Part shown: positions 1 to 64,000 of the stretch, piece by piece | Layout: each line of letters opens with the position of its first letter | Position numbering within the stretch: the stretch's first letter is position 1 | NCBI GenBank assembly: GCA_016182605.1 | Contig: JACPGE010000097.1 | Span: 1 to 64,000, forward strand | Direction: 5' to 3' | Source: Candidatus Hydrogenedentota bacterium | Lineage (GTDB): Bacteria > Hydrogenedentota > Hydrogenedentia > Hydrogenedentales > JAEUWI01 | Length of the DNA stretch: 64,000 bases | The notes under the pieces: model-generated | The model's input: only the letters and a program-made list of their open reading frames with translations | What the model was told of the DNA's origin: nothing | The model's database searches: none | Program-made: the position numbers and the translations under genes

Positions 1-203
1 AAGCGACGCCCTTCCAGGCACACGTCTTCGGATTGCTCGGACTCAAACCGTAGACACACGTACCCAGTAACCACGCATTTGAAATTTGCCTAAGCGATTG
101 CGCCAGAAGTGGTTAGCCTTAAATTCGCGCTGGAACTTCGGTTTAGTGCATCTCCGATGATAGGTCAATGGCAATTCAAGCTTATTCACACCGGTTCCAC
201 TCC

Positions 204-232
204 TTGCAATTCCAGTTTACTGATGTTATATT
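204..232 (+). promoter_or_regulatory. Putative sigma70 promoter upstream of the restriction-modification pair
   Basis: TTGCAA at 204-209 and TATATT at 227-232 are separated by exactly 17 bp, a good housekeeping-type promoter pointing at the methyltransferase. The predicted leader is about 140 nt. Nothing else supportable was found in 1-380: the short open frames there overlap the methyltransferase in other frames. The stretch is AT-richer than most of the window, like the two genes that follow. No transcript data, so this is a sequence match only. Confidence 0.45.
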
Positions 233-380
233 CAGTTTCACCTCGTAATGCTTTTCTTGTATGCCCTGCGATCGGTGATTGAATTGAAGAAAGTAACGCG
301 ACTTGATACCGTGACGTACTCTTGCGTTTGGATGCTATCTTGCTTGTGCTCTTGCCATTTTGTCGAAAGGATTATCCGCG

Positions 381-1622
381 TTGAAGGACTTCTCAAAGCC
401 TATTGCCCAAAATGTTCTCGATATAGAGGACAAGTTGCGGTCTAGCGTCTTTGCTTGGCGTGGCCAATTCTCGCCCCAGTTTGTTGAAAGCATCCTTAAG
501 GCGTATTGTCCCGACAACTCTGTCGTGCTCGATCCATTCGCCGGCAGTGGAACGGTACTTCGCGAGGCGGCCGACATGGGGCTGCCAGCATGTGGCTACG
601 AGATAAACCCTTCGGCATGGAGTTTCAGCAAACTTCATGAATTTGCGAATATACCACTAAATGAGCGTGAGCAAAGAATTTGTGAATTGCGTCATCGAGT
701 CGAAGAAGAGTTTCCGATAGTTCTTTTTCGCGAGCAAGATTTGCGGCCGGAAGAAATTGAAGTGCGCATTGATCGTATCGGAGAGGCAATTGGCGACGAG
801 ACAAAGATATTGTTCAATGCCTTGGTTGTACTCTTGGACATATTTAACAACAAAGTGTCGGGAGAATTAGTCCAAGGAAAGCTTCAAGCGCTCGCGGGCC
901 ACGTCCGCAATTTGGCGTACTCCAATGGCCGGATAAAGGTAGGTCTCTACGATGCGCGGAATATGCCCCTTGAGAACGGGGCTGCTGGCTTTGTTCTCAC
1001 ATCGCCGCCCTATATTAATGTTTTTAATTATCATCAGAATTACCGCCGTTCCGTTGAGGCGCTGGGTTGGGATCCATTACGCGTAGCACGGTCTGAAATT
1101 GGGTCTAATCGTGCGAATCGTGGCAACAGATTCCTTACTGTCCTTCAATACTGTATTGACATTGCCTATACACTGGAAGAAATCCACCGAGTTCTGAATT
1201 CGGATGGGCGCGCGGTTCTAGTTGTTGGATACGAATCCAATGTTTTAGGTGTTCCATTTCGCAACGCCGATATTGTCCAGCGAATTGCCGTGGAGTTGGG
1301 ATTGTTTAAGCTGGTTCTTCGCCAGAAACGGGTTTTCAAGAACCGCTTTGGAAAGTCCATTCGCGAAGACATATTGAACTTTGCCAAGCGGGCACGAAGC
1401 AATGGGCGCATACTGCCGGCAGAAGTAGGGCGGACGGTGGGTAGCGCTGTCTTGGAATCGCAGGTCGACTCCGTTTCTAACGAAAACCGTGCCCTATTGA
1501 TGGATGCGATTGCCCGGGGACCAATGATTTGTGGTACCGCATATTTCGACGGAAGCTCCTGTTCCAGCTACCAAACACGCGGTGGGGTAATGATGGTTGA
1601 AGAGGAAAGGACCCCGTATTGA
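381..1622 (+). CDS. Site-specific DNA methyltransferase (N4-cytosine type), modification subunit
   Basis: Probable protective methyltransferase of a type II restriction-modification system. The AdoMet-binding motif I DPFAGSGT lies at residues 51-58 and the catalytic motif IV TSPPY at 207-211. TSPPY is typical of enzymes methylating the N4 of cytosine, though adenine-N6 cannot be excluded. About 413 residues. The TTG at 381 is preferred because AAAGGA at 366-371 is a Shine-Dalgarno sequence 9 nt upstream; an in-frame TTG at 360 has none. The endonuclease gene starts at the next base after the stop, so the two are co-transcribed. Composition is AT-richer than the men operon downstream, suggesting horizontal acquisition. 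Target sequence unknown. Confidence 0.85.
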   Translation: MKDFSKPIAQNVLDIEDKLRSSVFAWRGQFSPQFVESILKAYCPDNSVVLDPFAGSGTVLREAADMGLPACGYEINPSAWSFSKLHEFANIPLNEREQRICELRHRVEEEFPIVLFREQDLRPEEIEVRIDRIGEAIGDETKILFNALVVLLDIFNNKVSGELVQGKLQALAGHVRNLAYSNGRIKVGLYDARNMPLENGAAGFVLTSPPYINVFNYHQNYRRSVEALGWDPLRVARSEIGSNRANRGNRFLTVLQYCIDIAYTLEEIHRVLNSDGRAVLVVGYESNVLGVPFRNADIVQRIAVELGLFKLVLRQKRVFKNRFGKSIREDILNFAKRARSNGRILPAEVGRTVGSAVLESQVDSVSNENRALLMDAIARGPMICGTAYFDGSSCSSYQTRGGVMMVEEERTPY

Positions 1623-2546
1623 ATGGATGGGGACATGATAAATCTGCCCACGCCGCACTTGGCAAAGATCAGGGCGCTCCTGCAGAATCAACGATTGCCA
1701 AAGTCCGACAGACCAAGAGTCGAGGAGGCGTTGACGCGTTATGAAAGATGGATTGCGGAAATGGGGTCCGTGATAGCGGGACGCGATGACACTGTTAAAA
1801 AGCTGGTCGATTCAACAAACCGCTACAAGAGATTTATCGAGCTTGATCTAATATTCGACAGCGCGGACGACTTTCTTTATCGGCAAAAAGGACAGCTAAA
1901 GCTCGACAATACCATTCTCGAAGAGTTCCTTCCACAATTAATGCATCGCGCGCTGAGACTTGCCAAGGGTTCCTTCGAATTTGGTCCACAAAAGACCTTT
2001 GCTGGCATAAGTTTTATGTCTGGTTTAGGAGACCCAGGCGCCGGTGGACGGGCAACCCTCAGAACCAAGGACCAAGATTTTGTCTTGGGCAAGCGACTCT
2101 TCATTAAGACTTCGTTCGAAGGTGATTTTAAGAGCGCCGAGTGTTTGGAGGCTCATCTCGGCTATGTGTGCGCGGAGTGCAAAACCAACCTGGACAAGAC
2201 AATGTTTCAAGAGGCTGTCGCCACCAGCCGCGACCTGAAGATCGCCGTGCCGTCATCGCTCTACTTTCTAGTTTGTGAGTTTCTGGACATGACACCAGTC
2301 TCAATTGCATCTACGCATATCGACGATGTGTTTATCGTTCGAAAGGCAAAAAGGATGCCGTCCAACGTGCGACAGGAATACAGAACCAGCGAGGACAGAA
2401 AGGCACATAGAGATGCTTATGCCGAGTTTGTTGACTGCTTCAAGTACCACCCGGATGTCTTTCAACGAATGATTGACAAGATTCAGACAATGGTCAACGA
2501 AACAGATCCGGCCGCCGATATAGTATTAACGAGGGGTTACTTCTGA
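1623..2546 (+). CDS. Bpu10I-family type II restriction endonuclease
   Basis: Predicted to cleave unmodified DNA at the site protected by the upstream methyltransferase. The 307-residue length and the segment around AECKTNLDKTMFQEA (184-198) resemble the Bpu10I restriction endonuclease family as I remember it. E185 and K187 form the ExK half of a PD-(D/E)xK-like catalytic site, with acidic residues at 173 and 176 possible partners. The start ATG directly abuts the methyltransferase stop, so translation is probably coupled. Bpu10I itself is a heterodimer recognising an asymmetric site and needs two methyltransferases; here only one endonuclease and one methyltransferase gene are visible, so this may be a homodimeric relative or one gene lies before the window. 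Confidence 0.68.
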   Translation: MDGDMINLPTPHLAKIRALLQNQRLPKSDRPRVEEALTRYERWIAEMGSVIAGRDDTVKKLVDSTNRYKRFIELDLIFDSADDFLYRQKGQLKLDNTILEEFLPQLMHRALRLAKGSFEFGPQKTFAGISFMSGLGDPGAGGRATLRTKDQDFVLGKRLFIKTSFEGDFKSAECLEAHLGYVCAECKTNLDKTMFQEAVATSRDLKIAVPSSLYFLVCEFLDMTPVSIASTHIDDVFIVRKAKRMPSNVRQEYRTSEDRKAHRDAYAEFVDCFKYHPDVFQRMIDKIQTMVNETDPAADIVLTRGYF

Positions 2547-2632
2547 AAGATCGCCTTGTCAAACTACTCGGGGCTCAATTCTCGGAATTATACCTGCCTA
2601 GGGGCAGTCGGCAATATGAAATAGTGCCTAGT

Positions 2633-3466
2633 ATGAATGCGCGGTTTCAACTGCATTACCGTACCTGCGGCGGAAACGAACATCCGCCGGTGTTCTTCCT
2701 TCACGGATTCATGTTAAATCACCGGGGTTGGGAAGCCATCCTGAGTTCGTTGCAGGACGGTTTCTATTGCGTTGCCGTGGACTTGCCCGGACATGGCGCG
2801 TCCGTGCTGACGGACCGTGAAGGCGCGCCAAAGGATTTCGGCGGGTGCGCCGATGCTGTACTCGGCGCAGCCGATGCGTTGGGCATTGACCGATTTGCCG
2901 TCGTGGGCTATTCCATGGGCGGCCGCTTGGCGCTTCACCTCGCCCTGAGTGCCCCCGAGCGGATTACGGCCGCCGTGCTGGAGTCCGCGAGTCCCGGCAT
3001 CAAAGACGAATCGGACCGCCACGCGCGGTGGGTGCAAGATCAACGGACCGCCCGCGAACTGGAATCGCTCGCGGGCGACGCCGCCGGACTGCGCAACTTC
3101 CTCATGCACTGGTACGCGCAACCGATCTTTCAGGGTCTCGCAGACAAACCAGCCCTGCTCGAAGCGGCCATCGCAGCGCAGACCGCCCAGGATCCTATCG
3201 AGTCTGCCGCAGCGTTGCGCCTGCTCAGTGTCGCGAAGCAGCCCTCGCATTGGGAAGCGATCGGCGCCCTGGCCTGCCCCGCACTCTGCATCGTGGGCGA
3301 TCAAGACCGGAAATACCGCATGATCGCCGAAGAGATGAGCGATCTTTCGCCCCGGATCGCGCTGGGGCAATTCGCTGCATGCAGTCACAATGTGCATCTG
3401 GAAAACCCCGCAGGGTATACTACCGCCCTGAATCTCTTTCTCGATTCGGTGTGCAAACACGCCTGA
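2633..3466 (+). CDS. menH: Alpha/beta hydrolase, probable SHCHC synthase (MenH)
   Basis: Probable 2-succinyl-6-hydroxy-2,4-cyclohexadiene-1-carboxylate synthase, which eliminates pyruvate from SEPHCHC in menaquinone synthesis. The fold signature HGF near residue 24 and the nucleophile elbow GYSMGG with Ser94 are present, followed by an acid in VGDQD and a histidine in SHNVHLENP, giving a Ser-Asp-His triad. About 277 residues, near the family norm. A GTG at 2624 is an alternative start. It is the first gene of a menH-menB-menA-menC run, which is the main reason for assigning MenH rather than a generic hydrolase. Base composition rises sharply here compared with the preceding restriction genes. 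Confidence 0.8.
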   Translation: MNARFQLHYRTCGGNEHPPVFFLHGFMLNHRGWEAILSSLQDGFYCVAVDLPGHGASVLTDREGAPKDFGGCADAVLGAADALGIDRFAVVGYSMGGRLALHLALSAPERITAAVLESASPGIKDESDRHARWVQDQRTARELESLAGDAAGLRNFLMHWYAQPIFQGLADKPALLEAAIAAQTAQDPIESAAALRLLSVAKQPSHWEAIGALACPALCIVGDQDRKYRMIAEEMSDLSPRIALGQFAACSHNVHLENPAGYTTALNLFLDSVCKHA

Positions 3467-3538
3467 AATCCTGCGTATTCCGGCCCCGGGCTGCGGGCAA
3501 CGGTCGGTGCGCTTCAAACCTTACGGAGCGGAACAGCC

Positions 3539-4363
3539 ATGTCATCCATCGATTGGCAGGTGGCCAGAGAATTCACCGAGATCCTCTATCACAAGGCGGA
3601 GGGTATCGCAAAGATCACCATCAACCGCCCGCACGTGCGCAACGCCTTCACCCCCACGACGAACGACGAGATCGGCGCCGCATTGCATGATGCGCGCTTC
3701 GACACACAGATCGGCGTGATCGTGCTCACTGGCCAGGGCAAAGAGGCCTTCTGCAGCGGCGGCGACCAAAAGGTGCGCGGCGATTCCGGCTATGTCGACA
3801 AAGGCACCGGCACCCACCGCCTCAACGTGCTCGACCTGCACCGACAGATCCGCACCTGCCCCAAACCCGTGATCGCCATGGTCGCCGGCTACGCCATCGG
3901 CGGCGGCAACATTCTCGCCATGGTCTGCGACCTCACCATTGCAGCCGACAACGCCATCTTCGGACAGACCGGACCCAAGGTCGGCTCCTTCGATGCCGGC
4001 TACGGCTCATCGCATCTCGCGCGCATGGTGGGCCAGAAAAAGGCCCGCGAAATATGGTTCCTCTGCCGCCAGTACAACGCCCAGCAGGCCCTCGACATGG
4101 GCATGGTGAACACCGTCGTCCCCTACGATCAGTTGGAAGCGGAAACCGTCCAGTGGTGCCGCGAGATCCTCGCAAATTCACCCACCGCCATCCGCTGCCT
4201 CAAAGCCGCCCTCAACGCAGATGAAGACGGCCAGGCCGGCCTCATGGAACTCGCCGGCAACGCCACGTCCCTCTTCTATCAGAGCGAAGAGGGACAGGAG
4301 GGCCGCAACGCCTTCCTCGAAAAACGCAAACCGGACTTCAGCAAGTTCCCGCGGAATCCGTGA
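3539..4363 (+). CDS. menB: 1,4-dihydroxy-2-naphthoyl-CoA synthase (MenB)
   Basis: Crotonase-fold enzyme that closes the second ring by Dieckmann-type condensation of o-succinylbenzoyl-CoA in menaquinone synthesis. The segment [15 protein letters not shown] is the diagnostic MenB oxyanion-hole region, and VAGYAIGGG and the DAGYGS loop match the family. The 274-residue length is normal. The ATG at 3539 is preceded by a GGAG sequence. It lies 72 bp after menH and 10 bp before menA, in one transcriptional direction, so it is almost certainly in one operon with them. Confidence 0.95.
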
Positions 4364-4373
4364 TACACATCCC

Positions 4374-5255
4374 ATGAGCGCAGCACAACACTGGATACTG
4401 GCCGCACGCCCCAAGACCCTGCCCGCCGGCGCCACCCCCGTGGTCCTGAGTGCGGCCCTGGCCTGGGAACGCGGGCTCTTCCATGGGCCCAGCATGCTTT
4501 GCGCCCTGATGGGCGCGCTGCTCATCCAAGTCGGCACCAACTTCGCCAACGACTATTTCGATTTCATCAAGGGCACCGACACCGAAGAGCGCGTGGGACC
4601 GACCCGCGCCACCCAGGCCGGCCTCGTCCAGCCGCGCACCATGCTCATCGCGACGATCCTCATCTTCTTGCTGACCTTCCTGCCGGGCGGCTACCTCATC
4701 TACCGTGGAGGCTGGCCGATATTGGTTATCGGGCTCGTCTCCATCGCGTGTGGGGTGCTTTACACCGGCGGCCCCTTTCCCCTGGGATACCTCGGGCTCG
4801 GCGACCTCTTCGTGCTGATCTTTTTCGGCCCCGTCGCCGTGGGTGGCGCCTACTACGTGCAGGCAGGCTCCGTCGACGCGCTCGTCCTCATACTCGGGCT
4901 CGCGCCAGGGCTCTTCTCCACCGCCATCCTCAGCATCAACAACCTGCGCGACGCCGACGGGGACGCCCGGACCGGGAAACGAACCCTCGCTGTGCGCTTC
5001 GGAAAACCCTTCGCCCGCTTCGAATATCTTGCCTGCCTCCTCATTGCCAGTCTCGTGATCCCCCTCTACGCCTGCCTGAGCACCGGGGGCCATTGGCCGG
5101 CCCTCGCGTCCGCATTGGTCCTCGTCGCCGCCGCACCCGCCATCCGCGATGTCCTCCGCGGCCTGGAAGGCGCACCCCTCAACGACACCCTTGCCAAGAC
5201 CGGCAAGCAACTCGTCATTTTCACCGTGCTGTTTTGCGTCGGGTGGCTGTTGTAG
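4374..5255 (+). CDS. menA: 1,4-dihydroxy-2-naphthoate polyprenyltransferase (MenA)
   Basis: Integral membrane UbiA-superfamily prenyltransferase that attaches the polyprenyl chain to 1,4-dihydroxy-2-naphthoate, producing demethylmenaquinone. The aspartate-rich Mg-diphosphate motif NDYFDFIKGTD is near residue 60 and a second motif, NNLRDADGD, near residue 190. Hydrophobic helices fill the remainder of its 293 residues. The ATG at 4374 is chosen because the following ARPKTLPA segment is the conserved MenA N-terminus; longer upstream frames are menB shadows. It sits between menB and menC. The methyltransferase MenG/UbiE that would follow is not in this window. Confidence 0.94.
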   Translation: MSAAQHWILAARPKTLPAGATPVVLSAALAWERGLFHGPSMLCALMGALLIQVGTNFANDYFDFIKGTDTEERVGPTRATQAGLVQPRTMLIATILIFLLTFLPGGYLIYRGGWPILVIGLVSIACGVLYTGGPFPLGYLGLGDLFVLIFFGPVAVGGAYYVQAGSVDALVLILGLAPGLFSTAILSINNLRDADGDARTGKRTLAVRFGKPFARFEYLACLLIASLVIPLYACLSTGGHWPALASALVLVAAAPAIRDVLRGLEGAPLNDTLAKTGKQLVIFTVLFCVGWLL

Positions 5256-5318
5256 ACCCGTTCTGTCCCGCTCGTTTTGGACTTGGTTTCCGGACGCTTT
5301 CGGCGTAGGCTGGTAAAC

Positions 5319-6404
5319 ATGGTGCTTCAGGAACTGACGACCCGCTCCTTCCACGTGCCGTTGCGCGGACCACTCCAGATGGCGCGCGGCAAGACGCTGC
5401 ACGCGCGCGAAGGCATGCTGCTCACCGGCAGCACCGCCGACGGCATCGTGGCCGTGGCGGAAGCGTCTCCCCTGCCCGGTTTCAGCCGGGAGACGCTGGC
5501 ATCCCTGGACACCGCCCTCGACGAGTTTTGCGCGGCCTGTCTGCCCTTCGAAATCGATCCAGACGAACGCTGCTTCTCCCTCTGGACCCGGTTGCCCGAC
5601 CTGCCAGACAGCCTGCGCTTCGCCCTCGCCATGCTGCTCTCCCAGATTCAGGCCCAGGCGCGCGGCGTGGCGCTGCACGAGGCCCTCGCCCCGGGAAGCG
5701 CGGGTGTCATCCGGTGCAACGCCTTGTTATCCGGCACACGGGCCGGCTGCATGGAGAAGGCGGCTGCATGCCGCGAGGCAGGCTTTCGCCGCGTGAAGTT
5801 GAAGGTGCTGCCAGAAAGTCCCGAAGTAAACGGCGCCTTCGTGAATGAAGTGGCGGAAGCGCTGGGCGACGGCGTAAAGATCCGCGTGGACGTGAACCAG
5901 CAGTGGGAACTCGCACAGGCCCTGCACTTCGCCGAGGTGGCCTGGCCCGCCTGCCTCGATTATCTGGAGGAACCCGTCCGCACACCGGCGGACCTCAGCG
6001 CCTGTGAAGCCGCCGGGCTGCCCTACGCACTGGACGAATCGTGGCGCGCCTGGACGGCGGACGGTGCGGCGCTCACCGATGGCGCGCTGAAACCGCTGCT
6101 CGCCGGCGCCAAAGCCTGGATCTGGAAACCGACCCTGCATTTTGACCGCACCATGCTGCGGACCCTGGAGAATCGCATGCGCGCCGGCGCCGGACCCCAA
6201 ATTGTCCTCAGCAGCGCCTACGAAAGCGGCGTCGGCATCGCGCTCCTGAGCCACCTCGCCGCGGCCTTCTCCAACGGCGCCGCAGCAGGTCTGGACACCT
6301 ATGCATCGCTCGATGCCGACGTGCGCGCGCAGCGCCTGGAACCCCTCCAGCCGGAAATGACCGTCTATCCGCTCGCCACACCAAACGATCTGGGGCCAGC
6401 GTGA
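5319..6404 (+). CDS. menC: o-succinylbenzoate synthase (MenC)
   Basis: Enolase-superfamily dehydratase converting SHCHC to o-succinylbenzoate. The catalytic KxK lysines occur in VKLKV, metal ligands in RVDVNQQW, LEEPV and DESW, and the second-side lysine in WKPT. About 361 residues, slightly longer than the Escherichia coli enzyme. An in-frame TTG at 5277 lacks a ribosome-binding site and sits in non-conserved sequence, so the ATG at 5319 is used. It is the last gene of the visible men operon; menF, menD and menE are not in the window. Confidence 0.9.
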   Translation: MVLQELTTRSFHVPLRGPLQMARGKTLHAREGMLLTGSTADGIVAVAEASPLPGFSRETLASLDTALDEFCAACLPFEIDPDERCFSLWTRLPDLPDSLRFALAMLLSQIQAQARGVALHEALAPGSAGVIRCNALLSGTRAGCMEKAAACREAGFRRVKLKVLPESPEVNGAFVNEVAEALGDGVKIRVDVNQQWELAQALHFAEVAWPACLDYLEEPVRTPADLSACEAAGLPYALDESWRAWTADGAALTDGALKPLLAGAKAWIWKPTLHFDRTMLRTLENRMRAGAGPQIVLSSAYESGVGIALLSHLAAAFSNGAAAGLDTYASLDADVRAQRLEPLQPEMTVYPLATPNDLGPA

Positions 6405-6423
6405 TGGCGCATCCCTACCGCGG

Positions 6424-6470
6424 GACAGCCCCCATTCGTTGAACATGAATTGCATGCCAAGGGGGCTGTC
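6424..6470. repeat. Perfect 10-bp inverted repeat between convergent menC and mutY
   Basis: GACAGCCCCC at 6424-6433 is matched by GGGGGCTGTC at 6461-6470 around a 27-nt loop. A third GGCTGTCCCC-like string lies near 6499. It sits in the roughly 160-bp gap between two convergent genes. No clear T-run follows either arm, so it may be a REP-like extragenic element rather than a classic terminator. Confidence 0.6.
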
Positions 6471-6563
6471 AGCTTCGCGAGTTCCACGAGCAAAGTGGCT
6501 GTCCCCGGCTCCGGGAGGACTTTTCGCATCTTCCTCAATTCCCTCGCTGGATCGGCCCGGCCC

Positions 6564-7649
6564 TCAATCAAACAGCGTTTCTTCCCCCAGCAGCTTCAAG
6601 AACTTGTGGTTGCCCTTGGGGAAGGCGTAGTGCGCGAAATCGCCCGGGGCGACCCAGCGCAGTTCCGTGTGGACGCGGCTTTTTGGGGTACCGCGCTGCA
6701 TGGTGCAGCGGTACACGTTCAGCGTTACCTTGAAATGCGTGTAGGCATGCTTTACCGATGCTACGAGCCCACCCACTTTCACGGTTACGCCCAGTTCCTC
6801 CCGGCATTCCCGGGCGAGGGCCTGTTCGTGGCTCTCTCCCTTCTCCAGCTTGCCTCCGGGAAACTCCCACAACCCGCCGAGCATGCCCTCCGGCGGACGC
6901 TTCCCCAAGAGGTATTTGCCGTCTTGTTGGATCACGGCGACGACGATTTCCTTGTGCGGCACGCGCTTCTTCACTTTGCGCACGGGCCGCTTGGCCACGG
7001 TGCCCTCGGCCCAGGCGCGGCAGTAGCGTTGCACGGGACACCCCGCACAGTCGGGCTTCTTCGGCGTGCAGATGCGCGCGCCCAACTCCATCATGGCCTG
7101 GTTGAAGTCGCCGGGCGCCTTGCGCGGCACGAGGTTTTCCGCAAGAGACCACAGCTCCGCCTCCGTTGCGCTCTCGTCGATGGAGCGATCGATGTCGAAG
7201 AGGCGCGCAAGCACGCGCTTCACGTTGCCGTCCACCACCGGCGCGCGTTCGCCAAAGGCAATGCTGGCGATGGCCCCGGCCGTATACTTGCCGATGCCCG
7301 GCAGAAGTTGCAGCGAATCGGCATTCTCCGGCAGCTTGCCGCCGTGGCGTTCCACCACAGTCTTTGCAGCCTTGTGCAGGTTGCGTGCGCGGGTGTAATA
7401 CCCCAGGCCCTCCCACAGCTTCATCACCTGGTCTTCGGGCGCGCGTGCAAGGTCGTGCACGGTAGGCAGTGCGGCAAGGAAGCGTTCATAGTAGGGCAGG
7501 CCCTGATCGACCCGCGTTTGCTGCAACATGATTTCAGAGAGCCACACGCGATACGGATCGGTGGTGCGGCGCCAGGGCAGATCGCGCGCCTCTTCCAGAA
7601 ACCACTTTAACAGGGCCTTGCGTATGGCCGCCGTGTATTCCAGGGTCAT
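6564..7649 (-). CDS. mutY: A/G-specific adenine glycosylase (MutY)
   Basis: Base-excision repair enzyme that removes adenine mispaired with 8-oxoguanine. In order: a helix-hairpin-helix glycosylase domain with LSEIMLQQTRV carrying the catalytic Glu and LPGIGKYTAGA followed by VDGNV carrying the catalytic Asp; a 4Fe-4S cluster with spacing C-x6-C-x2-C-x5-C; and a C-terminal NUDIX-type domain with GGKLEKGE and RECREELG that recognises 8-oxoG. Length is 361 residues, as usual. The start at 7649 overlaps the stop of the upstream secreted-protein gene as ATGA, showing translational coupling; in-frame extension upstream would read through that gene. Confidence 0.95.
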   Translation of the reverse strand: MTLEYTAAIRKALLKWFLEEARDLPWRRTTDPYRVWLSEIMLQQTRVDQGLPYYERFLAALPTVHDLARAPEDQVMKLWEGLGYYTRARNLHKAAKTVVERHGGKLPENADSLQLLPGIGKYTAGAIASIAFGERAPVVDGNVKRVLARLFDIDRSIDESATEAELWSLAENLVPRKAPGDFNQAMMELGARICTPKKPDCAGCPVQRYCRAWAEGTVAKRPVRKVKKRVPHKEIVVAVIQQDGKYLLGKRPPEGMLGGLWEFPGGKLEKGESHEQALARECREELGVTVKVGGLVASVKHAYTHFKVTLNVYRCTMQRGTPKSRVHTELRWVAPGDFAHYAFPKGNHKFLKLLGEETLFD

Positions 7650-8617
7650 GGAAGCGCAATCCCTTCTTCGGCGTAGTACGCGCGCACGGTCTCCAGCACC
7701 TGCCCGCGGCCCTTCCAGGGCGCCACCACGAGGCGCAGTTCCAAGCCATAGCTCTCGCCCACCTTGGGATCGGGCACGATCAGTTGAAAGTCCCAGGCGG
7801 GATTCGTGTCGTCTTTCTTCGGGGCCGGGCCGCCGCCGGAGGGAGAATGGGCAAAGCGTACAATGGGACCCGGCTTGAAGATGAAAATCAGCGCGTGGTC
7901 CTGGAAGCGGCCATAGTAGAACGGCACGCTGTAGCGCAAGGGCGAGAAATTGGCGTAGAGGTTCGTGCCCGTCGCATCGAAGGGGATCTCGATGGTGTCC
8001 GCCGCACCGCGCACGGTGCTCTGCGTGCCGTGGGCCTGCGTGCACAACTGGACCCAGACCGGCGCATCCAGCGTTGATCCTTCCTGGAGGAAGTAGATGC
8101 TCTTGTCTTCTGGCGCGTTGATGTAGGAGGCCCAGAAGACGCCCATGACGCCCCCGGCGAAGGCGTCTTTGTGCGGTGTGCAGCGGAAGGCCATGTCGAC
8201 GGCATTTGGCGCGTCCACCGTGAAGGTGGTCCAGCTCTCCACGCCAAAATGGGGCGTGGCGGGCTGGTGCAGTTCCGCCGTCATGGCGTCGATGCGGCGG
8301 AAGTTCATCGGCGCGTTGCGGGGTTCGAAGAAGCGATCCCGGTCTTTCGAAGACAGATCGACCGCGTCGAAATAGTGCTCCAGGTTCAGCCCGGCGTAGA
8401 ATGGCACAAAGGGCGATTCCTTCAGGCCCTTGCGCTCCAGAAGATAGACCCCGTTGTACTTTTCACGGTGGTCGCCCCACGCGCCGTTGTCGCCGATGAC
8501 CGCGCGAAGTCCCCCTTTACCAAACCAGTCCTGCCGCGCGGGATCCACCGCGGGCTGCGCCGCCGCCGCACGCGACGCCACGAAGAGCGTCAATACAAAC
8601 GCCGTAGACCGCAACAT
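7646..8617 (-). CDS. Secreted protein of unknown function
   Basis: A 323-residue protein with a clear N-terminal signal peptide (MLRSTAFVLTLFVASRAAAA, cleavage after the alanine run). The mature part is rich in aromatic and beta-strand-like stretches, for example FYAGLNLEHYFD and RYSVPFYYGRFQDHALIF. That is compatible with a sugar-binding or glycoside-hydrolase-like beta-sandwich, but no family was recognised. The GAGGAGGG ribosome-binding site and the signal peptide fix the start at 8617. It overlaps mutY by 4 bp and has a good promoter 44 bp upstream, so mutY expression probably depends on it. Confidence 0.8.
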   Translation of the reverse strand: MLRSTAFVLTLFVASRAAAAQPAVDPARQDWFGKGGLRAVIGDNGAWGDHREKYNGVYLLERKGLKESPFVPFYAGLNLEHYFDAVDLSSKDRDRFFEPRNAPMNFRRIDAMTAELHQPATPHFGVESWTTFTVDAPNAVDMAFRCTPHKDAFAGGVMGVFWASYINAPEDKSIYFLQEGSTLDAPVWVQLCTQAHGTQSTVRGAADTIEIPFDATGTNLYANFSPLRYSVPFYYGRFQDHALIFIFKPGPIVRFAHSPSGGGPAPKKDDTNPAWDFQLIVPDPKVGESYGLELRLVVAPWKGRGQVLETVRAYYAEEGIALP

Positions 8618-8660
8618 TGGCCGGCCCTCCTCAAGGTTACACCATGCCGCACGAGGGGCC

Positions 8661-8689
8661 ACTATAAAAAGCTGCGGGGAACAATGCAA
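8661..8689 (-). promoter_or_regulatory. Putative sigma70 promoter for the secreted-protein/mutY operon
   Basis: On the minus strand TTGCAT (8689-8684) is followed after exactly 17 bp by TATAGT (8666-8661). Transcription would begin near 8654, giving a leader of about 37 nt before the ATG at 8617. This is one of the better promoter matches in the window, but it remains a sequence match. Confidence 0.5.
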
Positions 8690-8749
8690 GTTGGGAGCAA
8701 TACAATCAACGCCCCCACCTTGATGCGCCGCAACCTTGCCCGGATCATT

Positions 8750-8836
8750 ATTCGTGTGCATTGGTGTTCATTCGTGGTTGGAATTCATTTGCGTTCAAGA
8801 AGGATTAACCGCGAATGAACACCAATACACACGAAT
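8750..8836. repeat. Imperfect 30-bp inverted repeat (REP-like element)
   Basis: The arm at 8750-8779 and the reverse complement of 8807-8836 agree at 28 of 30 positions, around a 27-nt loop. The arms contain TTCATTCGTGG-like words of a kind I recall from dispersed intergenic repeats in other bacteria. No gene is supported in 8690-9198; this repeat and the second inverted pair downstream occupy much of it. Confidence 0.75.
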
Positions 8837-8864
8837 GGAGAACGGACAACGAAGACGTTTTCCA

Positions 8865-9036
8865 ACTCGTTACCAAGGTCCCCCTTGGTAATGTAGTCTT
8901 CGACGCTCTGCGTCGGGAGTTACCTCTGCGACTCTGGATCCCACGCAACAACCGGCAAGTTTCACACGCCATGAGTTTCAACTCTGGGGAGCAGAGCTCC
9001 GAAGGCGGCATCACCAAGGGGGACCTTGGTGACGAG
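8865..9036. repeat. Second, diverged inverted repeat pair with internal palindromes
   Basis: Copy 1 (8865 to about 8920) contains the palindrome TTACCAAGG/CCTTGGTAA at 8870-8891. Copy 2, in opposite orientation and ending near 9036, contains TCACCAAGG/CCTTGGTGA at 9011-9032. Similarity extends beyond the palindromes (TCTTCG...CTCTGC against CCTTCG...CTCTGC), so both arms of about 50 bp seem to derive from one element. No protein-coding role was seen. Confidence 0.6.
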
Positions 9037-9198
9037 AGTAATCTCATCCTCAGTCGTGCCACGCGATTGCGTTCCACGCATTCGTGTGCCGGTTGCCACA
9101 TCCGCCCCGACTTGTGTGCATTGCTCACCCAAACGGATCATGATTCTGGAACACGGCTCTCGCTCACAACGTCCAGAATGGTTCCCCGTTCCCAGGTA

Positions 9199-9357
9199 CT
9201 ATTCGGGAGATTCGTCGTCCGGTGGCGTCACGTGTATCGTTTTCAGTTCCAGCTCCCCGCGGCTGTAAGCCAAGCTGTCTTCCAAGCCTGCCCTGATCTG
9301 CTCAAACACAGTCTGTTGTTGATCGCCATCGTCTGGATTCGTCGGTAGCTTGTCCAT
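9199..9357 (-). CDS. Small protein, N-terminal remnant of an HTH antitoxin-like protein
   Basis: A 52-residue frame starting at ATG 9357, with AAGGAG (inside the stop region of the upstream gene) well placed as ribosome-binding site. The middle, TVFEQIRAGLEDSLAYSRGE, resembles the N-terminal segment that precedes the helix-turn-helix domain in HigA-type antitoxins, where an I-x-x-GLE-x-x-xAY-x-xGE pattern is common. The sequence ends in PPDDESPE with no HTH domain, so it appears truncated, or it is an independent small protein. It is 5 bp from the pectate-lyase-like gene and probably co-transcribed. No toxin partner is visible nearby. Confidence 0.5.
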   Translation of the reverse strand: MDKLPTNPDDGDQQQTVFEQIRAGLEDSLAYSRGELELKTIHVTPPDDESPE

Positions 9358-9362
9358 CGATC

Positions 9363-10730
9363 TTACTCCTTCATCCCCTTCCGCACCTGATCGGCGCGGA
9401 AACCCGGCGCAGTTTTGTAGAACTTGTCCCACTTCTTGCCGGTGGGGGTGCCCACGTTGTCCTTGATCAGCACGGCGCCCTTGCTGTCGTTGTCGATGCG
9501 CTTCTTCCCGGTGAAGAGGTTTTCGGAAACAATGGCGCGTTCGACGTGCTTGCCCAGCACGACTTGCTGCTTGTTTTCCATGAATTCGCAGCCGCGAATG
9601 CTCACCGTGCCGCCGATCGCCTCGATGGAGGGCAGGCCGGTCCTCATGTTGTCCCACTGCATGAAGGTGCAGTCGCTGAAGCCCACGGCGCCAACGCCTT
9701 CAATAAAGGCATTGCGCCGCGCGGGGCCCCAGAAGGCGCAGTTGCTGAAGCGCACCGTACCGGTGTGTCCGGGGGCGACGCGGACCATGGTGGGATCGTC
9801 GCCGTCGAAAGCGACGAACTCGCCATTGGTGATCAGGAGCGCCATGGGGGAGCTTTCTTCAATGAGCACGGAGGTATGGCATGCGTCTGCGCCGATACCG
9901 AGGAAGTTGCCGTTGGTGGCGCCGTGCTCGGAGGCGGCGAACTGATAGCCCACGTTGTAGCCGAAGCAGAAGGTGTTCAGGACATAGTGCCAATCGCTCT
10001 TCGCGAAGTAGAAGCCCACGCCGTGCTCGCGCTGCCATTGGTAGATGGGGGTGTTGATGCTCCACCAGGGGTTCCAGTGCACGTTTTCGATACGGCCGAT
10101 GTCCCAGATCACGTCCACAAAGATGCCCATGGCGATGGGCTGGCCATGGATGTTGCGGACGAGCGCGCGCTGGTTGAGGGAGGCGTCGATCGCACGATAG
10201 GGGTTCAACAGTTGCAGATCGATGGCGGCGGGGTTGTTGCCGCGCATCACGATGGTCCAGGGGTAGGGAATGGGCGCGGGGCCCTTGGGATCCTGATCCG
10301 GATAGTGGATGGTGAAGCCCTGCAGCGTGGCATTGGCATTGATCGTGATGAAGGGCGCGCCCTCTTCCGAGCCCGCGCCTGCGTGGGGTTCGAGCACACT
10401 GCCGAATTCGGGCCGTTGCTGGGCGGCGCCGTCGCGGATGCCAGCGTGGGCTGGTGCATAGGTGAAGGTGCCGCGAAGCGTCACATTGTCGGGGATACTA
10501 ATCGTTCCGTCGAAGCGGTAGCGCCCCGCAGGGACGTCCACCATGCCGCCCCGCGCGGCCGCAGCATCGTCGAGTGCTTTCTGAAACGCCGCCGTGTTGT
10601 CCGTCGCGCCGTCGCCGATGGACCCATAATCACGCACATTGTACATGCCGTTCGCCTCCACAGCAGCGGCCCCGGCGCCGCCCGCCAATAAATGAATCCC
10701 CAGAATGATTCCGCAAACAACCGGCTTCAT
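9363..10730 (-). CDS. Secreted pectate-lyase-superfamily (right-handed beta-helix) protein
   Basis: A 455-residue secreted protein. After the signal peptide (hydrophobic core CGIILGIHLLAGGAGA), the segment NVRDYGSIGDGATDNTAAFQ is the typical opening of Pectate_lyase_3 and glycoside hydrolase 28/55-type beta-helix domains. Later turns (VRFSNCAFWG, VGFSDCTFMQ, VSIRGCEFMENK) are regularly spaced beta-helix rungs. It probably binds or cleaves a polysaccharide; catalytic residues cannot be assigned. Start ATG 10730 follows a GGGAGAAG ribosome-binding site; a longer frame to 10775 lacks conservation and precedes the signal peptide. Confidence 0.85.
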   Translation of the reverse strand: MKPVVCGIILGIHLLAGGAGAAAVEANGMYNVRDYGSIGDGATDNTAAFQKALDDAAAARGGMVDVPAGRYRFDGTISIPDNVTLRGTFTYAPAHAGIRDGAAQQRPEFGSVLEPHAGAGSEEGAPFITINANATLQGFTIHYPDQDPKGPAPIPYPWTIVMRGNNPAAIDLQLLNPYRAIDASLNQRALVRNIHGQPIAMGIFVDVIWDIGRIENVHWNPWWSINTPIYQWQREHGVGFYFAKSDWHYVLNTFCFGYNVGYQFAASEHGATNGNFLGIGADACHTSVLIEESSPMALLITNGEFVAFDGDDPTMVRVAPGHTGTVRFSNCAFWGPARRNAFIEGVGAVGFSDCTFMQWDNMRTGLPSIEAIGGTVSIRGCEFMENKQQVVLGKHVERAIVSENLFTGKKRIDNDSKGAVLIKDNVGTPTGKKWDKFYKTAPGFRADQVRKGMKE

Positions 10731-10774
10731 GAGACTTCTCCCGCTCAGGTAATACTTGCATGGGACCGGCGCCA

Positions 10775-11704
10775 TCAGTTTTGCGCCGCCATGGCGGCAA
10801 AGGTTTGCTCCGCCTGATCCATATAGCGCTGGTACTCGGCAAACTCTTCTTCAGTGAGGGATTCACCCAGGCGTTCCGCGCTTTCCTGCAGGGCCGTGCG
10901 CTGCGCGTCGATAAAACGCTCCATCGTGTAGGGCTCGTCGGTCGCTTCCAGGCCCTCGATATTTGCCGCAAGCGCCTCGCCCAGCGTGCGCTGCACCAGA
11001 CCGCGTGACTCCTCGCCCAATCCCGGCGCCAGCATGGTCAACTGGCTCCCCACCACCTGTCCGTAGAGGACTTCGGTGGCCGCCGCGTCGTACTCGTCCC
11101 ACGAGGCCAGTTGTTCGGGCGTAAGTTGCGCCGCAAGGGAAGCGCGAAGCTCCGCGCGCACGGCACTTTTCCGCGCACCCAGTTCCTTGCCGGTCCAGGG
11201 CGGGTTCTGGCCGAAGGCCTGTTGATCCAGCATGAATCCCTTGCCCATGGAGGCCTCAACCTCGGCGCGGATAATTTCGGCAACGGCGGGATCCAGACCG
11301 GAGAAAAACTCGCCGTAGATCATGCCCGACAGGGCCCCCATTTGTGCGGACAGCATTTTCTGCTGCTGTTCCGTCAATTCGGCCTCGCTGTCCTCTATCG
11401 GCTCGCCGGCTTCCTCCACCACGGGCTGCACCTCCTCTTTCAGCGCCGCCACCTCCTGCTCCATCGACTCCAGCTTTTCTGCCTGGGCCTTGCGTTCCGC
11501 TTCCAGTTTGGCACTCTCGTCCTCGTTCGACTGGAGTTTTGCCACCAGAGCATCCATCTCCTTCAACTTCGCCTGCGACGCCTCCAGCTCTTGCCGTGCA
11601 ACGTCGCGTTCTGCCTGAGTCTTGAGCAGGTTCTGATAGATGCCTGCGCATCCGGCCGCGGCCACAAAGACAAGGATCCAGCCTGTGATGGTGAGAGCGC
11701 GCAT
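10775..11704 (-). CDS. Putative lipoprotein with long coiled coil
   Basis: A 309-residue protein that begins with a hydrophobic segment ending in AAGC, a possible lipobox with acylated Cys near residue 19. A coiled coil rich in Glu, Lys, Ala and Gln occupies roughly residues 28-105. The C-terminal two thirds are helical, with repeated LTPEQLASWDEY and LTEEEFAEYQRY segments reminiscent of periplasmic Spy/CpxP-like or structural proteins. No family was recognised with confidence. Start ATG 11704 is preceded by GGAGA. It lies 44 bp upstream of the beta-helix gene and may be transcribed with it. Confidence 0.75.
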   Translation of the reverse strand: MRALTITGWILVFVAAAGCAGIYQNLLKTQAERDVARQELEASQAKLKEMDALVAKLQSNEDESAKLEAERKAQAEKLESMEQEVAALKEEVQPVVEEAGEPIEDSEAELTEQQQKMLSAQMGALSGMIYGEFFSGLDPAVAEIIRAEVEASMGKGFMLDQQAFGQNPPWTGKELGARKSAVRAELRASLAAQLTPEQLASWDEYDAAATEVLYGQVVGSQLTMLAPGLGEESRGLVQRTLGEALAANIEGLEATDEPYTMERFIDAQRTALQESAERLGESLTEEEFAEYQRYMDQAEQTFAAMAAQN

Positions 11705-11793
11705 GGTGTGTCTCCGGTGAGGTTGCGGGAAGGGGTCAACGCCAGTATATACCCCCGGAGGCCCCAATGTATTCGGAGGCGCGGACCCGGTAT

Positions 11794-12048
11794 TCACCAG
11801 GTGGCGCGCACGGTGCCCTCGCGAATAATGGCCTGGCAGGCGAGGCGCTCTTTTGAGCCCAGCCTCATGTCTTTTTCGATCTGGTTGAGCGGCTCCAGAT
11901 TCTCCATGCCTTCCCGCACCACAATGACACAGGTGGCGCAGTTCCCCGCCTGGCAACTGAAGGGCACCCCGAGCCGTTCACAGGCTTCCAGGATTGGCGA
12001 TCCGTCTTCTATGTCTTCGGACTCGTCGTCAATGATAATCGTGGCCAT
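11794..12048 (-). CDS. 2Fe-2S plant-type ferredoxin
   Basis: Small electron carrier of 84 residues. The cluster ligands are seen as CQAGNCATC followed by a fourth Cys in LACQ, the C-x4-C-x2-C...C pattern of plant-type and adrenodoxin-like 2Fe-2S ferredoxins. AGGGGAG precedes the ATG at 12048; an in-frame start at 12069 lacks a comparable site. No obvious reductase or oxygenase partner is adjacent: the neighbours are the coiled-coil protein downstream and the DUF1501 gene upstream. Confidence 0.9.
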   Translation of the reverse strand: MATIIIDDESEDIEDGSPILEACERLGVPFSCQAGNCATCVIVVREGMENLEPLNQIEKDMRLGSKERLACQAIIREGTVRATW

Positions 12049-12125
12049 GAAACTCCCCTTGTTTGGCATTGGTGGCCGAAATTATACGCAGGGAAGAGGC
12101 GCTGGTGCATCCTCTTTGCGCCCCG

Positions 12126-13604
12126 TCATGCCAGCAACGGGCGCACCACATCTCCGGCCACGTCCGTCAGGCGGAAATCCCTCCCACTGTGGCGGTAGGT
12201 CAACTTCAGATGATCCATGCCGAAGAGATGCAGCAGGGTGGCATGAAAATCGTTGATATGTACGGGATCCTTCGTAATGTTCCACCCGATGTCGTCGGTC
12301 TCCCCGTGGACGTGCCCCCCTTTCAGGCCGCCGCCGGCTGCCCAAATCGTAAACGCGCTCGGGTGGTGGTCCCGGCCCGTGTTGGAGTCGCGGCCGACCC
12401 GGTTTTCGCCTAAGGGCGTGCGCCCGAATTCCGAACCCCAGACCACGAGGGTGTCTTCCAACAGGCCCCGGTTCTTCAGATCCGCGAGCAGCGCCGCGAT
12501 AGGCTGATCGGCCATACCGGTACAATACTTTAACTCGGAATCGAGGCTGGAGTGGTGGTCCCAGCTTGCATGGTACAGGTTCACAAAGCGCACGCCACGC
12601 TCCACCAGCCGGCGCGCCAGCAGGCAATTCGCGCTGAACGCGGCATAGGTCCCGTCGGGGCCGCCCCGCTCGCTTTTCAGGGTATCCTTCCGGTCCAGGC
12701 CGTAGGCGTCGCGGATGTACTGGGGCTCGCTGGAAAAATCGATGAGGTCGGGCGCGGCGGACTGCATGCGGAAGGCGAGTTCATAGGCGGAGATGCGCGC
12801 GAGCACTTCGGGGTCGAGCGTCTGCTCATAGTGCATCGCGTTCAGCTCCCGCGCGGCGTTCAGCCCGCGCCGCTGACACTCGTGCGTCAATCCGCCGGGA
12901 TTGCCCAGGTGCAATACGGGGTCGCCCTGGTTGCGGAAGAGAACGCCCTGATAGGTGGAGGGCAGAAAGCCGCTGCCCCAGTTGGAGACGCCGCCCGAGG
13001 TGCCGCGTCCGCACGTGAGCACCACGTAGCCCGGCAGGTTCTGTGACTCCGAGCCCAGACCGTAATTGATCCAGGAACCCATGCTTGGCCGGCCGAAGAA
13101 CTGCACCCCCGTGTTCATCATGAGCTGGCCGGGGTGGTGATTGAAGGCTTCTGTGTGCATGGAGCGGATCATGCAGATGTCGTCCGCGTGCCGCGCGATG
13201 TTCGGCAACAGATCGGAGAAGTCCATGCCCGACTGGCCATGCTTGGTGAAGGTGCGCGGTGAACCCAGAATCACCGCGGTCTCTTTTTGGATGAAGGCGA
13301 AGCGTATGTCCTTCGTGAGCGATTCGGGCACGGGCTGGCCATTGAGCCGGTTCAATTCCGGTTTCGGATCAAAGAGATCCATCTGACTGGGCGCGCCTTC
13401 GAGAAAGATGAAGATGCACCGTTTCGCGCGCGGGGCGAAGTGGGGCGATCGCGGCGCCAGCGGATTGATCGCATCCGGCGTGGACGCCGCGAGGGCCTCA
13501 TCTTGCTGCAAAAGCGAGGCCATCGCCAGGGATCCCAGTCCACTGGCCGCCGTGGCCAGGAAGGAGCGGCGCGAGTGGAGCAGTTTCTCATCTATTGGAT
13601 GCAT
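12126..13604 (-). CDS. DUF1501 family (sulfatase-like) exported protein
   Basis: A 492-residue member of the DUF1501 family, which is related to alkaline-phosphatase-superfamily sulfatases and is very abundant in planctomycetes. A Tat-type leader is visible (SRRSFLATAASGL at about residues 11-23). The conserved segments FIFLEGAPSQMDLFDPK, WGSEFGRTP and GRDHHP are typical of the family. It begins 20 bp after the DUF1549/DUF1553 gene, and this paired arrangement is the classic one. The pair is thought to act on extracytoplasmic sulfated or complex polysaccharides, but the biochemical activity is not established. Confidence 0.92.
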   Translation of the reverse strand: MHPIDEKLLHSRRSFLATAASGLGSLAMASLLQQDEALAASTPDAINPLAPRSPHFAPRAKRCIFIFLEGAPSQMDLFDPKPELNRLNGQPVPESLTKDIRFAFIQKETAVILGSPRTFTKHGQSGMDFSDLLPNIARHADDICMIRSMHTEAFNHHPGQLMMNTGVQFFGRPSMGSWINYGLGSESQNLPGYVVLTCGRGTSGGVSNWGSGFLPSTYQGVLFRNQGDPVLHLGNPGGLTHECQRRGLNAARELNAMHYEQTLDPEVLARISAYELAFRMQSAAPDLIDFSSEPQYIRDAYGLDRKDTLKSERGGPDGTYAAFSANCLLARRLVERGVRFVNLYHASWDHHSSLDSELKYCTGMADQPIAALLADLKNRGLLEDTLVVWGSEFGRTPLGENRVGRDSNTGRDHHPSAFTIWAAGGGLKGGHVHGETDDIGWNITKDPVHINDFHATLLHLFGMDHLKLTYRHSGRDFRLTDVAGDVVRPLLA

Positions 13605-13624
13605 TTCACAATCATCCTTCCGCG

Positions 13625-16369
13625 CTACTCGCGGGTTACAAACTCATCGAGATTCATAATGGTGCGCGCCAGCACGGTGCAGGCGGCCCGGTCTTCAGGC
13701 GTGATGCCTTCCGGCCAGCCGTTGCCGGCGAGGGTCGCGGCGGCCTCAGGCGATTCCGCGTAGGCCCGCATTTCTTCGGCCACAAGATTCATCAGCGTAT
13801 CCATCTCTCGGGGCGCAGGTTCACGCGTGAGACATCTGCGATAGGCTTCGGCAATCTTTGTTTCCACTGTGGGCGCGCTCGCGATTTGCCGCCCCAGGGC
13901 CTGGGCACACTCCACAAAGACCGGGTCATTCAGAAGCGTCAGCGCCTGCAGCGGCGTGTTGGATCGGTTCCGTTTCAGGGTGGTCACGTTCGAATCGGGA
14001 CAATCGAAGGCCATCAGCATGGGATAGGCCACCGTGCGCTGAAAGAAGATGTAGAGCCCGCGGCGGTATTTGTCCGCGCCCGCGCTTTCCTCCCATTTCA
14101 CCGAACCCGCGTAGCCCAGGTCGGCCACGCCCGCAGGCAGCGGCGGACGCACACTGGGTCCGCCAATGGCGTCGTTCAGGAGTCCGCTTGAGGCGAGGAA
14201 GAGATCGCGCGTGATCTCGGCTTCCACACGAAAGCGATTCTGCCGGGCCAGCAGCCGGTTTTCCGGATCCTGTGCCACGAGTTCTGGCCGTACCGTGGAA
14301 GCCTGCCGGTAGGCCGAAGAATTTACGATAAGCCGGATAAAGTCCTTCGTGTTCCACCCGCCATCGCGGAACTGCGCCGCGAGCCAGTCGAGCAATTCAG
14401 GATGGGTGGGGGGCTCGGAACGCGTGCCGAAGTCTTCGCTCGTGCGCGCGAGGCCCTTTCCAAAGAGGTATTCCCAGAAGCGGTTTGCCGCCACGCGCGC
14501 GGTTAACGGATTCTCCGGCGCCATGATCCACCGTGCCAGGTCAAGCCGGTCGGCCTTCTCTCCGCGAGCTTGCAACGGCGGCAGGATCGCGGGCACGGCA
14601 GGATTCACCGGATCGCCAGGCCGCAGAAAATCGCCGCGTGTGTGAATACGGGTCTGCGGCAGCGTGGGATTTTGTTTCAAGGCCTGGGCAAAGCTCACCA
14701 CTTCTTGCGGCACGTTCTGGCGGTGCTCGGCCAGTGCCTTCTGCCGCTTCGCCATCTCCGGATCAAGCGATCCGGCGTGGGCAAGCAATGCTTCGAGATG
14801 GTGCGCGGCGCGTTCTGCCTGCGGCGTTCGCAATGCCTCAACCACGGTGTCCGGCAGCGTGATCGTGCCGGGGTTGACGGTCGTCACGGAAAAACGCATG
14901 CGCCCAATGTTGTGGGCACGGCCGTAGCGGTGCGTGAGCTTGAAGGTCAGCAGCGCGTCTTCGTCCATGGCCAACGGTTCCGCCAGGGTGAAGGTGGCCG
15001 TGCGCGGCTCGTTGGTCTGCTCCTTGCGGAAGATCGCCCACCCCGTGTCCAGGTTGCCGTCCACCGCGTCCGCCACCTTATATTCGGGCTGATCATAGTC
15101 GGCCTTGGGGGTAAGCAAGGCGAGTTTCTGCTGCGTGTGGGGCGTGCTCTTCGGCGCGGCGTAGACCTCCAGTTCGTTCAGCACGAAATTGCCGTTTTTT
15201 GCGCGGCCCGGGCCCTGCTGGCCCAGCGAAGGATCCGTGAGCGTTTCGAGCCGGAACGCGAGCAGCCCTTTAACGTTCGTTGCCGCAACCACGGTGTAGG
15301 TATCGGTGTCGGGCGCTTCTCCCGTGAGCAGCAGGGAGTGGTCTTCCAAACGCTCAAAGGTGGACCCGCCCTCGGAGGCATAGCTTATGGGGGAGAGCAC
15401 ACTCCATTCCGCTGCTGGCAACACAATGCCCGCCTCCCATTCGGGCAGCTTTGCCGCTATCGCCGGTTCGTAATCCTCCACCGCTTGCTGCAATGCCGCG
15501 AGTTTCTTCCGCCAGACCCGTTTCTGCTCCTTATACGCCTCCGCTTCGCCCGGGCGTGGCGCAGGAATGTCCTCTTCCAGGGTCTCATTGAAGAAGGAAT
15601 ACATGCTGAAATACTCACGCTGGGAAATGGGATCGTACTTGTGGTCGTGGCACTCAGCACAGCCCATGGTCAGGCCCATCAACACCGCCGCAGTGGTGTT
15701 GGTGCGGTCCACGTTCTGTTTCACGCGGTCCTCTTCGGGATCGATGCCGCCCTCCTTATTGGTGAGCGTGTTGCGGTGAAAGCCCGTGGCCATGCGCTGC
15801 GCTGTGGTTGCCTCGGGAAGCAAATCGCCCGCGAGCTGCTCCGTCACAAACTGGTCATAGGGCATGTTGGCGTTCAGCGCGTCGATAACCCAGTCGCGGT
15901 AGCGGTAGGCGTGCGGGCGCACCGTGTCTTTCTCGTAGCCGTCGCTGTCGGCATAACGTGCGAGGTCCAGCCAGTGCCTGCCCCAGCGCTCGCCAAAATG
16001 GGGCGAGGCCAGGAGCCGATCCGCCAGACGCGCATAGGCATCGGGTGTGCTGTCATTCAGGAAGGCCGCAGTCTCTTCGGGGGTGGGCGGCAGCCCGGTG
16101 AGATCAAAGTGGAGCCGGCGCAACAGGGTAACGGCATTTGCCTCGGGCGAGGGGGCGATGCCCTCGGCCTCCAGTTGCGAGAGCACAAAAGCATCGATGG
16201 GCGAACGCACCCACGCGCTCTGCCGCACCGCTGGTGCTTCAGGACGGGCGATGGGACGAAATGCCCAATGATCGGCGCCGGTGGAAGGCTCGCCAAGACA
16301 GCGCTCCGGCGCCACAAAAGCGCCCAGGCTCGCCACCAGGAACAAAAACAGTATTCGCCTGCCCAACAT
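13625..16369 (-). CDS. DUF1549/DUF1553 (PSCyt2-PSD1) secreted protein
   Basis: A 914-residue exported protein with the domain order signal peptide (residues 1-26), DUF1549 (PSCyt2), a middle beta-rich module, and DUF1553 (PSD1). The DUF1549 hallmark LTGLPPTPEE and the haem-like CAECHDHKYDP motif are present, as is the DUF1553 segment WEYLFGKGL. Unlike the paralogue at 55.3-58.3 kb it has no N-terminal PSCyt1 domain. The start at 16369 is set by the signal peptide and a GGGAG site; the longer frame to 16615 is not conserved-looking. It is followed by its DUF1501 partner, 20 bp downstream. Confidence 0.92.
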   Translation of the reverse strand: MLGRRILFLFLVASLGAFVAPERCLGEPSTGADHWAFRPIARPEAPAVRQSAWVRSPIDAFVLSQLEAEGIAPSPEANAVTLLRRLHFDLTGLPPTPEETAAFLNDSTPDAYARLADRLLASPHFGERWGRHWLDLARYADSDGYEKDTVRPHAYRYRDWVIDALNANMPYDQFVTEQLAGDLLPEATTAQRMATGFHRNTLTNKEGGIDPEEDRVKQNVDRTNTTAAVLMGLTMGCAECHDHKYDPISQREYFSMYSFFNETLEEDIPAPRPGEAEAYKEQKRVWRKKLAALQQAVEDYEPAIAAKLPEWEAGIVLPAAEWSVLSPISYASEGGSTFERLEDHSLLLTGEAPDTDTYTVVAATNVKGLLAFRLETLTDPSLGQQGPGRAKNGNFVLNELEVYAAPKSTPHTQQKLALLTPKADYDQPEYKVADAVDGNLDTGWAIFRKEQTNEPRTATFTLAEPLAMDEDALLTFKLTHRYGRAHNIGRMRFSVTTVNPGTITLPDTVVEALRTPQAERAAHHLEALLAHAGSLDPEMAKRQKALAEHRQNVPQEVVSFAQALKQNPTLPQTRIHTRGDFLRPGDPVNPAVPAILPPLQARGEKADRLDLARWIMAPENPLTARVAANRFWEYLFGKGLARTSEDFGTRSEPPTHPELLDWLAAQFRDGGWNTKDFIRLIVNSSAYRQASTVRPELVAQDPENRLLARQNRFRVEAEITRDLFLASSGLLNDAIGGPSVRPPLPAGVADLGYAGSVKWEESAGADKYRRGLYIFFQRTVAYPMLMAFDCPDSNVTTLKRNRSNTPLQALTLLNDPVFVECAQALGRQIASAPTVETKIAEAYRRCLTREPAPREMDTLMNLVAEEMRAYAESPEAAATLAGNGWPEGITPEDRAACTVLARTIMNLDEFVTRE

Positions 16370-16691
16370 ACAACACACTCCCACGGCACGGTTCTCAACG
16401 ACCTGAACCAGTTTATCATAGACCCGCCAACCCGCGCCATGGGCGCCCTCGTCCTCGGCGATCTGCTCCGCGTTGCTTTCAGCTTCATGTGTTTTGGCGC
16501 CGTCTGCTTCAAACGCTTTTAGACAAGGAACTCCTCTTTCCCGAACCCGGCGCACCCGGTTGCGCACAGGTAAGTAGTCGTGCCGGTCGCGGTAAAGAGT
16601 CAGGCTCACAAGCAAGAACTCCGCGCGATCGGATCCCCTCGGATCCCTTCGGCATAAGCTGTCCCGTATGCATTAAATCCCGTTCATACGC

Positions 16692-16730
16692 TATAATATA
16701 CCTCCCGCCCGCCGTTTCGCGGGGCTTTTT
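16692..16730 (+). promoter_or_regulatory. TATAAT box and terminator-like hairpin in the metG leader
   Basis: TATAAT is at 16692-16697 but the -35 region is poor. It is followed by a stem CCCGC (16708-16712)/GCGGG (16719-16723) and a five-T run at 16726-16730. Such a hairpin between promoter and gene could be a simple attenuator for methionyl-tRNA synthetase, or chance. Otherwise the 399-bp gap 16370-16768 between the divergent genes holds only a short direct repeat of TCGGATCCC near 16630. Confidence 0.3.
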
Positions 16731-16768
16731 CTGATTCTTACGCCGATCCAACGGGAATTCTCTTATCC

Positions 16769-18511
16769 ATGACCACGGAAAATCAGTACCGGCGCACCCT
16801 CGTCACCAGCGCGCTCCCCTATGCCAACGGCCACATCCACCTCGGCCACATTGCGGGGGCCTATCTCCCGGCGGACATCTATGTGCGCTTCAAACGCCAG
16901 AAGGGCGAGCGCGTGCTCTATATCGGCGGCAGTGACGAATACGGCGTGCCCATCACGCTCACTGCGCTGAAGGAGGGTGTCACCCCGCAGGACGTTATCG
17001 ACCGCTACCACACGGCCAACGCCGCGGCGTTTGAAAAGCTGGGCATCTCCTACGATATCTACGGCCGCACCTCCTGGGATCTGCACAACGACACCACCCA
17101 GACCTTCTTCAAAACCCTGGACGCCGGCGGCTACATCCATCAGGAGTCCATGGAACTGTGGTACTCGCCCAAGCTGGAAAAGTTTCTGCCGGACCGCTAC
17201 GTGAAAGGCACCTGCCCGAAGTGCGGCTATACCGACGCGAACGGCGACGAGTGCGAGAGCTGCGGCGCCCAGTATGCCGCGCAGGACCTCGTCGCGCCGC
17301 GCGCCAACATTCCCGGCGACGATTCGTCGCCCGTTTTGCGCGAGTCGCGCCACTGGTTCCTCGACCTGCCCAAGTTCAGCGAAGCCCTCAAGGCGTGGCT
17401 CGACATGCACCCCGAGTGGCGCGCCAATGTGAAGGGCATTGCCTACGGCTGGGTGAACGACCTGCGCAGCCGCTGCATCACGCGCGACACGGACTGGGGC
17501 GTGCCCATCCCCGTGGACGATCCGGACGCGAAGGACAAACGTATCTACGTGTGGTTCGACGCGCCGATTGGTTACGTCACCAACACGCGCCAGTGGGGCA
17601 TCGACACGCACGGCGACGCCACCGCCTGGGAGGCCTGGTGGAAGGCGAAAGACACGCGGCTGCTGCACTTCATCGGCAAGGACAACGTGCCCTTCCACGC
17701 GGTGATTTTCCCCGCCATGCTGATGGGTCAGGGCGATTATGTGCTCGCGGATCACGTGGTGGGCAACGAATACCTCAACATTTTCAACCGCAAGACGGGC
17801 CAGTCCGAGAAGGGCTCCAAGTCGCGCGGCAACATGATCTCGGTGAAGTGGGCGCTGGAAAAATTCGCGCCCGACATCATCCGCTATTACCTCTGCACGA
17901 ACGCGCCCGAGTCGAAGGATTCCGACTTCGACTGGGACGATTTTATGCTGCGTTACAACGGCGAGCTGTGCGACGTGGTGGGCAACTTCGTGCACCGCAG
18001 TCTCACCATGACCGTGAAAAACTTTGACAGTCGGGTGCCCGAGCCCGGCGCCTTCGATGCGGAAGACGAAGCCATGCTCGCCGCGATCCCCGCGCAGATC
18101 GACGCCATTGCCGAGGCGCTGGAGAACTTCCGTTTCCGCCAGGCGCTGGAACGCTTCATCGATCTCGGGCGCAAGGCCAACGTCTACTTCGACACCAAGG
18201 CCCCGTGGGTCTCGCGCAAGACGGACATGGAACGCACCGCCACGACGCTCTATGTGTGCTGTCAGATCGTGAACGGCCTGTGCCACGCCATGGCGCCTTT
18301 CCTGCCCAACGGCGCAGCCACGCTCTCCACGATCCTCGGTGTCACCCTGCCCGAGGGCGGACCCGAAGGCGGCGAGGACGGCTGGAACGCGGGCAAGCAA
18401 ACACTGCCCGCCGGATCGCCCCTGCAAACGCCCACCGTGCTCTTCCCGAAAATCGACCCGGACTACATCGCCGAACTCGCGGAGACCCACCTCCGCGGCG
18501 AGGCGTCGTAG
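16769..18511 (+). CDS. metG: Methionyl-tRNA synthetase (MetG), short form
   Basis: Charges tRNA-Met with methionine. The class I HIGH motif appears as HLGH (residues 24-27) and the catalytic-loop KMSKS motif as KGSKS (348-352). A zinc knuckle is formed by CPKCGY...CESCGAQY near residues 150-170. The 580-residue length covers the catalytic and anticodon-binding domains but not the C-terminal EMAP/tRNA-binding extension found in longer bacterial enzymes. Glycine at the second KMSKS position is unusual. ATG 16769 starts the conserved RRTLVTSALPYANG region. The next gene follows after 14 bp. Confidence 0.96.
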   Translation: MTTENQYRRTLVTSALPYANGHIHLGHIAGAYLPADIYVRFKRQKGERVLYIGGSDEYGVPITLTALKEGVTPQDVIDRYHTANAAAFEKLGISYDIYGRTSWDLHNDTTQTFFKTLDAGGYIHQESMELWYSPKLEKFLPDRYVKGTCPKCGYTDANGDECESCGAQYAAQDLVAPRANIPGDDSSPVLRESRHWFLDLPKFSEALKAWLDMHPEWRANVKGIAYGWVNDLRSRCITRDTDWGVPIPVDDPDAKDKRIYVWFDAPIGYVTNTRQWGIDTHGDATAWEAWWKAKDTRLLHFIGKDNVPFHAVIFPAMLMGQGDYVLADHVVGNEYLNIFNRKTGQSEKGSKSRGNMISVKWALEKFAPDIIRYYLCTNAPESKDSDFDWDDFMLRYNGELCDVVGNFVHRSLTMTVKNFDSRVPEPGAFDAEDEAMLAAIPAQIDAIAEALENFRFRQALERFIDLGRKANVYFDTKAPWVSRKTDMERTATTLYVCCQIVNGLCHAMAPFLPNGAATLSTILGVTLPEGGPEGGEDGWNAGKQTLPAGSPLQTPTVLFPKIDPDYIAELAETHLRGEAS

Positions 18512-18525
18512 GTGGAGTTCCACCC

Positions 18526-19347
18526 ATGAAGCTCCACACCTACAAGACCATGCCGCCCCACGAGATCCACCACGAGTTCAAGAACAACTCGTGGCGCGGC
18601 TTCTTCTACGCCACCCTCATCTTCATGGCCATCACCGCGTTCATCGCCGCACCCAAGGGCGGCGCGGAAAACACCGAACTCGCCGTGGTGCCCGGCGCGG
18701 TCACCCTTTTCTTTGCCAGTCTCGGCGCCCTGCGCTTCCGCCAGTACCGCCTGCAAAACAACTGGATCCTCCGCGTCACGCCATCGGGACTGCTCGTCAA
18801 CCTGCGCTCCCACCACCACTACTTCTTCCCGGACCACACCCCCTGCGTCCTCGAACTCGATCGCGAAGAGATAGCCGCCATTGGCAAGACCCAGGTTTCC
18901 CGGACCATCCCCACGAGTCACAGTGAGGCGCGCGAGCACCATTCCTATATCGACGTCTACCTGCATCCCGGCGACCTCCGCGATCTCCAGCATGCCATCC
19001 GGCAGGAGCGCCGCATCGCGCTCGAATACCCCAACCGCAAGATCGCCCCGCACTTCACCGTACAGGTCGTGGAACCCGACTGCATCCGCCTCCTGTGGGA
19101 ATGGATCGAGCCCCGGGAAAACGCCGCCCTCGCCCTGTTCTCGAAAAGCTATCCCCTGGCGCCCGATCGCAAGGAGAAGCGCCCCAAATGGGACGACCTC
19201 GACGCCGAAGGCCGGCGCCACTTCATCCGCGAGCTTTGGGAAGGCGGCAACGTGAAAGATACCGTTCGCCTCATTCAGGCCGAACACAACCTCACCCCCC
19301 GCCAGGCCAGGGGATGGATCCGCGAACACCTGGAACCGATGGGGTAG
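18526..19347 (+). CDS. Membrane protein of unknown function
   Basis: A 273-residue protein. Two hydrophobic segments near residues 26-42 and 53-69 form an N-terminal membrane hairpin, and the rest is a soluble, probably cytoplasmic domain. The C-terminal end (DLDAEGRRHFIRELWEGG and a helical segment ending LTPRQARGWIREHL) looks like a small helical module. No family was recognised. It lies 14 bp after metG on the same strand and is likely co-transcribed, though a functional link is not implied. Confidence 0.75.
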   Translation: MKLHTYKTMPPHEIHHEFKNNSWRGFFYATLIFMAITAFIAAPKGGAENTELAVVPGAVTLFFASLGALRFRQYRLQNNWILRVTPSGLLVNLRSHHHYFFPDHTPCVLELDREEIAAIGKTQVSRTIPTSHSEAREHHSYIDVYLHPGDLRDLQHAIRQERRIALEYPNRKIAPHFTVQVVEPDCIRLLWEWIEPRENAALALFSKSYPLAPDRKEKRPKWDDLDAEGRRHFIRELWEGGNVKDTVRLIQAEHNLTPRQARGWIREHLEPMG

Positions 19348-19515
19348 GGGAGGGAGACGCCGTGATCATCGATAAGCCACATCTTCACGTGCCTTTACAT
19401 TTCCTTGCAGTGCCAGCGCATCGGTCCTCGCCGTTTAGTGCAAAGGGACTATGCCGAGGAATCGATATCCCAATTGCAGAGCGATTCGACTTTATCGCTT
19501 GTAATCCGACTTGGG

Positions 19516-20166
19516 TCAGAATAATTCGTCGCCCGCTTTCGCTCGGTACGGTCCAGATAGTATTTCGTCATTGCTCCGATTCAACGAGTGCATGACGTAA
19601 CCTGCCAGTACAATTCGCCATGGCCCATCCCCCTCTAATCCAAACTTTCCCAAAAGGTTTCGATTCGCCGAAGCAATAAGTGGATATGCCGAGGCTATCT
19701 GTTGGTAGTTTACCTCTGGTAATGCGTCTTCATTTATATCCAAGAGATCCAATCCAACCTGATTATGCGAGTCTATAACAAATCCCGCGCAACTGTACCT
19801 CCGAAACCGGCGGGTTCCAGTGAGAGGATCATTCTTATCTTGCCAAGGGGGATGTATGACGTACTGCTCTTTGACATTCGCCGCCTTGTATTCATCCATT
19901 ATTTCATCGAGCCAAATCGAAATGTCTCTTATTTGATCATTTGTTAACGGAACGTAACATGCGACATGGCCCGTCTGAAGATCTCCCCTCTGCGCTGGGG
20001 GTTTCATGTGCGCAACCTTTACCAGTGCTCCGGCCGAGAATGCAACGCTATCAGAATCAAGCAGGCACACGTGAGCAAGAAACCGGTTTGCTGAAGCAGA
20101 GTACTGACCCACAACGTCAAATCGCATAACCGTTTGAGGGCCCGTTTCTAGGTCATGGCAAGGCAT
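19516..20166 (-). CDS. Unknown protein, possible permuted papain-like hydrolase (third gene of AT-rich cluster)
   Basis: A 216-residue protein with no confident match. AHVCLLDSDS and TGHVACYVPL contain candidate histidines, and RRYSCAGFVIDSH contains a Cys in a context like the YSCSGFV cysteine motif of circularly permuted NlpC/P60 (YiiX-like) hydrolases, where His precedes Cys. That is a suggestion only. Its start overlaps the end of the preceding gene by 14 bp, so the three genes from 21908 to 19516 form one operon. Composition is clearly AT-richer than the flanking metG and SGNH genes, suggesting transfer. Confidence 0.65.
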   Translation of the reverse strand: MPCHDLETGPQTVMRFDVVGQYSASANRFLAHVCLLDSDSVAFSAGALVKVAHMKPPAQRGDLQTGHVACYVPLTNDQIRDISIWLDEIMDEYKAANVKEQYVIHPPWQDKNDPLTGTRRFRRYSCAGFVIDSHNQVGLDLLDINEDALPEVNYQQIASAYPLIASANRNLLGKFGLEGDGPWRIVLAGYVMHSLNRSNDEILSGPYRAKAGDELF

Positions 20167-21196
20167 TCAGTTTCTTTGCAGATATTTGTGTATTGCCTTG
20201 GAGCCGCTGAATAGCATAGCTGATTTGTCTAAATGGCGGACTGTCTGGGTTTACGGAACGGCTCAACCATTCTCCTTGTAGTCTAGTCAGTTTTCTTTGT
20301 ACACCGACAGCAAACCATGGAGCATTAAGCTCAATGACTTGATCAATGGCAGACACTAGACTCAGACTTCCCATCCCCGAAAGTGCAAATACAGCGAGTT
20401 GGGACATAGCCGCGCTTTGACTAACTGCAATGGCATACTTGTTCAAGAGTTGTCGAGCCATTTCATAGACCACATCAGACAAATTTGGGAACATATCCAA
20501 TTCAAGAGGAGGATTCGCCTCGAAAATTCTCCCCAACATTTTTACGGTGACCAGACTTGTTTCGATGGGGTGCCCTGGTTCTAAGAGACTACAAAGCTGA
20601 TCCGCCTCCTCCGGTCTGAGCATGGAAGCCCCAGTGCGAATAGCCGACCAAACCGCGACTTGATTCTCTGTTTCCACGCTGTCACGAAATCTCCGCGCAA
20701 ATCCCAACAGAAACGGGGCGAGTTTTCGAGACGTGTTTGCATCGAAATCCATTTCTTCGGCGAGTATTATCAATTCTCTCAGCGTCGATGAATTTACGTT
20801 CTCTTCATAGCTAAGTAGTTGAATGGCCAGTTCACTTGGCGTCATGCTAGAGGATTCGGTAGCACTTACGGTTGGGATGGAACTGAAAGTCTTGTCCCGA
20901 ACTTGTAAATGACGAAGGTAAGTCTGCGATTGCTCTGATTTAAAGGCAGACAGCAACAGTTTGTAAAGACTTTTGTCGAGGAAGTAGTTTCGCAATACAT
21001 TTTCGATAGAGTTGGACTGCACATCTTCGTTAATCTCCCAACTGACGTAGGGAACTCCAAGAATGGACGATTTAATGCGTCCAACTTCCGCCTCATAAAA
21101 TGGAGGCCAGCCAACATCGTTGTCTGAAGCGAAGGGCGATGTAACAGAAATTCGCCCTTTAGATCCCCGAATTTTTTCATGTAACATCGCTAACAT
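20153..21196 (-). CDS. Unknown helical protein (second gene of AT-rich cluster)
   Basis: A 347-residue protein predicted to be almost entirely alpha-helical after a mixed N-terminal region. Successive helix pairs in the second half (around LAPFLLGFARRFRDS, LVTVKMLGRIFEANP and AMSQLAVFALSGMG) suggest HEAT/ARM-like repeats and a scaffold role. No catalytic motif or membrane segment was seen. Overlaps of 20 bp with the gene before and 14 bp with the gene after show tight translational coupling. AT-rich composition matches its two neighbours. Function unknown. Confidence 0.7.
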   Translation of the reverse strand: MLAMLHEKIRGSKGRISVTSPFASDNDVGWPPFYEAEVGRIKSSILGVPYVSWEINEDVQSNSIENVLRNYFLDKSLYKLLLSAFKSEQSQTYLRHLQVRDKTFSSIPTVSATESSSMTPSELAIQLLSYEENVNSSTLRELIILAEEMDFDANTSRKLAPFLLGFARRFRDSVETENQVAVWSAIRTGASMLRPEEADQLCSLLEPGHPIETSLVTVKMLGRIFEANPPLELDMFPNLSDVVYEMARQLLNKYAIAVSQSAAMSQLAVFALSGMGSLSLVSAIDQVIELNAPWFAVGVQRKLTRLQGEWLSRSVNPDSPPFRQISYAIQRLQGNTQISAKKLNALP

Positions 21197-21908
21197 CTTT
21201 CTCAGGTGATGCGGTTAGCGGAAGATCGGGCAGGCGGTCTGGCAACCACGCAGCTATCTTGTCGCGGAGCACCAAGAGCTTTTTCTTTGTCTTCTCTGAT
21301 TTTTCAGCCAATTCGACCACTTGCTTATGGGTCAGCTCGGCCTCAAATGAAACTGGCAAACCGTCGACTCCCGTAGTCACTATGTGCAGACGAGTGTATG
21401 GCATTAGCCCCTCTAGGTTCTCCCGATTCTCATCGAAAATTGGGCGCAAATCGCATACTAGCTCCAAGGATTCCAGAGAATTGCCCGTAATCGTGGCAAG
21501 CACTTCCGCTTTTCTAAATCGTTTCAGTCCAGGGTATGGTTGAATCAATTCTTTCAAATTGGCCTTCAAACTCGCCAATGATTCTACGTCCAGAAACCGC
21601 TCAACTTCAGGCGTTTCGGTGTCTAGCATTTCGAGAAATCGGTCGACATCCGAATATGCAAGCGCGCGCAATGTGCGTTGTACCGATTCCGAAATGTTAA
21701 TATCACAAATTATGGTTTGTATTAGCTGTAAAAGCGTATTGGGATCGAGGAATCCCGCAGCGCTTGTGAGGGTCTCACGTAGGCCCGTAATCTGATTCCT
21801 GGGCAAGGCCGCGACACTCTTCAGGTCCTCTTTCATCTGACCATTGTCTAGAACTTGATGAAAGAAGGGCGGCGCAAAGCCGCGCATGTAAATAACAGAC
21901 TCTGGCAT
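21177..21908 (-). CDS. Unknown protein (first gene of AT-rich cluster)
   Basis: A 243-residue protein. The N-terminal half is helical (RETLTSAAGFLDPNTLLQLI). The C-terminal part alternates strands and a long helix: LHIVTTGVDGLPVSFEAEL followed by LTHKQVVELAEKSEKTKKKL. This layout vaguely resembles COMM-like domains, in which a beta-sheet precedes a terminal helix, but the resemblance is weak. AGAGGAAGG precedes the ATG at 21908. It leads a three-gene operon of unknown function flanked by ordinary metabolic genes. Confidence 0.7.
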   Translation of the reverse strand: MPESVIYMRGFAPPFFHQVLDNGQMKEDLKSVAALPRNQITGLRETLTSAAGFLDPNTLLQLIQTIICDINISESVQRTLRALAYSDVDRFLEMLDTETPEVERFLDVESLASLKANLKELIQPYPGLKRFRKAEVLATITGNSLESLELVCDLRPIFDENRENLEGLMPYTRLHIVTTGVDGLPVSFEAELTHKQVVELAEKSEKTKKKLLVLRDKIAAWLPDRLPDLPLTASPEKDVSDVT

Positions 21909-22224
21909 TGCTAAACCTTCCTCTGATTACACTTCGACAGATTCTCCTCCACCCTAGTTAGGAGAATCGGACAAACGATCCGTCACTGTCAAGTTTCAAG
22001 GGGTGAAAATTCAATATTGCTGGCGAAACGAGCCCTTATTTGATCGCGCATTAGTATGCGCACTTGGCACTTACTCCAAATATAATATGGGGCTAACACA
22101 AATCAATGCGGCAATTCTGATGCCAATGGAAACTCGGAGATGGGCAATGCCTTCGTTTTTGTCGCATGCTATGACCCAAAGCAAGGCGAGCGCATCCGTT
22201 CCATTCAGCGAGCAAAGCTTTACG

Positions 22225-22253
22225 TTGAACGTTTCAATGAATTGAATTATACA
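22225..22253 (+). promoter_or_regulatory. Putative sigma70 promoter upstream of the SGNH/DUF1080 gene
   Basis: TTGAAC at 22225-22230 and TATACA at 22248-22253 are 17 bp apart. The start codon is 200 bp downstream, so a long leader would result. The surrounding gap 21909-22452 is AT-rich in its first two thirds; an 80-codon frame at 22003-22245 has no ribosome-binding site or protein-like features and was not called. Confidence 0.35.
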
Positions 22254-22452
22254 CGAAACGGTCGCTAAGTCTAACACAAGAAATCCACCAAGAATGCATC
22301 TGGCTTGTCGACTGCCCAACTCCCCCCGTCGTCCCTTCCCTTGTAAGCGGCGGCGCTCCCTCAGTACACTGAGGCCTTTGCGCCGGGCAAGTCTGCTGCG
22401 GGCGCCCCTGGAATGGAGTGGACCGTCCCTGCGGCCCGACGAGGAGAGACCA

Positions 22453-24354
22453 ATGAAGCGGCGATTCCTTTGCAACGCCTTCGTGGCGCTGATCGTGACC
22501 CTGCAATTGGGCGCCTTTGCCCAGAACTCGGCCACCGTGCCGGGGCCCCGTGAAGATGAGTGGTGGACCACCCGCCATGCAGAGAAGACGGCCCTCGCCG
22601 CCAAGGGCAATGTCGATCTCCTCTGGATCGGCGATTCGATCACCCACGGCTGGGAAGGCGATGGCGCCGCAGTCTGGGAACAGTATTACGGCCACCGCAA
22701 GACCCTGAACATCGGCTACAGCGGTGACCAGACACAGCACGTGCTGTGGAGGCTGGATCACGGCGAGATCGACGGCATCTCGCCGAAGGTGGCGGTCATC
22801 ATGATCGGCACGAACAACCACGGCGTGAACACGGTCGAGGAAATCGCCGAGGGCATCACGGCCATCGTGGACAAGCTCCACGCCAAGCTGCCCAAGATGA
22901 AGATCCTGCTGCTGGGCATCTTCCCCCGCGCAGATGTCAGCCAGGAAATCCAGGACAAGCTGAAGACCGCGAACCAGATCATCGCGGCGCTGGACGCCGA
23001 TCCGCTGGTGGAATACTTCGATTTCGGCAACGATTTCCTGGACGATGCAGGCGTCCTCCCGAAGGACGTGATGCCAGACCTGCTGCATCCCGGTGCCAAG
23101 GGCTACGCGATCTGGGCCGCTTCCATTGAGCCGCGCCTCGCGGAACTCCTGGGCGAATACGCGCAGGAAACGCCGCCCGTGGGCTACGTGCCCCTCTTCA
23201 ACGGCAAGGATCTCACCGGCTGGAAAGGTCTTGTGGAAGACCCCGAGAAGCGCGCGGCCATGAGCCCGGAAGAGCTGGCCACGAAGCAGGCCGAAGCGGA
23301 CAAGCTGATGAACGCGCATTGGAGCGTGCTGAAAGATGGCGTGCTCCTCTTCGACGGCAAGGGGAGCCACCTCTGTGCCACGCGCCCCTACCAGGACTTT
23401 GAAATGCTTGTCGACTGGAAGATCGAACCGAAGGGGGACAGCGGCATCTATCTGCGCGGTTCGCCCCAGGTGCAGATCTGGGATCCGGCCCAGTGGCCCC
23501 AGGGTTCCGGCGGCCTCTACAACAACGAGAAGTCCAGCCCCGATCCCCTCGTGCTGGCGGACAATCCGATCGGCGAATGGAACCGTTTCCATATCAAGAT
23601 GATTGGCGACAAGGTCACGGTCTATCTGAACAACAAGCTTGTGGTGGATCGCCAGGTCCTCGAAAACTACTGGAACCGCGAGAAGCCGATCTACGACAGC
23701 GAGCAGTTGGAGTTGCAGGCCCACGGCTCACTCGTGTGGTGGAAGAACATCTTCGTGCGCGAAATCCCGCGTGGCGACGGATGGAAGCCGCTCTTCAATG
23801 GCAAGGACCTCTCGGGCTGGCAGGAGGTTGACGGCAAGGCCGGCGTGGCCGGGTGGAAAGCCGAAGACGGCATCCTCTACACCACGGGCGCGGAAGGCGG
23901 CGGCTGGCTCTCGACCGGCAAGGAATACGGCGACTTCGAACTGGAGCTGGAGTTCCGCGTGCCGGAAAACGGCAACAGCGGCGTCTTCCTGCGCGCCCCC
24001 CACGGCGGCAATCCGGCGTCCAATGGACTGGAAATTCAGGTGCTGGACGACGACGGCAGCGAATACACCCAGTTGAAGCCGGAGCAGTATTGCGGCAGCA
24101 TGTACTTCCACAAGGCCCCCACGAAACGGGCTTACACCAAGGCCGGGGAATGGCAGAAGTACCTGATTCGCTGTGAGGGTCAAAAGATCGACGTGACGCT
24201 AAACGGCGTGCACATCCTCGACGCGAACCTTGCCGACCACCAGGCGGCCGCCGGTGAACATTCCGGGGTCACCCGCACCCAGGGCTTTCTCGGTTTCCAG
24301 AACCACGGATCGCGCCTGGACTACCGCAACATCCGGATCCGTGAATTGAAGTAG
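22453..24354 (+). CDS. Secreted SGNH/GDSL hydrolase fused to two DUF1080 (3-keto-disaccharide hydrolase) domains
   Basis: A 633-residue secreted multidomain enzyme. Signal peptide at residues 1-23. The SGNH esterase domain (about 35-235) shows GDSITHGWEG with Ser62, GTNNHG, and the terminal Asp/His in DLLHPGAKGY. Two DUF1080 domains follow, each opened by a near-identical LFNGKDL(T/S)GW box near residues 243 and 450. DUF1080 concanavalin-like domains include 3-keto-disaccharide hydrolases. The combination suggests deacetylation plus glycosidic cleavage of an acetylated glycan. GAGGAGAG precedes the ATG. A Rho-independent terminator follows at 24374. Confidence 0.92.
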   Translation: MKRRFLCNAFVALIVTLQLGAFAQNSATVPGPREDEWWTTRHAEKTALAAKGNVDLLWIGDSITHGWEGDGAAVWEQYYGHRKTLNIGYSGDQTQHVLWRLDHGEIDGISPKVAVIMIGTNNHGVNTVEEIAEGITAIVDKLHAKLPKMKILLLGIFPRADVSQEIQDKLKTANQIIAALDADPLVEYFDFGNDFLDDAGVLPKDVMPDLLHPGAKGYAIWAASIEPRLAELLGEYAQETPPVGYVPLFNGKDLTGWKGLVEDPEKRAAMSPEELATKQAEADKLMNAHWSVLKDGVLLFDGKGSHLCATRPYQDFEMLVDWKIEPKGDSGIYLRGSPQVQIWDPAQWPQGSGGLYNNEKSSPDPLVLADNPIGEWNRFHIKMIGDKVTVYLNNKLVVDRQVLENYWNREKPIYDSEQLELQAHGSLVWWKNIFVREIPRGDGWKPLFNGKDLSGWQEVDGKAGVAGWKAEDGILYTTGAEGGGWLSTGKEYGDFELELEFRVPENGNSGVFLRAPHGGNPASNGLEIQVLDDDGSEYTQLKPEQYCGSMYFHKAPTKRAYTKAGEWQKYLIRCEGQKIDVTLNGVHILDANLADHQAAAGEHSGVTRTQGFLGFQNHGSRLDYRNIRIRELK

Positions 24355-24373
24355 GACTCAGAAGTGATGGCCG

Positions 24374-24411
24374 AATCGCCGGTCTGGCACTCCGCCGGGC
24401 CGGCGATTTTT
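24374..24411. terminator. Rho-independent terminator between convergent genes
   Basis: AATCGCCGG (24374-24382) pairs perfectly with CCGGCGATT (24400-24408), and the run of T continues to 24411. It terminates the plus-strand SGNH/DUF1080 transcript. The opposite strand has only a short matching A/T flank, so termination of the minus-strand hydrolase transcript is possible but less certain. Confidence 0.85.
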
Positions 24412-24419
24412 GTAGTCGC

Positions 24420-25352
24420 TTACTGCGCGGTCTCTGCCACCTCGATGGCCACCGCGTCGTCCACGTCCTCGCCCTGGACAAAGGCAGTCACCATCGCGGC
24501 CACCCGTCCATCTTTCAAGATGCGGCGGTGGCCCAAACCCGAGGTCGCCACGTGCTTCGCATTCGGCCACGCGCGCATGATCGCCTCGCCCTCCACATAG
24601 GGCACTTCGATGTCGCCCCGATCATGGATGTGCAGACAGGCCGCCACACCACTCGGATCCATCTCCACCATATTCACATCTTCGGGGCGTGTGCCGGACC
24701 GTTTCTCCATCAGCCGCAAGAAACGCGCGATCACCCGGTCGGAAACCCCCATCATGAATTGAAAGCGCGCAATGACATGCATCAGCCGGTCCGGCATGCC
24801 TATCAGCACCACCTTCTCCACCACCAGGCCCCGCTGTATCGCCATGACCGTGGCCCCTGCTCCATAGGAATGTGCCACGATGGCATGCACACCGCCCAAC
24901 TGATCGACCACTTCCGGCAAAGCACGGGCGAACTCCACCGCCTCCGTGCGCCGTCCGTCTGAACGCCCGTGCGCCGGTGCGTCCAACGCCACCACGCGGT
25001 AGCCCGCCGCTACCAAGGGCTCCATGAAGCGTCCCAACTGGGCGCCGCGCCCTTCCCAGCCGTGCACCAGCAAGACCACCGGTCCCGCGCCCCACGCGTA
25101 GGCCCGCAGTTCCCGGCCTGCCCAGGCAAAATGCAGGTCCTCGGCTGTGGCGGCAATTTCCTGCTCGAATCGCGGTGGCGTATAGCGCCGTGGCAGGGTG
25201 AAGAGCAACAGGCACACCCGTGCCGCCAGGCCCGGCGCCACCCAGGACAGCACGCGCATGCCAGCGCGCATGGCGGTAAAGATACGGCGTTCCGCGGGGG
25301 TGGGCGCCATGAGTTTCAAGAAGGCTTTGGGGTTGGGAACGGCTGAATTCAT
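24420..25352 (-). CDS. Alpha/beta hydrolase
   Basis: A 310-residue alpha/beta-hydrolase-fold protein. The fold signature LLVHGWEGRG near residue 95, the nucleophile elbow AHSYGAG near residue 160 and a C-terminal SGLGHRRIL with the probable catalytic His are visible. A hydrophobic N-terminal stretch (VLSWVAPGLAARVCLLLF) may anchor it in the membrane. Substrate unknown; bacterial relatives are usually annotated as lysophospholipase- or esterase-like. It is convergent with the SGNH/DUF1080 gene. Confidence 0.85.
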   Translation of the reverse strand: MNSAVPNPKAFLKLMAPTPAERRIFTAMRAGMRVLSWVAPGLAARVCLLLFTLPRRYTPPRFEQEIAATAEDLHFAWAGRELRAYAWGAGPVVLLVHGWEGRGAQLGRFMEPLVAAGYRVVALDAPAHGRSDGRRTEAVEFARALPEVVDQLGGVHAIVAHSYGAGATVMAIQRGLVVEKVVLIGMPDRLMHVIARFQFMMGVSDRVIARFLRLMEKRSGTRPEDVNMVEMDPSGVAACLHIHDRGDIEVPYVEGEAIMRAWPNAKHVATSGLGHRRILKDGRVAAMVTAFVQGEDVDDAVAIEVAETAQ

Positions 25353-25447
25353 GGTGGAATTGTACCTACCGACTGGTAATTATACAACCCCGAACGCACG
25401 AAGGTGGTCCGCACCATACCCCAGGATGGCCCGGCTTGGGGGCAGGT

Positions 25448-26434
25448 TTACGGGGCAATGGGCCCTTCCGGGCAGGACCCCACGCCGGAAACCGGATTGC
25501 ACCGCACCGTTTGATCGTCCGGGAAAACCACCACGTAGCCGGTAGCCCGATCGGCCTCTCCTTTGGGATAGTCCGACGAAACCAGGTGGGCGCCGCTCGC
25601 CATAGCCGTGTCCCGGCGCACGCTGTTGCCTACGCCCCCTGCCATGGTCCGGAGGATGTAGCCCGCCTTCACCAGTTCGGGCACATCGGCCTCGGTGGCA
25701 TTGTCACGAATCAGGAAAGCGGCATCGGGGGCGCCGGGTTCCGCAAAGTCGAAGAGTGCGCGTCCCGCGAGCGTGGGATTGCCCTTCAGGAAGGCGTCCC
25801 GGTGTTCCCCGCGGTTGTGGAGAATGAACACACACTTGCCGCGCACCTCGTCGAGCAGGGGCCAGCCCTGTTTTTCCAGACCCTCGCGCACCGAGCCGGC
25901 ACCGCGCCGCAGATCGTCCGGCATGATCAGGTGTGCCCTGTCAAACACGGACAACACCTCGTGGTCCAGGATGTCGATCTCTGCCTGGCCCACCTTGAGG
26001 ATTTTCGTCTTCACCTGGGCGTATTGCTCATCCTTCACTTCGATGTGGGTGATGATAGGCACATGGCCGGGGTGGGCCTTCGACCACTCGCGGATGACTG
26101 TGAGGCAATCGGTGAAGGTATCACATGTGGAGATGTAGTCGAAGTCCGGCACATGCAGCACCTTGAAGTGGCCCTCGGGCTGATAGTACACGTCCAGTTC
26201 CAGGCCGCGGATACCGTTGTCGAGCTGTACATTCAGCGGCGGATGCGAGTATCCCCAATCCGCCACTTCTTTGCTGAATTTCTTCATGGTGGAGAAGCGC
26301 GGTTCTTCCGGCTGCACGTGGTAGCTGTTGTGCGTCGCCAGCACCTGGATCTGATTCATGCGTAAAGGATCCGCACCCAGCGCAGGCACGGCCAAAGACA
26401 GTGCGGCAATCGCCAAAACAGCCATTTGCTTCAT
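25448..26434 (-). CDS. Secreted phosphoinositide phospholipase C-like phosphodiesterase
   Basis: A 328-residue exported protein of the Ca2+-dependent PI-PLC-like phosphodiesterase family. The signal peptide ends near AVPALGA (residue 20). The first catalytic His is in VLATHNSYHV and the metal-ligand region in GLELDVYY and HIEVKDE. These families form TIM-barrel phosphodiesterases; in bacteria the substrate is often uncertain. ATG 26434 is used because it begins the signal peptide and has a GGAG site. It lies 82 bp downstream of the metallophosphatase gene, so an organophosphate-scavenging operon is plausible. Confidence 0.85.
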   Translation of the reverse strand: MKQMAVLAIAALSLAVPALGADPLRMNQIQVLATHNSYHVQPEEPRFSTMKKFSKEVADWGYSHPPLNVQLDNGIRGLELDVYYQPEGHFKVLHVPDFDYISTCDTFTDCLTVIREWSKAHPGHVPIITHIEVKDEQYAQVKTKILKVGQAEIDILDHEVLSVFDRAHLIMPDDLRRGAGSVREGLEKQGWPLLDEVRGKCVFILHNRGEHRDAFLKGNPTLAGRALFDFAEPGAPDAAFLIRDNATEADVPELVKAGYILRTMAGGVGNSVRRDTAMASGAHLVSSDYPKGEADRATGYVVVFPDDQTVRCNPVSGVGSCPEGPIAP

Positions 26435-26516
26435 CAAAAGAATCTCCACGACAAGGTTGTTCACCACTTCCAAACAGCGAATCGCACGGGCTTGCTTCCC
26501 GCCGGTAGCTCCAAGC

Positions 26517-28106
26517 TCACTCTACCGGCAATGCCATCGCTTCCACTGATGCGTGAAACCGCACAATGCGGTGCGCCGTCCACACCTGCCCAAACATGTC
26601 CGTGGCGCGCACGGTGATGGTCTGGGTGCCCACGGGTGGATTGGCCGGCAACTGGCCCTTCCACAGGTGCATCGTCTTGCTGGGCGCGTCCATCTGCCAC
26701 CCGAATACCTCGTCCAAGGGACGGTCCAGCACGCGCTGCTCCAGGAAAGGATTCATTTGGTGCAGGACGGCATTTTGCGGATCTTCACCCCGGGTCTGGG
26801 CCAACGCCGTCCAGGCCCCCTCGTTCCCCAGGCGCATCTCCACGATGCTTTGCTCGTTGCCCATGAAGAAGTTTACCGTGATCCCGGTCTCCGCCGCGCT
26901 TGCCGCCACCAGGTCGTCCGGCAGGTAGATGTTCATCTGATAGTCCGCAGGGCGCCGTGCCGCCTGATAGCGCAGGGTATAGGTATTGCCCGAGAAACTC
27001 GCGAAGGCGTAGCCGTTCGGCGCACCGTCGTTCATCACCGCGTGGGGGATTCCCATCTCGTCTTGAATGCCGCACCACCACGAGCCGCAGACGGTGCCGT
27101 TCACGAAATGGTGGTGGGGCTTCTCTCCGCCCCAGCCTTGGCGCTCCGTGATGAAGGTGTTGATCAGGGTATGGGTGTGCGCGGCCGTTGAAAAAGTGTG
27201 GGGACGTTGCTCGATGAGGCGGTAGAGGTCCACGGCATTTTTCGTGGAGAAGAGGGGCGCATGCATGGCAAGCACCACCAGCTTCTCTTGCGGCACGTGC
27301 GCGAGATAATTCGCGACGAAGGCGATCTGACTCTCCGTGAAGCGGCTGTCGTAGCCCCCATCGTCCCTCACCAGAATGTTGTCGAGCACGATGAAGGCCA
27401 CGCTGCCGTACTCGAACGCGTAATAGGTGGGGCCATAGACCCGCTCAAAGGTCTCATCGGAGAGGGCGTCGCCCGGGCCGTCGCGGTTCGTGTCGTGGTT
27501 GCCAAAGACGTTGTACCAGGGAATGCCCAACTGGGCAATGCTGCCGTTGATCTCATCGAAGAGGCCCGCGTCGTCGGCAACGATATCCCCGAGCGACAAT
27601 CCAAAGGCCGCGTCCACACCCACCAGTTCCTCCACCACGTCGCGCGTGATGAAGTTCACCTCGCGCATGCCCCGCGCCTGGGTGTCGCCGAAGAGCAGCA
27701 CGGTAAACTGTTCCGGCTCTTCGCGGGCGTACAACGGAAAATCGATGGAGGCCGGTAACGGGCCGGTGGGGGAAACACCAGGCACCCGCAAGGCAGGTGA
27801 GCCAGCGGGCTTGTGGATATAAAAGGATTGGGGCACCTGTTCGGAGTTGACCGGGGTCATCCAATTGCGCGGCTTGATGACGAACAGGATGGTGTCCTCA
27901 CCCGCCTCCAAGGACCACCGTCCCTCCGCGTCCGTGGGCACCACCGCCTCCCCGTTGGACACCAGCACCCCCGCGAGCCCCTTTTCGCCACCATCGCGCT
28001 GGCCGTTCCGGTTCGCATCGTTAAAAACCACACCCCGCGCGGTCTCTCCCTGGGCAATTCCGGCAAAGCCCAGCAGCAGGCAGGCGATCAGGAATTTGTG
28101 CAACAT
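26517..28106 (-). CDS. Secreted calcineurin-like metallophosphoesterase with N- and C-terminal accessory domains
   Basis: A 529-residue exported phosphoesterase. Signal peptide 1-20. An SdrD/MetallophosN-like beta domain (GVVFNDANRNGQRDGGEKGL) precedes the calcineurin-type catalytic core with GDTQ, GDIV, GNHD and HAPLF metal-site motifs. A C-terminal MetallophosC-like domain includes WWCGIQDE and the conserved aromatic region. The start is placed at the signal peptide; in-frame sequence upstream to 28211 has no secretion signal. It is followed on the same strand by the PI-PLC-like gene, suggesting joint release of phosphate from extracellular phospho-compounds. Confidence 0.9.
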   Translation of the reverse strand: MLHKFLIACLLLGFAGIAQGETARGVVFNDANRNGQRDGGEKGLAGVLVSNGEAVVPTDAEGRWSLEAGEDTILFVIKPRNWMTPVNSEQVPQSFYIHKPAGSPALRVPGVSPTGPLPASIDFPLYAREEPEQFTVLLFGDTQARGMREVNFITRDVVEELVGVDAAFGLSLGDIVADDAGLFDEINGSIAQLGIPWYNVFGNHDTNRDGPGDALSDETFERVYGPTYYAFEYGSVAFIVLDNILVRDDGGYDSRFTESQIAFVANYLAHVPQEKLVVLAMHAPLFSTKNAVDLYRLIEQRPHTFSTAAHTHTLINTFITERQGWGGEKPHHHFVNGTVCGSWWCGIQDEMGIPHAVMNDGAPNGYAFASFSGNTYTLRYQAARRPADYQMNIYLPDDLVAASAAETGITVNFFMGNEQSIVEMRLGNEGAWTALAQTRGEDPQNAVLHQMNPFLEQRVLDRPLDEVFGWQMDAPSKTMHLWKGQLPANPPVGTQTITVRATDMFGQVWTAHRIVRFHASVEAMALPVE

Positions 28107-28237
28107 GGCCGCTCCATGGGTTGGTTTCCACAGGCTATAGACTGCCGCCGGCACGGCGAGGTTTAGGGCTCGCGAATCGCGCCGTTCATCCCGTACAATG
28201 AGCCCCTTCATTTCACCAAGAGGAGGTCCATTCCGCC

Positions 28238-28645
28238 ATGAACGACGCCGTACGGAAAATTTACCTCTGCGGGCCCATCATGGACTGTACAGGCGATGAA
28301 AGCAAGGACTGGCGCATCCGCGCCAAGGAGCGGCTTGCGGGCCGCTTTGTGCTGCTGGATCCCATGCGGCGCAATTTTCGCGATCGGGAGATCGACAGCG
28401 CGAACGAGATAGTGGAGTTTGACCTGCAGGATGTACGCGACGCCGGCATCCTCCTGGTTAACTACAGCAAGGCCTCGATCGGCACCTCCATGGAAGTCTT
28501 CTACGCCTCCCACGACCTGGGCAAGTTTGTTATCGCGTTCAGCCCGGAAACCTTCGAGAACATGTCGCCCTGGATGGTGAAATTCTGCACCAAGATACTG
28601 CCGAACCTCGACGACGCGCTCGCGTACATCGAGCGGCATTTTTAG
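28238..28645 (+). CDS. Nucleoside 2-deoxyribosyltransferase family protein
   Basis: A 135-residue protein of the nucleoside deoxyribosyltransferase fold. IYLCGPIMD is the N-terminal substrate-binding strand, and IGTSMEVFYA carries the probable catalytic Glu of the family. A strong AAGAGGAGG precedes the ATG. Such proteins transfer or hydrolyse deoxyribose from nucleosides, and related families act on nucleotides or damaged nucleosides. It is followed by uracil-DNA glycosylase on the same strand, so a nucleotide-sanitation role is plausible but unproven. Confidence 0.85.
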   Translation: MNDAVRKIYLCGPIMDCTGDESKDWRIRAKERLAGRFVLLDPMRRNFRDREIDSANEIVEFDLQDVRDAGILLVNYSKASIGTSMEVFYASHDLGKFVIAFSPETFENMSPWMVKFCTKILPNLDDALAYIERHF

Positions 28646-28746
28646 GGCGTATCAGGCCGCTCCCCTTGTCCACGTACTCCGATTTCTCCAGCTCCCGCGA
28701 CAATGGTATCATACGGATCATTCAGGGCCGGTAAACGTCCCTACCC

Positions 28747-29571
28747 ATGCAGCAAAGGCCTGGTGCGACCATGACATCCGACGCGTTGTTTCAATCCATC
28801 CTCGAGGATACCCGTGCGCTCTTGCAGCGGGATCGCAACCCGCGCAAGAACACCATCGCGCTGCTCCCAGAGACCGCTGCACTCCTTGAGGGACCGATCT
28901 TGGATCAGCCCGGGAAGGCGCCAACGGACACGCCTGCAACCTCTACTCCACCCAGGCCAGCGGATATGTCCGGGCCAGCCACGGTTGTGGAACCGGATTT
29001 GGGCGGGGCCATCGACGCATTGCGCCTGGAGGTGAGCGGCTGCACGAAATGCGGACTGTGCAAGACCCGCAAGCAGACCGTATTTGGCGTGGGCAATCTA
29101 AACGCGGACCTCGTGTTTGTGGGGGAAGCGCCGGGTGCGGATGAGGACCGTCTGGGAGAGCCTTTCGTGGGCAAGGCGGGCCAATTGCTCACGGACATCA
29201 TTGAAAAAGGCATGCTGCTCACCCGCAACGACGTCTATATCTGCAATGTGCTGAAATGCCGTCCCCCGGACAACCGGGATCCCCAGCCTGACGAAGTAGC
29301 GCAGTGCGAGCCCTACCTGATCCGGCAACTGGAACTCATACGGCCCCGAGTGATTTGCGCACTGGGCCGGCACGCCGCGCAAACGTTGCTCAAGACCACG
29401 GAAAGCACGGGAAAGCTTCGCGGCACGTGGCACAACTATCACAACATTCCGTTGCGCGTGACGTATCACCCCGCCTATCTGCTGCGCAAACCGGAAGACA
29501 AGCGGAAAACCTGGGACGACGTCAAGCAAATCATGAAAGTACTGCGTGGCGAGGAATCGCCCGCTATCTGA
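28747..29571 (+). CDS. Uracil-DNA glycosylase, type 4 (4Fe-4S)
   Basis: Removes uracil arising from cytosine deamination. After a poorly conserved N-terminal extension of about 90 residues, CTKCGLC starts the 4Fe-4S cluster site and GEAPGADED is the family 4 active-site motif. [12 protein letters not shown] and [10 protein letters not shown] supply further cluster and catalytic positions. Its 274 residues exceed the roughly 200 of archaeal family 4 enzymes because of the extension. An ATG at 28771 is an alternative start; neither has a convincing ribosome-binding site. A histidine kinase gene follows after 6 bp. Confidence 0.92.
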
Positions 29572-29577
29572 AGCGAC

Positions 29578-31002
29578 ATGGCAGAACCGCTCAACAACGG
29601 ATCCAAAATTCCCCTGGTGCGCCCGTGGCGCAATTCCCTCTTGCTTCGCATGATGGTGCTTTGCGGCATCCTGCTGCTCTGTCTCTTCGGCTCCGTGTTG
29701 ATCATCACGCAGTTCTACTTCAACGAGGCCGCGGAGGTCTTGCGCGCCCAGGCCGAGGAAACGGCCGGAGAGCTGGCGGTAAAGTTCGAAGACAATCCCG
29801 AGCTGGATCTTTCGGATTACCAGCAGGAACTGACCGGGGCGCTTTCGGGCGCGAATCTGGAGCTGCGGCCCTTTGAGACGGCGGCCGTAAGCAGCGGCGA
29901 AACGGCCCCAGTGCATCCCATTCCCCAAGGCGCGGCCCATTCCATCCAATCTTCCCAGGTTTATTTCGAACGGCAGGAGAATGGCGCCATGGATCGCGTC
30001 GTATCCATGTGGCTCAACTTTGGCGGCAAAGATGTGCTGATGACGCTGCGCGCACCCGTGAGTCTGCCCGGAGAGCTGGTGCGCGCGTTCAGCAATCGAT
30101 ACATGATCGTGCTCACCCTTCTTTTCCTGATCACGCTGGGGCTGATGATCTATCTCATAGCGCGCACGCTGCGGCCCCTGCAGGAATTGTCCGAATCGTG
30201 CGCGGCCATCTCGGAAGGGGAGTTGCTGGAAGTGAGCACAGCGAACTCCACCAATGAGATCCGATCGCTGGAAGAGACTTTCAACCGCATGGTGCATTCT
30301 TTGCGCGAAAAAGAGATGATGGAGACGAAGCTGCGCCAGGCGCAACGGCTCTCCGCGCTGGGAAATCTGGCCGCGGGCGTGGCGCACGATATCCGCAACC
30401 CGCTGAATGCCATCAAACTGTTGAGCAGCCACGCGCTCGACAGCCAGCCGGTGGACGCGCCCGCGTCACGCGCCATGCGCACCATCCGCGATGAAGTTGC
30501 CCGGCTGGAAGATATCATCTCCAGCTTTCTCTCCCTGGCGCGCGAATCGGAGCTGACGCCGGAGCCCGTGAAGGCGGACGAACTGCTGGAGGATTGCGTG
30601 CATCTGCTGAGAAAAGACGCGGAAGAGCGGCAGGTGCAGTTGACGGCGGACTACCGGGCGGGCAACCCGGCACTGATGCTGGATCCGAAGCAGTGGAACC
30701 GGGCAATTCTGAATATCTTGCTCAATGCGTTGGAGGCCTGTGTGCCGGGCGGGCGCGTGCGCCTCTTTTCCCGGGTTACCGACAGCCACTACGAGGTGGA
30801 GATTCGGGATGACGGCCCCGGCATGCCGCAGGAGAAACTGGAGCTGGCCTTCGACCCGTATTACACCACGAAGCCGGGCGGCACCGGGCTGGGCCTGTCG
30901 ATCACCCGTGGGATAGTGGAGGAGCACGGCGGCACCATTCAGATCACCAGCTCTGAAGGACAGGGCTGTCAGGTACTGGTTTCGCTGCCGCTGCGGCGCT
31001 AA
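29578..31002 (+). CDS. Membrane sensor histidine kinase
   Basis: A 474-residue sensor kinase. Transmembrane helices near residues 24-45 and 178-198 flank a periplasmic sensor region. A HAMP linker (ISEGELLEVSTANSTNEIRSL is split around residue 222), a HisKA domain with the phospho-acceptor His in GVAHDIRNPLNAIKLL, and an HATPase domain with N-, G1- and G2-boxes (NILLNALEA, DDGPGMP, GTGLGLS) follow. It is encoded 6 bp after the glycosylase gene. No response regulator is adjacent; the NtrC-type regulator at 49.7 kb is a possible partner, but this is speculation. Confidence 0.93.
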   Translation: MAEPLNNGSKIPLVRPWRNSLLLRMMVLCGILLLCLFGSVLIITQFYFNEAAEVLRAQAEETAGELAVKFEDNPELDLSDYQQELTGALSGANLELRPFETAAVSSGETAPVHPIPQGAAHSIQSSQVYFERQENGAMDRVVSMWLNFGGKDVLMTLRAPVSLPGELVRAFSNRYMIVLTLLFLITLGLMIYLIARTLRPLQELSESCAAISEGELLEVSTANSTNEIRSLEETFNRMVHSLREKEMMETKLRQAQRLSALGNLAAGVAHDIRNPLNAIKLLSSHALDSQPVDAPASRAMRTIRDEVARLEDIISSFLSLARESELTPEPVKADELLEDCVHLLRKDAEERQVQLTADYRAGNPALMLDPKQWNRAILNILLNALEACVPGGRVRLFSRVTDSHYEVEIRDDGPGMPQEKLELAFDPYYTTKPGGTGLGLSITRGIVEEHGGTIQITSSEGQGCQVLVSLPLRR

Positions 31003-31027
31003 TTGCAGGGTGCGATTTTTATCCGGA

Positions 31028-31570
31028 CTAGACGGCGCCTTTTGCCAGACACGTAATCATCGCGCGGCAGAAATCAGGCAAATCGCCAGGCCGGCGGCTG
31101 CTGACGAAATTGCGATCCACCACGACGGGCGCGTCTTCCCACAAGGCACCGGCGTTCTTCAGATCGTCTTTGATGCCGGGCGACCCGGTCACGCGCACCC
31201 CTTTGTAGACCCCGGCGGAGATGGCAAGCCATCCGCCATGGCAGATAGCGGCCACGAGTTTTCCCGATTCCGCGAAGTCATTGATCAATTTCAGCACATG
31301 GGGATCGCGGCGCAGTTTGTCCGGCATGAAGCCGCCGGGAAGCACCACGCCATGAAAGTCGGCTTCGATCATGAGGTCGATGCGCGCATCGGAAACGCAG
31401 GGGTAACCGTGCTTGCCGGCATACTCCACGTCCGCTTCCTGGCCTGCCACCACCACCACGGCGCCCGCCTCTTCCAGGCGCAGCTTGGGATACCACAGTT
31501 CGAGGTCTTCGTAGATGTCGCCCACGAAAATCAGGATACGCTTGTCGTGTAAGGGCATGTTTTCCAGCAT
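31028..31570 (-). CDS. DJ-1/PfpI family protein
   Basis: A 180-residue protein of the DJ-1/PfpI superfamily (class I glutamine amidotransferase-like fold). The nucleophile Cys is in the elbow AAICHGGW, with the acid in the family position of GDIYEDLELWYP. Members act as glyoxalases or deglycases, chaperones or peptidases. AGGAGGAGG upstream of ATG 31570 is the best ribosome-binding site in this part of the window. It lies immediately downstream of the phage-type cassette on the same strand, but its family and separate leader suggest it is an ordinary host gene. Confidence 0.9.
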   Translation of the reverse strand: MLENMPLHDKRILIFVGDIYEDLELWYPKLRLEEAGAVVVVAGQEADVEYAGKHGYPCVSDARIDLMIEADFHGVVLPGGFMPDKLRRDPHVLKLINDFAESGKLVAAICHGGWLAISAGVYKGVRVTGSPGIKDDLKNAGALWEDAPVVVDRNFVSSRRPGDLPDFCRAMITCLAKGAV

Positions 31571-31649
31571 GGTCGCCTCCTCCTGGGCGCGTGGATGCGT
31601 CCCTAACTTTATTGTAACGCTTTTTCCCGCCGGATACGACCTCGATCTG

Positions 31650-32171
31650 TTACGCGAAGGGCCGCGTGTCGACGATATATCCGTTCACACTGTCGTCCAC
31701 GGTCTTGATGATGCTCATGCCCGGGCGGAGTAGTACCGTCGCCAGGGCAATGCACCCGCTGTCGGGCGCCGGCGCCGTAGGGCTTGCCGATTCCGTGCCG
31801 GGCTTGATGGCAATGTTCCAGTTGGGAAGACAGGCCTGCACCAAGTCGATGCGGTTGTGAAGGGAAGGCACGACAAACGTGCCCGTCTCTGTAATTGCGT
31901 TGAGGCGGTACGGCAGGTTGTTGATGAGGGCGTAGCCGGGTTGAACACGGACGGAGAGTCCGGGTGTTGGCGTGCTCTCCACCTTGAGGTCATGTTCCGC
32001 TGCGCCGCGCAGCACGCCACTGCGGCCGCCCCAGCTCTTGCCGAGCAAAAAGTAGACTATCTCCAGTGCCGTTTCGATGCGGTCGTCCCATTGGTTCAGT
32101 TTGGCCGAAGCGACCGGGCGCTCCTCGAAAGCCCAGGTCGTTTTGGTGTAGCCCAATCCTTGAATGGCCAT
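31650..32171 (-). CDS. Putative tail-tip or fibre protein (last gene of phage-type cassette)
   Basis: A 173-residue protein with alternating strands and the segment VRVQPGYALINNLPYRLN, which resembles repeat units of phage receptor-binding or tail-fibre proteins in which a GYALVNG-like turn recurs. The start at 32171 follows AAGGAAC; upstream in-frame codons lie in the 54-bp spacer after the baseplate gene. It is the last cassette gene before the DJ-1 gene. Assignment is by context and weak pattern only. Confidence 0.55.
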   Translation of the reverse strand: MAIQGLGYTKTTWAFEERPVASAKLNQWDDRIETALEIVYFLLGKSWGGRSGVLRGAAEHDLKVESTPTPGLSVRVQPGYALINNLPYRLNAITETGTFVVPSLHNRIDLVQACLPNWNIAIKPGTESASPTAPAPDSGCIALATVLLRPGMSIIKTVDDSVNGYIVDTRPFA

Positions 32172-32225
32172 AAGGTGTTCCTTGTTTTCGGTCTTCGGCC
32201 CGCGCACCATGCGCGGGCCTGGGGA

Positions 32226-33965
32226 TCAATCGAGGTGGAACCCGCTGTCCAGTCCCACCCCCGCATCGTCCAGCCGGAATTCGAAGAGACGCGACGCGTT
32301 CTCCTGGCTGCGAATGAGGTAACTGAGTGGATTGGCGACAGAACGCAGCAGACTTGTGAAACGGACTTCTGTTTCTACCTGTCTTCCGGTGAGCCTGTAA
32401 GTCACTTCGCATACGCGCGCGACCATGCGATCCGGGAAACGGCCGCCCCAGTGGGTCGCAAGACGGGGTGCGATCTCATGAAGGGGCGCACCGCGCAACT
32501 CGATCGCGTCGCCCACCCGCACGCCGGCGTGTCCGTGGAAAAAGCGAATGCCGCCCGTCATTTCGGGATAGGCCACATCCGCCAGCAATCCTGCTGCGAG
32601 CCGATCCGCATCGGCTTCTGTTGAGAGGGCGAAGTAGGGCAGGGAGCGCCCCCGGAACCCGTATGCCTCGATACTTCCGGACTGGACGTAGCTCTTCCGC
32701 ACGTTTCCCTGAAAGGGGTGGCCCTCAACCACGATATAGTTCGCCACGCCCTCCAGGCGCGGAGCAAGTTCCACAGCGTGTTCGCGCGGATCGTAAAAGA
32801 CCACGTGGTCAACGCGATCACTGGCACGAAACCGGACGCACGCACGGGTGTCCACATCAAACGTACACCCTTCTGCCAGATAGGCCAATCCTGCAAGCAT
32901 CTCGTAGATCCGGCCCTGGGCTTGAAAGGCATCCAAGGCCACAGCGGACGCATCCACGGAGTCCACCGCGGGCGCGGAGTAAGAGAAGAAATCTTTTAGC
33001 TCGAGTTCCGGCGCGAGATAGCGGCCATCATCATAGAGATACACGTCCGCGAGGCCTTGCTCGACCAGTGCGGCGTTGTAACACAGGCCGCCCCCGTATA
33101 CGAGCCCGAGGTAGCGCCCATAGGCATCCACGCGATCATCGAATATACCCGCAGCGTTTCGATGGGGATTCAGTTCGATGAAGTCAATGCCGTGATTGTC
33201 GATGAGGTCTTGGAGGTACGCTGTGGCCGCTTCCGCCTTCAGGCGGTATCCGCTTGCGCCGTACTCGGCGGCGTCCCATTCCGCCACATCAGGGTGCCGG
33301 GCTATGGCGTGGGAATTCAACGCACTTTCTTCCGCGTCAATGAGCATCATGCGCAAATCCGGCCAGTCCTCACCGTCCACCTTCAGACCGGCAATGGTGT
33401 CGCCATCCTTGGCGTAGGCATCGGTCAGATCGATGCGCGCGGCGCCCACCCACTGGCCTTCGTTTATGGCCGCCACCGCAAGTTCGTTCTCCGGATGTTG
33501 CCGCGCATCGAACTTGGCGTACTCCCTTGCGGCGCCCTCTGGAAAGGCCCCGTGGCTCACGGAATAATGCAGCGGGCCGGGCGTCCTCTGAATCAAATCT
33601 TTTGCCACGCCGATTGCGGGATGCTGCTTGTAGGCGTAGTTCACGGGGTGATTGTATCCGGTGGCGGGTCCTTCCGCCTCCACCTCAAGCACTTCCTGAA
33701 AACCAATATAGCGCTCCAGGATAAGCTTCTTGGTGTCTCCCCATTGGGATCGGACCGCAGTCACTGTTGCATGCACCACGAGCCGGCCATCGATCCACGC
33801 TTTCAGGGTGTATCCCGGTTCGATCCGGCGGAGGCTGGTGGGGAGGAGCCCGCGGATACGCTCGCCTGCATCGGGGGTGCCCTGGGTCACCTCCAGAAGG
33901 GGCGTATCTTCCACCTGCGCCACGCGCAATCCGTTGCGGTCCAGCAATTCGATATGGTAATTCAT
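32226..33965 (-). CDS. Phage baseplate hub/tail protein with embedded staphylococcal-nuclease (SNase) domain
   Basis: A 579-residue protein. Residues 1-170 and 330-579 look like a gp27/Tal-type baseplate hub (LLEVTQGTPDAGERI, beta-barrel-like segments). Residues about 178-325 match a thermonuclease: DGDT (187-190), R205, D210, E213 and R284 in AYGRYLGLVY correspond to the catalytic and Ca2+-binding residues D21, R35, D40, E43 and R87 of staphylococcal nuclease. The intact triad suggests an active nuclease displayed on a particle tip. It starts 3 bp after the Dit-like gene. Insertion of SNase in a hub protein is unusual. Confidence 0.75.
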   Translation of the reverse strand: MNYHIELLDRNGLRVAQVEDTPLLEVTQGTPDAGERIRGLLPTSLRRIEPGYTLKAWIDGRLVVHATVTAVRSQWGDTKKLILERYIGFQEVLEVEAEGPATGYNHPVNYAYKQHPAIGVAKDLIQRTPGPLHYSVSHGAFPEGAAREYAKFDARQHPENELAVAAINEGQWVGAARIDLTDAYAKDGDTIAGLKVDGEDWPDLRMMLIDAEESALNSHAIARHPDVAEWDAAEYGASGYRLKAEAATAYLQDLIDNHGIDFIELNPHRNAAGIFDDRVDAYGRYLGLVYGGGLCYNAALVEQGLADVYLYDDGRYLAPELELKDFFSYSAPAVDSVDASAVALDAFQAQGRIYEMLAGLAYLAEGCTFDVDTRACVRFRASDRVDHVVFYDPREHAVELAPRLEGVANYIVVEGHPFQGNVRKSYVQSGSIEAYGFRGRSLPYFALSTEADADRLAAGLLADVAYPEMTGGIRFFHGHAGVRVGDAIELRGAPLHEIAPRLATHWGGRFPDRMVARVCEVTYRLTGRQVETEVRFTSLLRSVANPLSYLIRSQENASRLFEFRLDDAGVGLDSGFHLD

Positions 33966-33968
33966 GGC

Positions 33969-34649
33969 TCACCACCATGTATCGCGCCAGTCAATGCTGG
34001 CCGTTGCAGTGTGGCTGCTCGTGGTGGCGTCCGAGTAATGCAGTGTACTCTCGCCGGGCGCCAGCACGGGAAACACGCCTCGTGTGTAAGGGAGCGCGTC
34101 TTCTCCATCAAGGGTTACCGATCCAGCGTGACCATCGAAGATCAACTCGCTTCCGGTTTCGACCACGCCGTCATATTGCAGGGTATTGGCGCCATCGCTG
34201 ACTGCGGGCTGCACCAGATCGCCCGTTGCCTGGATCGCGATTCGCACTGTGGCGGTGTGATTCCCGGCATTACTCAGCGCAACAGACTGTCCAGACGCGG
34301 TAATGGACCAGGATGTTTCGTGCAGTATGACGCCTTCTTCCAGCGGGGTCCTGGATTCCAGTTCAAGCGTGAACGCCCCCAAAGGTCCGTGCTCCTCCAG
34401 TTCCCGCTTGAAGGCCAAGCGCCGTACGTTCATCTGCCGGCCCGCGCGCACGCGGAGCAGTGTATATTGGGATTCCGAGGCCTCAGCCAGCATCGCGTCA
34501 AGTTCGGCCTGTACGGCCTCTGGCGTCGCGCCGCCCACGATTCCGCGTATCTGAATGTGGCGCGTTTCGCGGCCACCGGCCTCTTCCAGATGCTCCGAGA
34601 CGTGCACGGTCTCGTCTGGGAATGTGTATGCGCCCAGCGTAATGCTCAC
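33969..34649 (-). CDS. Distal tail protein (Dit)-like
   Basis: A 226-residue protein with two parts. An N-terminal beta-ring-like region contains GPLGAFTLELESRTPL. A C-terminal galectin-like region contains LSNAGNHTATVRIAIQAT, TGSELIFDGHAGSVTLDG and LAPGESTLHY. This arrangement matches siphophage distal tail proteins, which connect tail tube and baseplate hub. It is placed immediately before the hub gene, as Dit is before Tal in phages. What is odd is that it follows the head connector directly, with no tail-tube or tape-measure gene between. Confidence 0.65.
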   Translation of the reverse strand: MSITLGAYTFPDETVHVSEHLEEAGGRETRHIQIRGIVGGATPEAVQAELDAMLAEASESQYTLLRVRAGRQMNVRRLAFKRELEEHGPLGAFTLELESRTPLEEGVILHETSWSITASGQSVALSNAGNHTATVRIAIQATGDLVQPAVSDGANTLQYDGVVETGSELIFDGHAGSVTLDGEDALPYTRGVFPVLAPGESTLHYSDATTSSHTATASIDWRDTWW

Positions 34650-34661
34650 GATGACTCCTCC

Positions 34662-35078
34662 TCAGGTTGTGGACGCGCCAAGCACGGGCAGCGTATCCGT
34701 GACACCGCCTGTGCCGCGATCGCGCACCTCCGCCAGATAAGGGGCGAGACGTTCCCAGGCCTGAGATTCCAGCGCGCGCGACACGGACATCAACGCGTTC
34801 TCACCGCCAGACCGGTTTACCTCGTTACCTCCAATGCGAAGGGAGCGGAGTTGCAGAACCTGCGCGGCGCAAACGTGGGCCAGCAGCACAGAGCACGCGA
34901 GGTGGGTTTCTCCCGCGACAAGTGCCGCCGGTGGATTCCCGGTGTCGACGCTCGGCGCGAGCCGCGTCAGAAGTGTCTCGTGTGCGGCGTCCAGCGCCGC
35001 GCTCACCATGCTGTCTGCGGCGAATTGCACCGTAATGCCAAACGCGTCACGCAGGTTCTGTATCGTTGCGAATGCCAT
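34662..35078 (-). CDS. Putative head-tail connector/adaptor protein
   Basis: A 138-residue mostly helical protein (LRDAFGITVQFAAD, helical middle, LESQAWERLAPYLAEV). Its size, helix content and position just after the capsid gene match gp6/gp15-type connector proteins of HK97-like phages. The assignment relies mainly on gene order. It lies 57 bp after the capsid gene and 12 bp before the Dit-like gene, on the same strand. Confidence 0.5.
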   Translation of the reverse strand: MAFATIQNLRDAFGITVQFAADSMVSAALDAAHETLLTRLAPSVDTGNPPAALVAGETHLACSVLLAHVCAAQVLQLRSLRIGGNEVNRSGGENALMSVSRALESQAWERLAPYLAEVRDRGTGGVTDTLPVLGASTT

Positions 35079-35135
35079 GAAAGGATCCTCCAGGAGTCAG
35101 CCGGGGACGGCCCCCGCGTCCCCGGCTGGTGTGGG

Positions 35136-36179
35136 TTAGCTCCAGGTGCTGTTGATGACGATCCGGGCCTTGTCGTAAACCACGGCGAAGTCCGTCACGA
35201 CCGTGAGGTAGGTGCGGTCCCACTGCTGGTGGATGAGCTTGTCGCTTTCCACGAGCAGTTCTTGCTCCGTGAGTTTCTGCGCGGCGTAGCCCGCGTCGAG
35301 CAGGGTCACCTTGCCGGCCGGCTGCGAAGCCAGCGGCACGAGTTTTACGCCGAGCGGCGTGGGCAGGTTGCCCGTCTTGGCGAAGTCGAAGAGCGCGGCC
35401 TCTTTGAACTCGCCCAGCTCCAGGATATCCTGGGCCGTCGCCGCATTCGCCAGCAGGTGCGTGGGCGTGAAGTAGTGCTCGGTGGCCAGCTTCATGAAGC
35501 CGGCCACGAGATCGCCATACGTCCACGTGCCGCTGGTCGCGGTGTTCATCACGACCGGGGCCGTGTTGCCGCTGGAACTGTCGCCGTTGGCGAGCACGCT
35601 CACCAGGCGATCGTCCAGATTGCGGCCCAAGCGCTCGCCGATGCGCTGCAGGTGAAGCCGGAGCATGTCTACCGACATGCGCCGGATCACCTCATACGAC
35701 GCGAGGACCCCGCGGCCGAGTTTGTCGAGCCGCACCACGCGCGATCCGTAGGTGATTTGCGATTCGGGGATCGCGCCGCCTTCCGCAACCTTGCGCAGTT
35801 CTTCCTCGTCCGCGTCCTCGGTTACGAACGGCAGTTCGAAGGCCGTGCTGTTGATGTGCTCGTCGCGCATGATCAGCTCGGGATACTTCGGCTTGCGCTG
35901 GATGCCCGTGAGCACCGCCTCGCGCACCATGTCCGGGAAGAGCCACTTCGCGTTCGGATCGGACTGAAAGAAGCGCTCCACCGTGATACGGTTGAGGTCC
36001 ACGCCGAATTCCTGCGCACAGTACTCGTTCACGTTGGTGCCCAGCGCGCGGAAATAATGGCTGTGGTTCAGGCCAAAGCCGTTCAATGTGTCGTAGAGGC
36101 CCTGGCCGCGCAGCCCGCGCAGCCGGTCCGGCTCCTGGCTCAGAAAGGCGAGCCGTTCCTTGATCGCTCCGTGTTCCAT
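35136..36179 (-). CDS. Major capsid protein (HK97 fold)
   Basis: A 347-residue protein with features of HK97-fold coat proteins: a helical N-terminal region, the stretch RVVRLDKLGRGVLASYEVIRR, a long backbone helix region LRLHLQRIGERLGRNLDDRL, and a terminal strand segment. It follows a small decoration-type gene and precedes a connector-like gene, the conserved structural order. The visible N-terminal 100 residues could act as a scaffold (delta) domain removed by the prohead protease encoded upstream. Its codon use is like the host's, so the cassette may be old in this genome. Confidence 0.75.
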   Translation of the reverse strand: MEHGAIKERLAFLSQEPDRLRGLRGQGLYDTLNGFGLNHSHYFRALGTNVNEYCAQEFGVDLNRITVERFFQSDPNAKWLFPDMVREAVLTGIQRKPKYPELIMRDEHINSTAFELPFVTEDADEEELRKVAEGGAIPESQITYGSRVVRLDKLGRGVLASYEVIRRMSVDMLRLHLQRIGERLGRNLDDRLVSVLANGDSSSGNTAPVVMNTATSGTWTYGDLVAGFMKLATEHYFTPTHLLANAATAQDILELGEFKEAALFDFAKTGNLPTPLGVKLVPLASQPAGKVTLLDAGYAAQKLTEQELLVESDKLIHQQWDRTYLTVVTDFAVVYDKARIVINSTWS

Positions 36180-36194
36180 GGGTTTTTCCTTCCC

Positions 36195-36575
36195 TTAGAG
36201 TAGAACGTGGACGACGCTCTTCGACGCGTCCACCTTCAGGTTGATGCCCCGGCCCAATCCGCTCGCGGGGGCCTTCACTTTGCCGTCGGTGTTGGACGCC
36301 GTCACACCGGTCTTGCCGTCCACCACCGGCGCGGTGCCCGTATACGCGAAAATGCAGAGCCCGCGCACGCGCACAGGGATGGCCGCATTGTTGGCCGTTG
36401 CGTCGCCCAGCGCCTGGCCGATGACTGCGTCGTCATCCGCCGCGGCGTTGTCCACCGTGTACGGCCCCGTAAGTTTGAGTGCGTCGCCTTTCGCGATGGC
36501 CACCGTGCCCGAAGACACGGTCTTGCACGTGAGTATCAGTTCGGTGAGCGTGCCACCGATATCGCCATAGGCCAT
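36195..36575 (-). CDS. Capsid decoration/stabilisation protein (DUF2190-like)
   Basis: A 126-residue protein beginning MAYGDIGG and rich in small residues and beta-turns (VAIAKGDALKLTGPYTVDN, VRVRGLCIFAYTG). This is the pattern of DUF2190-type capsid cement or decoration proteins, which begin with a strand, a GDAL/GDVV turn and a hydrophobic V-rich body. It sits just upstream of the capsid gene, as usual. Start ATG 36575 follows an AGGAGC-like site; a longer frame to 36779 runs into non-coding spacer containing a hairpin. Confidence 0.6.
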   Translation of the reverse strand: MAYGDIGGTLTELILTCKTVSSGTVAIAKGDALKLTGPYTVDNAAADDDAVIGQALGDATANNAAIPVRVRGLCIFAYTGTAPVVDGKTGVTASNTDGKVKAPASGLGRGINLKVDASKSVVHVLL

Positions 36576-36686
36576 GGTTGTGCTCCTTGTGTTGGGTTGA
36601 AATAGAACGCGCCCTCGCTGACGCGTTCGAAAGAATCCCCTGCCCGCCTTCATCGGGTGAAAGTCCCGCCATAATTCGAAAGGAAA

Positions 36687-36713
36687 CTTGTGCTCCGAAC
36701 GGCGGAGCACAAG
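36687..36713 (-). terminator. Perfect 11-bp hairpin within the phage-type cassette
   Basis: CTTGTGCTCCG (36687-36697) pairs with CGGAGCACAAG (36703-36713) around a 5-nt loop. Read on the minus strand the stem is followed by TTTCCTTTCG, a moderately T-rich tract, so it could partially terminate the portal-protease transcript. It splits the cassette into an upstream group (portal to PE-like protein) and a downstream group (decoration protein to tail tip). The remaining part of the 240-bp spacer shows nothing else. Confidence 0.55.
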
Positions 36714-36815
36714 GGATTCGTCATGAACCCGTGAATGGGGGCAGGGGAAAAACCAGATCGATCGAATCTTCTCCCGCACATGCAGCGCGACGGCTCTGCC
36801 TCGGGAATTTCCGCA

Positions 36816-37502
36816 TTACGCGCCCGTGAGGATTGACCAGGCGCGCCCCCGTTGTTCCGTCTCGTCCTCCAGGGGATCGGGCAGGGAAACGGGTTGGGGC
36901 GGATACTTCGCGTCGAAGCGCACCTCGAATCCGTGCAGGTGCCGATCGATTTCGCGCAGCGGCATCTTCGCCAGCAGCGCCCGCCATGACTGCTCCTCGA
37001 AGTGGGAAGCATCGAGTTCCTTGCCCAGTGCACAGAGCCGCGCGACACTGCGCTCCCGTGCGGTGAGGCCATCCTCCACAAGGGCAGGCAACTCATCCAA
37101 AGCGCGTCCGCGCGCATGCACGGATTCAACGAGTTGCCCCATACGCTCGGCCGAGAGTCCGGCCAGGCGCGTCACGCGGCAGCGCCAGGTGCGCTCTCCA
37201 TCGTAGAGTTCCAGTACACCCTCGTCACCGTCCCAACCGCGCCAAGCGTACACCCCCGACGCTTCGCGGCCCTGCGCCTGATCGAGCCACTCCCGCGGAT
37301 GGGGTGATTTCGAGATTCCCCATTGCGTGGACTCCAGGGCTTCAGAGGCAAGCCGCCATCCTGCGAGAAAGCCTGCCTGCTCCAGCCTCAGATCCAGGTG
37401 GGGCCCGCTTTCATCTGTATGCCGGTGCAGCGCGAAGCGGCCGTGTTGTTCCAGCGGCGGCTCCTGCGCATTGTCATCCAGCCAGTCGAATTTCCAGTAC
37501 AT
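36816..37502 (-). CDS. LigD 3'-phosphoesterase (PE)-domain-like protein
   Basis: A 228-residue protein whose N-terminal half resembles the phosphoesterase domain of bacterial DNA ligase D. FALHRHTDESGPHLDLRLE aligns with the H-(x5)-H-x-D-x-R catalytic cluster (His42, His48, Asp50, Arg52 in the Pseudomonas LigD numbering), and SPHPREW aligns with the His84-Pro region, with Trp where Tyr88 is expected. PE domains resect 3'-ribonucleotides and remove 3'-phosphates at DNA ends. The C-terminal half is helical and unknown. It lies between a membrane protein and the decoration gene within a capsid cassette, an unexpected place. Confidence 0.6.
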   Translation of the reverse strand: MYWKFDWLDDNAQEPPLEQHGRFALHRHTDESGPHLDLRLEQAGFLAGWRLASEALESTQWGISKSPHPREWLDQAQGREASGVYAWRGWDGDEGVLELYDGERTWRCRVTRLAGLSAERMGQLVESVHARGRALDELPALVEDGLTARERSVARLCALGKELDASHFEEQSWRALLAKMPLREIDRHLHGFEVRFDAKYPPQPVSLPDPLEDETEQRGRAWSILTGA

Positions 37503-37513
37503 GCATCGCCTCC

Positions 37514-37702
37514 TTATATCAGCGATTTGCCGAGGGTTGCGATCACCCCGGCCAGGTTGACCACGAGCAGCATGACGCCCCGGGTGAGGGCGAACTCGAG
37601 GCGTTCTATCCGCTCCTTCAGTTCGCGGACATCGTCGCGCACGCCCCGGATCTCCACGGCGTGCACTCGTTCATAGGGACATCGGCATTCCTTCGTTTCC
37701 AT
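37514..37702 (-). CDS. Small XhlA/holin-like membrane protein
   Basis: A 62-residue protein with an N-terminal charged amphipathic coiled coil (VRDDVRELKERIERLEFAL) and a C-terminal transmembrane helix (MLLVVNLAGVIATLG). The arrangement matches XhlA-like hemolysin/holin accessory proteins, which help form membrane lesions during phage release. Two Cys near residues 6 and 8 are unusual. No lysin gene accompanies it, so it may anchor or assemble the particle rather than lyse the cell. It lies 11 bp upstream of the PE-like gene. Confidence 0.6.
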   Translation of the reverse strand: METKECRCPYERVHAVEIRGVRDDVRELKERIERLEFALTRGVMLLVVNLAGVIATLGKSLI

Positions 37703-37714
37703 GGTGATCGCTCC

Positions 37715-38410
37715 TTATTCGCGGGTGAAAAATGGTGATTCGTGCAGGGTGATGGGTTCATGAAACGCCCGGCGGGCCTGCTCCAGCGCAGTCAGTGGCG
37801 GCTCGCTGCGCGCGCCTGCGAGAAAGCGCGTGCCCTGGGAGCCGGAGGCGACCACGGAGCCTTCGAGCACTTCCTGCACCCCGCGCATGACGAAGTGACA
37901 GGCCGCGGCGCCGTAGCTGCGGCCCGGCACATGGGCGCAGGTTCGCAGGTCCGCACCACAGATCGAGCATTCCGGCCGTTGAAAGGAGAAGCCGATGGAA
38001 GTCTCCCGGTAGACCCCGCCTTCGATGTTTTGAATGAAGTCGCGGTTCGCTTCCGTCTGCAACACGTAAACGTCGGGCCGGACGGATACATGCTCTCCCT
38101 CCTGGTGGAGCCGCGATTGAAAGAAGGTGCCCCGCGGCAGGGAGCCGCGCACATCGTGGCGTTCCATCAGGGGCCGGCCGGGCGTAAGTGCGTTGATTAC
38201 CTCCAGCTCTTCCATCGGGAAGCGGCTGTAATGCCGGTCAATTTGGTTGTTGCACAGATCCATCGTGAAAATCGCGTATTCCTCCGGTGCGAGCGGGCGC
38301 AGTGCGAAGCGGTTTACCGCGTCTGCGGTGCTTGCCTCGTTTCCGGCGGCTATCTCCCGCGTGGCGCAGATTTTCCCGGCGCAGTTGAAGACAAAGGGCT
38401 CCATATCCAT
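37715..38410 (-). CDS. Putative prohead protease/scaffold protein
   Basis: A 231-residue protein located between the portal and capsid genes, the usual place for a capsid maturation protease. YAIFTMDLCNNQIDRHYSRFP opens the conserved substrate-cleft region (split near residue 50), RPLMERHD carries a candidate catalytic His, and YRETSIGFSF a candidate Ser, as in HK97 U35/U9-type proteases. A four-Cys region (CSICGADLRTC...C) near residue 150 looks like a small zinc-binding insertion. Start at 38410. The catalytic triad is inferred, not certain. Confidence 0.65.
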   Translation of the reverse strand: MDMEPFVFNCAGKICATREIAAGNEASTADAVNRFALRPLAPEEYAIFTMDLCNNQIDRHYSRFPMEELEVINALTPGRPLMERHDVRGSLPRGTFFQSRLHQEGEHVSVRPDVYVLQTEANRDFIQNIEGGVYRETSIGFSFQRPECSICGADLRTCAHVPGRSYGAAACHFVMRGVQEVLEGSVVASGSQGTRFLAGARSEPPLTALEQARRAFHEPITLHESPFFTRE

Positions 38411-38431
38411 CGGTTCATTCCTCCTGGTGGT

Positions 38432-39700
38432 TCAGTGGCAGGCCAGAGACTGGCACGCGGGTTTCATATCGAGGCGTTGCAGGACTTCGGATGCATCCAG
38501 AATGCCGGCGCCGTGCAGCGCAATCAGACTCGATACCTCCTGATGCTCCGCCTGAGCCGCCTTCAACACATCTACGGTCCGGTTGCGCCGCATGCGCACG
38601 TCCACTTCGGCCTCACCCCACATGAGCGCAACTTCGAAACGGTAAAGCCGTTCCAGGAGTTGCTCCATACCGCGGTTGATGCCGTCGACCTGGCGGTTGA
38701 TGATCTCAAACTGGGCGGTGCCATAGGTTTCGGTGGTGCCATAGTTTCTGCCGAGAAGAATGGGCATGAGGTGGGCGCCGGTGATGATCTGCTCCTCCAC
38801 GGCCTTGTGATTGTCATAAAAACCTTGCGCGTGCTGATCGCCGCGAAGCAGATCCACCTTCACATTGTCGAAGGTAACGAGATTCTGGTCCGAAGCCAGG
38901 CCGGAGAGCTTCTCGCGAAGCGACTCCAGGTTGCCGGACATGCGTTGCTGGAAAGCCTCGCTGCTTTCGCCGCGCTGGCGCTCTTCGCCCACATACTGCA
39001 CATGCAGCTTATTCCAGCCTGCATTGCGCGTTGCTTTGGCCATGTCTTCGAGGAGCCGCTGCTGTATCTTGATGGCGTGGGGGAGGGTGCGCAGCATGCT
39101 CCGGCCATAGGGGTTCGTCCCATCGCGATCCATGGCAAGGTAAACAAAGCGCTCTTTCGGGAGCCGAATCGTTTGGCCGCCGCGCACCTGGTAGGCCTGG
39201 ACACCGTCTTTCTCACGGCGGAACCGCACAGTCCATACATCCACCGGCACCACATCGAAGATGGACTCCCGGCTGTTGGAGAGCACAATCTCGCACGCGG
39301 CGGCGCCATAGGTGAAAAGGGACGTGTAGAGGATGTCGAGGAGTCCATCGACACCCCGGTCGCCGCTGTTCATGCGCTGATTCAGACTGTGGATAAGCCG
39401 CCGCGCCCGCAGTGTGGCCACTTCGGAACTGCTTTCGGGGATATGAACGTCGAAGCCGGTCTGGCAGAGCCGCTTCCACGTCCACACCGCATCCGAGACG
39501 TCGGGAATGGCGTCGCGCAGGAAACGGTAGACCGGAAGCATGTCGAACGGGGTATCATTGGGAAGGGGAATGAAGGGGGGGAGGGGCACACCTGCCAGAG
39601 AGGCATCCTCCGGAAGCGATAGTGCCGCCGGAGGATGGATGCGGACCGCTGAACGGCGCCGGAGGGCATGACGAGAGAGCCAGTTGCGAAGGATTGGCAT
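38432..39700 (-). CDS. Phage portal protein
   Basis: A 422-residue protein resembling DUF935 or HK97-type portal proteins, the dodecameric ring through which DNA passes. WTWKRLCQTGFDV, LFTYGAAACEIVL, RFVYLAMDRDGTNPYG and the long helical GMEQLLERLYRFEVALMWGE segments follow the usual clip, stem and wing order. ATG 39700 follows GTGGAG and is preferred over a longer frame to 39754. It is the first gene of the minus-strand cassette. No terminase gene precedes it: the next gene is the divergent response regulator. Confidence 0.75.
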   Translation of the reverse strand: MPILRNWLSRHALRRRSAVRIHPPAALSLPEDASLAGVPLPPFIPLPNDTPFDMLPVYRFLRDAIPDVSDAVWTWKRLCQTGFDVHIPESSSEVATLRARRLIHSLNQRMNSGDRGVDGLLDILYTSLFTYGAAACEIVLSNSRESIFDVVPVDVWTVRFRREKDGVQAYQVRGGQTIRLPKERFVYLAMDRDGTNPYGRSMLRTLPHAIKIQQRLLEDMAKATRNAGWNKLHVQYVGEERQRGESSEAFQQRMSGNLESLREKLSGLASDQNLVTFDNVKVDLLRGDQHAQGFYDNHKAVEEQIITGAHLMPILLGRNYGTTETYGTAQFEIINRQVDGINRGMEQLLERLYRFEVALMWGEAEVDVRMRRNRTVDVLKAAQAEHQEVSSLIALHGAGILDASEVLQRLDMKPACQSLACH

Positions 39701-39812
39701 CGAAAGTTTCTCCACAGTCGGTGACGGGCCCGGCCCATTGCGTGCCCGTTTCACTCTCTATGGCGGGACATTGCACTCCCGGGAATGCGATACAAACACA
39801 AATTGTTTCTGC

Positions 39813-39818
39813 TATACT
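39813..39818 (+). promoter_or_regulatory. Extended -10 promoter for the response regulator
   Basis: TATACT at 39813-39818 is preceded by TGC, forming an extended -10 element with a weak -35. Transcription would start near 39825, about 46 nt before the GTG start codon. The divergent portal gene begins at 39700, so the intergenic region 39701-39870 probably carries promoters in both directions; no good minus-strand promoter was recognised. Confidence 0.45.
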
Positions 39819-39870
39819 CCCTGCTCCAACTACTTTGCTCCGGCTGACTCCCACCCCAAAGGAATTCTCT

Positions 39871-40257
39871 GTGACTGCAAAGGACCTCTCCTACGTCTTG
39901 GTCGTGGACGACGTGGCGTTTTCGCGCCGGGTACTGGGCCAGATACTCCTGCGCTTCGGATTTGCGGTCACCGAAGCGGAGTCCGGCCTCGACGCGATCA
40001 AGGCGATTCGGCATGCGAAGCCGGGACTGATCTTCCTGGATTACATGATGCCGCAGATGTCGGGCGTGCAGGTCTGCGAGTGGATTCGCACACAAGAGCA
40101 GTTTAAGGACATTCCGGTAATCATTTGCACCGCCCATCAAGACCGGAAGCACGTGATGGCCGCAATCAAGGCTGGCGCCAATGACTTCATGTGCAAGCCG
40201 GTCGATCCCGCCTCGGTTGCCACGCGCATCAAAAAGGTGCTTGGTTTCGAAGTCTGA
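39871..40257 (+). CDS. Single-domain response regulator (CheY-like)
   Basis: A 128-residue receiver domain with no output domain. The acidic pocket VVDDV (Asp13, Asp14), phospho-acceptor Asp57 in FLDYMMP, the conserved Thr in CTAHQD and the Lys in CKPVD are all present. The GTG at 39871 is selected because AAAGGA lies 7 nt upstream and the receiver begins immediately after; an in-frame frame extending back to 39622 overlaps the portal gene. It is divergent from the capsid cassette, and no kinase is adjacent. It may relay phosphate or bind a motor or enzyme. Confidence 0.92.
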   Translation: MTAKDLSYVLVVDDVAFSRRVLGQILLRFGFAVTEAESGLDAIKAIRHAKPGLIFLDYMMPQMSGVQVCEWIRTQEQFKDIPVIICTAHQDRKHVMAAIKAGANDFMCKPVDPASVATRIKKVLGFEV

Positions 40258-40266
40258 GCCGCAGGC

Positions 40267-41307
40267 TCAAGGGGCGGCGGGCGGCTCCGAGGGCGCCCGG
40301 AGCAAGAGCCCCTTGGCGGGGGTGACATCAATCACATGAATGCCGCGCTCGACGGCCGGTGGCAATTGATAGATCATGCTGCGGCCTTGCCGTGCACGGA
40401 TCGGCGTTTCCACCTCCGGAATCGACGGAAGCACACAGAGCACATAGTCTACGGGATCGTCGACGAACAGGATGGTGCTGTTTCGAATGCCCATTTGCCC
40501 TGCAGAGCCTGCGCAGATTGCGGCCGACCAGCGGCATCTGCGGTGTGCCCGGCGTTGACGGTGCAAATTGCCCGGTTCCATTCCCACAGAGTCCTCTGCC
40601 GCCCAGGCAAGGGGCGCCAATGAATAGTAGGCATCCTCGCCGTAAGTGAAGACAAAGGCGCTGGGGCCAAAGTGACGCGTGAGCGCGAGTGAGCCGCTGC
40701 CCTCCGCCGCACCGCCCACAAATACGGGTATGGGGCAGATCCGGAGCAAGTCCAGAACGCGCTGCAACGCGATCGGATCATCGGCGGCAATGGCGAGCCC
40801 CTGCAACGAGGCGGCGCGTACGTCAGATTCGGCCAGTGCCGCGAGGCTTTCCGCCAGGTTCGCCGGATTGAGTGGACGTGCCTCGGTCGCGGCAATCAGC
40901 CCAAACGCATAGTAATCCTTCCATTCCTCCGCAATGTGCACGGCATGGGGTGTTTCGTCCGTCCCCTTTGATCCTTGAAGCCGAAGCGCATACCACCCCG
41001 GCGCACTCTGCGCCGGGAGTCGAGCGATGCCCGATGCCGGTCTTGACGTGTCTTGTTCCCAGCGGACAGCAAGAGGGACACTGCCGCTCTCGCCGACTAG
41101 CTGAAGTTCGCCCTGTTCCCAGGCCTCTACAGGAAAAGAATCGCCCGCAAGCGCCACTGCCGGGCGGCCTTCGTTTGGCAAGCGAAGGATTCCCAAGGCG
41201 CCCTGCTCATCGCGGGCCAAGACCGGGCTGCAAATCGACACAAGACAGAGCGTGACGAACCAGCTCATGTAGAGCGCTGTGGCAGCAGTTTGGCGCAACT
41301 CCTTCAT
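40267..41307 (-). CDS. Secreted protein of unknown function
   Basis: A 346-residue protein starting with a signal peptide (AATALYMSWFVTLCLVSICS). The beta-rich mature part (LQLVGESGSVPLAVRWEQD) is followed by an alpha/beta region (RVLDLLRICPIPVFVGGAA). No family was recognised. Its start overlaps the stop of the upstream beta-propeller gene as ATGA. A Arg/Cys-rich patch between roughly residues 245 and 262 (plus-strand 40520-40575) looks out of place, while another frame reads smoothly there; two compensating frameshifts are possible. Confidence 0.7.
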   Translation of the reverse strand: MKELRQTAATALYMSWFVTLCLVSICSPVLARDEQGALGILRLPNEGRPAVALAGDSFPVEAWEQGELQLVGESGSVPLAVRWEQDTSRPASGIARLPAQSAPGWYALRLQGSKGTDETPHAVHIAEEWKDYYAFGLIAATEARPLNPANLAESLAALAESDVRAASLQGLAIAADDPIALQRVLDLLRICPIPVFVGGAAEGSGSLALTRHFGPSAFVFTYGEDAYYSLAPLAWAAEDSVGMEPGNLHRQRRAHRRCRWSAAICAGSAGQMGIRNSTILFVDDPVDYVLCVLPSIPEVETPIRARQGRSMIYQLPPAVERGIHVIDVTPAKGLLLRAPSEPPAAP

Positions 41308-42407
41308 GGGCGCCACACCGGCTGGATAGCGTAGCTGCCTGCGCTTGTGCGGTCTGCATTGCTAAGCTGGCGGTGCCCCGTGGCCTCTGCGCCGCATTGA
41401 TAGATCTCAGGGTGGCCACTCTGGCCGGACACATAGGCGATGGTCTTCCCATCCGCTGACCACGCCGGACTCCAGCAGTCGCTGCCGGCGTGCACCGCAA
41501 TGGGCATTACCCGCGCCGTGTCCACATAGACCAGGTAGATCCCGCGCCGCCCGTCCCGAAAGGATTCAAAGAGCAAGGATTTTCCGTCACGGGACCACTG
41601 GGGATTCCAGTCCGCCTCGCGGTGATTGCTGACATTCACCACACCCCGCTTGCCCAGCACGAAAATCTCCCGGTCGCCCCCATCGTTGGATTCGTAGGCC
41701 ACACGATCCCCCTGCCGGCTGGCCACGGGCCGCAACTCCGCGTAGCGATCCGTGTCAGAAAGCACGACGGGTAACACTGCCATGGACTGGGTGCGCGTGG
41801 CAAGCACAATTTCGGTGGAGAAACCGCGTGCGCCGGGAAGACAAGCGGCCAGCAAGAGTGCGCCTTCCGTGGCCCACTCCTCCTTGATCGCGCGCATGTC
41901 GACACCATCCGGATTCAACGCCTGATCGGGGTCGAGCGCAAGTATCAACTTGTTGTTGGGCATCCATGTAGGCATAAAGACGCTGGTACTCGCGCCCCAG
42001 CGGGCCTCTGCATTTTGCTCAACGTGAAACACCGTCAATGCCGTGGCCATGTCCTCGCCGCCTTCTCCACTGATGTACGCGATCCGGCTTCCGTCAGGCG
42101 ACCATACCGGGTTGCCATTCCACGGTGCGGCATGGGGCACTTCGGCCAAGCCTCCGCCAGACGGATCGTAAACAAAAATCGATTGTCCCCGTTCCGTACG
42201 CGAAGAAAAGGCGAGATGGGCGCCATCGGGCGACCAGGCCGGCGCGCTGTCCCCGAGGCTGCGGCCCACACGCTGTATTTCCTCTCGTTCCAGATCCAGT
42301 ACCATCACACACTGGTCGAGCGTGCTGGTGCCGTTTACATAGGCCAATGCGCCGCCTGAACCCGCAGAGATCAGGCACACGCCAATTGCAGCAATCAGAC
42401 TGTTCAT
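41304..42407 (-). CDS. Secreted TolB-like beta-propeller (PD40/WD40-like) protein
   Basis: A 367-residue protein with a signal peptide (residues 1-18) and repeated propeller blades typical of TolB/PD40: APAWSPDGAHLAFSSR, NPVWSPDGSRIAYISG, NPQWSRDGKSLLFES and SPAWSADGKTIAYVSG, about 45-130 residues apart. It is a periplasmic or secreted binding protein; no peptidase domain is attached. The start lacks a strong Shine-Dalgarno (GGGAC). It is translationally coupled to the downstream secreted protein, so the two probably act together. Confidence 0.85.
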   Translation of the reverse strand: MNSLIAAIGVCLISAGSGGALAYVNGTSTLDQCVMVLDLEREEIQRVGRSLGDSAPAWSPDGAHLAFSSRTERGQSIFVYDPSGGGLAEVPHAAPWNGNPVWSPDGSRIAYISGEGGEDMATALTVFHVEQNAEARWGASTSVFMPTWMPNNKLILALDPDQALNPDGVDMRAIKEEWATEGALLLAACLPGARGFSTEIVLATRTQSMAVLPVVLSDTDRYAELRPVASRQGDRVAYESNDGGDREIFVLGKRGVVNVSNHREADWNPQWSRDGKSLLFESFRDGRRGIYLVYVDTARVMPIAVHAGSDCWSPAWSADGKTIAYVSGQSGHPEIYQCGAEATGHRQLSNADRTSAGSYAIQPVWRP

Positions 42408-42496
42408 GAAAGTCCCGTTAGGTTCCGGTATCGCCCGGGATACAAAACGACCGCCTCCGGCATGCCGTGAGGCGGTCAGCTTGTGTGGCTTCTAAA

Positions 42497-45400
42497 TTAA
42501 CGTCCCAAGGCGCGGTTGATGACCAGTTGCACGTCGGCGCTATTCGTCGCGCCGTCCCGGTTTACATCGGTGCCGGTTGCCTTTGCCGCACGCATGATCG
42601 CCTCGACCACCATCTGAATGTCCAATGAATCCACCTTGCCATCGTTGTTTACATCCGTGATCTCCAGCGAAAGCGACGCAGGATCGACGAAGGTAAAGGC
42701 ATCTTCCAGTGTGACCGGTCCGGCGGCCACCTGCACGGTCACATCCACGGTGCCTTCATTGTGAACCGGTGTCACCACCTCCAGCACACTGTTGCCCAGA
42801 TTGCGGATACTCGCGGCACGGACGCCGCCAAACTCCACACGGATCGGAAAATCTATCCGATCTCCCGTGATGCGCACCGTGTCACCACCCTGTACCAAGC
42901 CCACACTCGGCGTCACGGTGAGTATTTGCGCGCCGCCGATCACGGTCACCGTCGGAGATACCGACACCGATCCGGCCGTGTTGAGCACGGTGACAGGCAG
43001 GACCCGGAAGTGCCACTGATCGCCCGGCGCCGTGGCATACGAAGGCACCTCGAAGATATTAATCAGCCCGCTCACCACCTGACCATTCTTGAACCAATAG
43101 AGAATGGAGGGACCCTCTTCGAAGAATCCGCTGGCATCCCCCAGGCGCGGATGTTCATAGTCGTAGGCGGCAAAGAGCGCATCATTGTCGTCTACCGTGC
43201 GATCCTGGGCCGGGTCTTCCAGTGGCGACCCCGTGGCCAGCGTAAGATTTGTGGCCTCAGGCATGCCCTCGAACTCTCCGACAAATACCTGCACGTCCTG
43301 ATACGCTCGCGCGTCGCCCAAGCGCGCCACCACCCGCACCGTAAACGCTCCCTCGTCTGCAATGCTCGTGCGCCATAGAAAACTACCCGTGCCATCGCGA
43401 TTGTCCGCAAAGGGCACCGCGCCAGGGCCGTCCCAAGTCGCGGTCAGTACCGGCGTGCCCGGCAGCCCGGCAGGCACGTTGGCTTCGATGTCGAATTGCA
43501 GTTCCCCGCCACCGATCACGCCGGCGGGAGTTACCGCGTTGAGGCTGAGCTGGGTGGGGGAAACGGGCAGTTCGCTTAAGTCAAACGTGGTTTCCACACT
43601 GAGGAGATCCTCGGCCACGTCCGCGGGATCGACCGGCACGCCCTGGCCGTCCGATATCCCGGCAATCACATTGTCGACCCCGATGCTCTCGTAGGTAATG
43701 CGGATGTGCCCGCTGTAGAACAACTCCACTTGCACGGTGTTTGTTGGTCCCGCCGCAAAGGGCCCCGATAGCGATGCCTCGGCCACGCGTTCAAAGGTTA
43801 TCGCCAAGCGATCGTCCAGAGGCCGCACCCAGAATATACCGGACGCGCTCGGCAGCAGATTGGCGAACAAGAAGGAGATACGCGGCACGCGGAAATGTGC
43901 CTCGAGTGTGGGCAAGGTCAGTGCCAGCGGTACCGGCGCAAAGGTAATGAAGCCGTTCGCATTCAATGCCAACTGGTTATAGCGCGCGCCGAAGAAGGGG
44001 AATCGGAAGGAACCGAGCCCCAGAAAGACCGTTTGGTTTTCACGGAGCGGTACTGCATAGGAGCCGTCCGCGCCAGAACCCCGTTGCACTGGAAGTGCTG
44101 TAATTCCCGTGCGTATCGTGGCCTCATAGTCCGCCAGACCGCCCCCGCCGGCGCCGCCAGCGGGCGTGCCGACCGGTGTGTACAGGATTTGCTTAAACGA
44201 CAAATCGAAGTTTGAGGAAGTGCCGCCCAGAAAGCCAAACGCCTGCGTGTGAACTATGGGGGCCTCGCCGCCGCCCGTCGCACGGGCAAACAAAATCTGC
44301 GGGAAATTTCCTTCGATGTCGGCAATCAGCGTGTAGAAATACTCCACGCCCTCCTGCACTGTGCGATCGACGAACTCTTGCGAGGTGCCCTGGAATAACA
44401 GGGTTCCTTCATTGGGCGACTGGGCAAAGGTTTGCGTCTGGCGCAGCAGTTGTACGTTCTCGAACTGATCCGAAGGGGGATTCACCCACGTGAGCGCCAC
44501 CACGGGATTGCCATTAATATCGCGAGTCGGCGTGGCGCGGAATGAACGCAAACCCAGCAAAGTGGAAGTGGGCGGCTCAATCTCCACCGCGCGGCCCGCA
44601 GCGGCGATATTCAGCCGATCCTCAAACGTCAGGCCGAGTGCGGAAGCGCCCGCGCCCAGCGCATCATACAGATCATTGTAATCCGAGGCCGGGGTCAGCA
44701 TGAGCTGCGCCTGATAGAAGAGATCCGCCACCACGCTGATGCCCATGCCTTCCACGGTCTGGCCATTGAAGATGTCTCCATCGGTCAACAAATAGCAGAG
44801 TTTGTTGCCAATGCCGCTGTTGATGTGGACGCCGCCATTGTCGAGGAAGGTGTTCGTGTTGAACAGCAATGGGCTTCCCAGCCGGTCGGGATCCCCGAAC
44901 ACGGTAGGATCGCTCATGCTCCGGAACGCATTCGTGTCGGTAGGCTGCGGCTCTTCGTCATCTTCTTCGTCTTCTGTGTCGTCCCCTTCAGGATCCCCTT
45001 CCCCTGCAATATCTTCGCCAATAAGCCACCGCACATTCGCACTGTCATTTCCGGTGCCGTTGGTCAAGTCCACGAACTCTCCCCAGATATCGGAGAAGGA
45101 CTCGTTCATGGCTCCGGAAAATCCGAAATAGATTAAATCGGATTCAAACTGGGTCACGCCATGGGTGTACTCATGGGCGATCACATCGTCAACGGCAAGC
45201 CCGGCGCCAATGCTCATGGCGAGGTCGATACTATCCCAGAAGGCATTGAAAAAAGGCAGCCGGACTGTGGCCACAATCGGCAGGCCCGCGTCATCGACGC
45301 CATCGCGGCCATGTTCCGTCTGATAGAAATCGTACGTGTCTCCGAAGAAGTCGTAAGCGCTGTCCACGTCCGCAATGCCGGTGGGGCCGCCGCCTTCCAC

Positions 45401-46243
45401 ACGGGCCGGCTCGATTGGCGCCGTGTTGTCGCCGTCCGCATCGAAGATAGTGCGATCGAGCGCGTCGTGAAGCAAGCTGAACCGCAATGCGATCTTACCC
45501 GAGTGTGCATCCACCAAAACTTCTTGCTGAACGGGACGCCCCGTCCCCGTCGCAATACGCATCCGCCACACCAGTTGCGCCGCGCCCGGCAGCCCCACGA
45601 TCTTCGGATCGAAGACCATTAGCGTCGCCGCACCGCGCACACCGAGCTGAGACACCGCCACATCGCTATAGAGCCCGGCGATGGCTTCCCGTGCGAGCGT
45701 ACTTGCGCGCACGGCCGTCAAGGCGGGATCAAGGGAAACGACTCCACCGTCCAACAGACTGGAATCGCGAAGAATGTCGCTCATCACCTGGCTCACTTGG
45801 CCCGATGCGCCCAGCGCCACCACCGCCTGGCTTGCGTAGACCGGCAGCCCACCGTAAGTTTGGGCCAATCGCACATAGGTCACGCCGTTGCGTTCCCGGG
45901 TGGACTGCGGCGAGAATGCCGTCGAGGCGCTTGTCACCCCAAAGGCGCTCTGATAGGTGGTGAAGAATGAAAGCCCCTGCGCTTCCAGGCTGCCGGATTT
46001 GGCGGTTGCACCCGGCACGTGAAAGAACGCCCCCTCGGGCGCACCCACGTAACGCACATGCCCCTCACTGGTTTGACGAACCACCGGAAGCTCCGTCGCG
46101 CCTGCGGCTTCCAGCGAACCGAACAAGGCCGAAAGCGGCTCGGTATTCGCCTGTTGCGCTCCCGCCAGCGGTGACACCGCCCCGAATACTACCAAGGCCA
46201 ATCCGGTCCATCCCTGGACCCCGACCGCAAGCAAAGACCGCAT
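42497..46243 (-). CDS. Secreted M4 (thermolysin-like) metallopeptidase with TIG-like domain and C-terminal dockerin
   Basis: A 1248-residue secreted protease. Signal peptide 1-29, then an FTP/PepSY propeptide to about residue 255. The M4 catalytic domain has HEYTH (zinc site, about residue 357) and GAMNESFSDIWGE (third zinc ligand Glu). Beta-sandwich regions and an IPT/TIG-like segment (VGLVQGGDTVRITGD) follow, and the C-terminus is a dockerin-like pair, DVNNDGKVDSLDIQMV and DVNRDGATNSADVQLV, separated by about 30 residues. The dockerin suggests attachment to a cohesin-bearing surface protein; no cohesin is visible here. AAGGAGA precedes ATG 46243. Confidence 0.92.
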   Translation of the reverse strand: MRSLLAVGVQGWTGLALVVFGAVSPLAGAQQANTEPLSALFGSLEAAGATELPVVRQTSEGHVRYVGAPEGAFFHVPGATAKSGSLEAQGLSFFTTYQSAFGVTSASTAFSPQSTRERNGVTYVRLAQTYGGLPVYASQAVVALGASGQVSQVMSDILRDSSLLDGGVVSLDPALTAVRASTLAREAIAGLYSDVAVSQLGVRGAATLMVFDPKIVGLPGAAQLVWRMRIATGTGRPVQQEVLVDAHSGKIALRFSLLHDALDRTIFDADGDNTAPIEPARVEGGGPTGIADVDSAYDFFGDTYDFYQTEHGRDGVDDAGLPIVATVRLPFFNAFWDSIDLAMSIGAGLAVDDVIAHEYTHGVTQFESDLIYFGFSGAMNESFSDIWGEFVDLTNGTGNDSANVRWLIGEDIAGEGDPEGDDTEDEEDDEEPQPTDTNAFRSMSDPTVFGDPDRLGSPLLFNTNTFLDNGGVHINSGIGNKLCYLLTDGDIFNGQTVEGMGISVVADLFYQAQLMLTPASDYNDLYDALGAGASALGLTFEDRLNIAAAGRAVEIEPPTSTLLGLRSFRATPTRDINGNPVVALTWVNPPSDQFENVQLLRQTQTFAQSPNEGTLLFQGTSQEFVDRTVQEGVEYFYTLIADIEGNFPQILFARATGGGEAPIVHTQAFGFLGGTSSNFDLSFKQILYTPVGTPAGGAGGGGLADYEATIRTGITALPVQRGSGADGSYAVPLRENQTVFLGLGSFRFPFFGARYNQLALNANGFITFAPVPLALTLPTLEAHFRVPRISFLFANLLPSASGIFWVRPLDDRLAITFERVAEASLSGPFAAGPTNTVQVELFYSGHIRITYESIGVDNVIAGISDGQGVPVDPADVAEDLLSVETTFDLSELPVSPTQLSLNAVTPAGVIGGGELQFDIEANVPAGLPGTPVLTATWDGPGAVPFADNRDGTGSFLWRTSIADEGAFTVRVVARLGDARAYQDVQVFVGEFEGMPEATNLTLATGSPLEDPAQDRTVDDNDALFAAYDYEHPRLGDASGFFEEGPSILYWFKNGQVVSGLINIFEVPSYATAPGDQWHFRVLPVTVLNTAGSVSVSPTVTVIGGAQILTVTPSVGLVQGGDTVRITGDRIDFPIRVEFGGVRAASIRNLGNSVLEVVTPVHNEGTVDVTVQVAAGPVTLEDAFTFVDPASLSLEITDVNNDGKVDSLDIQMVVEAIMRAAKATGTDVNRDGATNSADVQLVINRALGR

Positions 46244-46631
46244 TCCTTGTCTCCTTCACAGCCCCGGAGGACTCCACGCCATCAGCGTACTACCCAGACG
46301 GTGCGATGCTATCCGTAAAATCCGGCAAGGATTCCGGCAGGGCACGTCCTGCGCTCTTAGGCATTGTCAAGAATAATATTCAATGTGCATTCCGGCAAGC
46401 ACCCGCGTCAGTGGCCTGTATGGTAACAGAAAACCCACCGAATGCGCGAGACATATTCGCCCAATATGGCACTTTACCCCTTCTACACCAATAGGATAAG
46501 TCAAGTCAAGGAAAATCCTCGACGCCCCATAAGTATAAGGAGAAAACTGCGCTTTATGTCAGTGCGGGACTCTAAAGTAAGCACGGAGGCTGGATCCGCG
46601 ACCGTGCATGGATAGAAACCTATCCTACAGG

Positions 46632-46686
46632 GTTCAGGCGGCGAAAGCTACCGGCGCGCCAGCCCAAGATCCGGTCTGCCCCGGAC
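46632..46686 (+). ncRNA. Candidate structured leader RNA, copy 1
   Basis: GTTC/GGAC ends (46632-46635 and 46683-46686) and an inner helix ACCGG (46650-46654)/CCGGT (46671-46675) bracket the conserved word GAAAGCTACCG (46643-46653). The same word and arrangement recur at 60254-60330. Upstream lie two further hairpins, GCACGG/CCGTGC at about 46581-46607 and GATAG/CTATC at 46611-46624. It is about 120 nt before the small gene at 46804. The rest of the gap 46244-46803 shows no gene. The class is not recognised. Confidence 0.4.
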
Positions 46687-46803
46687 TCAAATATGCACCA
46701 ATCCCCTGAAGGGGCGGAATTAAAGTCGGGCCCTGGAATGCCGATAATCAGAATGTGGGAATCGCCAAGGACGGTGATTCTGCCCGAGCCAAGGACGGCT
46801 GCC

Positions 46804-47223
46804 ATGGAAATTACACTAAACAGACTCACCCCCAGCGCGACCCCAGCGCGAGCCCTCCCGGAACGGTCCGCCGAACTCAAAGCCCAAGCGGTTTCCCTTC
46901 CGGAACTGGCGGAATCCCTCAAACAATCGGATACCGTTGCAGTATTCGCCCAGGTAGACGACGTTTTGGACCTTTCCAAGAGTGGGCGAGAAATCCTGGG
47001 AAACTTTGAGCAGCTTAGTCCGGAAAAGCAGGCTGAGTTTCTGCAAACCATCGCATCCCTTCTACGGCAGGGGGTGGTGGGCTACGAAAAGCTGGAAGTG
47101 CGCGGAGAAGAGCGTACGGTGCATCTCGAAACACGAATTGCGGACCCGGAATTGCGGGACGCCCACAGTTACCGCGGCAGCGGCATCGAACCCACCGGCC
47201 GCCACCTGGATCTGCCGGCCTGA
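46804..47223 (+). CDS. Small cytoplasmic protein of unknown function
   Basis: A 139-residue, mostly helical protein without signal peptide or membrane segment. The N-terminal third is Ala/Pro/Leu-rich; the centre (VDDVLDLSKSGREILGNFEQLSPEKQAEFLQTI is split around residue 62) is helical; the C-terminus has a strand-like segment. Phrases such as DVLDLSKSGREIL recall small flagellar or anti-sigma-like proteins, but no family is assigned. The start ATG 46804 is preceded by AAGGACGG; a longer frame begins at 46693 inside the structured leader, so translation may be regulated by it. Confidence 0.6.
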   Translation: MEITLNRLTPSATPARALPERSAELKAQAVSLPELAESLKQSDTVAVFAQVDDVLDLSKSGREILGNFEQLSPEKQAEFLQTIASLLRQGVVGYEKLEVRGEERTVHLETRIADPELRDAHSYRGSGIEPTGRHLDLPA

Positions 47224-47250
47224 AGCTCGGCATGCGGGGAACTCTACGGG

Positions 47251-48135
47251 TCAACCGCCCTTTCCGGCCGCCTGAAAATCCTCCGTCATCTTGATCAACT
47301 CCACCATCAGATTCGCATCGTCGGTATGCTCTATCTGCCGGTAGGAATGGGCAAGATTCCCCACGATACGCGTGATGATGGAGAAAGCCGCGGCACGCTG
47401 GGCGATAATGGCCTCCGCCGCGAGCCGGGAGGGTCCCTGCATTTTCAGGAAAGCCTCCACATCGAGAAACTGGCCTTCATTGAAGCAATCGACGAGCATG
47501 AGCTTCCCGCCGATCCGGGTACAAGCGTAAAAGTGGCGTGGCCAGTTGCACCCTTCTATCTCCAGCCCCAGGCGGGACCCCACGAGCATATACAGGCAGG
47601 CCAGCGTGATCGGCAAACCCCGGCGTGACTCAATGACATGCACCAAACTGCTGTTCTTTGGATCGTAGTAGCTGATCTGATTGCCGCTGAAGCCCAGTTC
47701 CGCAAACAGGAACCGCGCAAGCCCGGGCGCATCCACGGCGCCGCCCCGCTTACGGAATTGCTCTGCCAGATCTTCCAGCAATTCCGCCGTCCTGAGCGTG
47801 TCGCCGGCGCCCTGAAACACGGATAACAACGCAAGGGCCTGCTCCAACCGGGCATGCTCGTTCTCCAGCCTGAACCAGCCCGACCAAGCCGCGCGCAACT
47901 GCATCCGGCGCCCCTCTGCTTGCAACGCAAGAACCTGCTCACGCTGTACCAGGCCTATCGGCGGCGCAAGCGCTTCGAGCAGTTCGGGCAAGGGCCCTTC
48001 CAATGTCGTCAGCGCCCGCTGCAAGGATTCCTGCACCACGGGGGATGGATCGTCCAGCAGCCGCAAAATGTGGGGTAAGTCACTCCGGTTCATGACAACA
48101 CCTGCACGGATCCCTTCATTGATGGTGAGGCCCAT
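47251..48135 (-). CDS. SirB1-family transglutaminase-like protein with tetratricopeptide-like tail
   Basis: A 294-residue protein. LLDDPSPVVQESLQRALTTL is a HEAT-like opening. The SirB1 core includes YYDPKNSSLVHVIESRRG, GLPITLACLYMLVGSRLGL and GCNWPRHFYAC, where Cys/His residues of the transglutaminase-like fold occur. The helical end (IITRIVGNLAHSYRQIE) resembles the usual TPR-like tail. Function of SirB1 proteins is not well established. Start codon at 48135 is provisional: a TACAAT box just upstream (48155-48137 region) makes ATG 48093 (MNRSDLPHIL) possible. It follows the fructosamine-kinase gene. Confidence 0.8.
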   Translation of the reverse strand: MGLTINEGIRAGVVMNRSDLPHILRLLDDPSPVVQESLQRALTTLEGPLPELLEALAPPIGLVQREQVLALQAEGRRMQLRAAWSGWFRLENEHARLEQALALLSVFQGAGDTLRTAELLEDLAEQFRKRGGAVDAPGLARFLFAELGFSGNQISYYDPKNSSLVHVIESRRGLPITLACLYMLVGSRLGLEIEGCNWPRHFYACTRIGGKLMLVDCFNEGQFLDVEAFLKMQGPSRLAAEAIIAQRAAAFSIITRIVGNLAHSYRQIEHTDDANLMVELIKMTEDFQAAGKGG

Positions 48136-48188
48136 GTTTCTATTGTACACCCGCAAACGGCTGCCGCCAAACTGGCACGGTGCACGGC

Positions 48189-49046
48189 TCAATAGTCCCA
48201 GCGCCGAAGCGTGCGATCCACCCCCTGCAAATAGTGGCTGCCAAACAAACGGGTGTGCACAAGCAGGGGATAGAGGTTGTAAATGTCCCGGCGCACCTCG
48301 AAGAAGCCGGGTGCTATGGGGCGGATCGCTCCATACGCGGCGAAGAAAGCAGGGGAGAATGTGGAGAATAACGTGATAAAAGCCAGCTCAATCTCAGGAT
48401 GTCCATAATAGATCGCAGGATCAATGAATCCAGTGATTCGCCCACCCTGTGCCAGCACATTGGTGGTCCACACGTCGCCGTGCAGCAACGAAGGGTAAGG
48501 CGGCTCCGTCAGCAACCGGTCGAGCCCGGCGGCAAACCGCTCAATTCGGCGGCACACCTCTGGACTCATCCTGCGTGCACGCAGGCACTCTTCCGCCATG
48601 TACAGCAGCCGCTCCTGGCGGAAAAACGCTATCCAGGAATCGTGCGGGGTGTTGGGCTGGTGCAATCCCCCGATCAAGGTGGGCCGCTCCAGCCCGTGCT
48701 GAGCCGCCTGCATCCCGTGCAATGCCGCCAGATGACGCGCCGCATCTTCCTCTGCCGCGGCACTGAATGCGCTCTCGCCGGGCACGTACGCCATGATGAG
48801 CAGGTCCGGGGCATGGTGCAGCACCGCGGGCACGGGCAAGGCGCTGTGCCCGGCGAGGTACGCCAGCATGTAGCCTTCCACGTCGAGCCGGGGCGATTCC
48901 CCGCCATCATGCTTCACCACCACGCTGCGGCCGTCATCCAGATCCATGCGATACACCGAAGCGACACACCCGCCACTGAGCGGGCGGCTTTGCGCCACAT
49001 GGGCGCCCATACATTCCGCAATGCGCAAGGCAAGCTCGCTGCTCAT
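48189..49046 (-). CDS. Fructosamine/ribulosamine 3-kinase family protein
   Basis: A 285-residue small-molecule kinase of the FN3K family, aminoglycoside-phosphotransferase fold. LSGGCVASVYRM begins the N-lobe, VVVKHD has the ATP-binding Lys, LLHGDVWTTNVL the catalytic Asp, and FIDPAIYYGHPEIELAF the Mg-binding region diagnostic for FN3K. It phosphorylates the 3-hydroxyl of ketosamines on glycated proteins, causing their release. The upstream LMW phosphatase gene is 3 bp away, an arrangement known from other bacteria and linked to ribulosamine metabolism. Confidence 0.9.
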   Translation of the reverse strand: MSSELALRIAECMGAHVAQSRPLSGGCVASVYRMDLDDGRSVVVKHDGGESPRLDVEGYMLAYLAGHSALPVPAVLHHAPDLLIMAYVPGESAFSAAAEEDAARHLAALHGMQAAQHGLERPTLIGGLHQPNTPHDSWIAFFRQERLLYMAEECLRARRMSPEVCRRIERFAAGLDRLLTEPPYPSLLHGDVWTTNVLAQGGRITGFIDPAIYYGHPEIELAFITLFSTFSPAFFAAYGAIRPIAPGFFEVRRDIYNLYPLLVHTRLFGSHYLQGVDRTLRRWDY

Positions 49047-49049
49047 CGT

Positions 49050-49526
49050 TCAGCCCAGATGATCCCGGCGCACTGCCGCAAGCAGGCCGTCGCAGGCATC
49101 ATCAATCATATCGAATACCCGTGCGAAGCCCTGCGGGCCACCGTAATAGGGATCGGGCACATCCCGGTGCTCCCCCTGGGGGGCGTAGTCCAACAGGCGG
49201 TGCAGCTTCCCCTGGAGGTCCTGGGGACACCGGCTCTTCAGCTCCCGGAGGTTTTCGCTATCCATGGCCAGAATAAGATCGAAGGCCTCAAAATCCGAAC
49301 TCACGACCGCGCGAGAACGCTGCCTGCCGATATCGATGCCCCGGCGCTCAGCCTCTTCCTGCGCGCGGCCATCGGGCGCCTCCCCCGCATGCCAGGCACT
49401 GGTGCCTGCCGAGTCGCTCTCTATGCGGCCGGCCAGACCCGCAGCAGCCACCTTGTGCGAAAATATCCCTTCCGCTGTGGGGGACCTGCAAATGTTCCCC
49501 AGACAGACAAACAACACTCGCAGCAT
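49050..49526 (-). CDS. Low-molecular-weight protein-tyrosine phosphatase family protein
   Basis: A 158-residue phosphatase. The P-loop VCLGNICRSPTAEG carries the nucleophilic Cys and Arg (C-x5-R) at residues 7-14, and VPDPYYGG carries the general-acid Asp. ATG 49526 has GGAGG 6 nt upstream; TTG 49532 is an unnecessary extension. Because it is coupled to a fructosamine-kinase gene, it may act on ribulosamine 5-phosphates rather than phosphotyrosine, as reported for LMW-PTP homologues in such pairs. Confidence 0.93.
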   Translation of the reverse strand: MLRVLFVCLGNICRSPTAEGIFSHKVAAAGLAGRIESDSAGTSAWHAGEAPDGRAQEEAERRGIDIGRQRSRAVVSSDFEAFDLILAMDSENLRELKSRCPQDLQGKLHRLLDYAPQGEHRDVPDPYYGGPQGFARVFDMIDDACDGLLAAVRRDHLG

Positions 49527-49705
49527 CGTCAACCTCCAAGATCAGCTACAGACCCGACTTTCCCCCGTGCCGGCCTTTTAACTACAATAGGTGCAGGCCG
49601 CGAGGGCGCATGATCGTTGCATGCCCGCGCGGGGAAATCAACCCTTGGCGCGTCTGTTTCCCATTGCGGCCCTTCGCCAAGTCACCAGATTGAGATTGTC
49701 CGTTC

Positions 49706-51073
49706 ATGCCCCATCACGTACTCATCACCGAAGACGACCGCGCACAACGCGAGATCATCCACGACATCCTTACGGCGTCGGGCTATCATGCCACGGCCTG
49801 CGCATCGGCCGAAGAAGCCCTGCGCCATCTCGAAGAAGAAACCTACGACATGCTCCTCACCGATCTGCGCATGAGCGGCATGGACGGTCTCCAATTGCTG
49901 CAACGGGCCAAAGCCCTGCGTCCAGACCTGGAAGTCGTGGTCATGACCGCCCACGCCACCGTGCGCACCGCGGTCACCGCCATGAAGGGCGGCGCCACCG
50001 ACTATCTCGAAAAACCATTCGACAAGGAGGAACTCCTTCACGTCATCAACCGTGCTATCGAGCGCAGCGAACTCAAGCGGGAGAATCAGACCCTCCGTCA
50101 GCTCGTCTCTGCCACGGTGTCGCTTGGCAACATCATCGGCGAGAGCCCGGTCATGCAACAGGTCTTTGACCGCACCCGCCGCGCCACGCGCATCAACAGC
50201 ACGGTGCTCATTCTTGGCGAATCGGGCACCGGCAAAGAACTCATCGCACGGCATATCCATTTTGAAAGCCCGAGAAAGAACAAGCCTTTCGTTGTCGTCA
50301 ATTGCGCCGCGATCCCCGACAATCTGGTCGAGAGCGAACTCTTCGGCCATGAAAAGGGCGCCTTCACCGGCGCGGATACCGCCCGCGCGGGCAAATTTGA
50401 ACACGCCGACGGCGGCACGATCTTTCTCGATGAGATCGGCGACATGCAGCTCGACGCCCAGGCGAAACTCCTGCGCGTGCTGCAAGACGGCGTCGTTGAA
50501 CGCGTGGGATCGTTCAAGCCCCGCACCGTGGATGTGCGCGTGATTGCGGCCACCAACCGCAACCTTCGCGATCTGGTGGGCGAGGGCAAATTCCGCGAGG
50601 ATCTCTACTTCCGCCTCGAAGTGCTCACCGTCCACCTGCCGGCGCTCCGTGAACGCATGCAAGACCTTCCCCTGCTCATCGCCCACTTCCGCGACAAATT
50701 GGCCAAGAAACTTGGCATCCAGGCGCCTGGCCTGGAACCCGCGGTGTTGGACGCCTTCCAGCGTTACCGCTGGCCCGGCAACGTGCGCGAACTCGAGCAT
50801 ACCTTGGAGCAGATCTTCATTCTCTCCGACGGCGCCATCATCACGCTCGCGGATCTCCCCGAAAAACTCCACTCCCCGGAACCTGTATCCGGCGATTTCA
50901 GCCTGCCCACGGGCGGCCTCGTTCTTGAAGACCTCGAGCAGGAGCTGATTCGCCAGGCGCTCGAACGCTCCGGCGGCAGCATCAAAGAAGCTGCGGAGTT
51001 ATTGGGCCTCACCTACAAGACCCTCCAATACCGGCTCAAGAAACACGAGATCGATCGGAAGAAAATGCCCTGA
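49706..51073 (+). CDS. NtrC-family sigma54-dependent response regulator
   Basis: A 455-residue enhancer-binding transcriptional activator. The receiver domain (1-120) has Asp53 in LLTDLRM as phosphorylation site. The AAA+ domain has GESGTGKE (about 171-178) and GAFTGA (about 218-223), the loop that contacts sigma54. A Fis-type HTH (SGGSIKEAAELLGLTYKTLQYRLKK, split near residue 430) ends the protein. It implies that the organism has RpoN. No cognate kinase is adjacent; the kinase at 29.6 kb is an orphan of suitable type. Its own target promoters are not recognised in the window. Confidence 0.95.
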   Translation: MPHHVLITEDDRAQREIIHDILTASGYHATACASAEEALRHLEEETYDMLLTDLRMSGMDGLQLLQRAKALRPDLEVVVMTAHATVRTAVTAMKGGATDYLEKPFDKEELLHVINRAIERSELKRENQTLRQLVSATVSLGNIIGESPVMQQVFDRTRRATRINSTVLILGESGTGKELIARHIHFESPRKNKPFVVVNCAAIPDNLVESELFGHEKGAFTGADTARAGKFEHADGGTIFLDEIGDMQLDAQAKLLRVLQDGVVERVGSFKPRTVDVRVIAATNRNLRDLVGEGKFREDLYFRLEVLTVHLPALRERMQDLPLLIAHFRDKLAKKLGIQAPGLEPAVLDAFQRYRWPGNVRELEHTLEQIFILSDGAIITLADLPEKLHSPEPVSGDFSLPTGGLVLEDLEQELIRQALERSGGSIKEAAELLGLTYKTLQYRLKKHEIDRKKMP

Positions 51074-51527
51074 GCCAAGGCAGTGGAGAAAGGGCTTGGC
51101 GACTAGCGATTGCGGCGGCCAAACCCAAGACGATCGCCACCCTCGAAAACTCTGCCTCGATTTGGGGTTGATGAAGTCCTTGCTGTCCTTGGCCCGACGC
51201 CGCAAAGCACCACCAAGCCATTTGAACCGCGTGCACCTTCATGTATGACAGGAACATGAAACTATTGTTAACCAGCGAGAGATTGGGCCGACTCCAGATT
51301 TAGTGTCGCTCCTCCATGCATTCCCGTCAGCCGTGCCGGTAAGACTATGTCTGTCTTGCCATAACACTAAGTGTTCAGAAGCGCTTGGAGCGACATCAAA
51401 CGAGGGCGAATTATCACGAGCAGTCTGGCTGGCGCAAACGCGCGGATGACTAAGGGCTTCACAGAGGTCGGGCAAGATGCCTAGCAAGAGTAGATTCTAC
51501 TACGGGGCCTTGATAGTGAATTTAATC

Positions 51528-51556
51528 TTGACGCCAGCACTAAAGACTCCTATAAT
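51528..51556 (+). promoter_or_regulatory. Strong sigma70 promoter upstream of the Ser/Thr kinase operon
   Basis: TTGACG (51528-51533) and TATAAT (51551-51556) are separated by exactly 17 bp, the best promoter match in the window. Transcription would start near 51563, leaving a 5' leader of about 237 nt before the kinase start. The gap 51074-51799 is otherwise empty: the short frames in it are not protein-like, and AACACTAAGTGTT near 51363-51375 is only an imperfect palindrome. Confidence 0.65.
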
Positions 51557-51799
51557 GCGGACGCTTTTATTTGGATTGTCAACATCTAAGTACATAGTGA
51601 GCCTGTGGCTATATCTTCCATCGCTTCCATTTCTTGGAGGGCGCAAATCGGCCCGCGCTTGAAACGTTCGGATGCGTTGGCTGTGTATTGACCCTTAAGC
51701 AGTCGTTGAGCACGTGTGGATTGCAGAATAACCAGCTTCGGTTGTTGCACGTGGGTTGAGTACTCGCCTTCGGGGCCGCAACAGGGTGGGCAAGTTGCG

Positions 51800-53290
51800 A
51801 TGAGTGAAGCTTCGTCAACAGAGTCACCAGATTCCCCTTCGTCACTGGAGGGAGATCGCACAAGCCAGTCGCCTACGATAGGGATGTCTACAAGCCCTGA
51901 ATCTGGTGCGATGCCTGGAGAAGACGCGTTTATGGGGCAACGCGTTGGCGACTATAAGATACTTCTTCTGCTTGGGCAGGGCACGTTCGGGCAGGTCTAT
52001 CTCGCCGAAGATGTTAACCTGAACCGGCGCGTCGCCATCAAGTTTCTTAAGAGTGCGAGGCGGTCGGAAGACGTTCAGTTTTTCCGGCGCGAGGCCAAGG
52101 CCCTGGCCTCCCTGAGCAAACACCCAAACGTTGTCGAGATTCACCACTTCGGTGAATACAGGGGCCATAGCTATTTTGTGCTGGAGTACGTCGAAAGCAC
52201 CCTTCAGCAGTTGCAAAAAGAACACCCCGATGGGCTGCCCGCCCTTCAGGCTCTGGGCCTCACTGCGGACTGCGCAGAGGCACTCGCAGCGGCCCATGAT
52301 GCCCATATCATTCACCGCGACGTTAAGCCCGCCAATATACTCGTTGAACCGGGCACACTCCGCGCAAAACTCACCGACTTCGGTCTCGCGCGGTACTTCG
52401 ATACTGCGGTCGACGTCACCGTTACACCGGGCTCGGGCACGCCGAAGTACATGTCACCGGAGCAGCTCAACCGCGGGGATCTCGACGGACGCACGGACAT
52501 ATTCTCCCTCGGCGCCACGCTTTATGAGTTGCTTAGCGGAAGCGACATGTACGCCTTTCCGTCTGGAATGAGCCGGGTACGGGCAAAGCCCATTGGAAAA
52601 ATACTGCCTGATCTTCACAAGACGATTTGCCGCATTGTGGATAAGGCAACGGCGGACGACCGGGAAAGTCGATATCATACGTCTGCCGAGTTTGCCCGCG
52701 AGTTGCGCAGCGCCATCGCGCAGATCGAGCGCACGGGCGCTGCGGGCCGCGCTCAAGAGGCGGATCGTGCAGTAGCAGGCGGCAAGACCGCACAGGGAGA
52801 CCCGTCGCCGTCTTCGCTGGCTATCTCCGGTATTCTGGACCACATCCGAGGGAAGGCCGTCCTGCTCGGCGCAGCAGGCGCGCTACTCCTGGCGGTGGCG
52901 GTGTTCGTGATCATGGGTCTCGTACGCGGCGGCACGGATTCGCCCCGGCTGGCGCTGGAGACCTATTGTCAGGCGTGGGCGCGGGGAGATGCCGACGCAA
53001 TGTATGCCGTCCTTTCTCCTGCCCAACAGCAACTGCGCACCGCAGCACAGTGGCGCCAGGATATCCAGAGGGAGTCCACTGTCATGGGAAGTCCCGTGTC
53101 CTGGGTGATTGTGGGCCCCGTGCAAGATACAGGAATAAAATCGCTTTGGGAACTCCGGATTACCTATTCCAATGAACGCGTGGGAACCCTCACCAAAACC
53201 ACGTGGCTCATACGTGAAGGAAACGCGTTCCGGATTGCCGAAGGCGGTCTTGTGGCTCCAGTGTTGAAACCCGGATTTGGCCGCGGCTAG
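51800..53290 (+). CDS. Transmembrane Ser/Thr protein kinase with extracytoplasmic DUF4878-like domain
   Basis: A 496-residue Hanks-type kinase. After an acidic, Ser-rich N-tail (1-50), the kinase domain has GQGTFGQVYLAED, VAIKFLK with the ATP Lys, HRDVKPANIL with the catalytic Asp, and DFGLA. A single transmembrane helix (LLGAAGALLLAVAVFVIMGLV is split here; about residues 355-375) follows, then a C-terminal NTF2/DUF4878-like domain (YCQAWARGDADAMYAVLSP). Start ATG 51800 precedes the Ser-rich tail; a longer frame to 51716 lies in the leader. It leads an operon with two CsgG-like genes, 9 bp downstream. Confidence 0.92.
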   Translation: MSEASSTESPDSPSSLEGDRTSQSPTIGMSTSPESGAMPGEDAFMGQRVGDYKILLLLGQGTFGQVYLAEDVNLNRRVAIKFLKSARRSEDVQFFRREAKALASLSKHPNVVEIHHFGEYRGHSYFVLEYVESTLQQLQKEHPDGLPALQALGLTADCAEALAAAHDAHIIHRDVKPANILVEPGTLRAKLTDFGLARYFDTAVDVTVTPGSGTPKYMSPEQLNRGDLDGRTDIFSLGATLYELLSGSDMYAFPSGMSRVRAKPIGKILPDLHKTICRIVDKATADDRESRYHTSAEFARELRSAIAQIERTGAAGRAQEADRAVAGGKTAQGDPSPSSLAISGILDHIRGKAVLLGAAGALLLAVAVFVIMGLVRGGTDSPRLALETYCQAWARGDADAMYAVLSPAQQQLRTAAQWRQDIQRESTVMGSPVSWVIVGPVQDTGIKSLWELRITYSNERVGTLTKTTWLIREGNAFRIAEGGLVAPVLKPGFGRG

Positions 53291-53299
53291 GAGGATAAA

Positions 53300-54181
53300 A
53301 TGGGGATTCGGATGTTCTTGGTATTGGGCCTGCTTCTATCGTGTTCGGCGTTCGCGCAGACCGGCAAGCCGCGTGTGGCCATCCCCGAATTAGAAGATAA
53401 GGCCGGAGCAGGGACGCACATTACATCTGCGCTCTTGGACATGCTCACCACGGCCATCGTGCAATCCGGCAAGTTCGACGTGGTCGAGCGTGCGCGGCTC
53501 AACCAGGTCTTCGATGAGCAGGCCCTCGGTGCAAGTGGCGCCGTAGAAGGCGGTTCCGCAGCACCCATGGGCCGGCTGAAGGGGGCGGACTACATGCTTA
53601 TTGGCACGGTCACGGAGTGCGGGATGGGCTCGCGTACAACCCGCGTCTATGATTCCACTATAAAAAAGAATTCGGCCACCTTGGCCATCGATATCCGTTT
53701 CACCGACAGCACGACCGGAACAAACCTTTTTGCTGACACCTTTCGTGCCACGCACCAAAACGTCGATGTCGCAGGATCCGGCAGCGTAATTGATGTCTCC
53801 ACCGGCGTGGGTTCCAGTCTCGCACGCGAAGTCGTCGAGGGTATTGTCAGCCGGACACTTCACACGGCGTATCCACCCCGTATCATTGAGATTGCGGAAG
53901 GGGTCGCCACCATAAACTATGGCGAATCACTGTGTACTCTCGGCGACGTATGGGAAGTATATGCCCAGGGCAAACGGATTATCGATCCCGACACAGGCGA
54001 GGATCTTGGTTCTGATGAGAAGCGCGTCGGCTCCATCCGCATCACCGAGGTTTTCCCGAAGTATTCCAAAGGCAAAGTGGAGTCTGGGGAGGAGGTCACC
54101 GCCGGGGCGGTGTTGCGAAAGGGCGTGTCGAGCGATTCGAGCCCCAAGGTCGAAGTACGCGAAAAGCCGAATCCATTTTAA
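53300..54181 (+). CDS. CsgG-family secreted protein, paralogue 1
   Basis: A 293-residue exported protein (signal peptide 1-20). The CsgG/FlgO-like region includes VAIPELEDKAG, LTTAIVQSGKFDVVERARL and KGADYMLIGTVTE. These motifs occur in the CsgG family that forms outer-membrane pores or periplasmic adaptors. AGGAGG precedes ATG 53300. It lacks an obvious lipobox Cys, so it may not be lipidated like E. coli CsgG. A close paralogue follows, and a kinase gene precedes, suggesting kinase-controlled envelope assembly. Confidence 0.85.
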   Translation: MGIRMFLVLGLLLSCSAFAQTGKPRVAIPELEDKAGAGTHITSALLDMLTTAIVQSGKFDVVERARLNQVFDEQALGASGAVEGGSAAPMGRLKGADYMLIGTVTECGMGSRTTRVYDSTIKKNSATLAIDIRFTDSTTGTNLFADTFRATHQNVDVAGSGSVIDVSTGVGSSLAREVVEGIVSRTLHTAYPPRIIEIAEGVATINYGESLCTLGDVWEVYAQGKRIIDPDTGEDLGSDEKRVGSIRITEVFPKYSKGKVESGEEVTAGAVLRKGVSSDSSPKVEVREKPNPF

Positions 54182-54258
54182 GTTGGGCCGCGCCTTGGCG
54201 GGCGCTGCCAGGTTTGTTTAACAAAGGGGCGGCCCGAAAGCCGCCGGGAGTGATGCCA

Positions 54259-55215
54259 ATGATACGGTTCCGTCTGAGTCTGATTGCCGGTGTGTTGTGG
54301 AGTCTGGCCGCGTCCAGTGCCTGGTGTGCGGACCGTGCGACGGTTGGCATTCTTCCTTTCAGCAATCCTGCCGGGGTGAATAGCGCCGTTGGAAATTCCC
54401 TTGCGGACATGATGACAACGAGTCTAGTAAAAACGGGCAAGTTCGACATTATTGAGCGGATGGAACTCCAGAAGGTCTTCGACGAACAAGCATTGGGGGC
54501 GAGCGGCGCCGTCGATGCCAAGACCGCGGCGCAAATAGGGAAAAACAAGGGGGCGGACTACATTTTGATTGGTGTCGTTACCCAGGCCGGTGAGAGTGAA
54601 GGTGGCGGCGGCATCGGCGGACTTACTCTCTCTCGTAAACGATTCCTCCTCGCGGTCGATGTCCGTTTTGTGGACACCACTACCGGAAAAGTCATGTTTG
54701 GTGAGGCTTTCGAGCACGAAGTCAAGAAAAGTCAGGTCGGTGTTGGGTCCGCCGCCTTCTCGGAGAGCAACCCGACGGGCGGTGAGTTGGGCCGGGAGGT
54801 CATCAGTACTATCGTCAACAAGATTTTGTTGACTGTATTCCCACCGCGCATCGCGAGCATCGATCTGGCAACCAAGGCCGTCGCGCTCAACTACGGTGAC
54901 GTGCTCTTCGACCCGGGCCAGACGTGGGAGATCTTCCGGGAGGGGGAAGCAATTATCGACCCTGTAAGCCAAGAGCAACTGGGCCGTCACGCCGTGGTGA
55001 TTGGCAGGCTTAGCATCGATTCCGTATTTGACAAGTACTCCACGGGCAGGCTCCTCGATGGCGAAGGCGCCGTGGGCGATCTCTGCCGGCCAGACGCAAC
55101 GGCAAAAGGATCCGAAGCGAATAAGAATGGCAGTTCCAAAGGTGAGGGAGGTGGCGGACTAATTCAGCGGATGAAAAATAGCGGCAAGAAAAAGGACACG
55201 GCGGGGGGCTCGTGA
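54259..55215 (+). CDS. CsgG-family secreted protein, paralogue 2
   Basis: A 318-residue exported CsgG-like protein (signal peptide ending SSAWCA). It shares the phrase VFDEQALGASGAV with the preceding paralogue, and the same core VGILPFSNPAG, LVKTGKFDIIERMEL, KGADYILIGVVT and a terminal strand region. It differs in an acidic, Gly/Ser/Lys-rich tail. ATG 54259 is chosen because GGGAG lies 9 nt upstream; ATG 54253 is too close to it. Two tandem copies may form a hetero-oligomer. Gene ends close to the convergent PSCyt1 gene. Confidence 0.85.
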   Translation: MIRFRLSLIAGVLWSLAASSAWCADRATVGILPFSNPAGVNSAVGNSLADMMTTSLVKTGKFDIIERMELQKVFDEQALGASGAVDAKTAAQIGKNKGADYILIGVVTQAGESEGGGGIGGLTLSRKRFLLAVDVRFVDTTTGKVMFGEAFEHEVKKSQVGVGSAAFSESNPTGGELGREVISTIVNKILLTVFPPRIASIDLATKAVALNYGDVLFDPGQTWEIFREGEAIIDPVSQEQLGRHAVVIGRLSIDSVFDKYSTGRLLDGEGAVGDLCRPDATAKGSEANKNGSSKGEGGGGLIQRMKNSGKKKDTAGGS

Positions 55216-55281
55216 TGGGGGACTACCGGAGCGCGCGATCCAACAATCTGAGTGGCTGCCGTACAGGATCGGCAATCGCCC

Positions 55282-58200
55282 TCACGTCCGCGTAATGGAC
55301 TCGTGCAGGTTGAGCAGTGCGCGGGCCACCGAGGTCCACCCCGCAAGCTCGCCTGCGGGAATGTCCGCGGGAGGCGCGCTGAAACCCACTTCCACCAGGG
55401 CAGTGGCGGCCTCCGCGGTTTCCCCGAATGCGGCCCGGTGCTTGGCGTAAAGCTGGGCCAGGATCACCAGTTCGGCTTCGCTCGGCTCCCGGGAGAGCAG
55501 GCGCTTGAAGGCCCATGTAATGCGATCGGAAACCTCCGCGCCGCCTTCCTGGTACATGCGCGTGGCGAGCGCCCGCGCCGCTTCGACATAGGTGGGGTCG
55601 TTGAGCAGCACAAGGGCCTGCAAGGGCGTGTTGGATATCGGCCGTTCCGCGGTACATTCTTCGCGCGTGGGCGCGTCAAACGCCAGCATGCTCGGGTGCA
55701 GGAAACTGCGCTTCCAGATCGTGTACAGGCCGCGGCGGTACTGGTTCGCGCCTTGATCGGGCGTGTAGATCAGCGGTCCGGTAAAGGTGTTGCAGTTGGC
55801 GTAGTAGCCTTCGGGCTGGTAGGGGTAGACGCTGCGCCCCCCGATTTCTCCGGCGAGCAGACCACTCACCGCGAGTGCATTGTCGCGCAGCAGCTCCGCG
55901 GGCAGCCGGAACTGGGATTGCCGCGCGAGGAGCCGGTTGTAGGGGTCGATATCGAGCAACTCCTCGCGCCGGGCGGACGACTGGCGGTACACGCCAGACG
56001 TAACGATGAGCCGCACCATGTGCTTGATATCCCAGCCACTTTCCATAAATTCGCCCCCAAGCCAGTCGAGCAATTCTGGATGCGAAGGCAACTCTCCTTG
56101 CGCGCCGAGATCATCCAGCACCTTGGAAAGGCCCGTGCCGAAACACAGCTTCCACAGCCGGTTCACATAGACCCGCGCCGTGAGCGGGTTGTCCTTGCGC
56201 ACGATCCACTCGGCCAGATCGAGCCGGTTGGCCCGGCGATTCGCGGTGTCCAGTCCAGAAAGAAATTCCGGCACTGCGGGCTCGACGATGGGCCCGGATT
56301 CGTCCATCCAGTTGCCGCGCGCAAGTATCCGGGTGACGCGCGGCTCCACCGGCTGCGATACCAGGGTGCTCACCAAGGTGCGCTGGTACGCGGCCTTCTC
56401 ATTGGTAAGCCGCGCAAGTTCGGCGCGTTTGCCCTTCACGTAAGACGAACCCGTGGCATACGCCGCGCGCACCGACGCGTTTTCCTCCGCCGTGCGCGAC
56501 GCTGGCGCCTTGCGCAACAGCCGAATCACGTCACGCGGCACCTGTTTGCGCAAGGGCAACTCCGGGCGCGGATGGGCCGAGGCCTGTAGACGGAAGTATT
56601 CATGGACCGCCGCGCCACCCATGCCTTCAATTTGAAGCGTGGCCGAAAGGACAGCGCCGGGTTCCACCGCGAGTGGCGCAGCGAGATAGAAAATGGCTTC
56701 ATGACGCGTCGACTTTTCATGCCGCTGAATGGCCCAGCCCGTATTCGGATCGGCGTCAATCGCACCGGCGATGGTGGTCTCGGGTTGTTCGAAGTCGGCC
56801 AGCGCCTCTTGAATCGCGATCGCCTGACCGTTCACGGTGAACGCAATGCCCGTGAGCTTGAACGCGCCATTGCCGGGCGTATTCACATTGCCGGGCCCGT
56901 CAAAGGCCAGTGCTTCAAGCCGGATCGCCGTCAGTGTCTGAACGGGCGCCGTCCCACTCACGGTAAGGGTCTGTTTTTCCCCTGCGGCCGCGCTGGCTTC
57001 AAAAAGGTTGCGGGCGTGTTGGAGCGGGGCAGCACCAATATCCGCTGTAAGCGAGGCGGGGCTGAGCGGTGTCCAATGCTCCGTGGGCTGTAACGCCTCT
57101 TGTTCCGATCGCCCCAGCCAATCGGCGTACGCCTGGCCGCTTTCAGGCGTGGTTTCATCGAGCAGACGGTTCACTGCGGCAATGGCCGTATCGAACTCGT
57201 CCAGCTTCGTCTGTTGCGCGGCGTCGGGCAGATACATCACCGGCTCCCAAATGCCACCCGCGCCATAAACGCCCCGCTCATCCACATCGGCGAAAAACGC
57301 TGCGAAACTGTAGAAATCCTTCGCCGTGTACGGATCGTATTTGTGATCGTGGCATTGCGCGCAGCCCATGGTCGCGCCAAGCCACACCGAGGTCGTGGTG
57401 CGCACGCGATCCGCTGCATAGATGGCGCGGTATTCCTTTTCCTGTGCGCCACCCTCCGCGGTAATCTGGTTCAAGCGGTTGTAGCCCGAGGCGATCTTCT
57501 GTTCGCGGGTCGCATTGGGCAGCAGGTCGCCCGCGATTTGTTCACGGGTGAACTGGTCGAAAGGCATGTTCGAATTGAAGGCATCAATCACGTAGTCACG
57601 GTATGGATAAATGCTGCGATATTCGTCGCCATGGTATCCATTGGTGTCCGCGTAACGGACCAGGTCCAGCCAATCCATGGCGAGACGCTCGCCGAAATGC
57701 GGCGATGCCAGCAAGCGGTCCACCTGCCGCTCATAGGCGCCGGGCGCAGAGTCCGCAGCGAAAGCGGCAATGTCCTCTGGCGTTGGGGGCAAACCGAGAA
57801 GGTCGAAGCTGAGGCGGCGCAGCAGCGTGGCGCGATCGGCCTCGGGCGCGGGCTCGATCGCTTTCTGCTCGAGCTGCCGCAATATGAAGGCGTCGATTGG
57901 TATGGCCGCAGGGTGCGCGGTTGCAGGCGCCTCCGGCCTGCGCACCGGCGTGTAGGACCAGTGGGGTTCGTACTCCGCGCCTTCCGCAACCCAGCGCCGC
58001 AGTGTTTCCTTCTGCGCCGCGCTCAACTGACGCTCGGATTCCGGCGGCGGCATGAGTTCATCGGGGTCGGTGGCAAATATGTGCTGGATAATAGAAGAGG
58101 CGTCCGGATTGCCCGGCACGATGGCGGCCTGCTCCCGCCCCGTGCTGACGGCGGACTCCCGCCGATCAAGACGCAAGTCCGCCTTGCGCTTGTTGTGGTC

Positions 58201-58347
58201 CGGGCCGTGGCAGAGGTAGCAGTTTTCAGCGAGGATGGGGCGGATGTCGCGGTTAAACTTGAGAGGCTCTTCCGCGTGCACTCCAAGAGCCAGTCCGCCA
58301 AGCGTCAATGACACGGCAAGCGCAACCGCTCTGGACAATTTCACCAT
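55282..58347 (-). CDS. PSCyt1-DUF1549-DUF1553 secreted protein
   Basis: A 1021-residue exported protein: signal peptide (1-25), a planctomycete cytochrome C domain (PSCyt1) with CYLCHG and MPPPESE, DUF1549 (LLGLPPTPED and CAQCHDHKYDP), and DUF1553 (LWKLCFGTGLS, HPELLDWLG). It differs from the 13.6-16.4 kb paralogue by the N-terminal cytochrome domain. Start 58347 begins the signal peptide. No DUF1501 partner is adjacent, unlike the other copy. It lies 45 bp downstream of the cytochrome/LRR gene, so they may be one operon. Confidence 0.92.
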   Translation of the reverse strand: MVKLSRAVALAVSLTLGGLALGVHAEEPLKFNRDIRPILAENCYLCHGPDHNKRKADLRLDRRESAVSTGREQAAIVPGNPDASSIIQHIFATDPDELMPPPESERQLSAAQKETLRRWVAEGAEYEPHWSYTPVRRPEAPATAHPAAIPIDAFILRQLEQKAIEPAPEADRATLLRRLSFDLLGLPPTPEDIAAFAADSAPGAYERQVDRLLASPHFGERLAMDWLDLVRYADTNGYHGDEYRSIYPYRDYVIDAFNSNMPFDQFTREQIAGDLLPNATREQKIASGYNRLNQITAEGGAQEKEYRAIYAADRVRTTTSVWLGATMGCAQCHDHKYDPYTAKDFYSFAAFFADVDERGVYGAGGIWEPVMYLPDAAQQTKLDEFDTAIAAVNRLLDETTPESGQAYADWLGRSEQEALQPTEHWTPLSPASLTADIGAAPLQHARNLFEASAAAGEKQTLTVSGTAPVQTLTAIRLEALAFDGPGNVNTPGNGAFKLTGIAFTVNGQAIAIQEALADFEQPETTIAGAIDADPNTGWAIQRHEKSTRHEAIFYLAAPLAVEPGAVLSATLQIEGMGGAAVHEYFRLQASAHPRPELPLRKQVPRDVIRLLRKAPASRTAEENASVRAAYATGSSYVKGKRAELARLTNEKAAYQRTLVSTLVSQPVEPRVTRILARGNWMDESGPIVEPAVPEFLSGLDTANRRANRLDLAEWIVRKDNPLTARVYVNRLWKLCFGTGLSKVLDDLGAQGELPSHPELLDWLGGEFMESGWDIKHMVRLIVTSGVYRQSSARREELLDIDPYNRLLARQSQFRLPAELLRDNALAVSGLLAGEIGGRSVYPYQPEGYYANCNTFTGPLIYTPDQGANQYRRGLYTIWKRSFLHPSMLAFDAPTREECTAERPISNTPLQALVLLNDPTYVEAARALATRMYQEGGAEVSDRITWAFKRLLSREPSEAELVILAQLYAKHRAAFGETAEAATALVEVGFSAPPADIPAGELAGWTSVARALLNLHESITRT

Positions 58348-58392
58348 TCCAGCGTACTCCAGCACTTGGCCGCAGGCCAGTTCAGGGCATTC

Positions 58393-60081
58393 TCACGCCT
58401 TTCCGGGATTGCACTTCGTGCAGACTTTGCCCGCCGCTTCAGCTTCCACACAGCAGGGGTGATCGCACTTGCCACCGGCCTCTGCGGCCTTGAAGCAGCA
58501 ACTGTCGGCATCAAACTTCGCCAGGGGATCCTCTGCGGGCGCGGCTTCCGCCTTTCCGGGATTGCACTTCGTGCAGACCTTGCCCGCTGCTTCCGCTTCC
58601 ACACAGCAGGGGTGATCGCACTTGCCACCCGCCTGTGCGGCCTTGAAGCAGCAACTGTCGGCATCAAACTTCGCCAGGGGATCCACCGCAGGCACAGCCT
58701 CTGGCGCCACAGGCACTTCCAATTCCGCGCCCAAATTGATGTTGAGCTCCGGCAGCTTGGCCTGGAGGGCTTTCGCGCCTTCGGCCGTCACCTTGGTCTG
58801 CCATACATAGAGTTTCTTCAGGTTGGGCAATGCCGCAATCGATTCCAGCGCTGCGTCGCTTACTTCGGTTCCGTAGAGGTTGAGGTATTCCAGGTGCGAC
58901 AGGGACGTCAGGTTGGCCACGCCCGCGTCGGTAATCGGCGTCTTCTCCAGATGAAGTTCCGTCAACTTCGGCAGCTTCTGCAAATGCGCCAGAGAGGCGT
59001 CCGTAATGGGCGAGCCCGCAAGATTGAGCCACGTGAGCTGATCGGCGAGCCCTGCCAGTTCCGCCAGCGATTCATCGTTCACCTGATCCTTGGCCAATTG
59101 GTAACTCACGCGCATGAGCGGCGTGGAGGCCGCCAGGGGCATTGCCAACGCGCCGCGGCCTTCAATCTTCGCCACCACGTCGGCTGGCGCCGCGGCCACC
59201 CCTTCGGCCAATTGGGCCAGCACATCCACCTTTGCAGGACCTGCTGCTACAACAGGCGCGCTCGTCCACGCGCCAAAGCCTGCACCGGCAGCGATCCATT
59301 GCTGGATCAGCCCGGTCTGTTCCGCGGTGAGGGGATCGCCCTTCGCGGGCATGATGTCGTCATGCCCCGCAGGAAGTATGGTAAGCGAATACAACTTGCT
59401 CTCTTCCGGCTTGCCCGCCACGAGCACCGGGCCGTCCTCCGCGCCCTTGAGGATGGCCTCCGCAGAATCGAGCCGCAGTTCAGCCTTCTGTTTCTCCGCG
59501 CCGTGGCAGGAGACGCAGTTGGCCTCAAATATCGGCCATATCTTGTCCGCGAAAAGGGTGTCCCCGCCTGCCGCGGCAGCATCGGGTACAGGCGCAGGTT
59601 CCGCCGGCGCCGGTGCGCCGGGATCGGCCGGGGCGGGCGCAGGGGGTGCCGTCCAGGCGCCGAAGTTCGCCCCTGCGGCAACCCATTGCTGCAACGTGGC
59701 GACCTGTTCGGGCGTCAGCGGATCGCCCTTTGGCGGCATGATATCGTCGTGACCGGCAGGAAGGCCGGTCAGCGTGCACATCTTGCTCTCCTCGGGCTTC
59801 CCGGCCACGAGAATGGGCCCGTCATCCGTTCCCTTGAGAATCGCTTCCGCAGAATCGAGCCGAAGGTCCCCCTTCTGCTTCTCTACGCCGTGGCAGGAGA
59901 TACACCGGGCTTCCAGAATGGGCCACACCTTCTCCGCAAAAAACGTATCGGGCGTTTCCTGTGCGGGTGCAGGCGCCGTGAACAGGAATCCTGCGCCCAG
60001 TGCGGCGCACAGCAGGCCCTGAGACTGGCGGAAGAGCGGGGTGAAACGGCGCTGAATCCGCCGCTGGACAGAACACGTCAT
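58393..60081 (-). CDS. Secreted protein with two PSCyt1 domains, LRRs and two Cys-rich repeats
   Basis: A 562-residue exported protein. Signal peptide 1-41. Two tandem cytochrome C-like PSCyt1 domains (CISCHG and CVSCHG, each with DIMPxKGDPL) are separated by a Pro/Ala-rich linker. A leucine-rich-repeat region follows (LTELHLEKTPITDAG, LEYLNLYGTEVSDAA, LKKLYVWQTKVT), then two 51-residue repeats with pattern CC-x9-C-x3-CC-x9-C-x2-C. ATG 60081 follows CGGAGAT. Likely a periplasmic or surface electron-transfer/metal-binding protein. Confidence 0.88.
   Translation of the reverse strand: MTCSVQRRIQRRFTPLFRQSQGLLCAALGAGFLFTAPAPAQETPDTFFAEKVWPILEARCISCHGVEKQKGDLRLDSAEAILKGTDDGPILVAGKPEESKMCTLTGLPAGHDDIMPPKGDPLTPEQVATLQQWVAAGANFGAWTAPPAPAPADPGAPAPAEPAPVPDAAAAGGDTLFADKIWPIFEANCVSCHGAEKQKAELRLDSAEAILKGAEDGPVLVAGKPEESKLYSLTILPAGHDDIMPAKGDPLTAEQTGLIQQWIAAGAGFGAWTSAPVVAAGPAKVDVLAQLAEGVAAAPADVVAKIEGRGALAMPLAASTPLMRVSYQLAKDQVNDESLAELAGLADQLTWLNLAGSPITDASLAHLQKLPKLTELHLEKTPITDAGVANLTSLSHLEYLNLYGTEVSDAALESIAALPNLKKLYVWQTKVTAEGAKALQAKLPELNINLGAELEVPVAPEAVPAVDPLAKFDADSCCFKAAQAGGKCDHPCCVEAEAAGKVCTKCNPGKAEAAPAEDPLAKFDADSCCFKAAEAGGKCDHPCCVEAEAAGKVCTKCNPGKA
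58397..58702. repeat. Two tandem 153-bp repeats at the 3' end of the cytochrome/LRR gene
   Basis: Copy 1 (58397-58549) and copy 2 (58550-58702) start with GCCTTTCCGGG and are almost identical, differing at scattered positions. Each encodes 51 residues with seven Cys: DPLAKFDADSCCFKAA, then CDHPCC and CTKCNPGKA. The high nucleotide identity suggests recent duplication or gene conversion, in contrast to the diverged PSCyt1 duplicates in the same gene. Confidence 0.9.
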
Positions 60082-60253
60082 GGCTGAAATCTCCGTTGAA
60101 GGGTGCACCTCGGAAAAATAGCAGATAATACCGCTAATCGGGCACACGGTGAGGCCAACCAAAAGCAAGATTACCGGGTGCCCGCGAATTTCAACAGGGT
60201 AGAGCATTCCGCAGGGGATATCAAGTGTTTGCCGGGACGCACCGTGTGGTCGA

Positions 60254-60330
60254 GTTGAGGGCAGAAAGCTACCGATGCGTACGGTCTGGCCAGTCGAATC
60301 CGTACGCCCCGGTATGGAAAAGACCTCAAC
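60254..60330 (+). ncRNA. Candidate structured leader RNA, copy 2
   Basis: GTTGAGG (60254-60260) pairs with CCTCAAC (60324-60330) as outer stem. Inside lies GAAAGCTACCG (60264-60274), then an extended hairpin: ACCG (60271-60274) with CGGT (60310-60313), and GCGTACGG (60277-60284) with CCGTACGC (60300-60307). The copy at 46632 shares GTT-AGG, GAAAGCTACCG and the ACCG/CGGT helix. It lies about 200 nt upstream of the NarX-like kinase. The remaining gap 60082-60530 is non-coding, with no other feature seen. Confidence 0.45.
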
Positions 60331-60530
60331 CGGGCAGAATTGTTGGCCCGATACTTGCATCTTTCCACAACGTGTCCAGGGACCGGCTCCCTGTATGCCG
60401 GCTCCCAGCCCGGTGACACCGCGCTACCCACTTCATCCATGGAAAGGCCACAATTGCTCAAAGGGGTTCAGACCGTTCATCCCGGAGCGCCAACGCGAAT
60501 TGCTTTGATGTGTGGCGTCACAGGGTGGCC

Positions 60531-62270
60531 ATGAGTGCAGTGCGTTTGTTGCCTGATCCCTCGCGGCGTTTGACCGTGCTCTATATCGGGGCCCTGTCGA
60601 CGGTGGCTTTGCTGACCATTCTTGGCCAGGTGCTCGTGCAGTTCATGCTTCACCGGCAAGAAACGGATTCACGGGTGATCAATGTGGCCGGCCGGCAGCG
60701 CATGCTGTCCCAACGCCTCGCAAAAACAGCGTTACAGGCGGCGGCGGCGGTGGAACCCGCATCCCGGGCGGCGCATCTGGCAGAACTCGTCGAGGTGGCT
60801 GCCCTTTGGGAAGCTTCCCACGTGGGCTTGCGGCACGGTGACACGGTCCTGCTTCTGCCGGGAAGCAACAGCCCGCGCGTGCAGGCGCTCTTTGCCGTAC
60901 TGGAACAGCCCTATCGGGCGATGCGCGATGCGGCGGCATCGCTTGCCAGCACGCTTGATGCCGGAGGAGATGCCGCGGAAGCACCATGGATTGCGCAGAT
61001 CGCCGGAAACGAAAGGGCCTTTCTGATGGGGATGGATGCGGTGGTGAGTGCCTATGAAGAAGAAGCGCGCGCGCGGGTGCGACGGCTGTCCGGCATGGAG
61101 CTGGCCCTCATGTTCTCCACGCTGACGATCCTCATCCTCGAAGGCATCGTCATCTTCCGGCCCGCTGCGGAGCATATCCGCGGGGCCTTCGCCCGCCAGG
61201 CAGCTTCAGAGGCGCAATCGACGCGCCTTGCCGGAGAACTGCAAACGATTCTGGATTCTGCGCCGGCGCTGATCTGGTATCAAGACCGCGAAGGGGCTTT
61301 AATCCGGATCAACTCCACGGCGTCAGCACTCATAGGCAAGCCCCCGCGCGCCTTGCTGTCCAATCCGATGGCGCGCTGGTTTCCAGACGACATGGCGGCA
61401 ATACGGAAAGAGGACAAGGCCGTGTGGCAAACGGGAACGCCCATGCTGAACGCCCAGTATCGCATGGAAACCGCTACGGGCGGGCGCCGGTGGCTGAACG
61501 TGAGCAAGACGCCCTACTGCGGTGAAGAGGGCACACCGGAAGGGGTGATCGTGATTGCAGAGGACATCACCGAGCGCGTGCACTTGGAACGGCGCCTGCG
61601 TGACCTCCGCCTCGACGAACAGCGCCGGGTGGGCCACGATCTGCACGATAGCCTGGGTCAGGTCCTCACCGGGGTCACTTTTTTGAGCCGGGGCCTGGAG
61701 AATCGCCTCAAGCTGGCCGCCCCGCTTGAGGCAGAACGGGCTGCTGAGATTGGCGCCCTCGTTCGCAATGCGGTCAAGCAAGTGAGGGCGATGGCCCAAG
61801 GTATCCGCCCCATTGAGCCGGGGCCCGAGGGACTCGTGCGCGGTCTGGAAGCGCTCGCGGCACAAACCACCGCACTGGGCCGGGTCTCGTGCAGCTTCGA
61901 ATCCGGCTCGATGCCGGTACACTTGGATGACGACGTGGCGGAACAGCTCTATCGCATTGCCCAAGAGGCCGTAGGCAACGCCCTGCGGCATAGCGGATCG
62001 CCGGCTGTGCATATTGCGATGAGCGCAGACCGGGGGCCGCTTCGCTTGAGCATTGAGGATTGGGGAACAGGAATTCCGCCCATGCTTTTCACCGAGGGAA
62101 CGGGCAGCATTGAAGAGGGCCGCGGATTGGGGCTGCGCATCATGCAGCATCGGGCGCAGCTTGCGGCAGGACGATTGAGGATATACCCGCAATCGCCCCA
62201 GGGAACGGTCGTTGAATGTGAAGTGCGCCTGGAAGAGAAACCGGAACGCGCCCGTACAGAGGAGCAGTGA
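60531..62270 (+). CDS. NarX-type sensor histidine kinase with PilJ and PAS domains
   Basis: A 579-residue sensor kinase. A transmembrane helix near residues 18-40, then a PilJ/type IV-pili methyl-accepting (NarX-like) sensor with NVAGRQRMLSQRLA, a second membrane helix near residue 200, a PAS domain (ILDSAPALIWYQD), a HisKA_3 dimerisation domain with the phospho-His in RRVGHDLHDSLGQ, and an HATPase domain (EAVGNALRHSG, DWGTGIP, RGLGLRIMQHR). ATG 60531 follows AGGGTGG; GTG 60510 is an alternative. It is followed by a NarL-type regulator with overlapping start and stop codons. Confidence 0.95.
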   Translation: MSAVRLLPDPSRRLTVLYIGALSTVALLTILGQVLVQFMLHRQETDSRVINVAGRQRMLSQRLAKTALQAAAAVEPASRAAHLAELVEVAALWEASHVGLRHGDTVLLLPGSNSPRVQALFAVLEQPYRAMRDAAASLASTLDAGGDAAEAPWIAQIAGNERAFLMGMDAVVSAYEEEARARVRRLSGMELALMFSTLTILILEGIVIFRPAAEHIRGAFARQAASEAQSTRLAGELQTILDSAPALIWYQDREGALIRINSTASALIGKPPRALLSNPMARWFPDDMAAIRKEDKAVWQTGTPMLNAQYRMETATGGRRWLNVSKTPYCGEEGTPEGVIVIAEDITERVHLERRLRDLRLDEQRRVGHDLHDSLGQVLTGVTFLSRGLENRLKLAAPLEAERAAEIGALVRNAVKQVRAMAQGIRPIEPGPEGLVRGLEALAAQTTALGRVSCSFESGSMPVHLDDDVAEQLYRIAQEAVGNALRHSGSPAVHIAMSADRGPLRLSIEDWGTGIPPMLFTEGTGSIEEGRGLGLRIMQHRAQLAAGRLRIYPQSPQGTVVECEVRLEEKPERARTEEQ

Positions 62271-62938
62271 CATTGGAGAAGAAAAACATCGCCATAGTGG
62301 ATGATCATCCCGTGGTGCGCCTGGGATTGAAGCAACTCATTTGCGAAGAACCCGACCTGAGCGTGTGCTGGCAGGCGGAAGACGTGGATGAAGCCAAGAA
62401 AAAGACCGCGGAAATGCCGCCACACGTGGTGATCGTGGACATTACGCTGCGATCCTCCAACGGACTGGATTTCCTGCTCTACCTGGGCGAGCATGCGCCG
62501 CAGGTGCGCGCGCTTGTCGTCTCCATGCACGATGAGGTTGTCTATGCGGAGCGCGCGCTGCGCCTCGGAGCCCGCGGCTACCTGATGAAACAGGATGCGG
62601 ACGAACGGGTGATCGAAGCGATCCGCAAGCTATTGAGTGGCGGACTTTATGTGAGTGAAGAGCAAAGCGAGCGCCTGCTCCAGGCCCTTGTCGCCGGAAA
62701 ACCCGCCACCATGGAAGAGCGCTTTGACTTGTTGAGCCGCCGCGAACTGGCCGTCTTCAACCTCCTCGGGGAAGGGCGCAACACCCGGGAAATCGCCGGT
62801 GAACTCGATCTGAACGCCAAAACCGTCGAGACGTACCGCCGGCGCATCAAGGCCAAGCTTGGCATTGATAGCACCAGCCAGCTCACCTACCGCGCCATCG
62901 AATGGGTCATGCACCAGCGCTCTGGAAACGTGAGGTAG
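62267..62938 (+). CDS. NarL/LuxR-family response regulator
   Basis: A 223-residue regulator: receiver domain (IAIVDDHPVVR, phospho-acceptor Asp in IVDITLRSSNG, MHDEV and KQDAD) and a LuxR/GerE HTH (LSRRELAVFNLLGEGRNT, IAGELDLNAKTVETYRRR). It is the partner of the upstream kinase. GTG 62267 overlaps the kinase stop as GTGA, but AGGAG then lies only 2 nt from it. TTG 62273 is 8 nt after AGGAG and is more likely the used start. Confidence 0.94.
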   Translation: MTLEKKNIAIVDDHPVVRLGLKQLICEEPDLSVCWQAEDVDEAKKKTAEMPPHVVIVDITLRSSNGLDFLLYLGEHAPQVRALVVSMHDEVVYAERALRLGARGYLMKQDADERVIEAIRKLLSGGLYVSEEQSERLLQALVAGKPATMEERFDLLSRRELAVFNLLGEGRNTREIAGELDLNAKTVETYRRRIKAKLGIDSTSQLTYRAIEWVMHQRSGNVR

Positions 62939-62962
62939 CCACATCGGCGTTTGACGCATGAA

Positions 62963-64000
62963 CTATTTCACGAAAGATGGCTCAAGACCGGCAGGCGCGC
63001 CGCCCTGGACCACGCCCCGGCGCGATCCCGGCTCCACCTGCTCGGGTGTGGGCCACACCCCGTGCCGCGCGCGGTGCAGTAGGCGGCGCGTATCGTTCAA
63101 TATACCCAGCAGCGCGGGAATAAAGAGCAGGGTCAGCACCGTGGCGAAGGCCACGCCAAACGAAATGGACGTGGCCATCGGAATGACGATCTGCGCCTGA
63201 AGGTCCTGTTCGAATAGTAGTGGCATGAGTCCACCGCAGGTCGTCGCGCTGGTGAGAAAGATGGGCCGGAAACGGCGCACACCCGCGTTCACCAGGGCCT
63301 CGTCGAAACGCATGCCTTCCTTCAGCAGGTCATTGAAACACTCAATCAGCACGATGGCATCATTCACCACCACACCGCAAAGCGCAATCAGCCCAAAGAG
63401 ACTGAGAAAGGTCAGGGGTATCCCAAGCGCCAAGTGCCCCAGGCATGCGCCTACGATCCCAAAGGGAATAATAGTAAGGATGACAAAGGGCTGTGCGTAA
63501 GAGCGGAAAATGCTCGCCATGATAACGAAGATACCGAGAATCGCCAGAACGAAACCCTTTTGTACACCCGCCATAGTCTCCGCATTGCTCTCCGCCGCAC
63601 CCCGGATCGACCACGTGAGACTTGGATAGCCCACGGCAAACGGGTCCAGATAATTCGCGGAAAGATCCTCCAGAATCTCGCTGGCCGAACTGATCGTGGG
63701 ATCCACGTTGGCCGAAACCACCACCCGCCGCAATCCATTGCTGCCTTCAATAAAGGAGTAGCCCCGGCCCGATTCCAGCAAGGCCACGGAAAGTAGCGGC
63801 GCCTCATTGCCATCGGCTGTGCGAATCTTCATCTGTTCCAACTGCGCCAGCGTCATCCGTTCCGATTTCGGGTATCGCACCCGCACTTTGACATCATCCC
63901 GGCCTCGCTGAAATCGCACCGCCTCTTCGCCGTAGTAGCCTGCGTATATCTGACGCGACACATCGGCAAGCGAGAGTCCCATGGCGCGCGCCTCTTCCCG
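62963..64000 (-). CDS. RND efflux transporter, C-terminal part (AcrB/HAE1-like), truncated by window edge
   Basis: Only the last 345 or so residues are visible; the frame is open to 64000, so the gene extends beyond it. Periplasmic docking residues are followed by transmembrane helices: FVLAILGIFVIMASIF, FVILTIIPFGIVGAC, LFGLIALCGVVVNDAIVLIE and a last set with FGVAFATVLTLLFIPALLG. The GVVVNDAIVLIE helix and the RPIFLTSATT...P loop are typical of AcrB-like proton-driven exporters. The 3' end has a hydrophilic tail. The partner adaptor and outer-membrane genes should lie outside the window. Confidence 0.93.
   Translation of the reverse strand, partial: REEARAMGLSLADVSRQIYAGYYGEEAVRFQRGRDDVKVRVRYPKSERMTLAQLEQMKIRTADGNEAPLLSVALLESGRGYSFIEGSNGLRRVVVSANVDPTISSASEILEDLSANYLDPFAVGYPSLTWSIRGAAESNAETMAGVQKGFVLAILGIFVIMASIFRSYAQPFVILTIIPFGIVGACLGHLALGIPLTFLSLFGLIALCGVVVNDAIVLIECFNDLLKEGMRFDEALVNAGVRRFRPIFLTSATTCGGLMPLLFEQDLQAQIVIPMATSISFGVAFATVLTLLFIPALLGILNDTRRLLHRARHGVWPTPEQVEPGSRRGVVQGGAPAGLEPSFVK

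Follow-up and report, generated by a model that had tools for sequence, protein, structure and literature searches.

A staphylococcal-nuclease domain in a hub-like tail-tip protein of an apparently domesticated, possibly GTA-like particle in Hydrogenedentota

What is a nuclease domain doing in a protein at the tip of a phage-type tail? The question is raised by an open reading frame at positions 32226–33965 on the minus strand of the window (the whole stretch of 64,000 nucleotides that was analysed, from an uncultured Candidatus Hydrogenedentota bacterium). It encodes a hub-like tail-tip protein of 579 amino acids with an inserted staphylococcal-nuclease (SNase) domain, and it follows the distal tail protein (Dit) gene in those loci of relatives that hold both. 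The ORF and its translation match exactly those of an earlier sequence-only reading, which had assumed an ordinary infecting phage. Instead, the surrounding block proved to be a single-copy, vertically inherited gene set of the host lineage. With a probability of roughly one half, we regard the protein as the tip of a domesticated, vertically inherited, phage-derived particle of Hydrogenedentota, most likely a GTA-like viriform with a very short tail.

The SNase domain occupies residues 178–325 (32991–33434, minus strand) and carries DGDT at residues 187–190 together with R205, D210, E213 and R284; D189, R205, D210, E213 and R284 are the equivalents of D21, R35, D40, E43 and R87 of SNase. The first part of the domain, with DGDT and R205 to E213, is recognisable by eye. 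The Pfam SNase family PF00565 matched residues 247–312 with 21.8 bits against a curated cut-off of 21 (E = 2.7e-4), and the same family was matched by 24 of 28 homologues (best E = 6.5e-7). In addition, the PHROG 'endonuclease' family phrog_452 matched the ORF at 2.3e-6 and was also matched by 23 of the 28 homologues. When a profile of the 28 homologues was used, staphylococcal nuclease/thermonuclease chains in the PDB were matched (best E = 2.6e-7), and the catalytic residues were aligned in register over DGDT, R(x4)D(xx)E and the GR motif, including stretches such as RLLLVDTPE in the hub against RMMLIDAEE in thermonuclease and DKYGR against DAYGR. The active-site pattern reported in the sequence-only reading, which had also proposed this comparison with thermonuclease, is thus borne out. 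Compared with the staphylococcal nuclease family, the catalytic residues and their spacing are alike, whereas the E213 and R284 regions lie further apart in the hub, the domain is inserted in a 579-aa tail-tip protein and its activity is predicted from sequence. By these matches, a genuine SNase domain is present at about residues 178–325, and a chance match is excluded.

In an alignment of 30 homologues (about 50% identity), R205, E213, R284 and T190 were found in 30 of 30 sequences and G188 was invariant, while D187, D189 and D210 were kept in 29, 28 and 29 of the 30, respectively. This conservation of catalytic residues rules out the SNase as a merely structural domain. The segment from 178 to 325 holds 38 of the 77 invariant columns of the hub, and its mean pairwise identity is 68%, as against 47%, 61%, 43% and 55% in the other hub segments; it diverges less than either flank in 100% of genome pairs. 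For the closest pairs, dN/dS (YN00) was 0.11 and 0.09 for the gene as a whole and 0.10 and 0.055 for the SNase part. As judged from these substitution patterns, purifying selection on the catalytically complete SNase is strong. Two hubs have lost a metal-ligand residue of the SNase, by D189N and D210E in locus L018 (genome G026) and by D189R in L029 (G029), and the nucleases of these two may be weakened or dead. Structure prediction, which the sequence-only reading had also suggested, was run as AlphaFold2 with two-sequence alignments and gave a mean pLDDT of 33.5 for the whole hub and 35.7 for the SNase domain, values too low for an OB-fold or a hub fold to be read from the models.

The protein had also been called a baseplate hub. 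Its position in a tail-tip gene that comes immediately after Dit and precedes a fibre-base-like gene was upheld, but the word hub comes from gene order, with no match to known hubs. The regions flanking the SNase had no PDB match to a hub of known structure, and their sole family match among the PHROGs was phrog_21793, of unknown function (best E = 1.1e-4). There was also no sequence match between the hub and the tail-tip proteins gp18 and gp19 of Streptomyces phage Austintatious. We infer that the protein is hub-like by its position in the gene order, not by its fold, and assign it to no hub family. The neighbouring Dit (226 aa; 33969–34649, minus strand) is more readily identified, with matches to SPP1_Dit (6.9e-7), phrog_5577 (1.8e-12) and the Dit family phrog_33 (6.7e-10), and the sequence of its C-terminal half is matched in a Streptomyces siphophage that encodes a stopper, a tube, chaperones and a tape measure between its capsid and Dit genes; none of these is found in the island. 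Compared with the Dit-hub tip of siphophage Austintatious (gp17 and the following genes), a Dit homologue is followed by tip genes in both, whereas tube, chaperone and tape-measure genes are absent between head and Dit in the island.

Dit and the hub belong to a block of ten genes that lie on one strand, the minus strand of the window. The order begins with a portal protein of 440 aa (38432–39754, true start perhaps downstream; phrog_3753 portal 4.7e-47, Portal_Mu 6.1e-7), followed by a probable prohead protease of 231 aa (37715–38410), which lies between portal and capsid, is 57–70% identical across loci and matches phrog_16951 of unknown function at 1.5e-33. Next come a small protein of 62 aa with a coiled coil and a hydrophobic tail (37514–37702; 40–57% identical in most loci with that part of the block), a homologue of the LigD 3'-phosphoesterase domain (228 aa; 36816–37502) and a capsid decoration-like protein of 126 aa (36195–36575; phrog_4588 virion structural 6.2e-6), which is colinear in the loci reaching it. 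The HK97-type major capsid protein (MCP; 347 aa; 35136–36179) matches the major head protein family phrog_3922 at 2.7e-50 and Phage_capsid_4 at 2.9e-13. A putative head-tail adaptor (138 aa; 34662–35078), without a convincing family match, is named from its place between capsid and Dit and is 30–40% identical across loci. After Dit and the hub-SNase, the block ends with a fibre-base or receptor-binding-like protein of 172–186 aa (31650–32210), which has weak virion structural matches (E = 0.001–0.004) and directly follows the hub in loci with both. No gene for an integrase, for replication, for a terminase, for a tail tube or for a tape measure was found within the block.

The block is flanked by host genes, namely a DJ-1/PfpI gene on one side and a divergent receiver-domain gene and a PD40 gene on the other, and its GC content (0.62) and GC3 are similar to those of the adjoining host genes. 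Flanking genes are common only within a family. The receiver-domain (CheY-like) gene, read from the sequence at about 39871–40257 on the plus strand, diverges from the portal gene, and in genome G006 the block adjoins a similar gene in divergent orientation (L041, 3855–4250); it is possible that this gene is a regulator of the block. The DJ-1/PfpI gene adjoins the island both in the window (31028–31570) and in L041, which is of the window's family. In family f6 (L114, 4710–5273), a DJ-1/PfpI gene 74% identical to it is again found beside the island, and the other flanks are not shared.

As we picture it, the particle would have a very short tail made of portal, adaptor and Dit with the hub at its end. 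It would package host DNA, DNA-filled particles would be released from some cells, and the tip nuclease would act outside the producing cell. SNase-family enzymes are typically Ca2+-dependent, and the nuclease would therefore remain inactive in the cytoplasm of the producer and be switched on outside. Extracellular matrix DNA or DNA at the recipient's envelope would be cut there, by which the way to the recipient could be opened or the delivered DNA trimmed. The earlier suggestion that a tip nuclease degrades target DNA or extracellular DNA is a plausible one. More tentatively, and with the odds somewhat against it, we propose a phylum-wide, ancient GTA that has a minimal tail (portal-adaptor-Dit-hub) and a Ca2+-gated tip nuclease for clearing extracellular DNA or processing delivered DNA.

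The phosphoesterase homologue bears on a different role for the nuclease. A profile of 17 sequences matched PDB 3p43 at 9.9e-8 and 3p4h at 9.5e-6, LigD_N (PF13298) was matched by 15 of the 17 homologues at scores below the Pfam cut-off (best E = 0.0013), and H28, H35, D37, R39 and H68 are invariant. The homologue is fixed in the head module, even without the hub, and is an unexpected enzyme among capsid genes. SNase-type enzymes leave 3'-phosphate ends, and such ends could be healed by the phosphoesterase homologue of the block if the tip SNase served as a DNA-entry nuclease, nicking or trimming the particle's own cargo as it leaves via the hub for uptake by the recipient, in a manner that would recall the cell-surface entry nucleases of natural competence. 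The SNase does sit in the probable hub, the route by which the DNA would leave. However, genomes that lack hub and SNase carry the phosphoesterase homologue just as well, so that the two are not functionally tied and the phosphoesterase is weakened as a candidate partner of the SNase, and we consider this role unlikely.

The distribution of the block was examined in 68 genomes of the order, the window's own included, which are draft assemblies. The organism belongs to Hydrogenedentota, a hub 50% identical to that of the window occurs in a Candidatus Hydrogenedentota MAG, and the relatives form one order. Homologues of the hub were found in 37 of the 68 genomes, always as a single copy, which is intact in nearly every case; the exceptions are an in-frame stop in L020 and split or partial genes in a few draft assemblies. 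Among the genomes searched, no hub was found outside the order. The capsid gene was found in 52 and the large terminase (TerL) in 57 of the 68, and at least one of hub, MCP and TerL in 65 (about 96%); when only genomes at least 90% complete were counted (n = 42), the hub was present in 25, MCP in 37 and TerL in 40. In the 20 relatives' loci that were examined first, the gene order was the same over the fetched sequence, although in a few of them one or two genes were not detected. Particularly, the hub is absent from 19 genomes with a capsid gene, and the tip is therefore not essential to the island everywhere. In family f7, part of f11 and f6, adaptor, Dit and hub are lacking and the head module is followed directly by an M15-like peptidase with the motif H..D..HxH, by a holin-like gene or by both, and in three genomes of f11 adaptor and Dit are present and the hub is absent. 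PhageMin_Tail was absent from the window's genome and from 8 of the 11 relatives searched, and in the other three the matches were on contigs other than that of the block; a divergent tail elsewhere in the genome is possible.

These absences could also be read as marks of a domesticated capsid that serves some end other than transfer, for instance disposing of DNA or acting as a signal particle, in which case the tip nuclease would do no more than clear extracellular DNA. Such a use would suit a block without tube and tape measure, genomes in which PhageMin_Tail is lacking and lineages that retain only head, holin-like and peptidase genes. However, portal, protease and terminase are kept together with the capsid, which points to DNA packaging and release, and the Dit-hub tip points to delivery; we find a capsid without transfer rather improbable, a shade more so than the DNA-entry role.

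The terminase of the window's genome was found by phrog_2 on another contig (C103), and it was missed there by the Pfam models Terminase_6N and TerL_ATPase. In genome G001, the terminase found by phrog_2 lies on the same strand as the block, just downstream of it. TerL is 53–70% identical in most genomes of the order and unlinked to the block in nearly all, and it has phage homologues, one of them annotated as terminase large subunit. Comparison with rpoB was used to follow inheritance. Splits in common with the rpoB tree numbered 8 of 19 for the head genes, 12 of 24 for MCP, 7 of 14 for TerL and 6 of 15 for the hub, where label-shuffled null sets reached at most 3, 3, 2 and 3. The Mantel correlations with rpoB were 0.88, 0.79, 0.52 and 0.57 in the same order, with null maxima of 0.50, 0.41, 0.44 and 0.39. 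Families f3, f7, f10 and f11, and f1 minus the window's genome, group wherever at least two members were sampled, and the window's genome either joins its family with weak support or falls outside it, according to the tree. These comparisons support the view that the block has been passed down with the host from the ancestor of the order onwards, the tip module presumably having been lost in some lines; in detail, the trees are partly congruent, and some transfer is possible.

Relatives in phages are distant. The closest phage capsids are about 30–34% identical and the closest phage terminase 26%, and the hub, the SNase domain and the fibre-base protein had no match by tblastn in 50,697 phage genomes. 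In IMG/VR, a pattern search, which finds mainly close relatives, gave no relative of hub, MCP or TerL. An ordinary or decaying prophage, in which a nuclease in the hub would be incidental, is thereby made very unlikely: the recognisable genes are of tailed-phage origin, and their order is that of siphophage Austintatious minus tube and tape measure, but the block is carried intact and as a single copy by dozens of genera, has host-congruent trees and is under purifying selection, carries neither integrase nor replication genes, has its terminase at another locus and has no close phage relative. The branch-length ratio to rpoB is 3.4 for tip proteins and 1.4–2.2 for head proteins. Least credible of all is a killing particle whose tip injects a nuclease toxin into competitors like a nuclease bacteriocin, which would fit a nuclease on an injection tip and the faster evolution of tip proteins, but the block has no conserved candidate immunity gene, the nuclease evolves more slowly than the rest of the hub, opposite to the expectation for an arms race, and the head and terminase genes are kept.

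The reading as a GTA-like particle agrees with several features of the gene set, namely portal, MCP and terminase of phage origin, congruence with rpoB above the null and a block without integrase and replication genes. Recognised GTAs are few, and a description of the alphaproteobacterial and spirochaete families reports vertical inheritance and, for RcGTA, genes scattered over several loci (PMC9662315). Compared with these GTAs (RcGTA, Rhodogtaviriformidae; PMC9662315), phage-derived head, portal, protease and tip genes are found in both, as are vertical inheritance, a multi-locus gene set and a block without genes for self-mobility. In contrast, the island lies in another phylum, has a block in which neither tube nor tape measure is detectable, is known from its genes, with transfer as a predicted function, and has a tip SNase as well as a 3'-phosphoesterase homologue in the head module. 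A functional analogy may be drawn with the RcGTA tailspike TspA, for which degradation of biofilm and an increase in gene transfer are reported (PMC13420450). In both cases, a tip enzyme is proposed to open the biofilm matrix, whereas TspA degrades biofilm polysaccharide and detaches, and the nuclease domain of the island is inside a hub-like protein.

In the literature consulted, we found nothing that joins Hydrogenedentota and GTAs and nothing on SNase domains in tail tips. If the GTA-like reading is true, Hydrogenedentota would be a further lineage in which gene exchange by GTAs could be both ancient and general. A nuclease active at the tip would represent a tip enzyme of a new kind, and it raises the question whether cutting of DNA helps or limits delivery. 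In addition, a tail made of Dit and hub only would bear on the minimal tail of a DNA-delivering particle.

Some further genes were noted in the window and the relatives' loci. An M15-like peptidase directly follows the block in L036, L044, L045, L046, L048, L104, L105, L107, L108, L112 and L113, and in some of the relatives that bear it a holin-like gene of ~120 aa adjoins the peptidase; the two could possibly form a lysis cassette. In the window's genome, no lysis gene was found; the M15 search had been run without a positive control among its genomes. Outside the Hydrogenedentota order, family f40 (L118, 4871–12398, reversed coordinates, G096:C17; also G100 and G101) has a head-only island with a protease-like gene, an MCP 45% identical to that of the window, a terminase and a holin-like gene with three TM segments, in which no Dit or hub was seen. 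The MCP of this island is 92–96% identical across three genera, and the island is possibly a second domesticated particle. Finally, an M4 thermolysin-like peptidase of 1248 aa with TIG and dockerin domains is encoded at 42497–46243 on the minus strand of the window.
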